Assembly: GCF_900129315.1 (NCBI RefSeq)
Contig: NZ_FQUS01000028.1
Coordinates: forward strand, 1 to 54,754
Reading direction: 5' to 3'
DNA length: 54,754 nt
Source: Fodinibius roseus
GTDB lineage: Bacteria > Bacteroidota > Rhodothermia > Balneolales > Balneolaceae
The notes under the pieces were generated by a model. The model saw nothing but the letters and a program-made list of their open reading frames with translations, was not told where the DNA came from and did not search any database. The translations under genes were made by a program, and so were the position numbers. Shown here in pieces: positions 1 through 54,754 of the stretch. The stretch's first letter is position 1. Each line of letters begins with the position of its first letter.

Positions 1-85
1 TGGTTATGATTTTAAGCGATCAATCAAAACCTAGCCATGGCCTTTCTTTTTTTCCAATTCCTTACCTACTTTTACAGAAACTAAT

Positions 86-1054
86 TTACACAGCGAAACG
101 GTCAGCTATTGATCCTTTTCCAACATTCGGGTCATGATTTTTATTAAATAGATACCTAAGAGCTATATCTATTTTAGATTTATTTAAATTATTTTCACCT
201 TTAGTAAATTTGAGATCAAGTTCTCCAGGAACCCCATCAAAATTAGGAAAATCCTTTAGTATTCTATTTTCTATATCTTGATGAGTTGGATTTTCCATTT
301 TCCCTATATCTCTTGCTAAAGGCCATAACCACTCCTCGGCTACACTCAGCTTTTCATTGTTAGATTCAGCCTTCCTTCTCTCTTTCTTCTTTTCTTCATC
401 AGAAAGTTCTAAATAGTTCACTTCATCATACTCTATGTCATCAAGGACTAGTAAGCGATTATTACACCTTTTAAAATATTTAACTACCCATAGACGACAA
501 CCTATATCTTTGTACTCTTTGAAAAGTGAAAAGAGCTTTTTAAGATCATTTGCTTGTCTAAATGTAGTATCCTTTTCCTTATACCATGTAACGTAATCAT
601 CGGATGATTCAACATATTTAAGTCCGTAAATAAAGATTAATATTAGAAGCTCCTCGAATCTTTCTCGTAATTTTGCCCCTATAGAGCTAGGTCTATTTTT
701 AACTGCTACTTTTATTTCATCAACTCTTTCACAAATCGTATACCCAATATCTTTTAATCTATATGCACTATAAAACGACTTCGGATTATTATATTTCTTG
801 ATAACTTTAATAATTCCAGGGTGATACATATCTGCATATATAGTCTCACCACCATAAGATTCAAACTCAGCCTTGAAGGATTTAAGTTTTTGAGATAAAA
901 TCTTATCAAAAGAAATTTTCTCTTCTTTAAAACTTGATTCTAATTCAGATAGATAGGCATTTGTTTGCGGAATGCTGTCAATTTCACTAACAATTTTATC
1001 AAACTGTTCCAAATACTTGGATACCCTATTGCTCTCATAAATATCAATAAACAT
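86..1054 (-). CDS. Hypothetical protein of an integrative element
   Basis: A 322-residue protein that I do not recognise. It is soluble-looking, rich in Lys, Glu and Asp, with no signal peptide and one hydrophobic stretch near residues 130-145 that is too short and mixed for a confident membrane helix. A highly charged Lys/Arg/Glu run lies near residues 215-230. The start codon is 2 bases after the stop of the upstream integrase on the same strand, so the two are almost certainly co-transcribed and the protein belongs to the element. The coding strand is AT-rich compared with the housekeeping genes further right, which suits acquired DNA. It could be an element maintenance or defence protein, but nothing in the sequence shows which. 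Confidence 0.7.
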   Translation of the reverse strand: MFIDIYESNRVSKYLEQFDKIVSEIDSIPQTNAYLSELESSFKEEKISFDKILSQKLKSFKAEFESYGGETIYADMYHPGIIKVIKKYNNPKSFYSAYRLKDIGYTICERVDEIKVAVKNRPSSIGAKLRERFEELLILIFIYGLKYVESSDDYVTWYKEKDTTFRQANDLKKLFSLFKEYKDIGCRLWVVKYFKRCNNRLLVLDDIEYDEVNYLELSDEEKKKERRKAESNNEKLSVAEEWLWPLARDIGKMENPTHQDIENRILKDFPNFDGVPGELDLKFTKGENNLNKSKIDIALRYLFNKNHDPNVGKGSIADRFAV

Positions 1055-1056
1055 AC

Positions 1057-2244
1057 TTAGTTATCTTGTTCACTAATTATTTTTTTTAAGTGACTAGCCC
1101 ATTGTTGAAGCGCCTCTCTTTTCTCATCTAAGTAAGAATGGCGGTCATAAATAGCCGTTATCTGTGTATCCCCAGATAGACCTTTATGGTTTAAGATTTT
1201 GCCAAGCACTGTTCTATCTACTTTTAACTTTGCCATATGGGTTGCGGCGGTTCTCCTAAGGTCATGTATCCTAAAATCTTTTACTTTTGATTTCTTGCGT
1301 ATTCTTTTAACAGCCCTTCGAAACCATTGTATCGGATCATCATCCATCCTGGGAGATTTGAACACATAACTACTTCTACCTGTAAGTGGACGTATTTTTT
1401 CTATTATTTCATTCGCACAATTTGATAATGGTATATCATGAGTACGCTTAGACTTAGACTCTGACGCAGGTATTGTCCAGATACCATCATTTATATCTTC
1501 CCATTTCATTCTGCTTGTTTCCCCTTTTCGCTGTCCACAGAGTAAAAGTATTTTAAATAAAGATCTTATTGGTTCATCTTCATTATTGAACGCTTTCCAT
1601 AATTTCTTTAATTCTTTTTTATTATAGAACCGCTCTCGTTTATTTCTTCCAGAATCATAGGTTGAAATATTTTGAACTGGATTCTGATTTACTAATCCCC
1701 TCTCTATACCAAATGAATAAATCTTAGAAAGTCTGGCTCGTATCCGATTTGCCATTGTTGGAGATTCATCCTCATAGGCCTTTTGGTCTAGCAAGTTTCT
1801 GATTCTATCCTTGGTAATTTCATCAATACCATACTTACCTAAGACCGGGATTAATTCTTTATCAATAATTCTCTCATATTCATAACTTGTACTTTCTCTT
1901 AGCGTGGGTAAGTGTTTGTCTTTAAATTCTTCAGTTAATTCTCTGAAGCTTTCAGAGTCTCCTCTTTCTCTCTTTTTAATTTTTTCAGCCTGTGGATCAT
2001 TACCTTGTGCCACTTCAATTCTAAGATCTTTGGATATCGACCGGGCATCAGCTAACCCTATTGTTGGAAATTTTCCGATTGTATATCGTTTTCCTTTGGC
2101 CCCATAACGAAAGCAAAATGATTTATAACCGGTTGGGGTAATTCTCAAGACTAGACCCTTGACAAGTGTATCTGCATAGTCGGTACGTTTTTTGGGTTCA
2201 TCTAAATTAGTGATGAAAGAATGTGTTAGTTTTCTCTTTGGCAT
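1057..2244 (-). CDS. P4-type tyrosine recombinase (integrase)
   Basis: A 395-residue site-specific integrase. Residues 1-85 form the DUF4102-type arm-binding domain, with the typical LVLRITPTG and YTIGKFPTIGLADAR segments. Residues about 95-185 are the SAM-like core-binding domain and 205-385 the catalytic domain. Visible catalytic residues are Arg239 (GQRKGE), a Lys near 265, His327 and Arg330 (HDLRR), His353 (LNHKG) and the nucleophile Tyr366 or Tyr371 (IYDRHSY). Length is normal for the family and the gene looks intact. It reads away from a tRNA-Asp 3' fragment 170 bases upstream, which is the expected attachment site, and it is followed by an unknown gene in the same operon. Such integrases insert genomic islands into tRNA genes. 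Confidence 0.95.
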   Translation of the reverse strand: MPKRKLTHSFITNLDEPKKRTDYADTLVKGLVLRITPTGYKSFCFRYGAKGKRYTIGKFPTIGLADARSISKDLRIEVAQGNDPQAEKIKKRERGDSESFRELTEEFKDKHLPTLRESTSYEYERIIDKELIPVLGKYGIDEITKDRIRNLLDQKAYEDESPTMANRIRARLSKIYSFGIERGLVNQNPVQNISTYDSGRNKRERFYNKKELKKLWKAFNNEDEPIRSLFKILLLCGQRKGETSRMKWEDINDGIWTIPASESKSKRTHDIPLSNCANEIIEKIRPLTGRSSYVFKSPRMDDDPIQWFRRAVKRIRKKSKVKDFRIHDLRRTAATHMAKLKVDRTVLGKILNHKGLSGDTQITAIYDRHSYLDEKREALQQWASHLKKIISEQDN

Positions 2245-2276
2245 TACTTCCTCTTTACTTGATAATTATTTTGCCA

Positions 2277-2295
2277 GGGACAGCTTGGGGACAGC
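2277..2295 (+). repeat. Direct repeats beside the attachment site, possible integrase arm sites
   Basis: The octamer GGGACAGC occurs at 2277-2284 and again at 2288-2295, 11 bases apart, or about one helical turn. They lie between the integrase start codon and the tRNA-derived attachment core. Short direct repeats in this position are commonly arm-type binding sites for the integrase N-terminal domain; that role is inferred from position only. Confidence 0.45.
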
Positions 2296-2415
2296 CCATT
2301 TCTGTTATGGCATGGGGTTATAATGGCTATAATGTATGCCCTAAATGTATGATATACAAGGGATTAGAAAGTAATTTGTTACGTAATGCTATCTCCTGTT
2401 AAGGAAGTTTTTACT

Positions 2416-2462
2416 GACTGTCACGCAGGAGGTCGCGAGTTCGAATCTCGTCCGGATCGCTC
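2416..2462 (+). other. Attachment site: tRNA-Asp(GTC) 3' fragment
   Basis: From 2418 the sequence reads as the 3' part of a tRNA-Asp gene: anticodon loop CTGTCAC, the 3' side of the anticodon stem, variable loop, a T-arm with GCGAG/TTCGAAT/CTCGT, and the acceptor 3' strand. The bases to the left do not complete the anticodon stem and no D-arm or 5' acceptor strand is present, so this is not a functional tRNA. The break at the anticodon loop is the usual crossover position for P4-type integrases. The fragment is therefore the duplicated attachment core at one end of the element. The intact tRNA-Asp gene is expected to the left, outside the window. Confidence 0.85.
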
Positions 2463-2469
2463 AACGATA

Positions 2470-2503
2470 AGCCCTTAACTCATAAAGAGTTAGGGGCTTT
2501 TTT
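2470..2503 (+). terminator. Rho-independent terminator after the tRNA fragment
   Basis: The arms AGCCCTTAACTC and GAGTTAGGGGCT pair over 12 bases with one G-T wobble around a 5-base loop, followed by a run of six T. It directly follows the tRNA-Asp 3' end and was probably the original terminator of that tRNA gene, displaced by integration of the element. Confidence 0.85.
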
Positions 2504-2672
2504 GTTTTGTATAGTTGGCTCAATTTGTAGCCCTTCTTTTGGTCTGGTACAAGAATGGTACAAGGTTACTATTCACTCTATTCTTAAGCGATGCTCAAGT
2601 TTGGAGACAAACTCTTTTTGTATAAGCTTCAGTTGCTGTGCAGAAATAGATAGGATTAGATTAATACACTCA

Positions 2673-3050
2673 ATGAATTGTTTAATTGTTAAAAATCCTC
2701 TCGAATTTCCTAAAGGTAAAAGATTCCCTACGTTTGATTCACGAATACATAAAATGGAACCAATGGGATCCGAGAATTTAGAAAGATTTATTGAAGCATA
2801 TCAAAATATTGGGGCTTATTATCTGGTTCCCTCATTTGCTCCTGAAGGTTTTGATGGTTCACAACCTCCAAAGTTTGGATGGGAGTATTTTATTGGACTT
2901 AGAGGTTTATATATCAGAGAAGCCTATGAAATTGGACCTAATGATATTGATGCTACAGTTATAAGAGAAGGTGATGATCCAATTATACCCGAGGAACATA
3001 AAGATGATGCACCGATCCTGAACTTATTGGAGAATCGTAAAGAAGAATAA
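2673..3050 (+). CDS. Hypothetical protein, possibly a gene remnant
   Basis: An open frame runs from 2502 to 3050, but its first 55 codons overlap the terminator tail and have no protein-like character. From the ATG at 2673, or more conservatively the one at 2754, the product looks like a real acidic soluble protein. It has aromatic and Gly/Pro-rich segments (YYLVPSFAPEGFDG, PPKFGWEYFIGLRGLY) and a charged tail. No family is recognised and neither start has a clear ribosome binding site. It may be the C-terminal part of a longer gene cut when DNA was inserted at the tRNA site. Confidence 0.4.
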   Translation: MNCLIVKNPLEFPKGKRFPTFDSRIHKMEPMGSENLERFIEAYQNIGAYYLVPSFAPEGFDGSQPPKFGWEYFIGLRGLYIREAYEIGPNDIDATVIREGDDPIIPEEHKDDAPILNLLENRKEE

Positions 3051-3166
3051 TTTGTAGTGATTACTTAAAATGGCTTTAGAAGAACAGAAAACGAGCTTAC
3101 GCAAGATGAAGCTTTATAGGGTAGAAAGCTTGCAAACGATTAAAGTGTACATATTCTTCAACCTTA

Positions 3167-4147
3167 CTATCCAAGCTTCCAGTCTATAGCTTTAAGACGC
3201 TGGGCAACCCTTTTAATATCACTCAGTACAGCGTCATCATCCGGAAGGCCTCCAATAACCAATTTTTTAAAAGTGCTGTTATACACAGACTTGATCTTAT
3301 CCCAGGTTTCCTCGGGTTTGTCAAAAAGCAGGGCTGATGCGGGATGCTCATACAACCAATCGTACTTGTTGCCGTAACTTTTGATATCATCAGCTCCGAC
3401 TTTAACCAACATCCTATCGAGCTTTTTGCTTTCAAAGAAACTTTGAATTGAAGGTTTCTTCAGCAACATGTGAATGTCATAGGTGTGCCGGACTTTATTT
3501 CCGAGATCCTCATACGGGTTTTCGGCATGTGAAAACCGGACCAAAGACATTATTTTCTCGCAAAAGGTCCGTTCTATAGTTAGTACTTTCAAGGGGAAGG
3601 GAGCTAATCCATATTTTTCAACGAGATCTTCCTGACCTCTCGCTTTCATCATGTCGGCAATAAACGAGTGAACCTCTACTTCTTCATGAGGTTCAAAATG
3701 TCCCAGCCTTGAAACCTCAACAATGATTTTATCCCGAACCTGGCCATAGGGTTGGTCATATTCATGTTTTGCATACTCGTAGGCTACCTTTCTATTTTTT
3801 CCACGCTTCATAGTAATCCCGGGTAATTCTACTTCCTCCAAATCAGTATCGTCAACCACTTTGCTGACATTCCGGACCCTTTTGTCCATTTGGTTGTTAG
3901 ATAGCCCGGGATCTTCTAACACTACTAGATCTAAATCCTCCGAAAACCGGTTGATCGCCTGGTAACATTTGGAGAGCGAGGTGCCTCCCTTAAATACGGC
4001 AACGTCTTTCATATCGGAATGAAAGATCGCATGAAGGGCATAGGTTACCCAGTAGTCTTTCTCGATGTAGATTTCCCGAATATTCTTATAATCGGCCGTA
4101 GCCCTTATGGCATCCCGAAAGATTTCGGCATCTTCGTGTAGGTTCAT
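3167..4147 (-). CDS. AbiEii-type nucleotidyltransferase toxin
   Basis: A 326-residue protein of the AbiEii/AbiGii family, the toxin half of type IV-like AbiE toxin-antitoxin and abortive-infection systems. The nucleotidyltransferase signature is clear: FKGGTSLSK at residues 52-60, then SEDLDL at 69-74, giving the GS(x)nDxD arrangement with Asp71 and Asp73 as probable metal ligands. Members of the family transfer nucleotides to tRNA or other targets. The start codon directly abuts the stop codon of the upstream antitoxin-like gene, so the pair is translationally coupled. The gene is full length with no sign of decay. Its place in an accessory patch beside an integrative-element boundary suits a defence or maintenance role. 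Confidence 0.88.
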   Translation of the reverse strand: MNLHEDAEIFRDAIRATADYKNIREIYIEKDYWVTYALHAIFHSDMKDVAVFKGGTSLSKCYQAINRFSEDLDLVVLEDPGLSNNQMDKRVRNVSKVVDDTDLEEVELPGITMKRGKNRKVAYEYAKHEYDQPYGQVRDKIIVEVSRLGHFEPHEEVEVHSFIADMMKARGQEDLVEKYGLAPFPLKVLTIERTFCEKIMSLVRFSHAENPYEDLGNKVRHTYDIHMLLKKPSIQSFFESKKLDRMLVKVGADDIKSYGNKYDWLYEHPASALLFDKPEETWDKIKSVYNSTFKKLVIGGLPDDDAVLSDIKRVAQRLKAIDWKLG

Positions 4148-4873
4148 CTAAACAATATTCCAGTTTTGGGCTGTGGACAGGCTACTGCCAAGACTACCGA
4201 ATTTGTAACTCGACAGTGGATTCAGGCTATTTTTCAATTTGGGAAAAGCGCTGCTAAATTCCTGATCGGTAAGCAGGGCTCCCAGCAGCGCACGTACCCG
4301 GGGAGGATATTGCAGGGCGTAGGTAATCAGCTTATTTCTGTCGGTAGTACTCAAATCATGTATGCGCTCTTGCAGTTGCCCGATAGCATTATCGATATCC
4401 AGATCCGGGATTTTCTTGAAATCCTTTATGGCATCCAGGATCTCCAGGAAAAGGATGTTCTCGGTATTGGGATCCACGTAGCTCTTGACCGATTTTATGT
4501 TCAGGTTATCAATCTCGGTATTGATCCTTTTCTTATTGCAGGCCAGCGTAATGTTTTTGGGGACCTGCGTTGTAAGCCCCATCCGATTGTACAAAGACAA
4601 GCCGGTGATGTAAGCGATGCGATTGTCACCTTCGTACATATAGGGTTTGAGCAGCTGTTTTTCATTAGGCTTTAAATCGCCAAATAATGACTTTTTGGGC
4701 TTGTAAAACAGGCCTTTGGAAATCCTTTTTACGACACCCTTGGATATCAATCGCTCGATGGCCTTGGTAGCAGCCCCGTATTCGCTGTTATCTATACCGA
4801 GCTGGTCATATTTAAATGTCGTTCCTTCGTCAAAGGAAGAAACTTTCTCTTTTATTCTTTTTGCAGTACTCAT
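4148..4873 (-). CDS. DUF6088 / AbiEi-like antitoxin regulator
   Basis: A 241-residue protein upstream of and contiguous with the AbiEii-type toxin. The N-terminal 60 residues look like a winged-helix domain (repeated Ile/Leu pattern, KAIERLISKGVVKRISKGLFY). A central segment around residues 85-140 (YITGLSLYNRMGLTTQVP, then ITLAC) is typical of the AbiEi/DUF6088 family. Such proteins neutralise the cognate toxin and usually repress their own promoter. Its TAG stop is at 4148-4150 and the toxin ATG at 4145-4147, leaving no gap. About 120 bases of AT-rich DNA upstream (4874-4996) would hold the promoter and operator, though no clear repeat stands out there. Confidence 0.82.
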   Translation of the reverse strand: MSTAKRIKEKVSSFDEGTTFKYDQLGIDNSEYGAATKAIERLISKGVVKRISKGLFYKPKKSLFGDLKPNEKQLLKPYMYEGDNRIAYITGLSLYNRMGLTTQVPKNITLACNKKRINTEIDNLNIKSVKSYVDPNTENILFLEILDAIKDFKKIPDLDIDNAIGQLQERIHDLSTTDRNKLITYALQYPPRVRALLGALLTDQEFSSAFPKLKNSLNPLSSYKFGSLGSSLSTAQNWNIV

Positions 4874-4993
4874 AATGCTACGTGTTATGCTAATGGCCTT
4901 TCAACAGCTTGTATCAATATAGCATTTAATCGTTAAATATGTCAAGTTTTTTACGTTATTTACTCGACATAATAAGAGATCTTAATAATACTA

Positions 4994-5320
4994 TTAAGTG
5001 ACTTCCAGGCCAATTTGCCCGCGTGTCTGGCGCACCTGGAGTTTCCGGCCGGTCACCGCCGGTATATCCGCACGACAAACCTGATCGAACGGGCCTTTGT
5101 TGAGCAGAAACGCCGCACGAAAGTCATTCCCGCGCATGTAAACGAAAAGGGAGCTATGAAACTGGTCTACAGGAGTCTGATCCGAGCCGCTCGAGACTGG
5201 CAACGTGTAAGTATGGACCCTCTGGAACTGAGTCAGCTAAAACACCTGCGGAAGACCATGATTCCCGAAGAAGGTATTACCACAGAAAACAATAACATCT
5301 CATACCAACTGGCCGCATGA
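4994..5320 (+). pseudogene. IS256-family transposase C-terminal remnant
   Basis: About 105 codons match the C-terminal end of mutator-type (IS256 family) transposases: HRRYIRTTNLIERAF, then KRRTKVIP and a tail with LIRAARDWQRV. The catalytic DDE residues lie upstream in the full-length protein and are missing here; the fragment begins abruptly near 4997 and has no proper start. It differs from the IS256-type gene at the right edge of the window only in the part that survives, so the two cannot be compared. It abuts a truncated Fic gene on the opposite strand, which it may have disrupted. Confidence 0.8.
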
Positions 5321-5344
5321 ACTTCTCACGTTTTTACACACTAA

Positions 5345-5713
5345 TTGAGACTTGACCGGATATAGGCCCGGGAAGTAATACCCAACCACTTTCGGAGGAA
5401 TACTAAACCTTACCGGGCTTCTATGACTTTCGGATGTAACGAGTTCTTCATCTTCCAGAGCACTCAACACTCTTCGGGCTGAACGCTCAGAAAGCCCCGT
5501 CACTCTTTTGGCATCTCCACGGGAAACTTCACCACGCAACATGACTTCAGTCAAGATATACTTAGACTCTTCTTTCAACTCTTTTTCACCGGTTAGTATG
5601 CCTTGAGCTCTCAAGTCAATATATCCATGTATACGTTGTGAAAGGTTATCCAAATCAAACAATCCGCTGTGGTCTTGGCTGGGTTTTGCAAAGGGTTCAT
5701 ATAGTATGTACAA
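5345..5713 (-). pseudogene. Fic-family protein, C-terminal fragment
   Basis: The reading frame encodes the winged-helix C-terminal region of a Fic-domain protein: IHGYIDLRAQGILTGEK, a helix-turn-helix segment around VTGLSERSARRVLSALEDEELV, and the characteristic end KVVGYYFPGLYP. The N-terminal Fic domain with its HPFxxGNGR motif is absent both here and in the upstream 250 bases. After the LYP end the frame reads on into the IS256 remnant, adding about 15 unrelated residues. It is therefore a relic truncated at its 5' end. Intact Fic proteins AMPylate target proteins. Confidence 0.75.
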
Positions 5714-5985
5714 TACATCTTAAACACACAATCACACAAATCGTGAAATAATCATGGATAGATCCGTAAAGACCCCCTGTCATCCTCAATGAGACCGAAA
5801 TCCAGTCTCTTATGGGCAAAGCGAATCCCCTGCAATGCTACCGGCCATCGCCACACCGTCATGATTCCGTTCATGCTGAACCTGCGCTTTCGATGGCTAA
5901 AGTCGTGAACCGCCGGTGGAGTGCCGTTACCTTTATTTCGGCTTGAACGCTAAAAATCAGTAATTGGTAACCCGGTGACGACATA

Positions 5986-6759
5986 ATGAAAAAATTACTT
6001 CAAATAACAAATGGTAGTGTCTTCATAGCGGTAATAGTGATAAATTATCTCTCCACAACCGGTGCGTTCAATGGAAACACGGTAGGCGGCGTTTCTGGGC
6101 AGTATCATAATTACTTTACGCCCGCCGGTTACGCTTTCACAATCTGGAGCCTGATTTATCTCGGACTGGGGGCGTTTGTTATTTACCAGGCGCGCAGCCT
6201 TTTTAACCAAAAAGCGAGCGATGAAATTGTATTTCAAGTCGGTTGGTGGTTTGTTATTTCCTGCTTTGCAAATATCTTTTGGATTGTAACCTGGGTGTAT
6301 GATTTCACCGGTCTTTCTGTCCTTATCATGGCTCTGCTCCTTTTTTCACTGATCAGGATTATCGTGCGGACCAATATGGAGATGGAAGATGCACCGCTTC
6401 ATAAAATAGCTTTCGTCTGGTGGCCATTTTCAGCCTATTCCGGGTGGATTACCGTAGCTTTTATTGCTAACACCGCTGCCTACTTAACTAAAATAGAATG
6501 GCGGGGCTTTGGAATCTCACCAGTTAGCTGGACGGTAATTATGATTTTTGCAGCGGGGGTGATATATATGACCATGACCTGGACCCGGAATATGCGTGAA
6601 TTCGCCCTGGTCGGGGTCTGGGGATTGGTAGCTATAGCTGTTGCCAATTGGGGAGAAGTGCCTGTCATCGCTAATACAGCCCTTGCCGTTGCTGCCATAC
6701 TCTTTATCAGCAGTGGAATTCACGGGTTTATAAACCGAAAAAGCTTTCCGCCGGCATGA
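5986..6759 (+). CDS. TspO/MBR-like tryptophan-rich membrane protein
   Basis: A 257-residue integral membrane protein with about seven hydrophobic segments. The stretch FTPAGYAFTIWSLIYLGLG near residues 43-62, a second aromatic block (WWFVISCFANIFWIVTWVY) and the WPFSAYSGWITVAFIAN segment match the long form of TspO/MBR-family tryptophan-rich sensory proteins found in many bacteria. Family members bind porphyrins or other hydrophobic ligands; the ligand here is unknown. It stands alone, with no partner gene on the same strand within 250 bases. The ATG at 5986 is followed by a normal Lys-rich N-terminus and first helix. Confidence 0.8.
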   Translation: MKKLLQITNGSVFIAVIVINYLSTTGAFNGNTVGGVSGQYHNYFTPAGYAFTIWSLIYLGLGAFVIYQARSLFNQKASDEIVFQVGWWFVISCFANIFWIVTWVYDFTGLSVLIMALLLFSLIRIIVRTNMEMEDAPLHKIAFVWWPFSAYSGWITVAFIANTAAYLTKIEWRGFGISPVSWTVIMIFAAGVIYMTMTWTRNMREFALVGVWGLVAIAVANWGEVPVIANTALAVAAILFISSGIHGFINRKSFPPA

Positions 6760-7053
6760 GATTAAATCACGATGGGGTATGTAATTTGTTTTAGCTCAGG
6801 TGAATCAGAAACAGGAAGCGTTGCAAAACCTGTTTTATCATGCTGAACCCCAGGGCCGATTTTTCAAACGCTGATATCAGCTACTGTTCAGGTGTCTGGA
6901 GTTTAATCAGATTAAAATTCCCAAAGACCTGAACTGGATATAATAGAGGTCATATCTACAGATTCGTTCATTATAGGTATACAAAACCCGCCTTTTTCAC
7001 TGAGCAGACTGATTAATATTGGTATTGATTGAAAATAAAATACAACCGGTTAA

Positions 7054-7401
7054 ATGAGCATACATATTGTTCTACACATTTTGGTTCCTGTCATAGTGGC
7101 CCATCTTTTCTATAAAGAACAATGGAGACAGGCGGTGTTGATTATGATTCTTACCATGCTGGTTGACCTTGATCACCTGTTAGCAAATCCCATTTATGAT
7201 CCGGGGCGGTGCTCAATTGGCTTCCATCCTCTTCATACTATTCCGGCCATTGGAATCTATATTTTGCTGTTTGCACTCCCTTTGATAACGGGATCAGGGA
7301 AAGGGAAGGATAAAACCCTTCCTGCGAAGAACATGCTGCATCTGATGGGCTTAGGCTTGTTGATACACATGGCACTTGATGGGATTGACTGCCTTTTTTA
7401 A
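7054..7401 (+). CDS. DUF6122 family membrane protein
   Basis: A 115-residue protein with three or four hydrophobic helices. Histidines and aspartates lie at helix ends (HIVLHILVP near residues 4-12, LVDLDHLLANP near 36-46, FHPLHTIP near 58-65, HMALDGIDC near 105-113). This pattern is typical of DUF6122 proteins of Bacteroidota-like bacteria and resembles membrane metal-dependent hydrolases such as YdjM/LexA-regulated proteins. The function is unknown; a metal site formed by the conserved His and Asp residues is my inference. The frame ends at 7401, and the following 220 bases hold no convincing gene. Confidence 0.75.
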   Translation: MSIHIVLHILVPVIVAHLFYKEQWRQAVLIMILTMLVDLDHLLANPIYDPGRCSIGFHPLHTIPAIGIYILLFALPLITGSGKGKDKTLPAKNMLHLMGLGLLIHMALDGIDCLF

Positions 7402-7624
7402 GGCTACCCTGGGAATAGGCACTTGGTGGATCTATACAAATTCATTTACGCAGGTTAGGAGATCATCCGCATACATTGATCGTGGCATGCCCAAAAAAAA
7501 GAAAAATTATCCGTCCGGGAGTTCAGGGATCGATCTTAAAGGTAGCCCTCAGGATTTTCAAAGAGTTACAATCTATTTGCTGTGAAACATACGAGAGCTA
7601 AAAAGATCGGGCGCAAAAACCGCT

Positions 7625-8473
7625 TTACGATGCTCGAAACATATCCTCGAGATAGTTGACAACGCTGTCTTCCATATTGGTTCCTATGACTTCGTGCGCA
7701 TGTTTCTTGAGCCGCTCATCCGCATTTTGTACCGCAATACACTGGTGTGCAATTTTAAACATCCTGATATCATTAATGTGGTCTCCAAAGACAACCAGAT
7801 CCTTATCCCGTTGGCCAAATTCATCTTGTAGCTGTTGGATGGCCCGATCTTTTGTCGCCCTGTAATCGTGAACAGTAAGCCAATGCCAGCCCCTGGAGTA
7901 GAAGTTCTCAAACAGGTGAACTTCTACCCGGTCCGGAAATTGATCAAGCAACTCTTGTTTTATTCGAAGCAACTTCTGTTCCCGGTCTATAAACGTAAAG
8001 CACGTTATATAATGGTCCCTGAGGTCCCGGATACTTTTCGTGCTTTGCAGCCGGTGATCATTATTAGCAAGGCGATCCTCATAATACCACTGCAGTCCGC
8101 CGTTGCTGATCTGATTGTAAAACAGGAAATCCGACCCGCCATAGTGAGAAGAGATGAAAACACCCACATCATGCTTCTCGACATATTCCCGAATTCGTTG
8201 TCTCACGTCCTGTTGAATCTCATTGATAACAATGTGCTCCTTGGTATTGTAATCTGAAATATAGGCGCCATTCAGGCAAATTACCGGGAGGGACAGCTGC
8301 AGGTCCCGGAGGATATCGGAAATCGTGTGAAGGCTCCGGGCCGTCGCTACGGTAAAATCCAGCCCGTTGTCGATTAATCGCTGCAATTTTGTCCGGCTAT
8401 GCTTGGATAATACCCCGTCGTTGTTAAGAAGTGTGCCGTCAAGATCAGAAACGACGAATTTTTTGTTCAGCAT
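7625..8473 (-). CDS. HAD superfamily (Cof-type, IIB) phosphatase
   Basis: A 282-residue hydrolase of the Cof/YbiV group. Motif I is SDLDGTLL with nucleophile Asp10 and general acid Asp12. Motif II is TVATARS near residue 42, and motif IV is VVFGDHINDIRMF near residue 228 (GDxxND). A type IIB cap lies between motifs II and III. The family removes phosphate from sugar phosphates, nucleotides or cofactors. It is the last gene of a five-gene minus-strand operon, 6 bases after the SDR gene, so it probably dephosphorylates an intermediate or product of that pathway. The N-terminus at 8473 gives the normal family length. Confidence 0.88.
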   Translation of the reverse strand: MLNKKFVVSDLDGTLLNNDGVLSKHSRTKLQRLIDNGLDFTVATARSLHTISDILRDLQLSLPVICLNGAYISDYNTKEHIVINEIQQDVRQRIREYVEKHDVGVFISSHYGGSDFLFYNQISNGGLQWYYEDRLANNDHRLQSTKSIRDLRDHYITCFTFIDREQKLLRIKQELLDQFPDRVEVHLFENFYSRGWHWLTVHDYRATKDRAIQQLQDEFGQRDKDLVVFGDHINDIRMFKIAHQCIAVQNADERLKKHAHEVIGTNMEDSVVNYLEDMFRAS

Positions 8474-8479
8474 CAGGAT

Positions 8480-9175
8480 TTAAATGTATTGGATTTTAGC
8501 AATGCCCCGATCCGGGGGTGATACCGTATCTAAGGGACGTAATTCTACCTCGCCGATGAGCATGTTTCCCGAAGCCCGTGCAATTTGATAAATGAACGCA
8601 GCAAGTTTTTCAGGCTCTATTTTTTTATCGTCATGCGTTTTGGACCTGTTTTTTATGGCTCCGGCATTGATTAAGGTCGTACGAATTCCACGATCTCTTG
8701 TTTCCTGTATATATACTTCCGATAGTGCTTTAAGAGCCGCTTTTGTAGCACAGTAGGCGGCACCCCCTTCAAAATAATGATCCGCGGCATGACTTCCCAT
8801 AATGATAACCCTGCCCTCCCCGGAAGATTCCAATGAGGGGGTAAGATATTTCAGGAGCAAAAAAGAGGCGTTTAAATTGGTATTGACCGAATATAACCAA
8901 TCTTTCTCAGGCATCTCTTTGATGGAAGACAGTTTCCGTACAGCAGCATTGAGGAAACAGAGTGAGATGGTTCCCGTTTTTTCTTTTAATCGATCAACAG
9001 CTGCCCTGATCTCCTTCGGCTTCGAAAGATCGCATTGGAGTTCATTCATCCATGCTTCTCCTTTGAGCGTCTTATTGAGAGAATGGACAACATATCCTTT
9101 GGTATCAAAATATTTTGCAACGGCATACCCCGTTCCCCGGTTGGAGCCGGTGATAAGCATGTTTTTCTCTTCCAC
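8480..9175 (-). CDS. Short-chain dehydrogenase/reductase
   Basis: A 231-residue SDR. The nucleotide-binding motif TGSNRGTG is at residues 9-16, NAA at 76-78, catalytic Ser near 128 and the YCATK pair Tyr141/Lys145. After the catalytic lysine the usual NAGAIKN segment is present. It should carry out NAD(P)H-dependent reduction or oxidation of a carbonyl or alcohol; the substrate is unknown. It sits 6 bases downstream of the PurC-like gene and 6 bases upstream of the HAD gene on the same strand, so it is translationally linked to both. It probably handles an intermediate made by the ligases encoded upstream. Confidence 0.88.
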   Translation of the reverse strand: MEEKNMLITGSNRGTGYAVAKYFDTKGYVVHSLNKTLKGEAWMNELQCDLSKPKEIRAAVDRLKEKTGTISLCFLNAAVRKLSSIKEMPEKDWLYSVNTNLNASFLLLKYLTPSLESSGEGRVIIMGSHAADHYFEGGAAYCATKAALKALSEVYIQETRDRGIRTTLINAGAIKNRSKTHDDKKIEPEKLAAFIYQIARASGNMLIGEVELRPLDTVSPPDRGIAKIQYI

Positions 9176-9181
9176 AATCTG

Positions 9182-9889
9182 TCAGATTAAATTAAGAAGA
9201 CGCGTCCACTCTTTTCTGATGTCCTCATGCGAGGCTCCTTTTCTGAACAAGTCCTTGTCAAGCGATCGGCCGGATTCCGATTTCAGCCTCATGCCATCGG
9301 GAGAAATTTCTGAGGTAACAACATATTCTCCGCGGGAATTCTTTCCAAAGATCAGGCAAAAATCCACCAGTACCAGATCAGACATCCACTCTTTCAGGGC
9401 CTTGTTGACCTTTAAAGCAATGGTTTTCAGCACTTCGGGATCTACTCCATATTCCCGGATATAATCGGCTGCAATCGGCTGGTCTTCGGGATCGGTTCGG
9501 TAGTCGAACTTGACGATCGGGTTTTCGAACTCAGCATATTTTTCAAACAATCCGGGATAAAATTTCAAGGTGGAGCCAATGGCAAAATTTTTGACGATGA
9601 CCTCGAAGGGGGGATTGCTGCAGCGCTGCGCAATATACCGCCGGGGATCCACACGTTCCACAAAGGCTGTATTGATACCCTTCTCCCGAAGTACCCCGAC
9701 GGCCTTCTCGTAGAAATCCAATCGCAGGACATCGGTCCCCTCAACAAGTTCATGGCGGTCATAGGTATAGCTTGTCAGCGATGGAATCAACTCCACAAGC
9801 AGGAGATCATCCTTGTATTCGTATATACGTTTACTTCTCCCTTCCATTATCGGAGAATCGGATATCACACGGTCAATAGCGTTATTCAT
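9182..9889 (-). CDS. Divergent SAICAR-synthetase (PurC) homologue
   Basis: A 235-residue protein counted from the ATG at 9889; a longer frame to 9982 would overlap the upstream gene. Recognisable PurC elements are EGRSKRIY (16-23), FEVIVKN (95-101), LVDFCLIFG (174-182), SEISPDGMRL (193-202) and DKDLFR (211-216). The conserved early motif DxSAxDG, which shapes the nucleotide/aspartate site in classical PurC, is replaced by a Ser/Thr/Tyr-rich segment at residues 36-52. PurC joins aspartate to the carboxylate of CAIR using ATP. Here the neighbours are an adenylating enzyme, an SDR and a HAD phosphatase rather than pur genes, and purM lies 31 kb away. A specialised amide ligase is therefore plausible, though a housekeeping purC cannot be excluded. 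Confidence 0.78.
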   Translation of the reverse strand: MNNAIDRVISDSPIMEGRSKRIYEYKDDLLLVELIPSLTSYTYDRHELVEGTDVLRLDFYEKAVGVLREKGINTAFVERVDPRRYIAQRCSNPPFEVIVKNFAIGSTLKFYPGLFEKYAEFENPIVKFDYRTDPEDQPIAADYIREYGVDPEVLKTIALKVNKALKEWMSDLVLVDFCLIFGKNSRGEYVVTSEISPDGMRLKSESGRSLDKDLFRKGASHEDIRKEWTRLLNLI

Positions 9890-9917
9890 AGAGCAGGATA
9901 TGGCTATGTTAAATAGG

Positions 9918-11393
9918 TTAAAGATTCCAGTAATCTCGCTCGGAAAGCGTATCCGGTGCTGCCAGGCGGATGGTAAGAGCATCGGTATTGGTTTGAAGCC
10001 AGGAAGATACTTCCGAGGTAAGATCTTGTGTGAGACGTTTTACAATCTGTTTTTTGGTGTTTTTGAGAAGGCCTGGCTTTTCTTCCGGAGAAAACGTTAA
10101 CTCAGCGGTGAGTCCCAATTTAAAGTCCTCGTGAAGCTCGTTTATTTTGAATTTTGGCCAGTTCGGAGCCGAGGGATCGTTGAGTATGGAAAAGCCGGAA
10201 GAAGGACGGCTCAGCCCGGGGACATCATCGATGGCTTTGGCGACTTCCGCTTCACCCGCATAGATACCCGGAGCTATTTTTACACTCCGCTGTAGTCTCC
10301 CTTTAAATTTATAGGCTTTCTTTCCCGCAGGACAATCGGTATCATAGATTTTTACTAGGTCTGAGGTTTTGTACCGTATTAGTACAAATCGCTGGCTAAA
10401 AGGAAAAAGCGGGGTTATCACAAGCTCACCCACTCCTTCATCAATACGGCCTCCGGTTTCCACATTCAGCACTTCAGGTACCACAAAAGGCTCAAAATGA
10501 AACCCCCCGCAATTGTCACAATAGCGGGCTCCGCCAAACATTTCGGACATGGAAAAATTATCGGTGATGCCGGTTCCGAAAAAATCTTCCATAGCTTTTT
10601 TTCTTTTCGGCGGTACGGGCCAGCCGAAGATGGTAATAGCATCCAGCTGATCTTCCGGAAGCCTGATATTCTCCTGTTCCATGTACTGGTAGAGAACACA
10701 AAGGCCCATATAGGTTATATTTAATTTGCTGACCTTCCGCTGGTGTCCGGGGAAATCAAATTCATTCTGTAATAGCCATACTGTCCGCAAAACCCCGTAA
10801 TCCCTGATCAATTCAACCATGAAATTATAACCGAATCCGGGTATTTTCAGCACGGCGCCATGATTCATAGATCCTTCCGAGATGCCCAGCGGCTGGGATG
10901 CTTCGGATTCAAACCGGTTGGACTGCAGAACGGAAAAGAAATTCTGCAGATACTGCTGTTCTTCAAGCGATCTCTGAATAAGCAACGGACGCTGACTGAT
11001 CGTTCCTGTCGTGAAGGTTACAAATCCAAAGGTTGTGATATCAGAAATGATCCCGTATTCGTGCTCATAGATGCTTTCCTTGGTGACAAGCGGCAGCTCT
11101 TCCAGCTGCTCATAACCGGTGAATTTATGGCCGGCTGTTTCAAGACTCTTTCCATAATAAGAGGTATTCTCACGGGCCATCCGGACCGTAAGATCAATCA
11201 TCTTATCCCTGAGAAGAGCAAATCCTTCCTCGTACCTGGCGGGATGAGCCAGCACATGAGAAAACAAGGGAGCCATAACAGCAGATCCGACGTGCTCGGG
11301 TTCAAGCCGGGCAGGAAGATCCTTTATCCAGTTTGTAAATTCTTCTGATGTAGGTCCGGAAGTAACATTTCTTTCTTCCTGGGTTCCATGCAT
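9918..11393 (-). CDS. PaaK-like adenylate-forming enzyme
   Basis: A 491-residue member of the phenylacetate-CoA ligase/LuxE branch of the ANL superfamily. The phosphate-binding loop is FTTGTISQRPLLI near residue 127. The adenine-site region has NFSMSEMFGGARYCDNCGGFHFE near residue 288, the ribose-binding Asp is in RYKTSDLVKIYD near 357, and the hinge is KFKGRLQRSVKI near 377. A smaller C-terminal domain follows. It should activate a carboxylate as an acyl-adenylate and transfer it to CoA or a carrier. The CDNCGG stretch, with a later Cys in DTDCPAG, may hold a structural metal. It begins 1 base after the repeat-protein gene and ends 28 bases before the PurC-like start, in the same operon. Confidence 0.82.
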   Translation of the reverse strand: MHGTQEERNVTSGPTSEEFTNWIKDLPARLEPEHVGSAVMAPLFSHVLAHPARYEEGFALLRDKMIDLTVRMARENTSYYGKSLETAGHKFTGYEQLEELPLVTKESIYEHEYGIISDITTFGFVTFTTGTISQRPLLIQRSLEEQQYLQNFFSVLQSNRFESEASQPLGISEGSMNHGAVLKIPGFGYNFMVELIRDYGVLRTVWLLQNEFDFPGHQRKVSKLNITYMGLCVLYQYMEQENIRLPEDQLDAITIFGWPVPPKRKKAMEDFFGTGITDNFSMSEMFGGARYCDNCGGFHFEPFVVPEVLNVETGGRIDEGVGELVITPLFPFSQRFVLIRYKTSDLVKIYDTDCPAGKKAYKFKGRLQRSVKIAPGIYAGEAEVAKAIDDVPGLSRPSSGFSILNDPSAPNWPKFKINELHEDFKLGLTAELTFSPEEKPGLLKNTKKQIVKRLTQDLTSEVSSWLQTNTDALTIRLAAPDTLSERDYWNL

Positions 11394-11394
11394 G

Positions 11395-11799
11395 CTACTT
11401 TGAACCTATCTCTTTGGTCACACCCGCAATAGCTTTACCAAATGCTGCCGGTTCGGCAGCAGCTATTTCTGAGAAGACAGCGGGCTCGGCCGTCATAACC
11501 TTGCCAATTAAAGCAGGATTTTTTTCAGCAACTTCGGAAATGATCGACGGATTGGAAGCCAGCGCCTTACTTAAAATAACAGGCTCGGCCGTAGCAATTT
11601 CCATAATATTGTCAGGCGATTCTTTGATCCTTTCGCTTATTGCCATAGGTTCGGCCGCCATTATCTTGGATATGGTTGAAGGATTCATCCGGGCAATTTC
11701 ACTTGCCACCGCAGATTCGGCTCCCGGATATTCAGCTAATTGTGACGATTCTGCCGGTACGTAACCTCTCATATCTCTACTTTTCCTGGATTCTTCCAT
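11395..11799 (-). CDS. Small protein with eight tandem 11-residue repeats
   Basis: A 134-residue protein counted from the ATG at 11799; an in-frame GTG at 11844 would add 15 residues. Residues 35-122 are eight consecutive 11-mers with a strict period: IARMNPSTISK, IMAAEPMAISE, RIKESPDNIME, IATAEPVILSK, ALASNPSIISE, VAEKNPALIGK, VMTAEPAVFSE, IAAAEPAAFGK. Each has Pro at position 6, usually Glu or Asn before it, a hydrophobic residue at 1 and 9, and Lys or Glu at 11. There is no Cys, signal peptide or membrane segment. It is first in a five-gene operon and abuts the adenylating-enzyme gene. It could be a helical scaffold, a carrier or a substrate peptide. I do not recognise the family. Confidence 0.75.
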   Translation of the reverse strand: MEESRKSRDMRGYVPAESSQLAEYPGAESAVASEIARMNPSTISKIMAAEPMAISERIKESPDNIMEIATAEPVILSKALASNPSIISEVAEKNPALIGKVMTAEPAVFSEIAAAEPAAFGKAIAGVTKEIGSK

Positions 11800-12217
11800 A
11801 ATAAAATTTTTAGTTATTGGTTTTTTGTGTACATGAAATCCCACATTTTTTCACAGTCTCAGTTGGCTCGGGGATGGGATAGTGATGATATCCCGTTAAA
11901 ATCACCACCCGGAGATTGCTTGTTTCCCATTTCCATCTACTTATTAATGGCAAACTTCAGCCAACAACATTCAAAAAAACCTTTATTAAATCAACCATAA
12001 AAGATTGATGGGAGGATTAGTTTCAATATAATATTTTTTACCTAATTCCATAATGCTTTTTAAAAAGGGTCAGGCATGGCCCCGAATAATATGCTAATCT
12101 AATGTAGTATCATGACATTTCGAAAGCCGTTGTTATGTGAGGATAAATTTCCCTGATCTTGTCCCGGATCATGATATTCCTATAACCGGCCCGCAGTAAT
12201 TCCTGTCGCCTTCCTTT
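11800..12217 (-). other. Intergenic region upstream of the five-gene operon
   Basis: No credible gene is seen. The stretch 11800-11870 is AT-rich and must contain the promoter of the minus-strand operon. The rest, up to the end of the epimerase gene, shows no repeat or RNA that I can support. Confidence 0.5.
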
Positions 12218-13165
12218 TTATTCATATTCCTCTTCCCAAAAACTCCTCACCGCCTCCCGGACGGCTTGCAGGGAGCTGTACCGTGGCTGGAATTTCAAGC
12301 GTTCTTTGGCCTTTTCTATACTGGCATTGGCGCTATGTGCTATGTGATCCCACGTCAGATCCGCTTCTTCCCCGCTGACCGTCTTCCTCCATTCCTCCCA
12401 CGGCAGAAATCGCAGCTTGGCTTCCTGCCCCCGCCACTCCGCCACGGCCCTTGCATATCCCCGGAGCGTAAGTGCCTGTTCGGAGGCAACATGGAAGCTT
12501 TCGCCCACCGCCTGACTCCAGTTATCCATCGCCTTAACGAATGCCTGGGCCACATCATCGGCATGCACGTGATGAACTGTTTCCATGCCGATGTTGGGCA
12601 ATACAACTTCTTTGCCCCCCGCCAGCCGGCTGAATATACCGGGATCAAGATTCCCTGCGGGATTGACGGGCATCCAGCCCGGACCCGTAATATGTCCCGG
12701 ATGAAGAATGGTAGCGGGAAATCCCTTTCGGCGGGACAGAGAAATCAGATATGATTCAATGGCAGCCTTATTTATTCCATACTCCCCAAACGGGTTCCGC
12801 GGCTGACTTTCACGGGTGGGGACCCGCTCACTGTGACCATGAACCCAGAGGGTCCCACAGTGCAGAAAATGTTGCACTTGCCCCATAAGAGCCTCTGCCA
12901 GGCCTTTCGCACTCTCAAGCGTAAAGCAGATCATGTCTATTACCACATGGGGATTTAATTCAGCGATCTGCTTCCCAAACAGGTTCTTCTCCTCCGCCTC
13001 CGTGCGGTCAATAGCCACCTGCGTTACAAATTTCCATGCCGGATGTGATCGATAGGGCTTGCGTTGTTGACGACTGACACAAATTACCTCATAACCGTCC
13101 AGAACCAACCGCGGAACCAGAAAAGTTCCCACATGTCCCGTCCCCCCAATAATGACCACTCTCAT
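12218..13165 (-). CDS. NAD-dependent epimerase/dehydratase family protein
   Basis: A 315-residue extended SDR. The N-terminal Rossmann motif is VVIIGGTGHVGTFL (GGTGxxG at residues 7-13). A Tyr-x-x-x-Lys pair is present in EYGINKAAIE near residue 128, followed by ILHPGHITGPG and the C-terminal substrate domain. The protein resembles sugar-nucleotide epimerases and the mRNA-binding-like/reductase branch of the family; the substrate is unknown. It is on the same strand as the five-gene operon but about 420 bases upstream of it, so it is probably a separate unit. Confidence 0.85.
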   Translation of the reverse strand: MRVVIIGGTGHVGTFLVPRLVLDGYEVICVSRQQRKPYRSHPAWKFVTQVAIDRTEAEEKNLFGKQIAELNPHVVIDMICFTLESAKGLAEALMGQVQHFLHCGTLWVHGHSERVPTRESQPRNPFGEYGINKAAIESYLISLSRRKGFPATILHPGHITGPGWMPVNPAGNLDPGIFSRLAGGKEVVLPNIGMETVHHVHADDVAQAFVKAMDNWSQAVGESFHVASEQALTLRGYARAVAEWRGQEAKLRFLPWEEWRKTVSGEEADLTWDHIAHSANASIEKAKERLKFQPRYSSLQAVREAVRSFWEEEYE

Positions 13166-13405
13166 TTTCTGCTTTATTTTTTAACATTTTGATTAATGCG
13201 GCTCTTTATTTCCATAACATACAAAAACGCTGATATTGAAACGAAAAAGGGCTGCATTAAAATTTATTACCCCGTCGTTTCTACCTCTCATACCCTTTCA
13301 AAAGGATAATTTCATTTACTTATTGCTTTTTGTAATATTAAGTTTTACTATTATCGTATAATATTTATTACAGTTGTTTCCATTGCCTCATTTTTTGAAG
13401 CCAAC

Positions 13406-13654
13406 ATGAAACAGATAGAGAAAGGGTTACAAAAATACTATAAATTCGGGCAATACAAGAACTTTTATAAATACAAAGTGCGGAGTTCCCCCTTTACGGG
13501 ACAAATTCACGTTACATTTACAAACGGCATTCAGAAACTTTTTGCCAGCGGAAGGTGTAAGGAGGAGGCTTTAAAAAAGATATTCACACAAATTGACAGA
13601 CTGGCTTCCTGTAAAAACGGGCGGTCATCTCATCAGATGACTCCTCATAACTAA
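13406..13654 (+). CDS. Small hypothetical protein, paralogue of the next gene
   Basis: An 82-residue basic protein that I do not recognise. Its first 65 residues line up without large gaps with the product of the gene at 13790. Shared features are MKxIExxL, YYKxGxYKxFYK, a central F(T/S)NG, then ASGxxxEEALxKIFxxID. The pattern suggests a compact alpha/beta fold. No Cys pair, signal or membrane segment is seen, and the Lys/Tyr richness could suit nucleic-acid binding. The ATG at 13406 is preceded by a 240-base AT-rich leader. The two genes lie 135 bases apart on the same strand, so they look like a tandem duplication. Confidence 0.72.
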   Translation: MKQIEKGLQKYYKFGQYKNFYKYKVRSSPFTGQIHVTFTNGIQKLFASGRCKEEALKKIFTQIDRLASCKNGRSSHQMTPHN

Positions 13655-13789
13655 CTAAAACCGCATTTATCGAACGAGAATAACCGGACAAATACAGTTT
13701 CCCGGCACATTTATTGTTATTTCTTACAACTTGCTAACGTAATTTGGGAACTATACCGATAAGGCAAATACCATTTTAACCTATTCATT

Positions 13790-14056
13790 ATGAAAGCTAT
13801 CGAAACCCGTCTGAAAACCTACTACAAAACAGGAAATTATAAGGGGTTTTACAAAACCAGGGAGTCAAAGATGAAACTATCCGGAGGTCCCTGTACCCAG
13901 CTTATCTTCTCCAACGGATATAAGGAAATAATTGCTTCAGGGCAATTCAATGAGGAGGCGTTGGAAAAGATATTCGACAAAATAGACCACTATTTCGCCT
14001 CAAGTTCCATCCGGTACCAATCCAGCAAGGAAAGGTCGTTTGCTGCCTCGCCGTGA
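13790..14056 (+). CDS. Small hypothetical protein, paralogue of the previous gene
   Basis: An 88-residue protein similar to the one encoded at 13406: MKAIETRL, YYKTGNYKGFYK, FSNGYKEIIASGQF, EEALEKIFDKID. The C-terminal 20 residues (Ser/Arg-rich) are not shared. An AT-rich spacer with its own leader separates it from the first copy, so independent expression is possible. Conservation of the core with different ends suggests that the duplicates are both under selection and may have diverged in partner or timing. Function unknown. Confidence 0.72.
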   Translation: MKAIETRLKTYYKTGNYKGFYKTRESKMKLSGGPCTQLIFSNGYKEIIASGQFNEEALEKIFDKIDHYFASSSIRYQSSKERSFAASP

Positions 14057-14849
14057 ATAGGGTCAGGATGAAATGAGCATACCCTACCGGGTAAGAATTA
14101 CAAGGGCTGTCATAATCTGGGACGCTGTCGGATTGGTGGCAAGCGGGGTTACGCTGGATGCCATACCGGGATGGTATGCCACTTGTTATCGCTGTTCTGA
14201 TCACCTTCAATAGATTCAAAACCCTAAAATCCCGGACGGCCTGGCTTTTCCGGCCTATTTATTATGGATTGCTTTTACCGCCCTTTTTAAATCTGACTAT
14301 ATATCTTCTCAATTAGCTTTTCTAATCGCTCTTAGCCCGCTCAAACTGTACCCTCCCCCACAACCAATACATGACCTTACCGACTGATGGATTCGATGGG
14401 ATGGTTTTCAACGGCACATGGTGATATCCCGGATACCCCGCAAAAAAGGATAATTTATATTGGTTCTTAAAAAAACCGGCTTATCTTCTTAGCCTGATAT
14501 TGTATATTATACCTTTAAATATTTAAGGTTTCCTTGTGTTTGATTTTTTAGTATCGCCTCAACGTTTAAATAACGAGTCAGGCGGTTGTAGATTTTGGAG
14601 AAGATCAAGGGGCAAAACGGGCATAGTTGTAGTTACATGAGCTTTCTGCAAAGCAGAGATCCTTCAAAAGGTACCCCGCATTATCCGCAGGTTCAGGCTT
14701 GAGAAGACCCAATTTGTGCGCCGGCTCCCAAAACCTCCGCAGGGATGCTTTTATTATCCACTTAAGACATACACAGGGAGGCAAATACCTTTCTGTCGGT
14801 CGGCTTTACCGTAAAATAATATTTAGTAAAAATAATTACCTTCCCCTTA
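14057..14849 (+). other. Long region with no supported gene
   Basis: Nearly 800 bases hold no convincing gene. A 46-codon frame at 14073-14213 has some hydrophobic character but no recognised family. A small hairpin, CATACC/GGTATG around GGGAT, lies near 14162-14178. The end of the region is AT-rich and probably carries the promoter of the DUF5916 gene. Confidence 0.45.
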
Positions 14850-17039
14850 ATGGCTTTTCAAAAACCGGTTTTGTTTACTTTCCTGTACCTCGCGCTGGTG
14901 GTAATAACCGCCCGGGCCCAGAAAATTAATAACCATTACCAATTGCATATCAACAAGGCCACTTCTCCCGTGACGGTTGACGGCAGAATGGATGAATCCG
15001 CATGGCAAGAAGCGGAATCGGCAACCGATTTTCACATGATTACCCCGATGGATACCAGCCGTGCCCGGCTTCGTACCGAGGTACGAATGACCTATGACGA
15101 CAGGAACCTGTATATTATCGCTGTTAATTTCCGCGGAGAGCCGGACCCCAATGTTGTGGAGTCGCTCCGACGAGACTTCAATTTCGGAAACAACGATAAC
15201 TTTCTGCTTTTCATGGATCCGTTCGATGATCAAACCAATGGTTTTTCTTTTGGCGCCAACGCCGAGGGAGCCGAATGGGATGGACTTATGTACGACGGGG
15301 GCAGCGTCAACCTGAGCTGGGATAATAAGTGGGTTTCAAAAGTGAGAAATTATGAGGACCGATGGGTCTTTGAAGCAGCAATTCCTTTCAAGTCCCTGCG
15401 TTACGATCAGGAAATCACGACCTGGGGCATCAATTTCAGCCGGTATGATCTGACGTTCCAGGAAAAATCGGGATGGGCGCCGGTGCCCCGGCAGTTTCCT
15501 TCCGCTTCGCTGGCTTACACCGGAAACCTCGTATGGGATGCCCCGCCACCATCGGCCGGATCCAACATCTCTGTTATTCCCCACCTCCTGGGAGGATTGA
15601 ACAAGGATTTTCAACCGTCGGATAGCCCCTCTTACCGGAGGGAAGCGGGAGTAAATGCTAAAATAGGTCTCAACTCGTCGCTAAATCTCGACCTGACCAT
15701 TAATCCCGACTTCTCACAGGTTGAGGTGGATGAGCAGATCATCGATACGGAACGGTTTGAGCTCTTTTTCCCCGAAAAACGACAGTTTTTTCTCGAGAAT
15801 GAAGATCTGTTTGCCAACTTCGGCAACGAAAATATTCGTCCCTTCTTTTCCAGGAGAATTGGGCTGGATGCCCCTATCCTGTTCGGGGGACGCTTAAGCG
15901 GGCAGATCAACCGGGACTGGAGAGTGGGGGCGATGAATATGCAGACGGAACGCGTCTCGGAGCAGAACATCCCTTCCCGGAATTTCTCCGTATTTGCTCT
16001 GAAGAGGCGGGTTTCCGACCGTTCCAATCTCGGCCTGATTTTTGTAAACAAGGAATCCCTCGGCTCGCTGGCCGACAACGGGAATGGGGGAACTGCTGCC
16101 GATGCCGGTTATAATCGCAATATCGGGGTGGAATACGACCTTGCGACCTCATCCGACTTGTGGAACGGCAATTTCACGCTGCTTAAATCTTTTTCATCCG
16201 AAACTTCGGGAAGAACCTTCGGCCATACCGCCAGTGTCCTTTACTCCGACGGTAACTGGAAGGTTCAATGGGCCCAGGATTATGTCGGAAGTGACTTTAC
16301 CGCCGAAACCGGGTATGTCCCGCGAAACGGATATATCCGGCTGTACCCGGAAGTGGGGTACCTGTTTTTCCCGGCCAACGGACGCGTCTTAAGCCACGGC
16401 CCCACAATAAGTACATCCACCTACTTCGATGAGTCGCTGCTCAACACTGATTATGAAAACAAAATCACCTACAGCGTCAATTTTCGGAATGGGGGGACCC
16501 TCAGCAGCTGGATTACCCATCGGTTCGTAGAACTCCTCGATCCCTTCGATCCCACGAGCATATCCGGATACAACCTGGAGGCGGGGAGCCGCCATACCTG
16601 GAATAATTTGGGGCTGGAGTTTGCTTCCAAGCCTCAGAGTCTGTACACCTACTTGTTTTCCGTACAGCGGGGTGGTTTTTTTGCAGGCGGGGATCGCCTG
16701 TATCTCCGCTCGGAGCTGGGATTCAGATTCCAGCCCTACATCAATATCTCCGCCTACACCAGCTATAACAGGCTGGATTTGCCTCAACCCTGGAATCGCT
16801 CCGAATTCTGGCTGGTAGGCAACCGCCTGGATATCACATTCACCAAGAATATCTATTTTACAACCTTTGTCCAGTATAACGACCAGCTGGATAACATCAA
16901 TATCAACAGCCGGTTCCAATGGCGTTTCCAACCGGCATCCGACCTTTTTGTGGTTTACACCGATAACTACATACCGGGATCCTTTTCCGTGAAAAGCCGT
17001 TCCCTGATGCTGAAATTAACGTATTGGTGGAATTTATAG
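14850..17039 (+). CDS. DUF5916 outer-membrane protein with CBM9-like domain
   Basis: A 729-residue exported protein. Residues 1-23 are a signal peptide ending in ARAQ. Residues about 28-230 are a carbohydrate-binding family 9-like domain (VTVDGRMDESAWQEA, then MTYDDRNLYIIAV and the WEAAIPF-type segment VFEAAIPFKSLRY). The rest is the DUF5916 beta-barrel region with alternating hydrophobic strands and many Asn/Tyr/Trp. It contains the conserved NPDFSQVEVDEQIIDTERFE and FFPEKRQFFLEN stretches and ends in the aromatic LTYWWNL expected of an outer-membrane barrel. The role is probably binding or passage of a polymeric ligand at the cell surface. The gene appears monocistronic. Confidence 0.88.
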   Translation: MAFQKPVLFTFLYLALVVITARAQKINNHYQLHINKATSPVTVDGRMDESAWQEAESATDFHMITPMDTSRARLRTEVRMTYDDRNLYIIAVNFRGEPDPNVVESLRRDFNFGNNDNFLLFMDPFDDQTNGFSFGANAEGAEWDGLMYDGGSVNLSWDNKWVSKVRNYEDRWVFEAAIPFKSLRYDQEITTWGINFSRYDLTFQEKSGWAPVPRQFPSASLAYTGNLVWDAPPPSAGSNISVIPHLLGGLNKDFQPSDSPSYRREAGVNAKIGLNSSLNLDLTINPDFSQVEVDEQIIDTERFELFFPEKRQFFLENEDLFANFGNENIRPFFSRRIGLDAPILFGGRLSGQINRDWRVGAMNMQTERVSEQNIPSRNFSVFALKRRVSDRSNLGLIFVNKESLGSLADNGNGGTAADAGYNRNIGVEYDLATSSDLWNGNFTLLKSFSSETSGRTFGHTASVLYSDGNWKVQWAQDYVGSDFTAETGYVPRNGYIRLYPEVGYLFFPANGRVLSHGPTISTSTYFDESLLNTDYENKITYSVNFRNGGTLSSWITHRFVELLDPFDPTSISGYNLEAGSRHTWNNLGLEFASKPQSLYTYLFSVQRGGFFAGGDRLYLRSELGFRFQPYINISAYTSYNRLDLPQPWNRSEFWLVGNRLDITFTKNIYFTTFVQYNDQLDNININSRFQWRFQPASDLFVVYTDNYIPGSFSVKSRSLMLKLTYWWNL

Positions 17040-17212
17040 AACATCCGGAACCCACTATAAACGGCAGATTGCGACTCCCCGAGGCATAGTGCCATCTAAT
17101 TTGGGTATTCTTTCCTGCTTACTCTCAACCGTTCATCTCGCAATTTACGCTACACTCGCATCTATTTTTTTTACGTAACCCGTGAATGCTTCCACTCCCA
17201 TATTCATTGCCA

Positions 17213-18559
17213 TTAAATAATCCTGGAGTCGTCACCCGGAATGGGCACGGGATAGCTTCCGTCTTCCCGGGGAAGAACGGGCGGCTCGGAATCTTCCGAC
17301 AAGTTATTGGGAACCATTACCACATCCGAGTTCAGAGCATCGTCCCACTCAACAAGTTTCCCCGACTGAACGGCCATTCGTCCCATGATGCTTGTCAGCG
17401 TACTCTTGGCTCCCCATTCGGTGTCATTGACGGGATTACCGCTTCGGATAGCTCGGTAGAGCACTTCATGCTCGGTTTGGTATGGATTCGGGTCCCCCGC
17501 ATCGTCATAGCTCCAAAGCGTCTCTCCATTCCGGCTTTTGATCTCCGGACCGGAGCCGCCCGACGCATGAGCAACGCCCCTGCTTCCCTGGAAAGAAAAG
17601 GTGCGATTGGTCCAGCATCCCTGGATATGGCGGGTTCGGCTGTGCAAGCTGGTTCCGTCCTCATATTCATAGTCTATATAGTAGTGGTCATAGATGTTGC
17701 CCTGTTCGGGTCCCTCCAGGGCGGCCCTGCCGCCTGTCCCGAATGCCCGCACGGGATATGAGCCTTTTGCCCAGTGCGCAATATCTTCGAAATGAATCGT
17801 GAGTCCCGCGGGTGATCCACCCCACAGCCATTCAAACTGGCGCCAGTTTCGCAACTGGTACTCCAGTTCACTGTCGCCAGGTTTGCGTGCGACCTGCTTG
17901 ATACCGGCCAGCAAATAGTTGCAGGACATGGAGGTGATATCACCGAGTTCACCGGCATTCACCTTCTCTACAAGCTTTTGGAACCGCCTGGAATACCGGT
18001 ATTGGAGTCCCACTACCACGCTTAACCCTTTTTCTTCAGCCACTTTACCGGCCTCAAAGATCCTGCGCACGCCCGGCGCGTCCGTTGCCAGAGGCTTCTC
18101 CATAAACACGTGTTTCCCGGCTTTCACTGCCGTTTCGAAATGGAGGGGACGAAACGCCGGCGGGGTTGCCAGGAGCACCACATCGGCCAGGTCGATCGCC
18201 TTTTGATAAGCATCCAGTCCCACAAACTTATGATCATCCGGCACCTTTATTCGATTGCTAATGCTGTCAACGCGCATCAGATTCTGATAGCTATCGTTCA
18301 GCTTCTCTTCAAAAATATCTGCCATCGCTACGAGTTCAACCCCCTCTTCTGCCTGTAATGCATTGACAACGGCTCCGGCTCCTCTCGATCCGCTCCCCAC
18401 CAGCGCGAGTTTAAGCGTGTCCTTTGGTGCTCCGAATGCATTACTTCCGCCTGCCAGCGGACTTAGGAAGGCTCCTCCCACCAAAGCGGCAGAACTCCCC
18501 AGAAACGTTCGTCGTGAAATACTGTTATTTTTGCCTTTTAAAGAGAATTCAGGATCCAT
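17213..18559 (-). CDS. Gfo/Idh/MocA-family oxidoreductase, Tat-exported
   Basis: A 448-residue protein. The N-terminus carries a twin-arginine signal (SRRTFLGSSAALVGGAFL, residues about 15-32), so it is probably exported folded with its cofactor. The Rossmann domain follows (LALVGSGSRGAGAVVNAL) with the family motif EKPLATDAPG near residue 155, where Lys is the usual catalytic residue. The remaining 270 residues form the Gfo/Idh/MocA C-terminal alpha/beta domain. Such enzymes oxidise or reduce sugars or inositols with NAD(P). It is separate from the divergent neighbours and the substrate cannot be read from the sequence. Confidence 0.9.
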   Translation of the reverse strand: MDPEFSLKGKNNSISRRTFLGSSAALVGGAFLSPLAGGSNAFGAPKDTLKLALVGSGSRGAGAVVNALQAEEGVELVAMADIFEEKLNDSYQNLMRVDSISNRIKVPDDHKFVGLDAYQKAIDLADVVLLATPPAFRPLHFETAVKAGKHVFMEKPLATDAPGVRRIFEAGKVAEEKGLSVVVGLQYRYSRRFQKLVEKVNAGELGDITSMSCNYLLAGIKQVARKPGDSELEYQLRNWRQFEWLWGGSPAGLTIHFEDIAHWAKGSYPVRAFGTGGRAALEGPEQGNIYDHYYIDYEYEDGTSLHSRTRHIQGCWTNRTFSFQGSRGVAHASGGSGPEIKSRNGETLWSYDDAGDPNPYQTEHEVLYRAIRSGNPVNDTEWGAKSTLTSIMGRMAVQSGKLVEWDDALNSDVVMVPNNLSEDSEPPVLPREDGSYPVPIPGDDSRII

Positions 18560-19297
18560 GGTTTTGTAAATGTCTGTATAGGTGTAGTGTTATGGTGTAA
18601 TCTTGTATTTAAAAAGAGGTCTTGCTTTGCGATGCCGGGATATGGATATGCGGCTTATTTGTACTCCGATTTTCCTGTGCCTATCCAATAAAAGAAGAAA
18701 GATATAAAACAAAAAATATAAAAGCCTGTTTTCCTTTGGTTGTTTTCAGAGCGTGATTCTAACGGTCATAGCACCGATCGCTCCTCTGGCAAACTGCTCC
18801 CTATGATAACTTCGCTGTTCCCTATTTATTACCTATCCTGCATCGAAATAACGCCCCTTTTTCTGACGAAGATCCGGCTGCCTTCAACATTACCCTTAAT
18901 ATCCGCTTCAAATCTTACTTTTATAGGTCCTAACCCGGATTATTCTCGAAGAAATTTGATTGTGGGCAAGCCGCCCCGCCTCTCACCTGTTTCTTTTCAT
19001 CGCTTCTAACAGAGCGCCTTGCAAAATCGTTTTTTGGCCAATCTCTGCATTTTCGCAAATTCAAAAACCTCACATATGCATTATTATGCTGCGGTTTTGA
19101 ATTCGTTCAGGGGTTGATATTGATCAAAACTCCTGATTTTTCAAAGGTCTTATAAAAAAGAAAACGACCTGACTTTTGTAGATTTAATTCCCATATAGTT
19201 ATAACTCTGAAAAAAAATTCTGCCTGAGTAGTTACTTCCCTTCGCGACGGTGTAATACCAATGTTAACTACTGATAACCCTATAAACTTGTATTCTT
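18560..19297 (+). other. Long intergenic region between two divergent genes
   Basis: This 738-base stretch separates the divergently transcribed oxidoreductase and FAS1 genes and must hold both promoters. An open frame at 18740-19009 has no protein-like features and I do not call it. The last 200 bases are AT-rich. No repeat or structured RNA stands out. Confidence 0.45.
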
Positions 19298-19801
19298 ATG
19301 ATAACATCGATAAAAAAATTAACCACTCTCTTTCTGATAGCAACCGTCATTGGATTTACAGCGTGCGATGACGATGACAGCACAGGTCCCAATACTGATC
19401 TCAATGCCCTGGAGACTATCGAAGGTGAAAGCACGCTTTCCACCCTCTACGATTTCCTTTCAGAGGAAGACTGGGCCGATACCCTTTCACAAGAGGGACC
19501 TGTTACTGTTTTTGCCCCCACTGATGATGCGTTGGAGGAAGCAGAGGCGGATACCCTGAGTGATGAGGCATTGACGGATCTCCTGCAGTATCACGTCGTG
19601 GAAGAAAACCTTACCTACGATGAGCTGCAGGACACCGAATCCGCTACCGCCCTTAATGAAGGAACGTTGTCGTTCAGCACGGATGATGATGACGCCGTGA
19701 CCATCAATGAAGACCAGGCGACCATCACTTCAAGCGGTATAGAAGCTACGAATGGAACCGTGTTTGTTATCGATACGGTTCTTACCCAGCCCGAAGAATA
19801 A
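19298..19801 (+). CDS. FAS1 (fasciclin) domain lipoprotein
   Basis: A 167-residue secreted lipoprotein. The signal peptide ends in a lipobox (IGFTAC, Cys24), followed by an Asp-rich spacer. The rest is one FAS1 domain, with TLYDFLSEEDWADTLSQEGPVTVFAPTDDALEE and LLQYHVVEENLTYDEL matching the two conserved FAS1 blocks, and VFVIDTVL at the end. The protein is very acidic (Asp/Glu-rich), as expected for an exposed protein in a salt-adapted organism. FAS1 domains mediate adhesion. A strong terminator follows, so the gene is probably transcribed alone. Confidence 0.9.
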   Translation: MITSIKKLTTLFLIATVIGFTACDDDDSTGPNTDLNALETIEGESTLSTLYDFLSEEDWADTLSQEGPVTVFAPTDDALEEAEADTLSDEALTDLLQYHVVEENLTYDELQDTESATALNEGTLSFSTDDDDAVTINEDQATITSSGIEATNGTVFVIDTVLTQPEE

Positions 19802-19834
19802 GCAACTTCGGACGCATAATCATCACCGTTGCGC

Positions 19835-19918
19835 GGCTGCCCCGAAAAGACCCTGGTAAAATCAGAATTCATAGCTATTCAGAAATCTGGTTTTATCTCT
19901 TGGGGCAGCCTTTTTTTT
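19835..19918 (+). terminator. Extended hairpin terminator after the FAS1 gene
   Basis: GGCTGCCCC (19835-19843) pairs perfectly with GGGGCAGCC (19902-19910), followed by eight T. Inside, TAAAATCAGA pairs with TCTGGTTTTA, so the whole forms one long imperfect stem with internal loops. This fits a rho-independent terminator for the FAS1 transcript. Confidence 0.75.
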
Positions 19919-20243
19919 GGCATATTTTCTTTACGGTTATAGCTATCCTTCAATTCCGCCTCCGGGCTAACCAATACCCTCCCCACCGCCGGAAATCACC
20001 CTTTCTCCTCTTCTTTTTTTATTTATCTTTAAGGGCTTAAATGCGTATGAGGCATAATCCGACTTAACGCAAACTCCGGTCAGGTTAGCGAGAAGGAGAT
20101 CTAAAAGTGTCATCCTGAAACGCCTTTGCCTGGTGATAGCTGGAGTGAGTGAAATGTTAACGGATAACAATAGGAAGCCGGGCAATATAATGCTCAAACT
20201 ATTAGCCTAATATAAACACATATCAATTACCCAATTCAATATT
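19919..20243 (+). other. Intergenic stretch without a supported gene
   Basis: Between the FAS1 terminator and the next small gene there is no frame with protein-like character on either strand. The last 60 bases are AT-rich and probably contain the promoter of the downstream gene. Confidence 0.45.
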
Positions 20244-20567
20244 ATGCAACAGGAAGAAATTAATAAGGGAAGCAGGCTCATTGAGAATATTATGGGCAGT
20301 ACGATTAAAATAGCGCAGGAAAACGTAAAGGACATACCGCTGGCTTTCCTGTCGGTTGAAGACATGAAATTTCACCAATCATGGAAATGGATGATGCCGG
20401 TCGTCATTAAGATCGAGGAAGATCTCGGCTATCCTGTCATGATTAGAGGAAAAAGCTGCACCATCTCAGCTGATGATGATACGGTCTTTGAATACGAGAG
20501 GGACACAAAGCTGGAAGCTATCTGGCAGGCGGTTGTCAATTTTCTCGAATGGCACGAACAGCAGTAG
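20244..20567 (+). CDS. Small hypothetical protein
   Basis: A 107-residue soluble protein with no recognised family. It has an even hydrophobic pattern with segments such as FHQSWKWMMPVVIKIEEDLGYP and AIWQAVVNFLEWHEQQ, suggesting an alpha/beta fold with a C-terminal helix. The codon pattern looks like that of its neighbours, so it is probably a genuine resident gene. It stands alone, 350 bases upstream of mnmG on the same strand. Confidence 0.7.
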   Translation: MQQEEINKGSRLIENIMGSTIKIAQENVKDIPLAFLSVEDMKFHQSWKWMMPVVIKIEEDLGYPVMIRGKSCTISADDDTVFEYERDTKLEAIWQAVVNFLEWHEQQ

Positions 20568-20915
20568 CGCCGCTGCACGAATCTCTTCCCAGGGGTTCCG
20601 ATGAAACCATTTTCTTATCTATAAATAGTGTATTCAACGAACGAACGGGAAAATAGCTTAGCTTTTCCTGTTCAATCGCAGCACTACCGCCAATAACAAC
20701 CGCCCTGGCCTTTTCCCGGGATAGGGCGCAAATGGGTATGAACACTACCCGGACTGTTCGCCACAGCATTCCCGGTTAAATTTTTTCCCAAAAAACCCTT
20801 ACTTTAGAGGATTCCCGGAACTTTTATATGCGCTCTGCATTTCAGAGTTGCCGTGATATGCAGGATTGCTCATTTATAAACGTATAAGTGTAATAAAAAC
20901 ATACACTTAAGGCTT
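20568..20915 (+). other. Leader region of mnmG
   Basis: No supported gene lies in these 348 bases. The last part (about 20780-20915) is AT-rich and probably carries the promoter of the mnmG-rsmG unit. No repeat or riboswitch is recognised. Confidence 0.45.
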
Positions 20916-22805
20916 ATGAAATCTCTTTACCCAACATATGATGTCATTGTAGTCGGGGCCGGACATGCGGGCAGTGAAGCAGCCGGTGCCGCCGCTGAAA
21001 TGGGCGCTCAAACACTGCTCATTACGATGAATCTCGATGCTATCGCCAAGATGTCGTGCAATCCGGCTATTGGCGGCGTCGCCAAAGGTCAGTTGGTACG
21101 AGAGATTGATGCGCTCGGTGGACTTATGGGCAGGGTTGCCGATAAATCGGCCGTTCAGTTTCGCATGCTGAATACCAGTAAAGGTCCCGCCATGTGGAGT
21201 CCGCGCTGCCAGAGCGACCGCGCCCTATACTGCACTATGATGCGTGAAGAATTGGAAAAAAAAGAAAACCTGCACTTCCGTCAGGATAATGTAGTCGATA
21301 TCATAACGGTAAATGAAGGGAAGCGTGCTGCCGGCGTTCGTACGAGTACCGGACAAATCTTTGAGGCGCAATCAGTTATACTTACTACAGGCACTTTCGG
21401 CAATGGACTGATGCATATCGGTGAAACCAACTTCGGGGGTGGCCGGTCGGGCGAGCGGGCCTCAGTGGGCATCTCCGCAGCCCTCGAAAAGCTGGGCTTT
21501 GAAGTGGGTCGGCTGAAAACGGGGACTCCCCCCCGGCTGGATGGCCGCTCTATTGACTACGATCGTCTTGAAATTCAATACGGAGATGAGGATCCCAGCC
21601 CCTTTTCCTTCATGACCGACTCCCTGCCATCCAGGGAAGAACAGCTTACCTGCTGGATCGGCTTTACCAATCAAAAGGTACATGATATGCTTCGGTCCGG
21701 CTTTGACCGCAGTCCTATGTTCAATGGGACCATCGAATCCACTGGTCCCCGCTACTGTCCCAGTATCGAGGATAAGATCAACCGCTTTTCAGAAAAAGAC
21801 AGCCATCAGCTCTTCCTGGAGCCGGAAGGATGGGATACGTACGAAATGTATCTCAACGGTTTTTCTACATCTTTGCCGGAGGATGTCCAGTACAAGGCGC
21901 TGCGCACAATCCCCGGCTTTGAAGAAGCCGTCATGCTTCGCCCCGGCTATGCCATTGAGTACGATTATTTTCCGCCCTATCAAATCCGGCGCAGCATGGA
22001 AACCAAAATTACCGATGGACTCTTTTTTGCGGGACAAATTAACGGAACGACCGGCTATGAAGAGGCGGCATGCCAGGGACTGATGGCCGGCATCAATGCG
22101 GTCCGCAAAGTGCAGGGCAAAGAAGAATTTATTCTGAAGCGCTCCGAAGCGTATATTGGCGTGCTCATTGACGACCTTATTACTAAAGGCACCGAAGAGC
22201 CTTACCGTATGTTTACCTCACGCGCCGAACATCGCATTCTGCTGCGCCAGGATAATGCGGATCTTCGTCTTACGGACCTGGGACACAAAATCGGGCTTGC
22301 TTCCGATGAGCGATTTGAGCGCTACAAGACTAAAAACCAAGCTATTGACCAGCTCCATGATCTTATTTCGGATTATACGGTGTACCCGGAAAAGATGGAC
22401 CCGATGCTCAAGGAGCAGGGCACCAGCATACTTTCCCAACCCGTTAAGGCTAAAACGCTTATTCCCCGCCCCCAGCTATCAATCTATAATCTTTTTGAGG
22501 CCGATGCGGAATTGAAGGAAAAAGCCCACGCCATTACCGACGACCGCGATGTGTTCGACCAGGTGGAGATCCAGATTAAATACGCAGGGTATATCGAAAA
22601 AGAATTTGAGATGGTGGAGGAAATGCGCAAGCAGGAGGACACAATCATCCCCGACACCCTCGATTATGGCAAAATAAATAGCCTTTCTGCCGAGGGTACC
22701 CAGAAAATGGAGCGCATTCGTCCCGAAACACTGGGACAGGCAAGCCGGATAAGCGGTGTTTCTCCAAGTGATATCTCGGTCTTGATGGTATATCTTAAAA
22801 ATTAA
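20916..22805 (+). CDS. mnmG: tRNA uridine-5-carboxymethylaminomethyl synthesis enzyme MnmG
   Basis: A 629-residue FAD enzyme (GidA) that with MnmE modifies the wobble uridine of certain tRNAs. The FAD-binding motif VVGAGHAGSEAAGAAAEMG is at residues 11-29. Conserved blocks AKMSCNPAIGGVAKGQLVREIDALGG and GRLKTGTPPRLDGRSIDY are intact, as is the C-terminal helical domain with the conserved YAGYIEKE. Length is typical. The gene is followed within 5 bases by a cluster of parS-like sites and then rsmG, an order found near replication origins in many bacteria. Confidence 0.97.
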   Translation: MKSLYPTYDVIVVGAGHAGSEAAGAAAEMGAQTLLITMNLDAIAKMSCNPAIGGVAKGQLVREIDALGGLMGRVADKSAVQFRMLNTSKGPAMWSPRCQSDRALYCTMMREELEKKENLHFRQDNVVDIITVNEGKRAAGVRTSTGQIFEAQSVILTTGTFGNGLMHIGETNFGGGRSGERASVGISAALEKLGFEVGRLKTGTPPRLDGRSIDYDRLEIQYGDEDPSPFSFMTDSLPSREEQLTCWIGFTNQKVHDMLRSGFDRSPMFNGTIESTGPRYCPSIEDKINRFSEKDSHQLFLEPEGWDTYEMYLNGFSTSLPEDVQYKALRTIPGFEEAVMLRPGYAIEYDYFPPYQIRRSMETKITDGLFFAGQINGTTGYEEAACQGLMAGINAVRKVQGKEEFILKRSEAYIGVLIDDLITKGTEEPYRMFTSRAEHRILLRQDNADLRLTDLGHKIGLASDERFERYKTKNQAIDQLHDLISDYTVYPEKMDPMLKEQGTSILSQPVKAKTLIPRPQLSIYNLFEADAELKEKAHAITDDRDVFDQVEIQIKYAGYIEKEFEMVEEMRKQEDTIIPDTLDYGKINSLSAEGTQKMERIRPETLGQASRISGVSPSDISVLMVYLKN

Positions 22806-22809
22806 CCAC

Positions 22810-22825
22810 TGTTTCACGTGGAACA
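22810..22825 (+). other. parS-like site 1 (one base off consensus)
   Basis: TGTTTCACGTGGAACA matches the ParB-binding consensus TGTTTCACGTGAAACA in 15 of 16 positions. It lies 4 bases after the mnmG stop, and its CACGTG core contains the GTG used here as the rsmG start codon. ParB binding here would nucleate the partition complex. Confidence 0.8.
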
Positions 22826-23453
22826 TCTCACTCTTACTACTTCAAATGTTTCACGTGAAACATTTGAAAACAGTCGCCAACTCTATTCAAAGCATAGAAA
22901 AACATTAGGCAATTACCTTGACCACTTGCTTTGGTGGAATAAGAGGATTAATCTTATTAGTCGTAATGTTTCACGTGAAACAGTCAAACATCATCTTTTA
23001 CACTCCCTCCTTTTATCCCAGTTCGAGGCTTTTTTTTCAGCCCAGGTAGTCTTAGACGCCGGCAGCGGAGGTGGACTCCCCGGTATTCCACTGGCCATCA
23101 CCCATCCCAAAAAGCGATTCACGCTTAATGACATTGTCTCCAAGAAGTGCATGGCCATGAAGCAAATGGTCCAAAGGCTCGGCTTACAAAACGTAACAAT
23201 TTCGGATGGTTCTGTTGAACAAATTAAACCGGATCACTCCTTCTTATTGATCTCCAAGCATGCATTCAAAATCAATGAACTGTACGCAATGACCTCCCAC
23301 CTGCCCTGGGAATCGATGGTGCTTTATAAAGGCATGGATATCAAGGAGGAGCTGCAGGGAATAAAGGAGTCCCTTTCCATTCACCGGTATGACCTTTCAA
23401 AAGGACCGGACTTTTATGCGGGCAAGGCACTGGTCGTTATTAGCCGGGAATAA
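22818..23453 (+). CDS. rsmG: 16S rRNA (guanine-527-N7)-methyltransferase RsmG
   Basis: A 211-residue SAM-dependent methyltransferase (GidB). The SAM-binding motif LDAGSGGGLPGIPLAI lies near residues 74-89, with the conserved LNDIVSKK block after it. The GTG start at 22818 falls within the first parS-like site. The N-terminal extension contains two copies of NVSRET, whose codons are themselves perfect parS palindromes. It forms one unit with mnmG, 12 bases away. Confidence 0.95.
   Translation: MEHLTLTTSNVSRETFENSRQLYSKHRKTLGNYLDHLLWWNKRINLISRNVSRETVKHHLLHSLLLSQFEAFFSAQVVLDAGSGGGLPGIPLAITHPKKRFTLNDIVSKKCMAMKQMVQRLGLQNVTISDGSVEQIKPDHSFLLISKHAFKINELYAMTSHLPWESMVLYKGMDIKEELQGIKESLSIHRYDLSKGPDFYAGKALVVISRE
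22847..22862 (+). other. parS site 2 (perfect palindrome)
   Basis: TGTTTCACGTGAAACA matches the ParB-binding consensus exactly, and the flanking bases extend the perfect palindrome to 24 bases (22843-22866). It lies within rsmG codons for Val-Ser-Arg-Glu-Thr. Confidence 0.93.
22967..22982 (+). other. parS site 3 (perfect palindrome)
   Basis: TGTTTCACGTGAAACA again matches the consensus exactly, 120 bases after site 2, and again falls on NVSRET codons of rsmG. Three sites within 175 bases suggest a functional centromere-like cluster. Confidence 0.93.
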
Positions 23454-23636
23454 CCTGCGCCACGTACTCTCTGTGCCACCCGGACAGGAGGCCCTTGTCG
23501 TCATTAGGCGGATATAACCCCTCTCCTTTTTTCGGTGATATGCTCCCAGTCGGGATCTGATCCCCGCTGTAACTATTCTTCAGATCACTTATATTAGATC
23601 GGTCGCCATGTTAACTTACAGAAGAAATACTCCTAT

Positions 23637-24581
23637 ATGAACAGCTCCGAGCGCCGCATGAAGCTTATCCTCATGCTTCAGCAATCCAATCATCGTATCA
23701 CAGTCAACGATATTGCAGAAAAATTTGATGTCAGTCGTCGCACCGTGTTTCGTGATTTCAATGCACTATCGGAAATGAATGTCCCGGTAACCTGGGACGA
23801 ATACAATGGATACGGAATCATGCATGGCTATAAAATTCCTCCCCTGATGTTCACCACAAAGGAGCTGGCGACAATTTTAGTTGGGCTTAATTTTGTGAAG
23901 TCGCAGGTGGATCAAACGCTTATCAGCGATGCCAAGGGAGTCGAACTAAAGATCAAGGAAGTACTGCCCGATGAGCTTCTGCAGTTTATGGAGTCGCTGG
24001 GAAAACGGACCGTCGTGGATCCCTATATGAACTTCGGTGCGGAAAAAAAAGAGGGCGGAAACTGGTACCTGATCAGTAATGCTATTGCCGATAATAAGAA
24101 AATCTCCTTCGACTATCGGTCGAAATCGGATAATAATATTTCCTCCCGCAAAATTGATCCCTATCTCATCGTTTTTTATAAAGACCACTGGAATGTCATC
24201 GGACATTCGCACAAAAGAGAGGCTGTCCGCAATTTTGTACTCGATCGCATGTCAAAAGTGGAAGTATTGAGCGAAGAGTTTGTCCCGTACGGACAAATCG
24301 ACGTGGAAGGCCTTATTTTCCGATCTGACGGCTCTTCCCGGAAAATAGTGATAGATGTACACAAAAACAGCGTAAGCCGCTTCAAAGCTAATTTACCGAC
24401 GAAAATTATTAAGAATATTCAAAAAAATCCTAATTTATTTAGGATCACATTTGAATTCAACAACCTGGATTATATTAACAAGTGGCTGCTGCAATTCCAT
24501 AATAATGTTAAAGTGGTTGATCCAAAGGTATTAATAGAGAAAAGAAATAAAATATTGAATAAAATGATAGATAATACTTAA
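23637..24581 (+). CDS. HTH and WYL-domain transcriptional regulator
   Basis: A 314-residue regulator. Residues 5-60 form a DeoR-like winged helix (ITVNDIAEKFDVSRRTVFRDFNAL). The middle contains a WYL domain (KKISFDYRSKSDN, then RKIDPYLIVFYKDHWNVIGHSHKREAVRNFVLDRM), where the usual W-Y-L triad reads as DHWNVIG. A WCX-type C-terminal domain follows. WYL domains sense nucleic acids or nucleotides. The ldh gene starts 38 bases downstream on the same strand, so the two may be co-transcribed and the regulator may act on it; that is only an inference. Confidence 0.88.
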   Translation: MNSSERRMKLILMLQQSNHRITVNDIAEKFDVSRRTVFRDFNALSEMNVPVTWDEYNGYGIMHGYKIPPLMFTTKELATILVGLNFVKSQVDQTLISDAKGVELKIKEVLPDELLQFMESLGKRTVVDPYMNFGAEKKEGGNWYLISNAIADNKKISFDYRSKSDNNISSRKIDPYLIVFYKDHWNVIGHSHKREAVRNFVLDRMSKVEVLSEEFVPYGQIDVEGLIFRSDGSSRKIVIDVHKNSVSRFKANLPTKIIKNIQKNPNLFRITFEFNNLDYINKWLLQFHNNVKVVDPKVLIEKRNKILNKMIDNT

Positions 24582-24619
24582 TACAATTACAGCAAATAAT
24601 TATTAATTAACTTTATATT

Positions 24620-25570
24620 ATGATCCAAAAAAGATCGATTGCTATTATTGGTACTGGTAATGTAGGTGTGGCCGCAGCCTATGCTCTTTTTAATCAACGC
24701 ATTGCCAGCGAAATCATACTGGTTGATTTGAATAAAGAACGGGCGGAGGGAGAAGCGATGGATTTAATGCACGGTCAGCTGCTCGTTGGAAATGTTAACG
24801 TCCGGGCCGGCAGCTATGAAGATTTAAAAAATACGCAGGTTGTGGTTGTGACAGCCGGAGTGGGACAATCGTCCCCGGATGAGTCTCGGCTTGAGTTACT
24901 AAACAGGAATGCAGCCGTATATGAAGATATTATATCCCGTTTGGATCAGCATGCCCCGAATGCGATTCTCATCATCGCAACCAACCCTGTGGATATTCTC
25001 ACCTACGTCTCTCAGCAGCTTAGCAAGCGTGCTCCTCACCGTATCATCGGGACCGGCACCCTTCTGGACACCGCCCGCTTTCGTGCACTGCTCGGACGTT
25101 ATTATGACGTAGATCCGCGCTCAGTCCATGCATATATTCTGGGAGAGCATGGTGATTCGGAAGTACCCATCTGGAGCCAGGCCAACATCGGCGGCAAGCC
25201 GATTCAGCATAATACGATTCTCGGGAAGCCCTTCAACAGGAAAGCGCTGGACAAGCTCTTCGAGGAGTCCAAAAATGCGGCCTATGAGATCATAAAACGC
25301 AAAGGCTTTACCAATTCAGCCATCGGGGTCGTCATTGCCCGGATTGTGGAGGGGATTCTTGAAGACGAAAAGAGTGTGATTCCGGTGACGGTCTGCTGGG
25401 AGGGAGAATATGGCATCAGCGATGTTTGCATGAGCCTGCCCAGCAGCGTGGGATTAGCGGGTATTAACCATCGGATGACGCCCGACCTCAATGATGAGGA
25501 GGTAGACGGACTCAAAAATTCGGCCGCTGTCCTGCAGGACAGCCTGGAGGGAATAAGAATTGTGAAATAA
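24620..25570 (+). CDS. ldh: L-lactate dehydrogenase (LDH/MDH family)
   Basis: A 316-residue NAD-dependent dehydrogenase. The Rossmann motif is IAIIGTGNVG (residues 7-16). Gln in AGVGQSSPDESRLELL sits at the substrate-specificity position where lactate dehydrogenases have Gln and malate dehydrogenases Arg, although one residue is inserted before the conserved Arg of the active-site loop. NPVDILTYV, IGTGTLLDTARFR and GEHGDSEVPIWSQANIGG (catalytic His) are typical of LDH. It would interconvert pyruvate and L-lactate. The loop insertion leaves some doubt about the substrate. Confidence 0.85.
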   Translation: MIQKRSIAIIGTGNVGVAAAYALFNQRIASEIILVDLNKERAEGEAMDLMHGQLLVGNVNVRAGSYEDLKNTQVVVVTAGVGQSSPDESRLELLNRNAAVYEDIISRLDQHAPNAILIIATNPVDILTYVSQQLSKRAPHRIIGTGTLLDTARFRALLGRYYDVDPRSVHAYILGEHGDSEVPIWSQANIGGKPIQHNTILGKPFNRKALDKLFEESKNAAYEIIKRKGFTNSAIGVVIARIVEGILEDEKSVIPVTVCWEGEYGISDVCMSLPSSVGLAGINHRMTPDLNDEEVDGLKNSAAVLQDSLEGIRIVK

Positions 25571-25705
25571 TTTTTGGGCTTTAAAAATCTATATAAGCTT
25601 ATCTGTATCATAAGGTTACACACCAATATCCATAAAATCCTTGAGAGAAATACGGGTTACCGTTGTTGATTTAATCTTATTTGTGGTTGAGCTCAGTCAC
25701 ACAAA

Positions 25706-25745
25706 ATAAAAAAGGCTTACCAAACTTTTAGCATTTGGTAAGCCT
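25706..25745 (-). terminator. gyrA terminator
   Basis: AGGCTTACCAAA (25713-25724) pairs perfectly over 12 bases with TTTGGTAAGCCT (25734-25745). On the minus strand the stem is followed by a long run of T, placing a strong rho-independent terminator about 45 bases beyond the gyrA stop. On the plus strand there is no T-run, so it acts mainly for gyrA. Confidence 0.9.
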
Positions 25746-25790
25746 AAAACCTATAAACAGGCTATCTTATTGTGTTACAAAGTGTTGCGC

Positions 25791-28247
25791 CTACACCGTA
25801 GCGTCCTCCTCTTCGTTGACTACGCGCGTAATCGCAGCTATCTTGCCTTCCGAATCGAGCCGCATAATACGCACGCCCTGGGTATTGCGTCCCATGGTCC
25901 GTATGTCCCCGCAATTCATGCGAATGACTTTTCCACTTTCCGTGATAACCATAAGATCATCTTTGTCGGAAACTTCCTTGAGGGCGATCAGCTCACCGGT
26001 CTTCCCGGTCACTTTTAGGGTAATGACCCCCTTCCCGCCACGACTCTGCTCGCGATAATCTTCTACCAGCGATCGTTTTCCGTAGCCGTTTTCAGAGATC
26101 GCCAGGACCGTGGCTTCATGGGTATTCTTGATAACGACCATATCAACCAGCTCATTATCCTTGCCCAGGCTCATGCCCTTGACCCCTGACGTGTTACGTC
26201 CCATATCACGGACCTCATTCTCGTGGAAGCGGATCGCGCGGCCCTTCCGGTTGGCCAGAATAATGTTACTCTCACCATCGGTCAGCGCCGCTTCCAGAAG
26301 CGCGTCATTATCATTAATATTGATACCGATGATGCCGTTGCTGCGGGGACGGCTGTAGGCCTCCAGGGAAGTTTTCTTCACTTTCCCCTCCCGGGTGGCC
26401 ATCATGATATAATGGTTGTTAATGTACTCTTCATCCTCAAGTGTTTTAACCGGCACAAACGTTTTAATCGCATCATCTTTATCGATTTCGATGAGATTAA
26501 CAATCGCACGTCCCCGTGACAGCCGCGAGCCTTCGGGTATTTCGTAGACCTTCAGCCAGTAACACTGGCCCTTTTCGGTAAAGAATAAAATATAGTTATG
26601 GTTCGTGGCCACAAAGAGATGCTCTACATATTCATCATCCTTGGTAGTGGTTCCCTTCATGCCCTTTCCTCCGCGCTTCTGTCGCCGGTACCCGCTGAGC
26701 GGCATACGTTTAATGAACCCTTTATTGTTAATGGTAACGACCACATCCTCGTCGGCAATCATATCCTCCACGCTGAAGTCTTCAGCGGAATGCACGATCT
26801 GCGTGCGTCGCTCGTCCCCATACCGTTTCTTAAGTTCCAGCAGCTCTTCCTTGATGATATCCGTCTGCCTGTTGCGATCAGAAAGGATATTGCGATACTC
26901 GGCAATCTTATCTGCAATCTCGCCGTATTCCAGCTCAACTTTATCGCGCTCAAGACCCGTCAGCTTCTGCAGGCGCATGTCCAGAATGGCCTTCGCCTGG
27001 ATATCCGTCAGCGCAAACTTCCGGCGCAGTGCTTTATTTGCTTCCTTGGGACTGTCCGAAGCGCGGATCGTTTTAATAACCTCATCCAGATCGTCGAGCG
27101 CTATTTTCAGTCCTTCTAAAATATGGGCCCGTGCTTCCGCCTGGTCCAGATCGTAGAGCGTACGGCGGATAATAATTTCAATCCGGTGTTCCACATAGTG
27201 AAAGATCAGTTCCTTCAGCGGCATCACCTTGGGACGACCTTTCACCAGGGCAAGGCTGATAACGCCAAAGGTGGTCTGCATCTGCGTATACTTGTACAGC
27301 TGATTCAGCACAATCCCGGCATTCGCGCTTCGCTTCAGGACCACCACGATACGCATCCCCTCGCGGTCGGATTCGTCGCGGATTTCAGAAATATCCTCAA
27401 TTTTTTCGTTTTCGACGTGACGCGCAATCTTTTTGACCAGCGTCGTCTTATTTACCTGGTACGGGATCTCGGTGATAACGATCTGCTCGCGTCCCCGCCG
27501 CAGTTCCTCCGTCGTACAGCGGGCACGCAGCGTAATTTTACCGCGTCCCGTTTCATAGGCCTCCTTTACGCCCCCGTATCCATAGATAATACCACCGGTG
27601 GGAAAGTCCGGAGCTGAAATATGCTCCATCAGTTCCTCGCATTCGATATCCGGGTTTTCAATATAAGCTACAATCCCGTCGATGGTCTCCCTGATGTTGT
27701 GGGGAGCCATATTGGTCGCCATCCCCACGGCAATCCCGGAAGCACCGTTCAACAGCATGTTGGGCAGCATTCCGGGCATGACCGTCGGCTCCTGGAGGGT
27801 GTCGTCGAAGTTATTCTGGTAGTCGACCGTCTCTTTGTTGATATCGGTCAGCATCTCTTCGGCAATACGCTCCATACGAACTTCCGTATAACGCATGGCC
27901 GCTGCGCTGTCGCCGTCAATGGATCCGAAGTTCCCCTGTCCGTCCACCAGCGGGTATCGCAGGGAGAAATCCTGCACCATCCGCACAATGGAATCATAGA
28001 CGGCAGAGTCGCCGTGCGGGTGATACTTCCCCAGTACCTCACCCACAATCCGGGCACTCTTTTTATAGTTCCGGTTGTGGAGCATGCCCAGCTCGCTCAT
28101 CCCATAAAGAATACGCCGGTGAACCGGTTTGAGTCCGTCACGGACATCAGGCAGGGCACGAGACACAATAACCGACATCGAATAATCGATGTACGCCGAC
28201 TGCATCTCATCTTCAATAGTAACAGGTATAATTTTTTCTCGAGCCAT
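25791..28247 (-). CDS. gyrA: DNA gyrase subunit A
   Basis: An 818-residue type IIA topoisomerase subunit. The active-site Tyr120 is in [11 protein letters not shown]. The quinolone-resistance region [10 protein letters not shown] has Ser81 and Asp85, the sensitive-type residues at the positions equivalent to Ser83/Asp87 of E. coli. The GyrA box is represented by [13 protein letters not shown] near residue 535, and beta-pinwheel repeats follow to the acidic end. It pairs with gyrB encoded 60 bases upstream on the same strand, and the two probably share a promoter in the gyrB leader. Confidence 0.97.
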
Positions 28248-28307
28248 GAATACGTTCTTCTAAGTCAGTTGAAAATAAAATTATAAAGATAAGTTCACTT
28301 CGAATCG

Positions 28308-30522
<2,215 letters not shown>

Positions 30523-30768
30523 ATGGCACGCAAAGATGATATTACCGGCAAAGGAGCATTAAACGGTTACCGGTCCTCCAAGTCGAACAACAAAACGAAG
30601 CATAAGTTTCAGCAGAACCTGCAAAAGAAACGGTTTTATGTTCCCGAGGAAGATAAGTGGGTCACATTAAAGGTTTCTGCCAAGACGCTTCGCACGATTA
30701 ATAAAAAGGGCATTAGTGCCGTTTTAAAAGAAGCCAGGAAAAAAGGAACTCTTTTAAAAGACGTATAG
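30523..30768 (+). CDS. rpmB: Ribosomal protein bL28
   Basis: An 81-residue basic ribosomal protein of the large subunit. The conserved regions are the N-terminal [19 protein letters not shown] and RRFYVPEE-type segment ([19 protein letters not shown]), followed by [13 protein letters not shown]. It is first of a three-gene ribosomal cluster with rpmG 4 bases downstream and a DUF4295 gene after that. Confidence 0.96.
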
Positions 30769-30772
30769 CATT

Positions 30773-30937
30773 ATGGCAAAAGGAAACAGAATTCAAGTTA
30801 TTTTAGAGTGCACGGAAAAACCGGGATCTTCCCGATATGTTACGACAAAAAACCGTCGTAATAGTCCTGATCGGATTGAGCTCAAAAAGTACAACCCGGT
30901 GCTTCGCAAGCACACTGTTCATAAAGAAATCAAATAG
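30773..30937 (+). CDS. rpmG: Ribosomal protein bL33
   Basis: A 54-residue protein read directly from the sequence. Its start is [15 protein letters not shown], and [20 protein letters not shown] is a classic L33 block. The family's zinc-binding CxxC pairs are absent, with only one Cys present, so this is the zinc-free form. It lies between rpmB (4 bases upstream) and the DUF4295 gene (15 bases downstream). Confidence 0.95.
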
Positions 30938-30952
30938 TAAACGATTAGGATC

Positions 30953-31123
30953 ATGGCGAAAAAACAAGTTTTTGGAACGCAGACCCAGAATAAGAACGAG
31001 GCCGACCGTCGCATGGTAAAGGTGATTGTTGCGAAGAAGACGGCCAACAACAAGTTCGGCTATAAGGAAGCCATTGTTGAGCAAGACGACGTGCAAGACT
31101 TCATCAAAGCCAATAAAGAGTAA
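30953..31123 (+). CDS. DUF4295 family small protein
   Basis: A 56-residue basic protein starting MAKKQVFGTQTQNKNEADRR and continuing with VKVIVAKKTANNKFGYKE. It matches the DUF4295 family that follows rpmB-rpmG in Bacteroidota and relatives. Its position and charge suggest a ribosome-associated role, which is inference. It is the last gene of the cluster, followed by a terminator. Confidence 0.88.
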   Translation: MAKKQVFGTQTQNKNEADRRMVKVIVAKKTANNKFGYKEAIVEQDDVQDFIKANKE

Positions 31124-31147
31124 TAACATTCTTTATGCTGTCGGAAG

Positions 31148-31184
31148 AGGTTGCACTCGTTTTACGGGTGGAACCTTTTTTTTT
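31148..31184 (+). terminator. Terminator of the rpmB-rpmG-DUF4295 cluster
   Basis: AGGTTGCACTCG (31148-31159) pairs with CGGGTGGAACCT ending at 31176, with one mismatch and one wobble, followed by eight T. It ends the ribosomal-protein transcript 24 bases after the last stop codon. Confidence 0.85.
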
Positions 31185-31247
31185 GAAGGGTACGCCAATA
31201 CAGGCAGATCAACTCTATTTACAACATGATAACACCAGCATTGAATT

Positions 31248-31703
31248 ATGGCACTTAAAGACCGGATCATGGCCGACCTCAAAGAGGCTATGAAAAACAA
31301 AGAGCAGGAACGCTTGCGCGTGCTGCGATCCCTGAAAGCCAATCTTCTGGAACGCGAAATCAGCGAGCGTAAAGACGGGGAGGCTTCGTTATCCGATGAG
31401 CAGACTATTGAAGTATTGATGAAGGCCGCCAAACAGCGAAAAGAGTCTATTGAACAGTTTAGCGAGGGGGGCCGCGAGGACCTGGTCGCATCCGAAAAAG
31501 CAGAGCTTGAGATTATTAACAGCTATCTGCCGGAGATGCTTTCGGAGGAAGAGGTGCGTGAAGTCGCCCGTGATAAAATAGCGCAGCTGGGCGCGGAGAA
31601 TATGGCCGACATGGGCAAAGTTATGGGCGCCATGATGCAGGAGCTGAAGGGCAAAGCCGAAGGATCGCTGGTGAGCAAAGTCGTTAAAGAAGAACTTTCC
31701 TGA
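31248..31703 (+). CDS. yqeY: GatB/YqeY domain protein
   Basis: A 151-residue helical protein of the GatB/YqeY family, homologous to the C-terminal domain of the tRNA-dependent amidotransferase subunit GatB. Conserved features include MKNKEQERLRVLRSLKANL, the KAAKQRKESIEQF block and YLPEMLSEEEV. The tail has the GKVMGAMM segment. It probably binds tRNA, but no reaction is assigned to stand-alone members. cvpA starts 12 bases downstream, so the two are in one operon. Confidence 0.92.
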   Translation: MALKDRIMADLKEAMKNKEQERLRVLRSLKANLLEREISERKDGEASLSDEQTIEVLMKAAKQRKESIEQFSEGGREDLVASEKAELEIINSYLPEMLSEEEVREVARDKIAQLGAENMADMGKVMGAMMQELKGKAEGSLVSKVVKEELS

Positions 31704-31715
31704 TAAGACGACGGT

Positions 31716-32273
31716 ATGAACCTCCTGGACCTTCTGATCGTACTGCCTATTGCGTTTTTTGCCTACCGGGGCTTTAAAAACGGGCTCATACGGGAGGTAC
31801 TCAGTATTGCCGGTATTGTGCTGGGCGTATTCTTAACCTTTCGGTATATGGATGAGGCCGGGACATATATTCAGCCTTATATCGGAAGCAATGCGGAGTA
31901 TATTCCCTTTATCGCTGCCTTTATTATTTTTATCGGCACGCTGGTGGTGGTAAATATAGTGGCCGTTCTGGCCCGAAAGCTGCTCGAAACGATACGCCTT
32001 AATTTTATCAACCGGGCGACGGGACTTGCTTTCGGGGCGCTCAAATGCGGCATCATCATCAGTGCCCTGCTCCTGATGGCGGCCGGACTGAATATACCCT
32101 CGCAGGAGCTACGGGAGGACTCCACGTCCTATCCCTATGTTATCTATCTGGCTCCCTGGGCCTACGATACGGTGGCATCGGTATATCCCGGGGCCGAAGA
32201 TTTTACCGAAACGGTTCGCAAGACCCTCGATAAACACAATCCTATTACCAATTTTCCCACTTTCGAACAGTAA
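31716..32273 (+). CDS. CvpA family membrane protein
   Basis: A 185-residue protein with four hydrophobic helices. The N-terminal NLLDLLIVLPIAFFAYRGFKNGLIREVLSIAGIVLG and the later GLAFGALKCGIIISALLL are characteristic of CvpA proteins. It is an inner-membrane protein of unclear role, originally linked to colicin V production. It lies 12 bases after yqeY and 14 before tyrS on the same strand. Confidence 0.9.
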   Translation: MNLLDLLIVLPIAFFAYRGFKNGLIREVLSIAGIVLGVFLTFRYMDEAGTYIQPYIGSNAEYIPFIAAFIIFIGTLVVVNIVAVLARKLLETIRLNFINRATGLAFGALKCGIIISALLLMAAGLNIPSQELREDSTSYPYVIYLAPWAYDTVASVYPGAEDFTETVRKTLDKHNPITNFPTFEQ

Positions 32274-32287
32274 CCCTATATTATTCC

Positions 32288-33505
32288 ATGTCATTTTTAC
32301 CTGTTGACGAGCAACTCGACGTTATTAAAAGAGGCACCGTGGAAATAGTGCCGGAAGATGAGCTTGTTGAAAAGCTGAAGCATTCAAAAAAGAAAGATCA
32401 ACCCCTCAAGATAAAGCTGGGTTGCGATCCCACGCGTCCCGACCTCCACCTGGGACACTCGGTCATTCTTCGGAAGTTGCGGCAGTTCCAGGACCTGGGT
32501 CATGAGGCGATCCTCATTATCGGCGATTTTACCGCTCTGATCGGGGACCCGACGGGACAGAATGAAACGCGTCCCCCTCTCAGCCGCGAAGAGATCCGGG
32601 AAAACGCGTCCACCTACCTGGATCAGGCCACGCAGATCCTGGACGAATCGCAGACCTCAATCGTCTATAATTCCGAGTGGCTGGGGACCATGGGCTTTGA
32701 AGATGTTATCAAGCTGTCTTCGAAGCTAACAGTGGCACAGATGATCGAGCGGGATGATTTTTCCAAACGCTATAACAATAACGAGCCTATTTCCCTGCAC
32801 GAGTTTCTCTACCCGCTGGCGCAGGGACAGGATTCGGTGCATCTGCATTCGGATGTGGAGCTGGGCGGCACCGACCAGAAGTTCAACCTGCTGGTGGGAC
32901 GCCAGCTCCAGAAGGATGACGGACAGGAGCCGCAAATCGCCCTCATGATGCCGCTGCTGGTAGGCACCGACGGCACCAAAAAAATGTCGAAGTCATACGA
33001 CAATTACATCGGTATTACCGAGCCTGCCAATGACATGTACGGCAAAGTGCTTTCCATTCCCGACGACCTCATTTATCCCTGGTTTGAGCTGCTTACCGAC
33101 ATTCCGGTGGACGAGCTCCCCGGGTACCAGCGAAAAGCGCAGGCAGACCCGCGCAATACCAAGCATGAGCTGGCCCTGACCATCACCCGGATGTATCACG
33201 GGAAGGAGCAGGCAGAGGCCGCCCGCACCCATTTCGAACAGACGGTCATCGGCAATGCCGTCCCCGATGACGCCCCCACCCTCCGGTATGAGGCCGGAAC
33301 CGAAGTGCGCCTGCTGGATATCGTTTCCGAGGCCGGATTTACTTCCAGCAACGGGGAAACCAAGCGCCTGATCAAGCAGGGCGGCATCTCTGTCAATGAT
33401 GAAAAGATATCTGATAAAGGCTACCGGGTGACGTTCGGAGAGGATACGGAATTCACGCTCAAAGTCGGCAAGCGGAATTATGCTATTGTAAAAAGTAAGC
33501 AGTGA
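32288..33505 (+). CDS. tyrS: Tyrosyl-tRNA synthetase
   Basis: A 405-residue class I synthetase. The HIGH-type motif is DLHLGHSVI near residue 54 and the KMSKS motif is KKMSKSYDN near residue 235. The C-terminal S4 RNA-binding domain follows (VRLLDIVSEAG, TKRLIKQGGISVND). The size and lack of the long TyrRS insertion suit the bacterial TyrZ-like form. It is the last gene of the yqeY-cvpA-tyrS unit. Confidence 0.95.
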   Translation: MSFLPVDEQLDVIKRGTVEIVPEDELVEKLKHSKKKDQPLKIKLGCDPTRPDLHLGHSVILRKLRQFQDLGHEAILIIGDFTALIGDPTGQNETRPPLSREEIRENASTYLDQATQILDESQTSIVYNSEWLGTMGFEDVIKLSSKLTVAQMIERDDFSKRYNNNEPISLHEFLYPLAQGQDSVHLHSDVELGGTDQKFNLLVGRQLQKDDGQEPQIALMMPLLVGTDGTKKMSKSYDNYIGITEPANDMYGKVLSIPDDLIYPWFELLTDIPVDELPGYQRKAQADPRNTKHELALTITRMYHGKEQAEAARTHFEQTVIGNAVPDDAPTLRYEAGTEVRLLDIVSEAGFTSSNGETKRLIKQGGISVNDEKISDKGYRVTFGEDTEFTLKVGKRNYAIVKSKQ

Positions 33506-33721
33506 AAAATATTCTTGGACTCGACCTTCTCTCTCATCTTAAATTCCTTTTTCCCACGGACAACCGGAAACGATCAGAAGTGACCTGCAAGTGTTTTGCT
33601 ATGCTATCAAAACCAGACAAAGCACGGTTGTTAAATCTCTTTTCTTCTCGCTTTTAAAGCGACCTATTGGGGAATAAGCGACAGCGAAAACCAAAATCTC
33701 ATTTCTCAAAACTACAGACAC

Positions 33722-34489
33722 ATGCTCAAAATATCCTCCCTCAACGTCAACGGCATTCGAGCGGCGCAACGCAGGGGCTTTACGGACTGGGTATCCCGGG
33801 GCAGGCCCGATATTATCTGTCTCCAGGAGCTTCGGGCCATGGAACACCAGGTGCCGGACCCGGTCCGGGATATGGACTATCACGACATTTATCACACGGC
33901 CGAAAAGAAAGGCTATTCCGGGGTGGGCATACTTTCCAGGGAAGCGCCCCTTGACGTTTGCAAAGGTATCGGCGTGGACTGGATCGACCGCGAGGGACGA
34001 GTACTGATGGCGGAGTTTGAAGAGCTCACGGTGTTCTCGATTTATGCCCCAAGCGGCACCACCGGCGATGCCCGCCAAGAGCTAAAAATGGACTTCCTGG
34101 AGGCCTTTCTTCCTTTTGCCCGGCAATATCTTAACCGTGACAAGCCCGTCGTTTTTTGCGGCGACTTTAACATCTGTCACACGTCCATCGATATCCATAA
34201 TCCCAGGCGGAACAGGAACACTTCGGGATTCCTTCCCGAAGAGCGCGCATGGGTGACGGAGCTGCTCGAAACCGGTTTCGAGGATGTCTATCGTCGCCTC
34301 CATGAGGGGGAGCCCGACCTGTACAGCTGGTGGAGCTACCGCGCGGCCTCCAAGGAGCGAAATAAAGGATGGCGTATTGATTACCATATAAGCTCCCCGG
34401 AGCTGCTGGAGGCCGCTCAAAAAGCAACCATAGAAATGGAGTGGGACCTCTCTGACCATGCCCCCGTTACCATCCATTATAGTATTTAA
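33722..34489 (+). CDS. xth: Exodeoxyribonuclease III / AP endonuclease
   Basis: A 255-residue metal-dependent DNA repair nuclease of the EEP fold. Visible active-site motifs are the N-terminal LNVNGIRAAQRRGF, DIICLQELR (metal-binding Glu), GDFNICH, KGWRIDYHI and SDHAPVTI. It acts on abasic sites and 3' ends. It follows tyrS by 216 bases and precedes a MarR gene. Confidence 0.95.
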   Translation: MLKISSLNVNGIRAAQRRGFTDWVSRGRPDIICLQELRAMEHQVPDPVRDMDYHDIYHTAEKKGYSGVGILSREAPLDVCKGIGVDWIDREGRVLMAEFEELTVFSIYAPSGTTGDARQELKMDFLEAFLPFARQYLNRDKPVVFCGDFNICHTSIDIHNPRRNRNTSGFLPEERAWVTELLETGFEDVYRRLHEGEPDLYSWWSYRAASKERNKGWRIDYHISSPELLEAAQKATIEMEWDLSDHAPVTIHYSI

Positions 34490-34560
34490 TATATTTGGTA
34501 TACAAAGTTGTATATTGATACATTATAAAATCATCTTATATAACAGATTTTTCTAAGCTA

Positions 34561-35019
34561 ATGGGCACGCATTACAAAGGAAGCAAAAAAGAGGTCAAAA
34601 CGTTAAATGCATTTATCAAGCTGATGCGTGCATCGGAGTCAATAAGTAATCGCCTGAATCGCCGGCTCGCTGAGCAGGATCTTACTGTCAGTCAATTCGG
34701 GGTATTGGAAGCGCTCCTTCATTTGGGGCCCCTTAATCAGAAAGCGCTGGGGGAAAAATTGCTCAAGAGCGGGGGCAACATCACGCTGGTTGTGGACAAT
34801 CTGGAAAAAAGTGGCTGGGTGGAGCGCCAGCAAAATCCCAAAGACCGCCGATCGATGCTTATTCACCTGACCGAAGAGGGAGAAGATTTGATCAGCTCCT
34901 ACTTCCCTCAGCACCTCGACAATATTATGCAGGAGTTTAAGTGCCTCTCCCATGATGAGCTGGACCAGCTGGCCGAGATGTGCAAAAAAATCGGCCTGCA
35001 GGATCCAAACAATAAGTAG
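34561..35019 (+). CDS. MarR family transcriptional regulator
   Basis: A 152-residue winged-helix regulator. The DNA-binding core is LTVSQFGVLEALLHLGPLNQKALGEKLLKSGGNITLVVDNLEKSGWV, and the wing is NPKDRRSMLIHLTEEG. N- and C-terminal helices form the dimer domain. It is probably a repressor that responds to small phenolic or oxidative ligands. Its target is not shown; no divergent gene abuts it. Confidence 0.92.
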   Translation: MGTHYKGSKKEVKTLNAFIKLMRASESISNRLNRRLAEQDLTVSQFGVLEALLHLGPLNQKALGEKLLKSGGNITLVVDNLEKSGWVERQQNPKDRRSMLIHLTEEGEDLISSYFPQHLDNIMQEFKCLSHDELDQLAEMCKKIGLQDPNNK

Positions 35020-35090
35020 CGCCCTTCTAAGTTATACAAGTGGGAATTGAGAGCAACATCTCAATTAGTGAGTAGCTTCATAAACCCTCC

Positions 35091-35121
35091 GGGGGTGGGC
35101 TTAACCGCCCATCCCCTTTTT
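35091..35121 (+). terminator. Terminator after the MarR gene
   Basis: GGGGGTGGGC (35091-35100) pairs with GCCCATCCCC (35107-35116), with one wobble, and a run of T follows. A second hairpin, AATTGAGA/TCTCAATT, lies just upstream at 35045-35066. Confidence 0.85.
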
Positions 35122-35257
35122 ACGGGCATGCGGCCATGTCTATGCGAATTTCTTCATGGGAAATGCGAGAAGAAGCAAGATCCTGCTTCCTCCAGGGAAT
35201 CGGACTTAAAGGGGAGGGGTAGAGACGATTTGAGCCATATTTTTGGGTCTTTCGACT

Positions 35258-36484
35258 CTAATCATATCTAATCGCCTCTGCCGGAGCCACCGATGCCGCA
35301 CGCCGGGCAGGGTACCAGCTGGCCAGCAGGCAAAGCAGCAGGCTGCCCGCCAGCACAATACTCACATCCACCACTTCTATACTTACCGGGTACGCATCTA
35401 TAATAAAAGCCGACGAGAGCTTAATCAGTCCGTATTGCTGCTGCATCCAGCTCAAAAGCAAGCCGAGCCCTCCACCAATAACGCAGCCGATCAGCCCGAT
35501 ATAGAGTCCCTGACGCACAAAGACATTTTTTATATCAGCCGGTGTAAAACCCATGGTCTGCAATACCCCGATATCGCGGTTTTTCTGAATAACGATCATG
35601 GTCAGGGAGCCGATAATATTCAGGACGGCCACGATTACGATAATCATAAGGATGACATAGGAGCTCCACTTTTCGAGGTACATGATATCATAGAGCGGGC
35701 GCTGCAGGTCGTACCAGGTGGAGATCTGAAAGCCTTCCCCCAGATCGGCTTTTAGCAGGTCTTTGGTTCGGTCTGCCGCCGCGGGATCTTTGAGACGAAT
35801 ATCGAGTCCCGAAACCTGATTCCGGACCTCAAAAAGACGCTGAGCGGCCTCCATGTCCACATATACAGCTGCTCCTTCTACAATCTGAATCTGTGAATAA
35901 CTTCCTCTTACCTCGAATCGATAGTTCCGGGGAAGGGAAAACTGGGTCAGGGACTTACGCATCCCGTCAGCACTTAAAATCGACACTTCATCCCCGGTGT
36001 TCAGGTTTAGTTCTCCCATCAGCTGCTCGCTCACCAGCATTCCCAGCGTGCCGTCTCGTACGCTCAGGTCCGCCGTGCCCGAGACAATATTTTCGCTCAG
36101 GTCATTAATCCGAAAAAATGCTTCCCTGTCCACCCCTTTGACCTGAACTACCTTATTATTTTCCGTATTCTGAACCATCAGGGCTTTTCCTGTCACAAAG
36201 GGGGATACGGCCGTTATTTCCGGGATACCCGACAGTGTTTTTTCTAATTCTCCGGCATAGAGAAAGGACGGTTGTTCAACCGATTCGATGCGAATGTCGG
36301 GATCGTTCTGTAGCAAGAAGCCTTTTATGACGTCAAAAAACCCGTTGAATACCGATAACACCACGATCAGCAGGGCGGTGCCAACCGTTACGCCCGCAAT
36401 ACTGATAACCGTCAATGTGGATATCAGTGAAATATGCTTCTTTGAAAAAAGATACCGCCTTGCTATAAATCCGGTTGTTTTCAT
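35258..36484 (-). CDS. LolC/LolE-type ABC transporter permease
   Basis: A 408-residue permease of the MacB/FtsX superfamily. A first helix near residues 20-50 is followed by a large MacB-like periplasmic domain, and then three helices occupy the C-terminal 150 residues. The segment RDIGVLQTMGFTPADIKNVFVRQGLYIGLIG is the conserved FtsX-type core. LolCE extracts lipoproteins from the inner membrane for transfer to the outer membrane. The ATPase partner is not adjacent here. The mscS gene lies 104 bases upstream. Confidence 0.88.
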   Translation of the reverse strand: MKTTGFIARRYLFSKKHISLISTLTVISIAGVTVGTALLIVVLSVFNGFFDVIKGFLLQNDPDIRIESVEQPSFLYAGELEKTLSGIPEITAVSPFVTGKALMVQNTENNKVVQVKGVDREAFFRINDLSENIVSGTADLSVRDGTLGMLVSEQLMGELNLNTGDEVSILSADGMRKSLTQFSLPRNYRFEVRGSYSQIQIVEGAAVYVDMEAAQRLFEVRNQVSGLDIRLKDPAAADRTKDLLKADLGEGFQISTWYDLQRPLYDIMYLEKWSSYVILMIIVIVAVLNIIGSLTMIVIQKNRDIGVLQTMGFTPADIKNVFVRQGLYIGLIGCVIGGGLGLLLSWMQQQYGLIKLSSAFIIDAYPVSIEVVDVSIVLAGSLLLCLLASWYPARRAASVAPAEAIRYD

Positions 36485-36588
36485 AGATAGAAGGAAAATA
36501 ACGATAATACGTCAGGATTACAGCTTAAAAGACAGGAGCGACCAACTCAGGTCCACAGAATTGAAACGGCCTTATACGGCGCATCAAT

Positions 36589-37470
36589 TTATTGTTGTCC
36601 GTCATCGATCGGCAGCTTCACTGAACTCCGTACATGCAGGTCGCGCTGGGGAAATGGTATCTCAATCTCATATTTTTTAAACGTCCGCACAATGGCCTGG
36701 TTGAGCTCATTTCTGATTCGCGGGTACTCCTTTACATTTCGGATCCAGGCCCGGAGCTGCATGTTCCAGGAGGAATCCCCAAACTCAATGAGATGCACTT
36801 CGGCTTCCGGTTTTTGCATTACGTTGTTATTCTCTTCAGCCACTTCTCTCATTGCCTTTAATACCGTGTCGAGATCGGACCCATAAGATACGCCTACATC
36901 GATATCCAGCCGGTAGGTGGGGTCTCCGTGAGAATAATTGATCACATCCTTGGAGACAAACTCTGAGTTCGGTACAATGATAAAAATATTATTGACCGTT
37001 CGCACCATGGTTGAACGAATATTGATCTCGGTAACATCCCCCTCAATATCACTTACCACAACACGGTCACCCACACTGATCGGTCGCTCAAACAGGATAA
37101 TAAGTCCCGATATAAAGTTAGCCGTTACATTTTGCAGTCCGAAACCAATCCCAACCGAAAGAAGTCCAAAGATAACGGTGAGGCTACTTAAATTAATTCC
37201 CACAAAATTGAATGAGACTAATACCCCGATGGTAATAATAGCATACTGGGTGATGCGCGAAAGCGTATAGCTGGTCCCGGCATCAATTTTGATGCGCTTG
37301 AATACGCGGCGATTCAGGGCACGCCGGGCCAAAATAGCCGCTCCGACAAAAAAGGTGATGAGCAGTAAAAAAATCAGTATCGAACCTACCGTTACCGGTG
37401 CTTCGCTGACACTAAATATGCGAAAGTTTAAAGTTTCCCGTATATAGCTGAAAACTTCTTCCCAGGTCAT
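36589..37470 (-). CDS. Small-conductance mechanosensitive channel (MscS family)
   Basis: A 293-residue channel with three N-terminal helices. The pore helix region is ITIGVLVSFNFVGINLSSLTVIFGLLSVGIGFGLQNVTANFISGLIIL, typical of TM3 of MscS. The cytoplasmic beta domain follows with RPISVGDRVVVSDIEGDVTEINIRSTMV and NSEFVSKDVINYS. It releases solutes on osmotic downshock, fitting for a salt-adapted cell. Confidence 0.93.
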   Translation of the reverse strand: MTWEEVFSYIRETLNFRIFSVSEAPVTVGSILIFLLLITFFVGAAILARRALNRRVFKRIKIDAGTSYTLSRITQYAIITIGVLVSFNFVGINLSSLTVIFGLLSVGIGFGLQNVTANFISGLIILFERPISVGDRVVVSDIEGDVTEINIRSTMVRTVNNIFIIVPNSEFVSKDVINYSHGDPTYRLDIDVGVSYGSDLDTVLKAMREVAEENNNVMQKPEAEVHLIEFGDSSWNMQLRAWIRNVKEYPRIRNELNQAIVRTFKKYEIEIPFPQRDLHVRSSVKLPIDDGQQ

Positions 37471-38113
37471 AATGCTTTACCATTCATTAATAGCATACGA
37501 TATGAAATAAGGGATTAAAGGGCTATATCACAGTACCGAATTTAAGTAATCTCCCAACTGCGAAATCCCGGCTCCCACGACGTTATCCTTAGATCGTTGA
37601 TCCTTGATTTTCCAAACTTCTCATGTAAATCAAACGATAGAGTATCATCTATGGAATAGCAAGTAGGTTTCGGTAATATACATTATCTTCCGATCACAGC
37701 ATAATATCAGTATTCCGCATTTGGTGTCGTGGTAAAACTTTTTGGCTTGTGTCCAATAAGGGGACAACTTGGATAGATGATAATTGCTCAAAAATACTAT
37801 AAAGTGGAATAGGTGAGGTATTTAAAATTGACAAAGTCCTTGTTTAAGATGTCAGGCTCAGAGGATAGTGACGACAGTTAGAAGATATGAGTCAGGCCTG
37901 GAATCTTTTGAGGTAAAGTGGATCTATATAACGTAACGCTCTGAATCCGATCACATTCGACGGACTCGCAATAGATATTGCCAAAAAGCTTCCTATTTAA
38001 AATATAATTTTTTGATACGAGCAGTGGAGAGTCATTTCCTATTGAATATACCCGCAGATTAGGCTATTATTGGCCCTTTCTCAATTTAAAAAGAAAATCT
38101 TTAAAAAAACATT
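37471..38113 (+). other. Long intergenic region upstream of adk
   Basis: About 640 bases separate the divergent mscS and adk genes. No frame on either strand has convincing protein character. The last 60 bases before adk are AT-rich. I see no repeat, RNA or clear promoter motif. Confidence 0.45.
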
Positions 38114-38674
38114 ATGCGCATCATTATATTTGGTCCCCCGGGCGCCGGAAAAGGAACACAAGCAAGTCTGATCAGCGAAGAATACGATATCCCCCATCTT
38201 TCCACAGGCAATATATTCAGGTCGGCCATCAAAAATAAAACTGAACTGGGCAAAGAAGTAAAAGCTATCCTGGACGCCGGCGATCTGGTACCTGATGAGA
38301 AAGTGGTAGACCTCGTTGAGGAAGAGCTAAAGAATGACAAATACGAGGACGGATACATCCTGGATGGATTTCCCCGCACTGTGGTCCAGGCAAAAGCCTT
38401 TGATGATCTCCTCAAAAAGAATGGTGAAACATTAACGGCATTTTTACAGCTACAGGTTCCTGAACAAGAACTTATTGAGCGAATATTAAGCCGCGGCGAA
38501 GGGAGGTCCGATGATACCAGGGATGGAGTAAAGAAAAGACTGAAGGTATACAGGGAAGAAACCGAGCCCGTTCTCGAATACTACGGGGAGAAAGGAGCCG
38601 TACACAAAGTTGACGGAACCGGATCCATTGAAGACATTTTTAACCGTATTACCACTATTCTTCCCGATAATTAA
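38114..38674 (+). CDS. adk: Adenylate kinase
   Basis: A 186-residue kinase that interconverts ATP, ADP and AMP. The P-loop is GPPGAGKGTQ (residues 7-16), AMP-binding is in HLSTGNIFR and DGFPRTVVQAKAF. The LID is short (GRSDDTRDGVKKRL) and lacks the zinc-binding Cys cluster, so it is the short form common in this phylum. Confidence 0.96.
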   Translation: MRIIIFGPPGAGKGTQASLISEEYDIPHLSTGNIFRSAIKNKTELGKEVKAILDAGDLVPDEKVVDLVEEELKNDKYEDGYILDGFPRTVVQAKAFDDLLKKNGETLTAFLQLQVPEQELIERILSRGEGRSDDTRDGVKKRLKVYREETEPVLEYYGEKGAVHKVDGTGSIEDIFNRITTILPDN

Positions 38675-38983
38675 CCAACTAATAAATGTAAATAGGCCAT
38701 CGTTCCATCCTCCTTACCCCTGATCCCGCCCTGGTTATGATACCTGATACGGAACTTAGGGAAAAACCTCCACCCTTTCATGGCATAAGCTGTCATCGCA
38801 GCAAGCCTGTAGGGGCCATTTATATGAAGCGCAACGGTTCAGAGGTCGGATAGGGTATATTGGGGGTACTTATGACACCTTTGAGATACAGCGTGTGGAA
38901 AATCAACATAGTTACATTCAATTCAATTGCTCAATATTACTACCAGGGCGAAGAGTGTTGCCCATAAATAGTTAACTATGTAG
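38675..38983 (+). other. Intergenic stretch after adk
   Basis: About 300 bases between the convergent adk and alkaline-phosphatase-superfamily genes hold no supported gene. No clear terminator hairpin with a T-run is visible. Confidence 0.4.
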
Positions 38984-39892
38984 TTAGTCAATTAATTGGG
39001 TTTGCAATATTTCCAATAGACCCGGTGTGACATCCCGGATGCTTTGAGCTTCTTTAAAGATCGGAGCCCCCGGTCCTACGCACGCCAAGGGTACCTCGTT
39101 ATAGGTGTGTGTCTTAATGGATAGATCTTCTACATTCCCGTGATCGCTGCATAATACGATCGAAGTGCTTGCGGGCTTTTGTTTCATCAACCTCCATAAA
39201 AAGCGATCATAGGTATCAATAAACCTGTAGGCCCTGGTCTTATTCTGGCTGTGGCCGGCTTTATCCGTCAAATAATACTCATACAGCAGTAAATCGTAAT
39301 TAACAGACTGATTAATTAATCGATCAGCAGCCTCTTCCGGACTTATGGCCGGTACCTCAATTTGAAGCTGATCCTTCCATGCCTCCTGTGTTAGCTCGGC
39401 AGTCAGGGCCTGGCCTCTTTTAACCTCCTCGGTAGTGTTCAAGGTTATATTAGCATTTTTTGCCATCAGCGTAGTACAGCTCCACCGGTTTTTCTTTTCA
39501 GCTTTCTGAAAAAAAATATCGGGATAGGCATTCATAAAATGACATTTCTTTCCCTGTCGCTGTGCCTTCAAAAAAAGACTTTCCTCCTCCAGCAAATATT
39601 TTATTCCTGAATGGGGATAGGGGCCAAAATGTTTTCCGATCACCTGGGCCGCATTTTCCCCGGAGAGCAGTGTAGCCTGACCAGTACCGCTCTGGGGCAG
39701 ACCCCCTACGCCGAGGGTGGCATCCACCTTTTTAAAAAAATGCTGCTTTTCATGGACTTCACCTGCATTCTCTGAGAAGGATTGATCACCCGCCAGGGCT
39801 GAGAATCCCCTGTAATCAGTATGGTAAAAAGGATTTGAATCATCTTCTCTTCCCAATCCCACTCCATCGATGAACAGAAATATGACAGCCAT
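38984..39892 (-). CDS. Alkaline-phosphatase-superfamily metalloenzyme
   Basis: A 302-residue protein with the core of the phosphopentomutase/phosphoglycerate-mutase metalloenzyme fold. The N-terminal FLFIDGVGLGREDDSNPF has the metal-binding Asp, GLPQSGTGQATLLSG has the candidate nucleophile Ser or Thr, and YLTDKAGHSQNK and LCSDHGNVEDLS carry Asp and His ligands. It is shorter than true phosphopentomutase (about 400 residues), so the reaction is uncertain: it may be a phosphatase, mutase or phosphodiesterase. Confidence 0.82.
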   Translation of the reverse strand: MAVIFLFIDGVGLGREDDSNPFYHTDYRGFSALAGDQSFSENAGEVHEKQHFFKKVDATLGVGGLPQSGTGQATLLSGENAAQVIGKHFGPYPHSGIKYLLEEESLFLKAQRQGKKCHFMNAYPDIFFQKAEKKNRWSCTTLMAKNANITLNTTEEVKRGQALTAELTQEAWKDQLQIEVPAISPEEAADRLINQSVNYDLLLYEYYLTDKAGHSQNKTRAYRFIDTYDRFLWRLMKQKPASTSIVLCSDHGNVEDLSIKTHTYNEVPLACVGPGAPIFKEAQSIRDVTPGLLEILQTQLID

Positions 39893-40007
39893 TGGTTACC
39901 TATTAAATAATACAACATTTTAAGACACAATTGAAACGCAAGCAATCTTCAAAAAAAACAGGCGTTTAATAAATTTAATTAACTAATTAATTTATATATT
40001 TATCGAT

Positions 40008-40448
40008 TTATCGTTCCAGCACCAGCGTCACAGGCCCGTCGTTACGTATTCGTACATCCATATAGGCGCCAAAACGTCCTGTTTCAATATTCAGTCCGGA
40101 GTGCACCTTTAAGTAACGGATCATCTTCTCATAGAGTTTTTCCGCCTTTTGAGGTCCCGCCGCCTCAAAATAGCTGGGCCTGTTCCCCTGCTCATAATCC
40201 CCATACAAGGTAAATTGGGGAACCACCAATATTTCGCCTTCTACATCCTTTACAGACCAATTCATCTTCCCCTCCTCATCATTAAATACACGAAGCTTTA
40301 AAATTTTGTCGGCCAGCCACTGCATCTGTTCTTCTTCATCCTCCTCATGAACCCCCACCAGCAGTAGCAGTCCATGACTTATGTGACCAATCTGCTCTTT
40401 ATCAACAAAAACAGAGGCTTCGGAAACTCTTTGGAGCACAATTTTCAT
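40008..40448 (-). CDS. dtd: D-aminoacyl-tRNA deacylase
   Basis: A 146-residue enzyme counted from the ATG at 40448, giving the usual MKIVLQRVSEASV start; a frame to 40511 adds only an unlikely extension that enters the origin region. Conserved motifs are DVEGEILVVPQFTLYGD (SQxT-like motif, with Pro replacing Ser), NRPSYFEAAGP and the C-terminal RNDGPVTLVLE (GPVT). It removes D-amino acids from tRNA. It is the left neighbour of the DnaA-box cluster. Confidence 0.95.
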   Translation of the reverse strand: MKIVLQRVSEASVFVDKEQIGHISHGLLLLVGVHEEDEEEQMQWLADKILKLRVFNDEEGKMNWSVKDVEGEILVVPQFTLYGDYEQGNRPSYFEAAGPQKAEKLYEKMIRYLKVHSGLNIETGRFGAYMDVRIRNDGPVTLVLER

Positions 40449-40896
40449 AGTAAATACTGTTAATAAGTATGTGGATAAATGTGTGTATAACTTCTTCTCA
40501 GAACAAACCACTCAAAACCAACAAAAATTCTCCACAGCTTTCAACAAAAATTTTCCATTATCCACAGGTTATACAGTGAACTTTCCCTGCCAATAACAAA
40601 AAAAATTTGACATTACTTTTGTAAATATTTGTGGATAACTTATTTGGATCCGGCCTAAGTGCTTGTTTTTATTGGGATAATTATCAACAAAGTAATCCAC
40701 ATTCTGTTTTTCAGAACAACAAGTATGTGGATCAAAAAGTTCTCCACTTATCCACAGCCTCTACAATGTACTACAAATAATATCTATTTAGTATATACCA
40801 TGTATTCCGGTGGATAATGTGGAGAAATAATCCTTAAAAAGCAGGCCTAAACTTTCTATATTCTTATCAGCTTAAAAGCCAAACCAGTTATCCGAG
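40449..40896. other. Candidate chromosomal replication origin (oriC)
   Basis: Four perfect DnaA boxes (TTATCCACA or its complement) lie at 40470-40478, 40558-40566, 40630-40638 and 40748-40756. One-mismatch boxes lie at 40482-40490, 40681-40689, 40693-40701, 40726-40734, 40809-40817 and 40818-40826. The region is otherwise AT-rich, with stretches near 40593-40635 and 40770-40800 that would suit strand opening. This density in a non-coding gap between dtd and purM is very unlikely by chance. gyrA/gyrB and the parS cluster lie 10-18 kb away, supporting an origin-proximal location. dnaA itself is not in the window. Confidence 0.85.
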
Positions 40897-41907
40897 ATGA
40901 GTTCAAAGTCAGATAAATTCACGTATAAAGATTCCGGTGTCGATATTGAAGCCGGGGAAAAAATGGTTGAATCAATCAAAGGAATGGTCCGGGAAACCCA
41001 CAGCGATGCGGTATTAAGCAACATCGGGGGATTCGGTGGCTTTTTTCGCCCTGACTTAACAAGCTATAACGATCCTGTTTTGGTAAGCAGCGTTGACGGG
41101 GTAGGGACCAAATTAATTGTAGCCTTCAAATCCGGGAAGTATGATACGGTGGGACAGGATCTCGTGAACCACTGTATCAATGATATCGCTGTGTGTGGAG
41201 CCGACCCCCTGTTTTTCCTGGATTATTTTTCAACCGGTAAGTTAGAACAGGATGTCGGTTACCAGGTAGTAAAGGGGTTTGCCCGGGCCTGCAAGCAAAA
41301 CGGGGTTGCCCTTATTGGGGGAGAGACCGCAGAAATGCCCGATATTTACAGTGAAGGCGAGTTCGATCTGGCCGGAACCATCGTCGGCATGGTTGATCGC
41401 GGGAAGATTATTGACGGCCGGCGCATCCGGAAAGGGGATGTGCTATTGGGATTTCCCAGTACCGGCCTGCACACCAATGGCTATTCGCTGGCCCGTAAGG
41501 TACTGTTTTCAGCCTATGAGATCGATGATCGTGTAGATGAACTGGGCACCACGATCGGCAATGCAATGCTGGCGGTCCACAAGTCGTATTTGCCGGTTAT
41601 CCGTGAATTACGTACGATAGACGGGGTCAACGGTTTTTCGCACATTACGGGGGGAGGAATTATCGGCAATACCAAACGCGTGGTACCGGATAAACTAACT
41701 ATACAGTTAGACTGGGGAGCCTGGGAGATCCCCTCTATCTTTGAACTTATCAGGAACCTCGGGAATGTCCCCGAAGACGATATGCGGGCCACATTTAACC
41801 TGGGAATCGGACTTATAGCTATTGTGGATGCCGGTTCGGCAGCAGAGGTAAAAGAAAGAGCTGAAGGGATGAATGAGGAAATTATTGAAATAGGAAGAAT
41901 AGCATAA
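40897..41907 (+). CDS. purM: Phosphoribosylformylglycinamidine cyclo-ligase
   Basis: A 336-residue AIR synthetase of purine biosynthesis that closes the imidazole ring using ATP. Conserved features are YKDSGVDIEAGEKMV at the start, VSSVDGVGTKL, LIGGETAEMPDIY, FPSTGLHTNGYSLAR and GFSHITGGGIIGN. It stands apart from other pur genes, and the PurC homologue at 9.2 kb is in a different context. It is the right neighbour of the origin candidate. Confidence 0.96.
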   Translation: MSSKSDKFTYKDSGVDIEAGEKMVESIKGMVRETHSDAVLSNIGGFGGFFRPDLTSYNDPVLVSSVDGVGTKLIVAFKSGKYDTVGQDLVNHCINDIAVCGADPLFFLDYFSTGKLEQDVGYQVVKGFARACKQNGVALIGGETAEMPDIYSEGEFDLAGTIVGMVDRGKIIDGRRIRKGDVLLGFPSTGLHTNGYSLARKVLFSAYEIDDRVDELGTTIGNAMLAVHKSYLPVIRELRTIDGVNGFSHITGGGIIGNTKRVVPDKLTIQLDWGAWEIPSIFELIRNLGNVPEDDMRATFNLGIGLIAIVDAGSAAEVKERAEGMNEEIIEIGRIA

Positions 41908-42196
41908 CGGATAGGAACCTGCGGCTATAATTTGAATTTAAAAATGCTAATACCGAATAGGGTGACATTTTGATATCAGTGTTTGGATAATATAATCAGC
42001 CGATATCTAATTACATGTAACCTGAATTATTATTCGGTGCCGGAGTATCTTCGCGGGAATTGATAAGCAGGTGTATACTGCCATGAATAGGATAAACAGC
42101 GAAAAGAAAATAAAAGTACCCGGGAGTACTTACTTTTTTTGAGCTACGGGTGTAAATGAGAGACAGGCAACTTAAAAACTTATAGTGATTAGAGCC

Positions 42197-42730
42197 ATGA
42201 AAACACTAAATAGCATAATTTTATCGCTTTTAATATTGGCATCAGCCGTGCAAACTACGAAAGCCCAGGAAGACGGTAATAACTTCAAGGAGCAGTTCAG
42301 CCAGCATTTTGATTATGCTTCCCGGGTCCTTTCTCTTGCTAAAGCTATGCCCGCCGAGAAATATTCCTGGCGTCCGGGAGAGGGCGTCAGTTCTGTGGAG
42401 GAAGTGTATACCCATATCGCGCGATATAACTTTTATTATCTGCAGAATTCGCTTGGGGTTTCCGTCCCGGATGATGTGGATGTCGACAATATTGAATCTA
42501 TTACCGGCAAAGAGGAGGTCGTGGAGATACTGGAGCAGTCGATTGAATACGTAAAAGGGCAGGTTGAAGCGATGCCGGAATCCAGATTACAAGAACAAAC
42601 TGAGTTGTACGGCAGGACGGTTAACGGTCGGGCGGTACTCATGCAGCTGATTACCCATAAGAGCGAGCACGTGGGACAGGCGATAGCCTATGCCCGGGTG
42701 AATGGGGTGGTGCCGCCCTGGAGTGAGTAA
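42197..42730 (+). CDS. Exported DinB-family protein
   Basis: A 177-residue protein from the ATG at 42197; a GTG 12 bases upstream is less likely. It has a signal peptide (residues 1-24, ending TTKAQ). The mature part is a DinB four-helix bundle with a candidate metal triad: His in EEVYTHIARYN and in ITHKSEHVGQAIAYARVNG. Family members are metal-dependent thiol transferases or uncharacterised. Export is unusual for the family but seen in this phylum. Confidence 0.82.
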   Translation: MKTLNSIILSLLILASAVQTTKAQEDGNNFKEQFSQHFDYASRVLSLAKAMPAEKYSWRPGEGVSSVEEVYTHIARYNFYYLQNSLGVSVPDDVDVDNIESITGKEEVVEILEQSIEYVKGQVEAMPESRLQEQTELYGRTVNGRAVLMQLITHKSEHVGQAIAYARVNGVVPPWSE

Positions 42731-42797
42731 GTAAAGTAGAGATGAGCAGCTGACGAGGTGCTTTGCATATTAGGCGATATAAAAGTAACCGGCTTGG

Positions 42798-43070
42798 TTA
42801 CCGGTCGCTGTGTCCCAGATCACGATGAGGTGCTATCTGGTCACGGACCAGCTGCTTCAATTCTTTTGATTCGGGAAAACGCCCTTCCTCAGATCTTGAA
42901 AAGATCGTTTTTTCATTCAGTATCACATCAAAAGTGCCCCCGGATCCGGGGGCTAACGCCACTTCATCCAGTTCCTGTTCAAAGGTAGTGAGCAGTTCCT
43001 GGGTCATCCAGCTTGCCCGGAAAAGCCACCGGCATTGCGTGCAGTATACTATTTTTAGTTTATGTGCCAT
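42798..43070 (-). CDS. SelT/SelW/SelH (Rdx) family protein
   Basis: A 90-residue thioredoxin-like protein. The redox motif CTQC lies at residues 10-13, just after the first strand (LKIVYCTQCRWLFRA), and the later GSGGTFDVILN and RFPESKELKQLVRD match the family. The first position of the motif is Cys, not selenocysteine. The role is presumably redox, substrate unknown. Confidence 0.9.
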   Translation of the reverse strand: MAHKLKIVYCTQCRWLFRASWMTQELLTTFEQELDEVALAPGSGGTFDVILNEKTIFSRSEEGRFPESKELKQLVRDQIAPHRDLGHSDR

Positions 43071-43224
43071 TCTTCTGTTTTATGGATAACCATTAGGGAA
43101 TGAATCCGCATGCGTGTACCGGCTGAATAGTTGTAAAAAGTGATTTGGACCATTAAATAATAATCCCTACTCCCGTTCTTCTGTCCTCCTTTCTTCCCTC
43201 CCCGGAAAAGACTCGCTTAACAAG

Positions 43225-44475
43225 CTATACCTTCTTAAACACCACAATGCCATTGTGTCCCCCGAAGCCGAAGGTATCGCTCATCGCCACATTGACCTCT
43301 TTTTCAAGCGTGTCTCCCAGTACGATATCAAGCCCGGATGGAATCTCCTCATCAATCGTTTCGGTATTGATGGTGGGTGGGATGACGCCTTCATTCATCG
43401 CCTTTATGCTTGCGATTGCCTCAATAGCGCCCGCAGCCCCTAACAGGTGTCCGGTCATTGACTTTGTGGCACTGATGGACAGGTGATCCGGCTGATCGCC
43501 GAATACCCGGGCGATCGCCTTGGTTTCGCTGGCATCTCCCATCGGGGTAGAGGTGGCGTGGGTATTAAGATAATCCACGTCTTCAGGATTGAGATTGCTG
43601 TCGTCCAGTGCCTGCTTCATGGCTACCGAGGCCCCCTTGCCTTCCGGGTGGGTGGCCGTCATATGATAAGCATCGGCCGTCATGGCTGCACCGGTGACTT
43701 CCCCGTAAATATGGGCTCCGCGGGCTTTGGCGTGTTCGTAGTCTTCCAGAATCAGCGTTGCTGCTCCCTCGCCCATCACAAAACCGTCCCGATCCTTGTC
43801 AAAAGGCCGAGAGGCGTGTTTGGGATCGTCATTCCGCTGGGACATGGCGCGCATCGCCGAGAATCCTCCGAATGATGCTTCCGTAATGCCGGCCTCCGAT
43901 CCGCCGGTAATGATCACTTTGGCCTTTCCCCAGCGGATATAGTTAAGCGCATCCATAATAGCCGTATTCGAGGTTGCGCAAGCCGAAACCGTGGCGTAGT
44001 TGATCCCCATCAGCCCGTACTCCATAGAAATAAGTCCCGGTGCCATATTGATAATCAGCTTGGGCACAAAAAACGGGTTAAAGCGGGGGGAGTAATCGTT
44101 ATCGGCATAGTTTCTGACCTCCTCCTCGAAGGTGAACATCCCCCCCTGGCCGCTTCCCCAGATGACGCCGCTGTCAAAGGGATCCATCTCGTCGAAATCG
44201 AGTCCGGAATCCTCTACCGCCTGTTGAGTAGCCACCAGGGCATAGTGGCTGTAGGGATCGGAGCGTCGAATCGTATTATGCTCGAGATGCTCCGTGACGT
44301 CAAAATCCTTGAGTTCACAGGCAAAGTGCGTACGAAATTCCGAAGGATCAAAATGCGTGATATAGTCGGCACCGCTGACACCGTTCTTCAGGTTATCCCA
44401 AAAATCATCCACGTTATTGCCTAAGGGAGAAAGGGCTCCTAACCCGGTAATGACAACTCTGTTCGGCTTGCTCAT
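43225..44475 (-). CDS. fabF: 3-oxoacyl-ACP synthase II (FabF type)
   Basis: A 416-residue condensing enzyme. The catalytic Cys is in VSACATSNTAIMDAL, the two His in NTHATSTPMGD and SATKSMTGHLLGAAGAIEAI, and the N-terminal VVITGLGALSPLGN is typical. It elongates acyl-ACP in fatty-acid synthesis. Its usual neighbour acpP is absent, so it may be a second copy or a separately encoded one. Confidence 0.95.
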   Translation of the reverse strand: MSKPNRVVITGLGALSPLGNNVDDFWDNLKNGVSGADYITHFDPSEFRTHFACELKDFDVTEHLEHNTIRRSDPYSHYALVATQQAVEDSGLDFDEMDPFDSGVIWGSGQGGMFTFEEEVRNYADNDYSPRFNPFFVPKLIINMAPGLISMEYGLMGINYATVSACATSNTAIMDALNYIRWGKAKVIITGGSEAGITEASFGGFSAMRAMSQRNDDPKHASRPFDKDRDGFVMGEGAATLILEDYEHAKARGAHIYGEVTGAAMTADAYHMTATHPEGKGASVAMKQALDDSNLNPEDVDYLNTHATSTPMGDASETKAIARVFGDQPDHLSISATKSMTGHLLGAAGAIEAIASIKAMNEGVIPPTINTETIDEEIPSGLDIVLGDTLEKEVNVAMSDTFGFGGHNGIVVFKKV

Positions 44476-44785
44476 GCTAAGAAAAGATATTTATTAATAA
44501 AGGAATTCGGTATGGGTAAAATATAAGGAGGATCTGATCGGCTTTCACAATATATAATAAACAATAGATAATAACCTGTTCAGCCGGATCATCCGGTCGG
44601 CTACAATAAACTAAACCTTCGCGAAAAAAGGAAAACGAATTATGGTTATATGTGGTTTGCTTGATATGATTAAAGAAATGAAAAGACCGGGTTTGTGCCT
44701 GACAGGTCTGGCCGATACGATAATATTGGCCGCCATACCAGTCTGAATATGATTGAGGGGGTGGAATTGTCCCGGCAATTCCGCA
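44476..44785 (-). other. Intergenic region upstream of fabF
   Basis: About 310 bases hold no supported gene. Two overlapping frames here have no protein-like pattern. The segment contains the fabF promoter and, at its right end, the terminator of the next gene. Confidence 0.45.
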
Positions 44786-44816
44786 TAAAAATAGCCCCCT
44801 GAGCACAGGGAGCTAT
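44786..44816 (-). terminator. Terminator of the NTF2-like gene
   Basis: On the minus strand ATAGCTCCCTG pairs with CAGGGGGCTAT across a 4-base loop, followed by TTTTT. It lies 25 bases beyond the stop of the SnoaL/NTF2-like gene. Confidence 0.85.
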
Positions 44817-44840
44817 TCAATGAGAAATGGAATACCTGTA

Positions 44841-45197
44841 TTACTGAGTGGCGTAAAATCGCTCCCTGGCGATCTCATCGCCATCCCAGTGCTGTACGGC
44901 CACCTGCTCAAGAATGACCCGGTCACCACCCTTAAATGTGACATCCATGGCAGATTCAACGGCGGTGGTGGCTTCCTCTTCGTTCGAAGTAATGGAGGTA
45001 ACCTCTATGCCGTGAAAAGCTTCCACGCTGTCAAAAAACTCGTTTTCCCGTTTGCGGTTGGTGTCCTTCCCTTCCACTTCGGTACCATCTTCCAATACCA
45101 TCACTACATCTTCGGCATAGTACTCTTCAAAAGCATCCAAGGCCGTGCCCTGTGCAATGTGATCATAGATATCCGTAATTTTGTCTAAGTAGCTCAT
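44841..45197 (-). CDS. SnoaL/NTF2-like protein
   Basis: A 118-residue protein of the nuclear-transport-factor-2 fold. It begins with two helices (ITDIYDHIAQGTALDAFEEYYAEDVVMVLEDG), followed by strands containing VTSITSNEEEATTAVESAMDVTFKGGDRVILEQVAVQHWDGDEI. This pattern matches nuclear transport factor 2-like/SnoaL-like domains, which bind or isomerise small ligands. The function is unknown. Confidence 0.85.
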   Translation of the reverse strand: MSYLDKITDIYDHIAQGTALDAFEEYYAEDVVMVLEDGTEVEGKDTNRKRENEFFDSVEAFHGIEVTSITSNEEEATTAVESAMDVTFKGGDRVILEQVAVQHWDGDEIARERFYATQ

Positions 45198-45362
45198 AAG
45201 TAAATTAGTTTAATATTAAAGCATTAATGAGATTGTATAACCAAGCTGCCAGAGAAATCGTTTGCGATCATCGGACTTTTTTATTTGCAGGAACTCCTGG
45301 AGCCAGCTATCTTGATTACGCATCAGCCGGTAACTAATTCAAAGGTCGGAAGATCAGATCGT

Positions 45363-45707
45363 ATGGCACAGGTTAAACTCATTGACATAGCCCACGGACG
45401 CAGCGGGGACAAGGGAAATAAAAGTAATGTGGGAATTATTGCTCGTCACCCCGACGTGTATTCCTTTCTCAAAGAAACGCTTACCGCCGATGTGGTAAAA
45501 GAGCATATGAAGCATATCTGCAAGGGAGAAGTTGAGCGCTACGAGATGGCCAACATAGATGCGCTGAACTTCGTACTGAACGATAGCCTGGGAGGCGGTG
45601 GTACGGTATCCCTAAAGCTTGACGCCCAGGGGAAAACGCATGCTGCAACGCTGCTTCGCATGGATATTGACGTGCCGGATGAGTTGCTGGAAAAGGTGAC
45701 TCGTTAG
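45363..45707 (+). CDS. AtuA C-terminal-domain-like protein
   Basis: A 114-residue protein from the ATG at 45363; an upstream extension to 45285 is not protein-like. It begins VKLIDIAHGRSGDKGNKSNVGIIAR, a strong match to the small AtuA-related domain, and continues with ANIDALNFVLNDSLGGGGTVSL. In other bacteria this domain is fused to, or next to, the DUF1446/AtuA large domain of acyclic-terpene metabolism. Here it stands alone, so its partner may be encoded elsewhere. Confidence 0.85.
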   Translation: MAQVKLIDIAHGRSGDKGNKSNVGIIARHPDVYSFLKETLTADVVKEHMKHICKGEVERYEMANIDALNFVLNDSLGGGGTVSLKLDAQGKTHAATLLRMDIDVPDELLEKVTR

Positions 45708-45841
45708 GGTTTTATTGCTTATTAACATACTTTTCCATTCGATCGATTTTATTAGGTATTATTTCCCCATTCCCAATTTAATTTTTTTTCTTTTGCTATC
45801 GCATCTTTTTGAATTGGGGGCAGTTTTTTAGGCTTTTTAGC
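45708..45841 (+). other. AT-rich intergenic stretch before the integron remnant
   Basis: No gene is seen. The short palindrome AGGCTTTTTAGCCT near its end lies just beyond the truncated integrase frame and could mark the boundary between backbone and integron. Confidence 0.45.
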
Positions 45842-46120
45842 CTATTTAATATGCTCGAACTCCGGTAATGTCTTTTCCGGCACCTGTTTATAAAGAAAAA
45901 TAATAGCACATAACGCTTGGTTTTGGGTGGAAGCCGCTACCTTTTTGTTAACGGCCAAATGACTCAAATAACGCTCAATCTCTTTCGGTTTTATTTTTAA
46001 GGGATGCCTGGTTTTACAAAATTTTATGAACCGAACAATCCATCGTACATACGCTTTTTCCGTGCGGTAGGAATAGTTTTTCGTTCGACACAGTAATGAA
46101 AGAATTACATAGCCATGGTA
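45842..46120 (-). pseudogene. Integron integrase (IntI-type) N-terminal remnant
   Basis: Read on the minus strand, this encodes the N-terminal SAM-like domain of an integron-type tyrosine recombinase: NYSYRTEKAYVRWIVRF, HPLKIKPKEIERYLSHLAV and NKKVAASTQNQALCAIIFLY are close to the IntI pattern. The frame stops after about 80 such residues, and the catalytic domain with the RHRY residues and the IntI-specific insertion is absent. No clear start codon precedes it. It points away from the attC sites, as expected for an integron. Confidence 0.85.
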
Positions 46121-46146
46121 TACTTACTTGGTTTATAGTAATAAAT

Positions 46147-46273
46147 GCCTAACAAGCGTTTCAAACGGACGCACCTCGCCGGTGGCTGCCGGTTTTAGTT
46201 TTCGTAGCTAAAAAGTTCATTAATTAGTACAACAGAATTTGACGTGTGCCGCTTAAACGCGGGGCCGTTAGGT
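46147..46273 (+). other. attC recombination site 1
   Basis: A 127-base site. It starts with GCCTAAC (46147-46153) and ends with GTTAGGT (46267-46273), the simple-site boxes of integron cassettes. The inner arms share GCGTTT..AA.CGG as an inverted repeat (AAGCGTTTCAAACGG on the left; complement of CCGCTTAAACGC on the right). The middle is an imperfect palindrome. The position, about 30 bases from the integrase stub, is right for the start of an array. The site shares the block GGACGCACCTCGC with the left half of the next site. Confidence 0.8.
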
Positions 46274-46281
46274 GTACAACA

Positions 46282-46677
46282 TTAATCAGTGTAAATTTGT
46301 AATGGCAGCTGAGTTGCTATCTGAGCGAAGTCTTTATCATTATGTAGCAGCTCTACTTCATGTTCGATGCACCAACTTCCAATGAGCATATCTACCGTTT
46401 TTCGAATTGTTACGCCTTTCGATCTGAGAAAACGAAAATTAGATGCTGCTTTTATTGCCAGAGACTTACCTCCGAGATGGACACAATCTAATGGATCCAG
46501 CGCTTGTTTGGCTAATCTAAACTCTTTGACGCTATCAAAACCTTGCAGAATTTCAGTGAGAATGATGTCTCCTACAAGAACTGACTGTTCAGAAAGAATC
46601 CGGTCAAGGCTTTCTGTTTGTTTATTCTCTAAGCCGTTGAAATAATCAATCCATACACTTGTATCTACTAAAATCAC
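46282..46677 (-). CDS. vapC: PIN-domain toxin VapC
   Basis: A 131-residue ribonuclease toxin. PIN acidic residues are in VDTSVWIDYF (Asp5), LTEILQGF (Glu), TVDMLIGSWC (Asp) and HNDKDF (Asp). Translation probably starts at GTG overlapping the antitoxin stop as GTGA. VapC toxins cut tRNA or rRNA. It is transcribed against the array direction, so it must have its own promoter, as is common for toxin-antitoxin cassettes. Confidence 0.92.
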   Translation of the reverse strand: MILVDTSVWIDYFNGLENKQTESLDRILSEQSVLVGDIILTEILQGFDSVKEFRLAKQALDPLDCVHLGGKSLAIKAASNFRFLRSKGVTIRKTVDMLIGSWCIEHEVELLHNDKDFAQIATQLPLQIYTD

Positions 46678-46871
46678 TTCTCGTCAGTTCTCATGTCCTC
46701 TAAGTCGCCTTTCCAGTGCAATTTTCCGCGCAAGTCTTTGATATTTTCTTGCTTTTTACGCTGGACTAACAATTTCAAGCCTTCTTCCACAGCATCTTTT
46801 TTCGTTTTCAATCGACTCACCTTCAAGGCTTCATCCATCAAGTCGTCATCGATCACTACATTCGTGCGCAT
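46674..46871 (-). CDS. vapB: Antitoxin VapB
   Basis: A 65-residue antitoxin. The N-terminal RTNVVIDDDLMDEALKVS is a ribbon-helix-helix DNA-binding segment of the VapB/DUF2191 type, and the C-terminal acidic/basic tail wraps the toxin. It overlaps vapC by four bases. The AT-rich sequence up to 46940 holds the promoter. Confidence 0.9.
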   Translation of the reverse strand: MRTNVVIDDDLMDEALKVSRLKTKKDAVEEGLKLLVQRKKQENIKDLRGKLHWKGDLEDMRTDEK

Positions 46872-46947
46872 AATTGTATCGGTTTAGTTAATGTGTATTT
46901 TTTATCAATCTATACACATAACTGCTAAATTCCTAACTTTATTGTAC

Positions 46948-47050
46948 ACCTAACCCGCGCATTGAGGGGACGCACCTCGCAGGTCTTGCCACTTTTTGGC
47001 TTTTTAGCTCTCCGTTCATTATTTATCAACTCAACATTTTTACGTGCGTA
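46948..47050 (+). other. attC site 2, left half, cut by IS110
   Basis: It begins with ACCTAAC (46948-46954), then CCGCGCATTGAGGGGACGCACCTCGC, split here by the IS. The block GGACGCACCTCGC is shared with attC1. The right half is probably the sequence at 48316-48341, beyond the IS110 element, which ends with GTTATAC and contains TTATGCGC as the counterpart of the GCGCAT core on the left. The two halves would then be one site interrupted by insertion. Confidence 0.6.
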
Positions 47051-47088
47051 TTCTAAGACTAAGTCAAGCTATTGTTGTATTCTTATGC

Positions 47089-48077
47089 TCATATAATTTC
47101 ACTATAAGGCGTCCCACGATTAATGACAGCAAAGACCCGATAAAGCAGCTTACACACAACAGCATTTTTCACGCTCTGCGGGTGTTTGCCTTCCCCGCAC
47201 TTGCGCTGGTAGTACACCCGCAGCTCCGGATCATACTGGATAGCCGAATGTACGCTATTGAGCAACAGTGTCTTCAGTCGTACGCAACGCCACTCGCTGA
47301 CCCGGTCGGGGTTCTTGATGTTGCCGGATTGGTTAGGAAATGGAGCGCTACCGACAAAACAGGCCAGTTGCCGAGCATTGGCAAACCGGGTAAACCCTTC
47401 GGTATACACCAACAGCCATCCGGCAATTACAGATCCGATACCTGGAATACTAATGAGCAGCTCGTATTGACCTTCCATGTTATTATACCGGCGAAGCAGG
47501 CCCCGAATCTTCCGATCAACTAACGTCAGTTGCTCGGTCAACCTATCATGCTGGGCTTGCATCTGATCGTTTATTTCACCAAGATCTGCTATCTGGCTGG
47601 TAAGGATATTTGCTTTGATGCCATTGGTTAACCCTGTACGCATTTTTATGAGCTTCTCCCGCCACAGCAGCCATCCACGTAGCTCAAGCAACGCTTTTAA
47701 AGGAAGCCTGCTAGGCTGCAGGCGATCCCGAAAGCGCCATAGGTATTCCGCCAAGCGCCTCGCATCAATGGGATCAGACTTTCCCCGGCGGATACCTAAT
47801 GAGCGCTGAACCTGGGCAGCGGCCACCATCACATACCGAACCCCTGTCTCCTCCAGCATCGCCGCCCGCAACAGCCCATACGGGCCGGTATGCTCAACAC
47901 AGACGATCATCTCTTTTAGGCCTATACCCTGACGAGACCATTGTTCCAGCAATCCCGTAAAGCCGCGGGGCTGTTTTGAACGGTTCCTGTGGCCAGCTGC
48001 TGGTTGCTTGCCTCGGTTACCTGCCAGTCCAACTGCCGTTTCGATATGTCGATTCCAATCCGGTAGTTCCCTTCCAT
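47089..48077 (-). pseudogene. IS110-family transposase, frameshifted
   Basis: The start at 48077 (MEGNYRIGIDISKRQLDW) is preceded by an AGGAG ribosome-binding site. The N-terminal DEDD-type RuvC-like domain has Asp in GIDIS, Glu in CVEHTGPYG, and Asp in KSDPIDARRLAEYL. The C-terminal Tnp20 domain has ISIPGIGSVIAGWLL and the Ser-containing CFVGSAPFPNQSG segment. A single base appears to be missing near 47945-47955: the N-terminal frame reads to LRDCWNNGL and then stops, while the rest resumes in another frame with LLEQWSRQG. Without that change the protein would be about 330 residues. Confidence 0.85.
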
Positions 48078-48189
48078 CGGTTTTTCTCCTATATTAATAA
48101 TTGATATTAGACTGGGACAATGACTAACCACTATTACCTTTACCGGCTCCCTTCGAGCCCACATTCTAACTAGTGCTCGTTAGTCGGAA

Positions 48190-48256
48190 AAAGGCCGGGG
48201 ACTCATACGCGCGCTGGCCCGCAAGGCTCGCAGCTTATATAGGTCACCCCGGCCGT
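48190..48256 (-). ncRNA. Structured region upstream of IS110 transposase, candidate bridge RNA
   Basis: GGCCGGGG (48193-48200) and CCCCGGCC (48247-48254) form a perfect 8-base stem. Inside it, GCTG-GCC and GGC-CAGC form a second nested hairpin. IS110-family elements encode a structured bridge RNA in the non-coding end next to the recombinase, with loops that pair with the target and the donor. The position and folding fit, but target-pairing loops were not verified. Confidence 0.45.
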
Positions 48257-48315
48257 TCCCAGTTGCTTTCTTCGATTCTTCCAAGATATGATTATTTTGG
48301 TACCCTAATCTAAAG

Positions 48316-48341
48316 GCAGCTTATGCGCAAGGTCGTTATAC
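48316..48341 (+). other. attC right end (site 2 or its replacement)
   Basis: The sequence GGCAGCTTATGCGCAAGG followed by TCGTTATAC ends with the box GTTATAC (48335-48341). Its core closely matches the right ends of attC3 and attC4, which share GCAGGTTAT, GCTGG and TCGTTA. A cassette starts here. The matching left half is probably the one interrupted by IS110. Confidence 0.65.
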
Positions 48342-48400
48342 GGCTCGTGGTCATATTTGAATAAATTTTTATAGTAAACACATTTTACTAATGAAGATCG

Positions 48401-48970
48401 TTAATCAATCTCTGAAATATTTTCCACGATTGAACCTGCCAACCCATATTTTTGAGCTTTTTCAGCGGTGAGCCAAAAATTTCGTTGGGTATCTTTTTGA
48501 ATTTTTTCAATTGATTGGCCGGTAGCCTTTGAAAAAATTGTATTCAATCGCTTTCGTATTCTTACAATTTCTTCGGCCTCAATGGCAATATCGCTGCCGC
48601 TTCCTTTAACGCCTCCTAAGGGCTGATGCAATAAGAACCGGGTATTGGGCAAGCAATAACGATCTTCAGCAGGTACTGATACGTAAATAAAAGCACCGGC
48701 GCTGGCTACCCATCCGATGCCAACCACTCGAACGCGTGCATCAATAAACCGAATGGCATCATAGATGGCATGGCCCGAATCTACGTGGCCGCCCTGCGAA
48801 TGGATAAATAACGTTATCGGATGATCGGATTCTGATGCGAGAGCCAATAATTGACCGACAACCTCTCCCACTAATTCTTGGGTTATTTGTCCATTAATGA
48901 TAATAATACGTGATTTGAATAGTCGATCATTAACTGTTTTGGGGAGAATTGGTTTCTTGTTTTGTTTCAT
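48401..48970 (-). CDS. ClpP-like serine protease
   Basis: A 189-residue ClpP/crotonase-fold protease. Recognisable are IHSQGGHVDSGHAIYD (oxyanion-hole region), IGWVASAGAFIYVS (nucleophile Ser), NTRFLLHQP (catalytic His) and QKDTQRNFWLTAEKAQKYGLAGSIV (catalytic Asp). All three triad members are present. It is less conserved than housekeeping ClpP (canonical motif ASMGA is ASAGA). It lies in an integron cassette, with an AraC-like gene upstream on the same strand. It may form a modified Clp protease or act independently. Confidence 0.87.
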   Translation of the reverse strand: MKQNKKPILPKTVNDRLFKSRIIIINGQITQELVGEVVGQLLALASESDHPITLFIHSQGGHVDSGHAIYDAIRFIDARVRVVGIGWVASAGAFIYVSVPAEDRYCLPNTRFLLHQPLGGVKGSGSDIAIEAEEIVRIRKRLNTIFSKATGQSIEKIQKDTQRNFWLTAEKAQKYGLAGSIVENISEID

Positions 48971-49072
48971 ACTTAAGAATCTATATTTAAATTAAGATTC
49001 TTAAAAGTAGAACATTTACTTATCTAAGTATTGTAAAATATTGCAGAATATTAGATTCCAATTATAATTTCT

Positions 49073-49687
49073 TTAATTCCGATTTTTAAAATACTTTTCC
49101 TGGTATTCTCTGGGAGTACATCCCATTTCTTCGCGGAATGTTTTAGTCAAATGACTTTGATCATAGAAACCAGCCTCTACAGCTGCCTGGTTTGGCGGTA
49201 TCCCATCTTTCAAAAATTCTTTTACTCTATTAATCCGTTTGGCGATTAGAAACTTCCATGGTGTCACACCTGTTTCCTCACGAAACCGACGAATCAATTG
49301 ATATTTGCTTAGTTGTACTTCATCGGCCAGTTTCTCAAGGCTCAATTGTTCAGTCAAATGCTCTTCCATATAAACGACTACTCGCCCAACCACCGGCTTT
49401 AATTCCGAGTTATGATCTGTTCTGTTCTCTTTTCGATTAGCTTCACCTGTAATAGCCTGATGTGATGAAACTATTCTGGCTTCGGCAAGCATTATTTGAA
49501 GCTCATCCAAGTAGGAAGCGTAAGAGATGTTTGTTTCGGGGATCATTTTAATATCCATATATAATTGCTTGCGTGAATTTATACAATTCAGAGCATTATT
49601 TTTTCGTTGTAATAAAGTTTGTTTTTCCTTTGAAACTGTAATATAAAAGGTGCTAACACGAAGTGCTAACTTTTTAATCAACCCCAA
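49073..49687 (-). CDS. AraC-family transcriptional regulator (cassette)
   Basis: A 204-residue protein whose C-terminal 105 residues form an AraC double helix-turn-helix: LSLEKLADEVQLSKYQLIRRFREETGVTPW then AAVEAGFYDQSHLTKTFREEMGCTPREYQ. The N-terminal 90 residues match no ligand domain and the start is uncertain; an ATG 45 codons in would leave a shorter protein. It lies upstream of the ClpP-like gene on the same strand, 102 bases away, so it may regulate it. Confidence 0.82.
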   Translation of the reverse strand: MGLIKKLALRVSTFYITVSKEKQTLLQRKNNALNCINSRKQLYMDIKMIPETNISYASYLDELQIMLAEARIVSSHQAITGEANRKENRTDHNSELKPVVGRVVVYMEEHLTEQLSLEKLADEVQLSKYQLIRRFREETGVTPWKFLIAKRINRVKEFLKDGIPPNQAAVEAGFYDQSHLTKTFREEMGCTPREYQEKYFKNRN

Positions 49688-49700
49688 AGTTTATAACGCC

Positions 49701-49824
49701 GTATAACAAGCGCATCAACGACTGACACGATCCCGCCTTCGAGTTTATTAGTTTTCTAATTCATAAATTTGTATCCTTATATAATTCATAATCTCCGTGC
49801 AGGTTATGCGCTGGGTCGTTAGCC
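49701..49824 (+). other. attC recombination site 3
   Basis: A 124-base site. GTATAAC (49701-49707) is at the left and GTTAGCC (49818-49824) at the right. The inner arms AGCGCAT (49709-49715) and ATGCGCT (49806-49812) are perfect complements. The right end shares GCAGGTTAT with attC4. The middle is AT-rich and would form the single-strand hairpin loop. Confidence 0.8.
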
Positions 49825-49908
49825 ACACAGCCTGAAACTATCACACGTTATGAACTTTGCCCTCCGTTAATTAGATTACAAACAGAATCTTAAAATCATT
49901 TTTCAGCC

Positions 49909-50088
49909 ATGATTACCAAAGAACAAGTTAAAAAGGAAATTGACCGACTCTCCGAAGTGGAGCTGGAAAAGGTTTATCTGTATCTCACTTCTCTGAAAAG
50001 GACAAAAAAGTCTAAACTCAACATTCCCTCCCTCAAGCTCAACGGGAAATTAGACAAACAGCACATCCGATCTGTAGCCTATGAGTAA
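49909..50088 (+). CDS. Small antitoxin-like protein
   Basis: A 59-residue protein read directly from the sequence (MITKEQVKKEIDRLSEVELE, a helical segment, then a basic region). Its TAA overlaps the ATG of the PIN gene (ATGAGTAA), so the pair is translationally coupled. It does not resemble the VapB family at 46674; it looks like the small DUF2281-type antitoxins that partner PIN toxins. It is oriented with the array. Confidence 0.78.
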   Translation: MITKEQVKKEIDRLSEVELEKVYLYLTSLKRTKKSKLNIPSLKLNGKLDKQHIRSVAYE

Positions 50089-50494
50089 ACTGCTTGTTGA
50101 TACCAATGTCCTGGTCTATGGAATCGATCAGGATTCTCAATTCTATTCAAAAGCCCGGGATGTTATAGAAAATACGAAGAACCAACTGTTCACAACTTCG
50201 AAAAATCTTAGCGAGTTTCTCGCTGTTGTTACCCGATCCTCAGGCTATGATCTTGAACCCGATCTGGCCTTAGAGATCCTGGAAGAGATCATTGCCGGAG
50301 TTACGATCCTTTATCCCAACCATGAATCGCTGGCTATTTTCCTTGAGCTTATCGGTCGCTACAGCCCAACCGGTCTGAGAGTACATGACTTTGAGATGAT
50401 AAGTATCGGTCTGGCCCATGAAGTTGATGAGTTCGCCACTTTTAATATCAGAGACTTTGAGCCTATTAAAGAAGTTTCACTCCTGAAGCTGTGA
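50081..50494 (+). CDS. PIN-domain toxin
   Basis: A 137-residue PIN ribonuclease. The acidic residues are LLVDTNVLVYG (Asp7), NLSEFLAVV (Glu), RVHDFEMISIG (Asp) and FNIRDFEPI (Asp). It follows its small antitoxin by an overlap and occupies a whole integron cassette between attC3 and attC4. It differs clearly from the VapC at 46282. Confidence 0.9.
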   Translation: MSKLLVDTNVLVYGIDQDSQFYSKARDVIENTKNQLFTTSKNLSEFLAVVTRSSGYDLEPDLALEILEEIIAGVTILYPNHESLAIFLELIGRYSPTGLRVHDFEMISIGLAHEVDEFATFNIRDFEPIKEVSLLKL

Positions 50495-50509
50495 ACCGCT
50501 GGGCTGGAT

Positions 50510-50633
50510 GGCTAACAAGCAAATTAACCTGACGTAGTACAGTCTCTTCAGTACTCCCTGGCCTTGCAGTTCCAGTATTGTCTTTTAAATTACATTTGTA
50601 ATCACCACGCAGGTTATCTGCTGGTCGTTATAG
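50510..50633 (+). other. attC recombination site 4
   Basis: A 124-base site. GGCTAAC (50510-50516) is at the left and GTTATAG (50627-50633) at the right. The arms share the inverted block GCA(a)AT(t)AACCTG with the complement of CAGGTTATCTGC. It has the same length as attC3 and the same right-end motif, which marks them as one attC family. Confidence 0.8.
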
Positions 50634-50671
50634 GGCTTATTTAGAAAAAAAAACTGAGACTCCGACAGTCA

Positions 50672-51406
50672 ATGAAATATAAAGAAATTCAACCCAGCAC
50701 AGCATTAGATCCATATATTCATTCCTTTTGGCAATTAAAAGGTGAGGAAAATGATAGACAATGGGAGCGAATATTCCCTGACGGTTGTCCTGGCTTGGTG
50801 ATTAATCTGGGGGACACTTGTGTTACCGACAACGGAGTTGTTACAATGGATTTTGCTAAAACGTATGTTGTAGGAACCATGACGTCCTTTAAGGATAGTT
50901 TCATTGAAGCTGACACCCATCTGTTTGGAGTATGCCTAAAACCTGGAATTTTTTCTAATTTTTATAGCTATGCTCCACAAAATGAACTGACAGATAAAAC
51001 TGTACAGCTTGAACAAAAATATTCATTTAACATCGACAAATTCATTAAAAACCCTCTCTATTATCTGAACCTATTTTTTACTGATAGATTACAAAATAGA
51101 AACGACCTGTTGCAATCGATAATCAGCGATATTCACCAATCGAACGGTCAGGTAAGCATAAGCGAAATTGCAAAAAAAAGCTTTATATCAATAAGGCGGT
51201 TGGAACGAAATTTTAAAACGCACATAGGTATTACCCCAAAAGAGTATTCCAATATTGTCCGGTTTCAGAATGCTTTATCTATAATTAAAAACTCCGGCCA
51301 GGATAGAAGTTTATTAGATATCGCAATTGAGTGTGGTTACTACGACCATTCACATCTAACTAATGAAATTAAAAGGAAAACTGGCCTCGTCCCATCTCAA
51401 CTTTGA
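50672..51406 (+). CDS. AraC-family regulator with DUF6597 domain
   Basis: A 244-residue regulator. The N-terminal 150 residues (IQPSTALDPYIHSFWQLKGEE, RIFPDGCPGLVINLGD) form the DUF6597 sensor domain. The C-terminal double helix-turn-helix follows (VSISEIAKKSFISIRRLERNFKTHIGITPKEY, then IAIECGYYDHSHLTNEIKRKTG). It lies just beyond attC4 and is AT-rich. The target is not shown; the nearby reductase and acetyltransferase genes are possible. Confidence 0.88.
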   Translation: MKYKEIQPSTALDPYIHSFWQLKGEENDRQWERIFPDGCPGLVINLGDTCVTDNGVVTMDFAKTYVVGTMTSFKDSFIEADTHLFGVCLKPGIFSNFYSYAPQNELTDKTVQLEQKYSFNIDKFIKNPLYYLNLFFTDRLQNRNDLLQSIISDIHQSNGQVSISEIAKKSFISIRRLERNFKTHIGITPKEYSNIVRFQNALSIIKNSGQDRSLLDIAIECGYYDHSHLTNEIKRKTGLVPSQL

Positions 51407-51570
51407 TGTTGTCGTATTTTTCCAAAGTAGCTTTTAAAAACAATTTCTATTTTGGCTGAAATGAAAATCAGGAGTGATTGAAAACATATACAAACCTGAT
51501 ATAGCGTCGTAAGTCGCCGGGCTAAAATGATATCTTCTTAACAAATCGGACAATCAACAAATAAAGAAAA

Positions 51571-52104
51571 ATGCGAAAACTATCACTTTTCATAGCCACA
51601 AGTTTGGACGGCTATATTGCAAAGCCAAATGATGATCTCAGCTTCTTAGAATTAGTAGAAAAAGAAGGCGAAGATTATGGTTATGCAGAATTTACCGCAA
51701 CGGTTGACACCATTATTGTTGGTAGAAAAACATACGATTATGTTCTTAGAGAAATAGGCCCTTCTCATTACGATAATGGGAAAAGGGATGTATATGTAAT
51801 TACAAGAACAGAAAGACCAAATGCCGGACGAGTGAAGTTTTATTCCGGCAATCTAACCGAGTTAGTGCAAAAATTGAAAAACGACCAAAGAAAAAACATC
51901 TATTGCGATGGTGGGGCTGAAATAATAAACGAACTTCTAAAAAATGACCTGATTGATGAATTTATTATTTCAATCATTCCAATATTGTTAGGTAACGGAA
52001 TCAGACTTTTTAAAGATGGTAGACCGGAACAAACGCTTGAATTTGTAACTTCAAAAACATTTGACACAGGATTAGCTCAACTGCATTACAGACGAAAGAA
52101 ATGA
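51571..52104 (+). CDS. RibD C-terminal / dihydrofolate-reductase-like protein
   Basis: A 177-residue reductase of the RibD-C/DHFR fold. It begins KLSLFIATSLDGYIAKPNDD and has FTATVDTIIVGRKTYDYVL, IYCDGGAEIINELL and IISIIPILLGNGIRLF, all typical of the YwjB/YyaP group. It probably uses NADPH but the substrate is unknown. It is AT-rich and not clearly delimited by attC sites. Confidence 0.88.
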   Translation: MRKLSLFIATSLDGYIAKPNDDLSFLELVEKEGEDYGYAEFTATVDTIIVGRKTYDYVLREIGPSHYDNGKRDVYVITRTERPNAGRVKFYSGNLTELVQKLKNDQRKNIYCDGGAEIINELLKNDLIDEFIISIIPILLGNGIRLFKDGRPEQTLEFVTSKTFDTGLAQLHYRRKK

Positions 52105-52147
52105 AAAATGAATCGTCATTAAATTAAATTTGGTGAAATAAAGAAAA

Positions 52148-52669
52148 GTGAATTTTAATACTACAACTCCAGAAAAAATCGAGACTGAGAAAATTGAGAT
52201 AAAACTTAGACGAACAGAAATTGAAGACTTACACAAGTTCTTTCAATTTCAACTTGACAAAGAAGCAAGTCACCTAGCTGCATTCGTGCCAAAAGACTCA
52301 ACTAACAAATCAGCCTATTTATTCAAACACACAAAAATGTTGAATGATCCAACGGTAAATTATATGACAATTTTGGTTAATAATATTATTGTTGGAAGTA
52401 TTGTGAAGTTTGAAATGGAGGGTGAAATAAATGTTACTTATTGGATCGACAGAGACTGTTGGGGACAAGGAATTGTAACAAAGGCACTAAAAGACTTTCT
52501 TGATATTGAAACTACTAGGCCAATATTAGGACGAGTTGCATTTGACAATTTTGGGTCACAAAAAGTTTTAGAAAAATGTGGTTTTGTCAAAATCGCTAAG
52601 AAAAATTGTTTTGCAAATGCACGACAAACAGAAACAGATGAATTTATTTATAAACTGACTAACATCTAG
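52148..52669 (+). CDS. GNAT-family N-acetyltransferase
   Basis: A 173-residue acetyltransferase. The motif A region is VTYWIDRDCWGQGIVTKALKDFL, where Gln-Gly binds acetyl-CoA, and VAFDNFGSQKVLEKCGFVKI is motif B. The start is a GTG at 52148. RimJ/RimL-like proteins of this kind acetylate protein N-termini, amino sugars or antibiotics. It is AT-rich, in the same block as the reductase and beta-lactamase. Confidence 0.85.
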   Translation: MNFNTTTPEKIETEKIEIKLRRTEIEDLHKFFQFQLDKEASHLAAFVPKDSTNKSAYLFKHTKMLNDPTVNYMTILVNNIIVGSIVKFEMEGEINVTYWIDRDCWGQGIVTKALKDFLDIETTRPILGRVAFDNFGSQKVLEKCGFVKIAKKNCFANARQTETDEFIYKLTNI

Positions 52670-52831
52670 CATCAGTATAAAAGTACGAACTCAAAGAAGA
52701 ACCATTTTTCAACATATTAAATGCGATAAAACACGGTGAAGAATTATTATTATTTATCCGTCGGTTTGTTGCTGTTAGGAACAAAAGTAAAGGATAAGAT
52801 TTCCAATGATTAACTTTTCCAAAACCCCAAT

Positions 52832-53623
52832 ATGTATAAAGTCATAATATTTATACTCTTTTTAATTCCGATGGTATCATTTGGTCAAGATTTCAATAGA
52901 CACTTCAACAGTCTACATCTAAATGGAAGTACAACGATTTATGACTACAATAATAAAAAGTGGATTTTTACAGACAGCTTGGATGCTGAAAAAGGAACCT
53001 TGCCCGCTTCAACCTTTAAAATTCCAAACTCATTGATAATCCTTGAAAGCAAAGTCGTAGCCAACGAAAAGGAAATCATAAAATGGGACGGAACAGAAAA
53101 ATCACACCTCGGAATGGTAATCGAAGCCTGGAACCAAGACACCGATCTGGAAACGGCATTTAAAAATTCAACGGTTTGGTTTTACGTAGAGGCTTCAAAA
53201 AAAATTAAACGCGAACAGTACATAAGAACCCTACAAAAACTCAATTACGGTAATGGCAACCTGAAAGAAAAGGGAAACGACTTTTGGAATTATGGCGACT
53301 TTACGGTAACGCCTAAAAATCAAATTGAATATCTAATCAAGCTATACGAAAATCGACTTCCCTTCTCAAAGAAGAATATTAGCATAGTCAAACGAATTAT
53401 GATTTCAGAAAGTAGCGACAGTCTAACTTTTCGAGGCAAAACAGGCTGGACAAGAAAGAATGGACAGGATATTGGTTGGTGGGTAGGTTACCTTGAAACA
53501 AACGACAACGTTTACTTCTTTGCCACGCGACTGACCAAAGACAAAAACGAGAAAAACCCCGACTTTTTAAGCGGAAGAAAAGAAGTTACTAAACGAATAT
53601 TAAAGGAAATACAAGCGTATTAA
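52832..53623 (+). CDS. Class D (OXA-type) beta-lactamase
   Basis: A 263-residue enzyme with a signal peptide (residues 1-18, ending in VSFGQ). The class D motifs are all present: PASTFKIPNSL (nucleophile Ser and Lys, STFK), NSTVWFYVE (SxV), KLNYGNGN (YGN), FRGKTGW (KTG) and GWWVGYLE (WxxG). It is therefore probably an active serine hydrolase of beta-lactams. It is AT-rich and lies in the accessory region between an integron attC and a second IS256 transposase. Confidence 0.92.
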   Translation: MYKVIIFILFLIPMVSFGQDFNRHFNSLHLNGSTTIYDYNNKKWIFTDSLDAEKGTLPASTFKIPNSLIILESKVVANEKEIIKWDGTEKSHLGMVIEAWNQDTDLETAFKNSTVWFYVEASKKIKREQYIRTLQKLNYGNGNLKEKGNDFWNYGDFTVTPKNQIEYLIKLYENRLPFSKKNISIVKRIMISESSDSLTFRGKTGWTRKNGQDIGWWVGYLETNDNVYFFATRLTKDKNEKNPDFLSGRKEVTKRILKEIQAY

Positions 53624-53910
53624 CGAGTAAAACAATAAACGACCAACATCAGCTCATACTTCAGACTAACGAAAGGCTAAAAACGGAAGGCCATTTTTAA
53701 AAATAATTTCGTGCTATAGTTGAAAGGTTTGGACATTAAAATTCTGGCATACGCAGGTTTAACATTTAATCAAATATTAGCGGCAATAAATCATATGGTG
53801 GTAGACAAAAATATCGCCAATATTTTAATGCTGATAGTAATAGGAGTAGTTCTTGGAGCTTCTTATTCCTACGGTCAACAAAACCAATTCACCAATGAAA
53901 AATCAATAAT

Positions 53911-54124
53911 CATGTCATTTCAAGCGTATATCAAAAACATAGAAGATAAAACAGGTAAAAACGGCTCAAGAATTTAAAACCATAGCTGAAGAAAAAGGAT
54001 TTACTAACAATGGGGAGTTAGTCGTTAAAGCCACAGAAATAACTAATTGGCTTAAAAAGATTTTGAATTAGGTCATGGACACGCAATGGCTATGTATGCT
54101 TACATTAAAGGAAAAAGGAAATGA
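53911..54124 (+). pseudogene. DUF4287 family protein, doubly frameshifted
   Basis: From the ATG at 53911 the frame reads MSFQAYIKNIEDKTGK, then shifts. A second frame continues with EEKGFTNNGELVVKATEI and NWLKK, and a third gives ELGHGHAMAMYAYIKGKR before a stop. Together these make a standard DUF4287 protein of about 70 residues with two single-base changes near 53962 and 54060. The same upstream frame continues to 53720 with a membrane-like segment, probably by chance or from another gene. Confidence 0.8.
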
Positions 54125-54142
54125 AAAAATAAATACTGGTGC

Positions 54143-54170
54143 TAACAATGTGTATAAGCAATGAGAGTGT
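54143..54170 (+). other. Possible truncated attC left end
   Basis: GTGCTAACAATGTGTATAAGCAATG resembles the left end of attC sites in which GCTAACAATGTG is followed by a palindrome. The expected right half is missing; the sequence runs into the IS256-type element. The call rests on the left box only. The written motif is split here: GTGCTAAC, AATGTGTATAAGC. Confidence 0.4.
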
Positions 54171-54181
54171 AAATCTAACTC

Positions 54182-54229
54182 TGTCTAAGTTAAATAATAC
54201 GTACTATCAACATACACTTAACTTAGACA
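54182..54229 (+). repeat. Inverted repeat before the IS256 transposase
   Basis: TGTCTAAGTTAA (54182-54193) and TTAACTTAGACA (54218-54229) are perfect 12-base complements 24 bases apart, ending 4 bases before the transposase ATG. They could be the terminal repeat region of the element or an operator for the transposase. Confidence 0.75.
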
Positions 54230-54233
54230 ACTC

Positions 54234-54754
54234 ATGACACAAGAAGAATTAGACCAACTACAGAAGAAGGCCCTGGAGCAATTTAAATCCGGGCAGCCGC
54301 TGTTTGGCAAAGAAGGGGCCTTTGCCCCGATGCTCAAGCAGTTTTTAGAAGCCGCCCTGCAGGCGGAGATGGAGGATCATCTGAGCGACCAGCAGCGCCA
54401 AGCCGGCAACAAACGCAACGGTAAAGGGGCTAAGACGATCAAAAGCGCTGAAGGAACTTTCCAGATTGAGACCCCGCAAGACCGGCAGAGCTCATTTTCT
54501 CCACAGATCATCAAAAAGCGGGAGACCATTCTGGCCGATAATCTTGCCGATAAAATCATTGGCCTATATGGGCTGGGGATGAGCCTTCGCGACATCAGTT
54601 CTCATATCAAGGAGATGTACGACAGTGAGATCTCCCACACGGTACTCTCGGAGATTACCGACCGGATCATCCCTGAGGTCAAAGCCTGGCAGAACCGCCC
54701 GCTGGAGCCAGTCTACTGTATTGTGTGGCTGGATGCAATGCACTACAAAGTGCG
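54234..54754 (+). CDS. IS256-family transposase, N-terminal part
   Basis: At least 173 residues of a mutator-type transposase, open at the right edge. The start ATG at 54234 gives MTQEELDQLQKKALEQF, then AEMEDHLSDQQRQAGNKRNGKG and the IETPQDRQSSFSPQIIKKRE region that is typical of the family. GLYGLGMSLRDISSHIKEMY and HTVLSEITDRIIPEVKAWQNRPLEPVYCIVWLDAMHYKV follow, where the Asp of LDAMH is the first catalytic residue. The C-terminal part is outside the window. Confidence 0.93.
   Translation, partial: MTQEELDQLQKKALEQFKSGQPLFGKEGAFAPMLKQFLEAALQAEMEDHLSDQQRQAGNKRNGKGAKTIKSAEGTFQIETPQDRQSSFSPQIIKKRETILADNLADKIIGLYGLGMSLRDISSHIKEMYDSEISHTVLSEITDRIIPEVKAWQNRPLEPVYCIVWLDAMHYKV

Follow-up and report, generated by a model that had tools for sequence, protein, structure and literature searches.

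Coformycin- and pentostatin-like genes beside a repeat peptide and a PaaK-like ligase in Fodinibius roseus

Described nucleoside clusters and a five-gene set

The closest described systems are the gene clusters for pentostatin and coformycin. The coformycin route can draw on the primary histidine enzymes, and its end steps, with closure of the diazepine ring by a PenC-type homologue, were reportedly set out by Ren et al. in 2020. The SAICAR-synthetase homologue and the short-chain reductase (SDR) of the pen, ade and cof clusters have counterparts in the gene set presented here. According to a review, the pentostatin proteins PenA, PenB and PenC are HisG-like, SDR-like and SAICAR-synthetase-like, respectively, with the function of PenC described as unclear and an amide- or C-N-bond-forming step postulated for it (PMC12648386), and hisG homologues are also mentioned for the adechlorin and pyrazomycin clusters (PMC13055916).

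The window, meaning the whole stretch of 54,754 nucleotides of Fodinibius roseus DNA that was analysed, carries at positions 7625-11799 five minus-strand genes separated by 1, 28, 6 and 6 bases, a compact arrangement noticed in an earlier, sequence-only reading and confirmed by the list of open reading frames. Tight spacing is the sole basis on which we call them one putative operon. Its features are the following.

7625..8473, minus strand: Cof-type HAD phosphatase, 282 aa, proposed nucleotide 5'-phosphatase (Hydrolase_3, E 3e-54)
8480..9175, minus strand: SDR, 231 aa, GTG start, proposed ketone reductase (adh_short, E 7e-31)
9182..9889, minus strand: SAICAR-synthetase (PurC) homologue, 235 aa, proposed ring-forming enzyme (SAICAR_synt, E 4e-30)
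9918..11393, minus strand: PaaK-like adenylate-forming ligase, 491 aa (weak NCBIfam matches, profile match to solved PaaK 4r1l, motifs)
11395..11799, minus strand: repeat peptide, 134 aa, open reading frame from ATG, with an N-terminal part of about 33 residues, eight 11-residue units and a short tail
11437..11700, minus strand: block of eight units of 11 residues each, residues 34-121 (Pro in 8/8, Glu before Pro in 4/8)

The search for the same gene order that the sequence-only reading had proposed recovers the five genes, in identical order, in two further genomes, Aureisphaera galaxeae and the one designated G557. The A. galaxeae cluster holds one additional gene inside, a HisG homologue, which is absent from the window and from G557; a second hisG is found in one of the three genomes, and HisA/HisF-type genes are found in all three. 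Both of the other clusters include the repeat protein, and each genome has its PurC homologue as a second copy in addition to a housekeeping purC, so that the earlier idea of a dedicated set stands. The accompanying statement that no pathway with this order was known does not, as HisG, PurC-like and SDR proteins together make up the pentostatin set (PMC12648386). The earlier interpretation as a whole is therefore partly supported. Retained are the dedicated set, the SDR as reductase and the HAD enzyme as phosphatase, roles that would fit, and the repeat protein as a possible carrier or substrate; the absence of a comparable pathway is not retained. Occurrence is patchy, and the GC content of the operon is 46.3%, versus 51-52% for gyrA, gyrB and gidA, suggesting acquisition.

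The PurC homologue, read from the ATG at 9889, lies in a longer in-frame ORF that begins at 9982. It reaches 80 bits against the curated purC model, short of the cut-off of 189.9, and shares 20-22% identity with the three housekeeping PurC proteins used for comparison, the two SAICAR_synt genes in each of the three genomes being 19-22% identical to each other; its PDB matches are named as purine-pathway enzymes. That it might be the only purC of its genome was considered and rejected, the housekeeping gene being located elsewhere in all three. The SDR adjoins the PurC homologue in all three genomes, and TGxxxGxG and Ser-x12-Tyr-x3-Lys are found in 3/3 orthologues. The HAD enzyme scores above the cut-off of the Cof-subfamily model and possesses DLDGTL and GDxxND. 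A plasmid search with the SDR gave 541 records and was uninformative.

The repeat peptide and its ligase

The repeat peptide is read from ATG, with an in-frame GTG upstream at 11844. Its period of 11, in exactly eight units, gives z 6.4 against shuffled sequence and so is not due to chance, in keeping with the short tandem-repeat protein recognized earlier. No relative was found in Pfam, NCBIfam or PDB, and Foldseek with the peptide model gave no match below E 3.9; relatives of eight units each are found at loci L033 and L045, and the units keep position-specific identity from genome to genome. Proline is kept in all eight window units and the preceding glutamate in only four. AlphaFold draws the units as ten-residue helices, in an array of modest confidence (pLDDT 46-53 for units one and two, 67-81 beyond that, starting at residue 51). 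The idea of a generic repeat, widespread across the phylum, was rejected, the profile being found in one of 267 genomes, the window's own. The weak plasmid matches to this profile come from Streptomyces, and for five of the six the gene carries an annotation as a pentapeptide-repeat protein.

The ligase resembles PaaK weakly. All of its NCBIfam matches are far below curated cut-offs (DVU_1553 at E 4e-17, 62 bits versus a cut-off of 300), Pfam gave no match at E 0.01, and its profile matches the solved PaaK 4r1l at E 1e-24. The motifs SMSEMFGG and RYxTxDL are kept, and the glycine-rich loop is atypical, with TTGT followed by ISQ, TNQ or TNQ, the rhizobial relatives having TG there; the AlphaFold model has a pLDDT of 40. 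In a tree to which nine of the 32 control loci described below were submitted, with L032 dropped as too short, the clade is set apart from ordinary PaaK with support of 99/98. A scan of the genome contigs revealed no relative of the ligase, and its profile gave nothing informative on viral contigs. A match in R. grahamii, sitting among phenylacetate-type genes, was set aside as an ordinary paaK by its look.

On rhizobial plasmids, distantly related ligases likewise lie just after a small peptide whose glutamates recur at regular intervals, and in five distinct clusters a periodic small peptide precedes a ligase of this clade at 6/6 loci (z 6.6-10.6). As controls served 32 loci with other PaaK-like genes, of which six had no upstream ORF in range (one of them with 44 bases upstream), and among the 26 scorable none was comparably periodic, the best z being 3.1; the notion that any paaK has such a neighbour was rejected on these figures. 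Two of the seven distinct ligase loci, those of Roseibium and Streptomyces, have neither a periodic peptide nor clear nucleoside genes, which counts against the proposed loading of the peptide; a small upstream ORF at the Roseibium locus (L034), scored separately, gave z 2.5. Plasmid matches in Parabacteroides, Phocaeicola and Bacteroides stand outside these counts, as does Rhizobium sp. BG6.

The peptide and ligase recur beside other nucleoside-type gene sets. One example is R. leguminosarum, in which a toyocamycin-type set adjoins the pair. Another example is Mesorhizobium/Aminobacter, in which a formycin-like set does so; no genes annotated for pyrazole formation are present in the 21 kb around it, which counts against the pathway proposed below. 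The rhizobial peptides are of period 4/8, not 11, with sequences quite unlike the window peptide, and an S8 peptidase (subtilase) is located beside the pairs. Only synonymous changes are seen in the peptide among four strains, which favours the pathway proposed below. In strain Vaf10 exactly one unit of four residues is missing, and single units are therefore dispensable there. Three of eight such plasmids, from clover and lentil rhizobia, are typed as conjugative. The rhizobial clusters strengthen the case for the repeat protein as a possible carrier or substrate. Wider S8-peptidase matches (Nonomuraea, Calothrix, Paenibacillus) revealed no such ligase or periodic peptide, the Nonomuraea record being nearly unannotated.

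A proposed pathway and competing explanations

By analogy, the PurC-like protein, the SDR and the HAD enzyme most likely make a coformycin-type nucleoside, because HisG, a SAICAR-synthetase homologue and an SDR correspond to PenA, PenC and PenB. Our leading proposal, held tentatively and at slightly less than an even chance, is that the operon directs synthesis of a coformycin/pentostatin-type purine-nucleoside antibiotic and its coupling to the ribosomally made repeat peptide. Following precedent, the housekeeping histidine enzymes (in A. galaxeae partly a dedicated HisG) would supply an early histidine-pathway intermediate, from which the PurC homologue would form an 8-keto-1,3-diazepine nucleotide, the SDR would reduce the ketone, and the HAD enzyme would strip the 5'-phosphate. 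Since the primary histidine enzymes can feed the route, a HisG homologue within the cluster may not be a defining feature of the coformycin branch. For the fifth step we infer that carboxylates in the repeat peptide, those of glutamate side chains being the likeliest, would be activated by the PaaK-like ligase to acyl-adenylates and linked by ester or amide bonds to the nucleoside or to a precursor, the peptide thus serving as a loaded carrier or as a multi-site precursor of peptide-nucleoside conjugates, from which, in the rhizobial versions, the subtilase would release units. Counting against this scheme are HisG missing from the window and from G557, the atypical glycine-rich loop, and, in place of ring closure by the PurC homologue, the amide or C-N bond formation postulated in the review (PMC12648386). 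Peptide loading in particular has against it that Glu precedes Pro in only half of the window units and that no peptidase was recognized among the five genes by Pfam search.

The same two features would suit a different role for the peptide, as a non-covalent helical scaffold that holds together the enzymes of a coformycin-type pathway or binds the nucleoside, with the ligase transferring an acyl group from a small acid or an amino acid to the nucleoside. The position-specific identity of the units between genomes, as expected of a folded scaffold, and the modestly confident helix array agree with this, yet ligases of this clade, with an S8 peptidase nearby, also occur beside the very different rhizobial peptides of period 4/8, and Vaf10 indicates that single units are dispensable there, so that we consider a scaffold rather unlikely, though the strongest of the competitors. 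Recurrence of the pair beside chemically different nucleoside-type sets, together with the patchy occurrence and low GC that suggest acquisition, could also point to a self-protection or delivery device, in which masking of the finished nucleoside would fall to the ligase and its storage or delivery to the peptide, but neither a transporter nor a known resistance gene was found among the five genes by Pfam search, and we regard this as improbable. Least probable is the earlier scheme, in which the ligase would activate a carboxylate, the PurC homologue would couple this to an amino acid by an amide bond, and reduction and dephosphorylation would follow, perhaps with the repeat protein as carrier or substrate and with no diazepine nucleoside. 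PurC-family enzymes are amide ligases and the amide- or C-N-bond-forming step is postulated for PenC in the review (PMC12648386), but the presence of HisG in the cluster of A. galaxeae argues for a histidine-pathway nucleotide, and the PurC-like, SDR and HAD proteins match the coformycin end steps as Ren et al. are said to have described them in 2020.

Extending the peptide-coupled proposal, at least three nucleoside chemistries (diazepine, 7-deazapurine and C-nucleoside) may be loaded by one PaaK-like clade onto regularly spaced residues of short repeat peptides of ribosomal origin, so that polyvalent conjugates or nucleosides bound to a carrier would arise in Aureisphaera relatives, the window organism and plant-associated alphaproteobacteria; this idea, absent from the literature searched, we hold with marginally less conviction than the proposal for the operon itself. 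That the pair also adjoins nucleoside-antibiotic genes of two further kinds hints at a whole family of compounds in which peptide and nucleoside are combined. If true, nucleoside antibiotics and ribosomal peptides would be joined through the PaaK-like enzyme family, and a periodic small peptide next to this ligase clade would provide a genome-mining handle for nucleoside pathways outside actinomycetes, including those that clover and lentil rhizobia carry on plasmids. Leaving the peptide aside, the data are still evidence of coformycin-type gene sets beyond the actinomycetes and fungi named in the sources (PMC12648386; PMC13055916).

Comparison with known systems

If the ligase loads the peptide, the window set resembles microcin C, in which a ribosomal peptide is joined to a nucleoside-type payload. 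The microcin C peptide is a short heptapeptide, and the window has a repeat peptide instead; the window also differs in possessing no ThiF-like adenylyltransferase, none of the five proteins having such a Pfam match at E 0.01. Another comparison is with the scaffold-peptide (PEARL) pathways, in which small molecules are assembled on a ribosomal peptide and set free afterwards; the window ligase is PaaK-like, and a Pfam search of the five proteins recognized no lantibiotic-dehydratase-like enzyme. With regard to ribosomally made and modified peptides (RiPPs) in general, a small periodic peptide lies next to the ligase, a candidate modifying enzyme, in five distinct clusters, and a peptidase that might release the product is present in the rhizobial ones and not among the five window genes. 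By profile, BagE/FevW, DdaG and coenzyme F390 synthetase, which make bonds outside CoA chemistry, belong to the same superfamily as the window ligase, every match being far below the curated cut-off, and we know of no action of the PaaK-like family on peptides. The literature searched, with subscription papers mostly outside it, contained among the matches listed none that connected nucleoside biosynthesis with either a PaaK-like ligase or a repeat peptide, which is weak evidence of absence. Sets like the toyocamycin and formycin clusters occur beside the rhizobial pairs, and the window has neither. A hisG within the cluster is a feature of pen and ade and not of the window, the HisG homologue being confined to A. 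galaxeae, and PenD-I, for the second product of the pen cluster (PMC12648386), have no counterpart. Unlike the pentostatin and coformycin clusters, the window set adds a PaaK-like ligase and a repeat peptide. It is classed as working like those clusters and not as a proven member.

The operon, its surroundings and its rarity

The five minus-strand genes at 7625-11799, with spacings of 1, 28, 6 and 6 bases, were confirmed where the sequence-only reading had placed them, and they make up a rare operon in which a recognisable coformycin-type nucleoside core (PurC-like, SDR and HAD proteins) is combined with a front module of a repeat peptide and a PaaK-like ligase. The repeat protein belongs to no family in Pfam or NCBIfam. 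The ligase has no match in a Pfam search and a weak match of the PaaK type (best NCBIfam E 4e-17, 62 bits versus a cut-off of 300), the PurC homologue matches SAICAR_synt (Pfam, E 4e-30) and scores 80 bits versus the NCBIfam purC cut-off of 189.9, the SDR matches adh_short, and the phosphatase scores above the cut-off of a Cof-type HAD model. The motifs TGxxxGxG and Ser-x12-Tyr-x3-Lys of the SDR, and DLDGTL and GDxxND of the HAD protein, are conserved in all three orthologues. Other features of the window are as follows.

1057-2244, minus strand, left of the operon: phage-type integrase (Phage_integrase, Pfam E 4e-23; low GC, 35.9%)
3167-4873, minus strand, left of the operon: AbiEii-type nucleotidyltransferase with a DUF6088 neighbour
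13406-13654 and 13790-14056, plus strand: two small neighbouring paralogous ORFs, 45% identical over 66 columns, of no Pfam family
47089-47952, minus strand: IS110-family transposase
52832-53623, plus strand: transpeptidase-domain gene (E 1e-33; low GC, 36.4%), judged by reading to resemble a class D beta-lactamase

The five-gene set is rare. The PurC homologue, used to scan genome contigs, gave a single relative, from Aureisphaera galaxeae (best segment 62% identical), and a ligase profile at E 1e-30 matched two of 397 genomes, A. galaxeae itself and G557, a genome of the same family. Within the phylum of the window (395 genomes), a full-length match was found only in the window's own genome, with partial matches in 82 others (best E 3.5e-13); within the order, the single match among 128 was again the own genome, and 11 other genomes listed under the genus gave none. 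The class and the order of A. galaxeae each produced one match in 395, itself both times, the two samples being overlapping draws. The GC content of the operon (46.3%), lower than that of gyrA, gyrB and gidA (51-52%), suggests that it was acquired. The A. galaxeae locus encodes, on one strand, the repeat protein, the PaaK-like ligase, a 203-aa HisG homologue (HisG, Pfam E 2.4e-14), and the PurC-like, SDR and HAD proteins; the G557 locus has the order of repeat protein, PaaK-like, PurC-like, SDR and HAD, then a gene that is kinase-like by reading. This 331-aa gene (L045, the G557 locus, 11809-12804), straight after the HAD gene, has no Pfam match and may encode a kinase for self-resistance or for nucleosides. 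Identities between the window and these two relatives are 54 and 53% for the ligase, 60 and 57% for the PurC-like protein, 54 and 56% for the SDR, 44 and 46% for the HAD protein, and 45 and 42% for the repeat protein.

The proposed coformycin-type core

In the coformycin work of Ren and colleagues (PNAS, 2020), a SAICAR-synthetase homologue is said to turn a histidine-pathway intermediate into 8-ketocoformycin 5'-phosphate, with a dehydrogenase reduction reportedly following the 8-keto step and a dephosphorylation ending the route. Judged by gene content and precedent, the PurC-like, SDR and HAD proteins would fit these three steps. A housekeeping purC is present in addition to the operon copy in all three genomes, the two proteins being 19-22% identical, and each genome also has two strong HisA/HisF-type genes. 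In A. galaxeae hisG occurs twice, one copy lying within the cluster; the window genome and G557 have a single copy each, outside it. The absence of HisG from two of the three clusters counts against the assignment. As described for the pentostatin cluster, PenA is HisG-like, PenB is the SDR of the final step, and PenC is a SAICAR-synthase homologue whose function is called unclear, an amide- or C-N-bond-forming step being postulated (PMC12648386); the adechlorin, pentostatin and pyrazomycin clusters are all described as containing hisG homologues (PMC13055916).

The repeat peptide, the ligase and their recurrence on plasmids

The repeat protein has exactly eight units of 11 residues in all three genomes (period-11 z of 6.4, 10.8 and 9.2). 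Pro is conserved in 24 of 24 units, and the residue ahead of it is Glu in all 16 units from the two relatives versus four of eight in the window. Position-matched units resemble each other more closely between genomes than units from different positions do (0.53 versus 0.39, 0.75 versus 0.51, 0.48 versus 0.38; permutation p of 0.0003, 0.00005 and 0.007), which argues that the array is old and the unit order fixed. AlphaFold, with two sequences as input, models each unit as a ten-residue helix (mean pLDDT 64.8; 46-53 for the first two units, 67-81 from residue 51 onward), and a comparison of the model with PDB folds gave nothing below E 3.9. The window ligase was modelled at low confidence (pLDDT 40). 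As a contrary point, the three ligases of the Bacteroidota type have an unusual glycine-rich loop.

Distant relatives of this ligase (22-29% identical) are found on plasmids. Plasmid pRL23b2 of R. leguminosarum encodes an 88-aa peptide with Glu every four residues across twelve intervals, then the ligase, then an S8 peptidase and further genes, which are reminiscent of a toyocamycin-type set. Checked by Pfam were the S8 peptidase, adenylosuccinate synthetase, IMPDH-type, nitrile hydratase alpha, QueC, QueD-type, radical SAM (at QueE), phosphoribosyltransferase and HAD proteins; FolE and PurB come from the record annotation alone. Accounts of toyocamycin list toyD, B, C and M as preQ0 genes, and toyH, E, G, F and I as later genes (PMC7492574, PMC7439116). 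An annotated AbiEi/AbiEii pair lies about 9 kb past the QueC end of this cluster (L049, 17761-19202), perhaps by chance. Mesorhizobium MesoLjLa4 and Aminobacter pANY103c carry one common cluster, in which a peptide of 83 aa, similar in style, precedes the ligase; nearby are an S8 peptidase, a GHMP-type protein that the annotation places in the beta-RFAP-synthase family, PurC, PurH and PRA isomerase. For formycin A, a beta-RFAP-synthase-like enzyme and a second Pur set are described (PMC8724604); as no gene annotated for pyrazole formation was found within 21 kb, we name this set formycin-like only. Each of six strain pairs differs in the rhizobial peptide by two synonymous and no non-synonymous changes, and the peptide of strain Vaf10 (L064, 3001-3255) is precisely one four-residue unit shorter, an in-frame difference of 12 bases, than that of four other strains; from this small sample, five of the eight plasmids, the peptide appears to be constrained.

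A tree built from 16 ligases separates the six loci described so far, together with Roseibium and Streptomyces relatives, from eight ordinary PaaK-like proteins (99/98 support), the six alone not being resolved as one clade. Their upstream ORFs have a period z of 6.6-10.6 versus a best z of 3.1 among 26 scorable upstream ORFs of 32 control loci of other PaaK-like genes (L004-L032, L042, L046, L047), the other six having no ORF in range. Counting distinct loci, the ligase clade has seven, two of which lack the pattern. In Streptomyces sp. NBC_00376 the upstream small gene is unrelated, and no nucleoside genes are annotated in the 19 kb covered; in Roseibium the small ORF beside the ligase is non-periodic (z 2.5), and the neighbours are ADP-heptose, radical-SAM and transposase genes. 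On this Roseibium aggregatum plasmid (L060, 11254-29390), the ligase sits amid transposases and adjoins a run of genes for ADP-heptose-type, radical-SAM, aminotransferase and phytanoyl-CoA-dioxygenase-type proteins; the region may be a locus for surface sugars or else a further natural-product cluster. On a Calothrix plasmid (L058, 7325-9314), a 103-aa protein is encoded directly ahead of an S8 peptidase. By reading, it is similar to what precedes the S8 peptidase of Nonomuraea (L057, near 9700-11359), and it may be a prodomain with a gene of its own; downstream in Calothrix lies a BMP-family nucleoside-type ABC transporter.

A proposed role and known systems

PaaK-like enzymes form acyl-adenylates, and ester, amide and adenylyl bonds are formed by BagE/FevW, DdaG and F390 synthetase, which are among the NCBIfam models matched, by five, four and three of the six ligases, respectively. 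Given this chemistry and the many regularly spaced carboxylates available on the peptides, we propose that the ligase would esterify or amidate peptide carboxylates with a nucleoside, the peptide being the carrier or the product itself, and that in rhizobia the subtilase would free units from it. Since it is common to three nucleoside-type gene sets, the device should act on the ribonucleoside (5'-hydroxyl or 5'-phosphate) and not on a particular base. A simple multi-core precursor is disfavoured, because the window repeats have lost the strict Glu, no peptidase is encoded there and the unit order is fixed; the window peptide may have a carrier or scaffold role. That one PaaK-like ligase clade loads several purine-nucleoside chemistries onto ribosomal repeat peptides we hold tentatively, at somewhat below an even chance, the odds having been lowered slightly by the amide-type step postulated for PenC and by the incomplete formycin-like set.

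Among the papers listed by a literature search, none was seen that describes the front module of repeat peptide and PaaK-like ligase. The sequence-only reading had connected the gene order with no pathway; the coformycin-type core reduces the novelty seen there, and the recurrence of the front module increases it.
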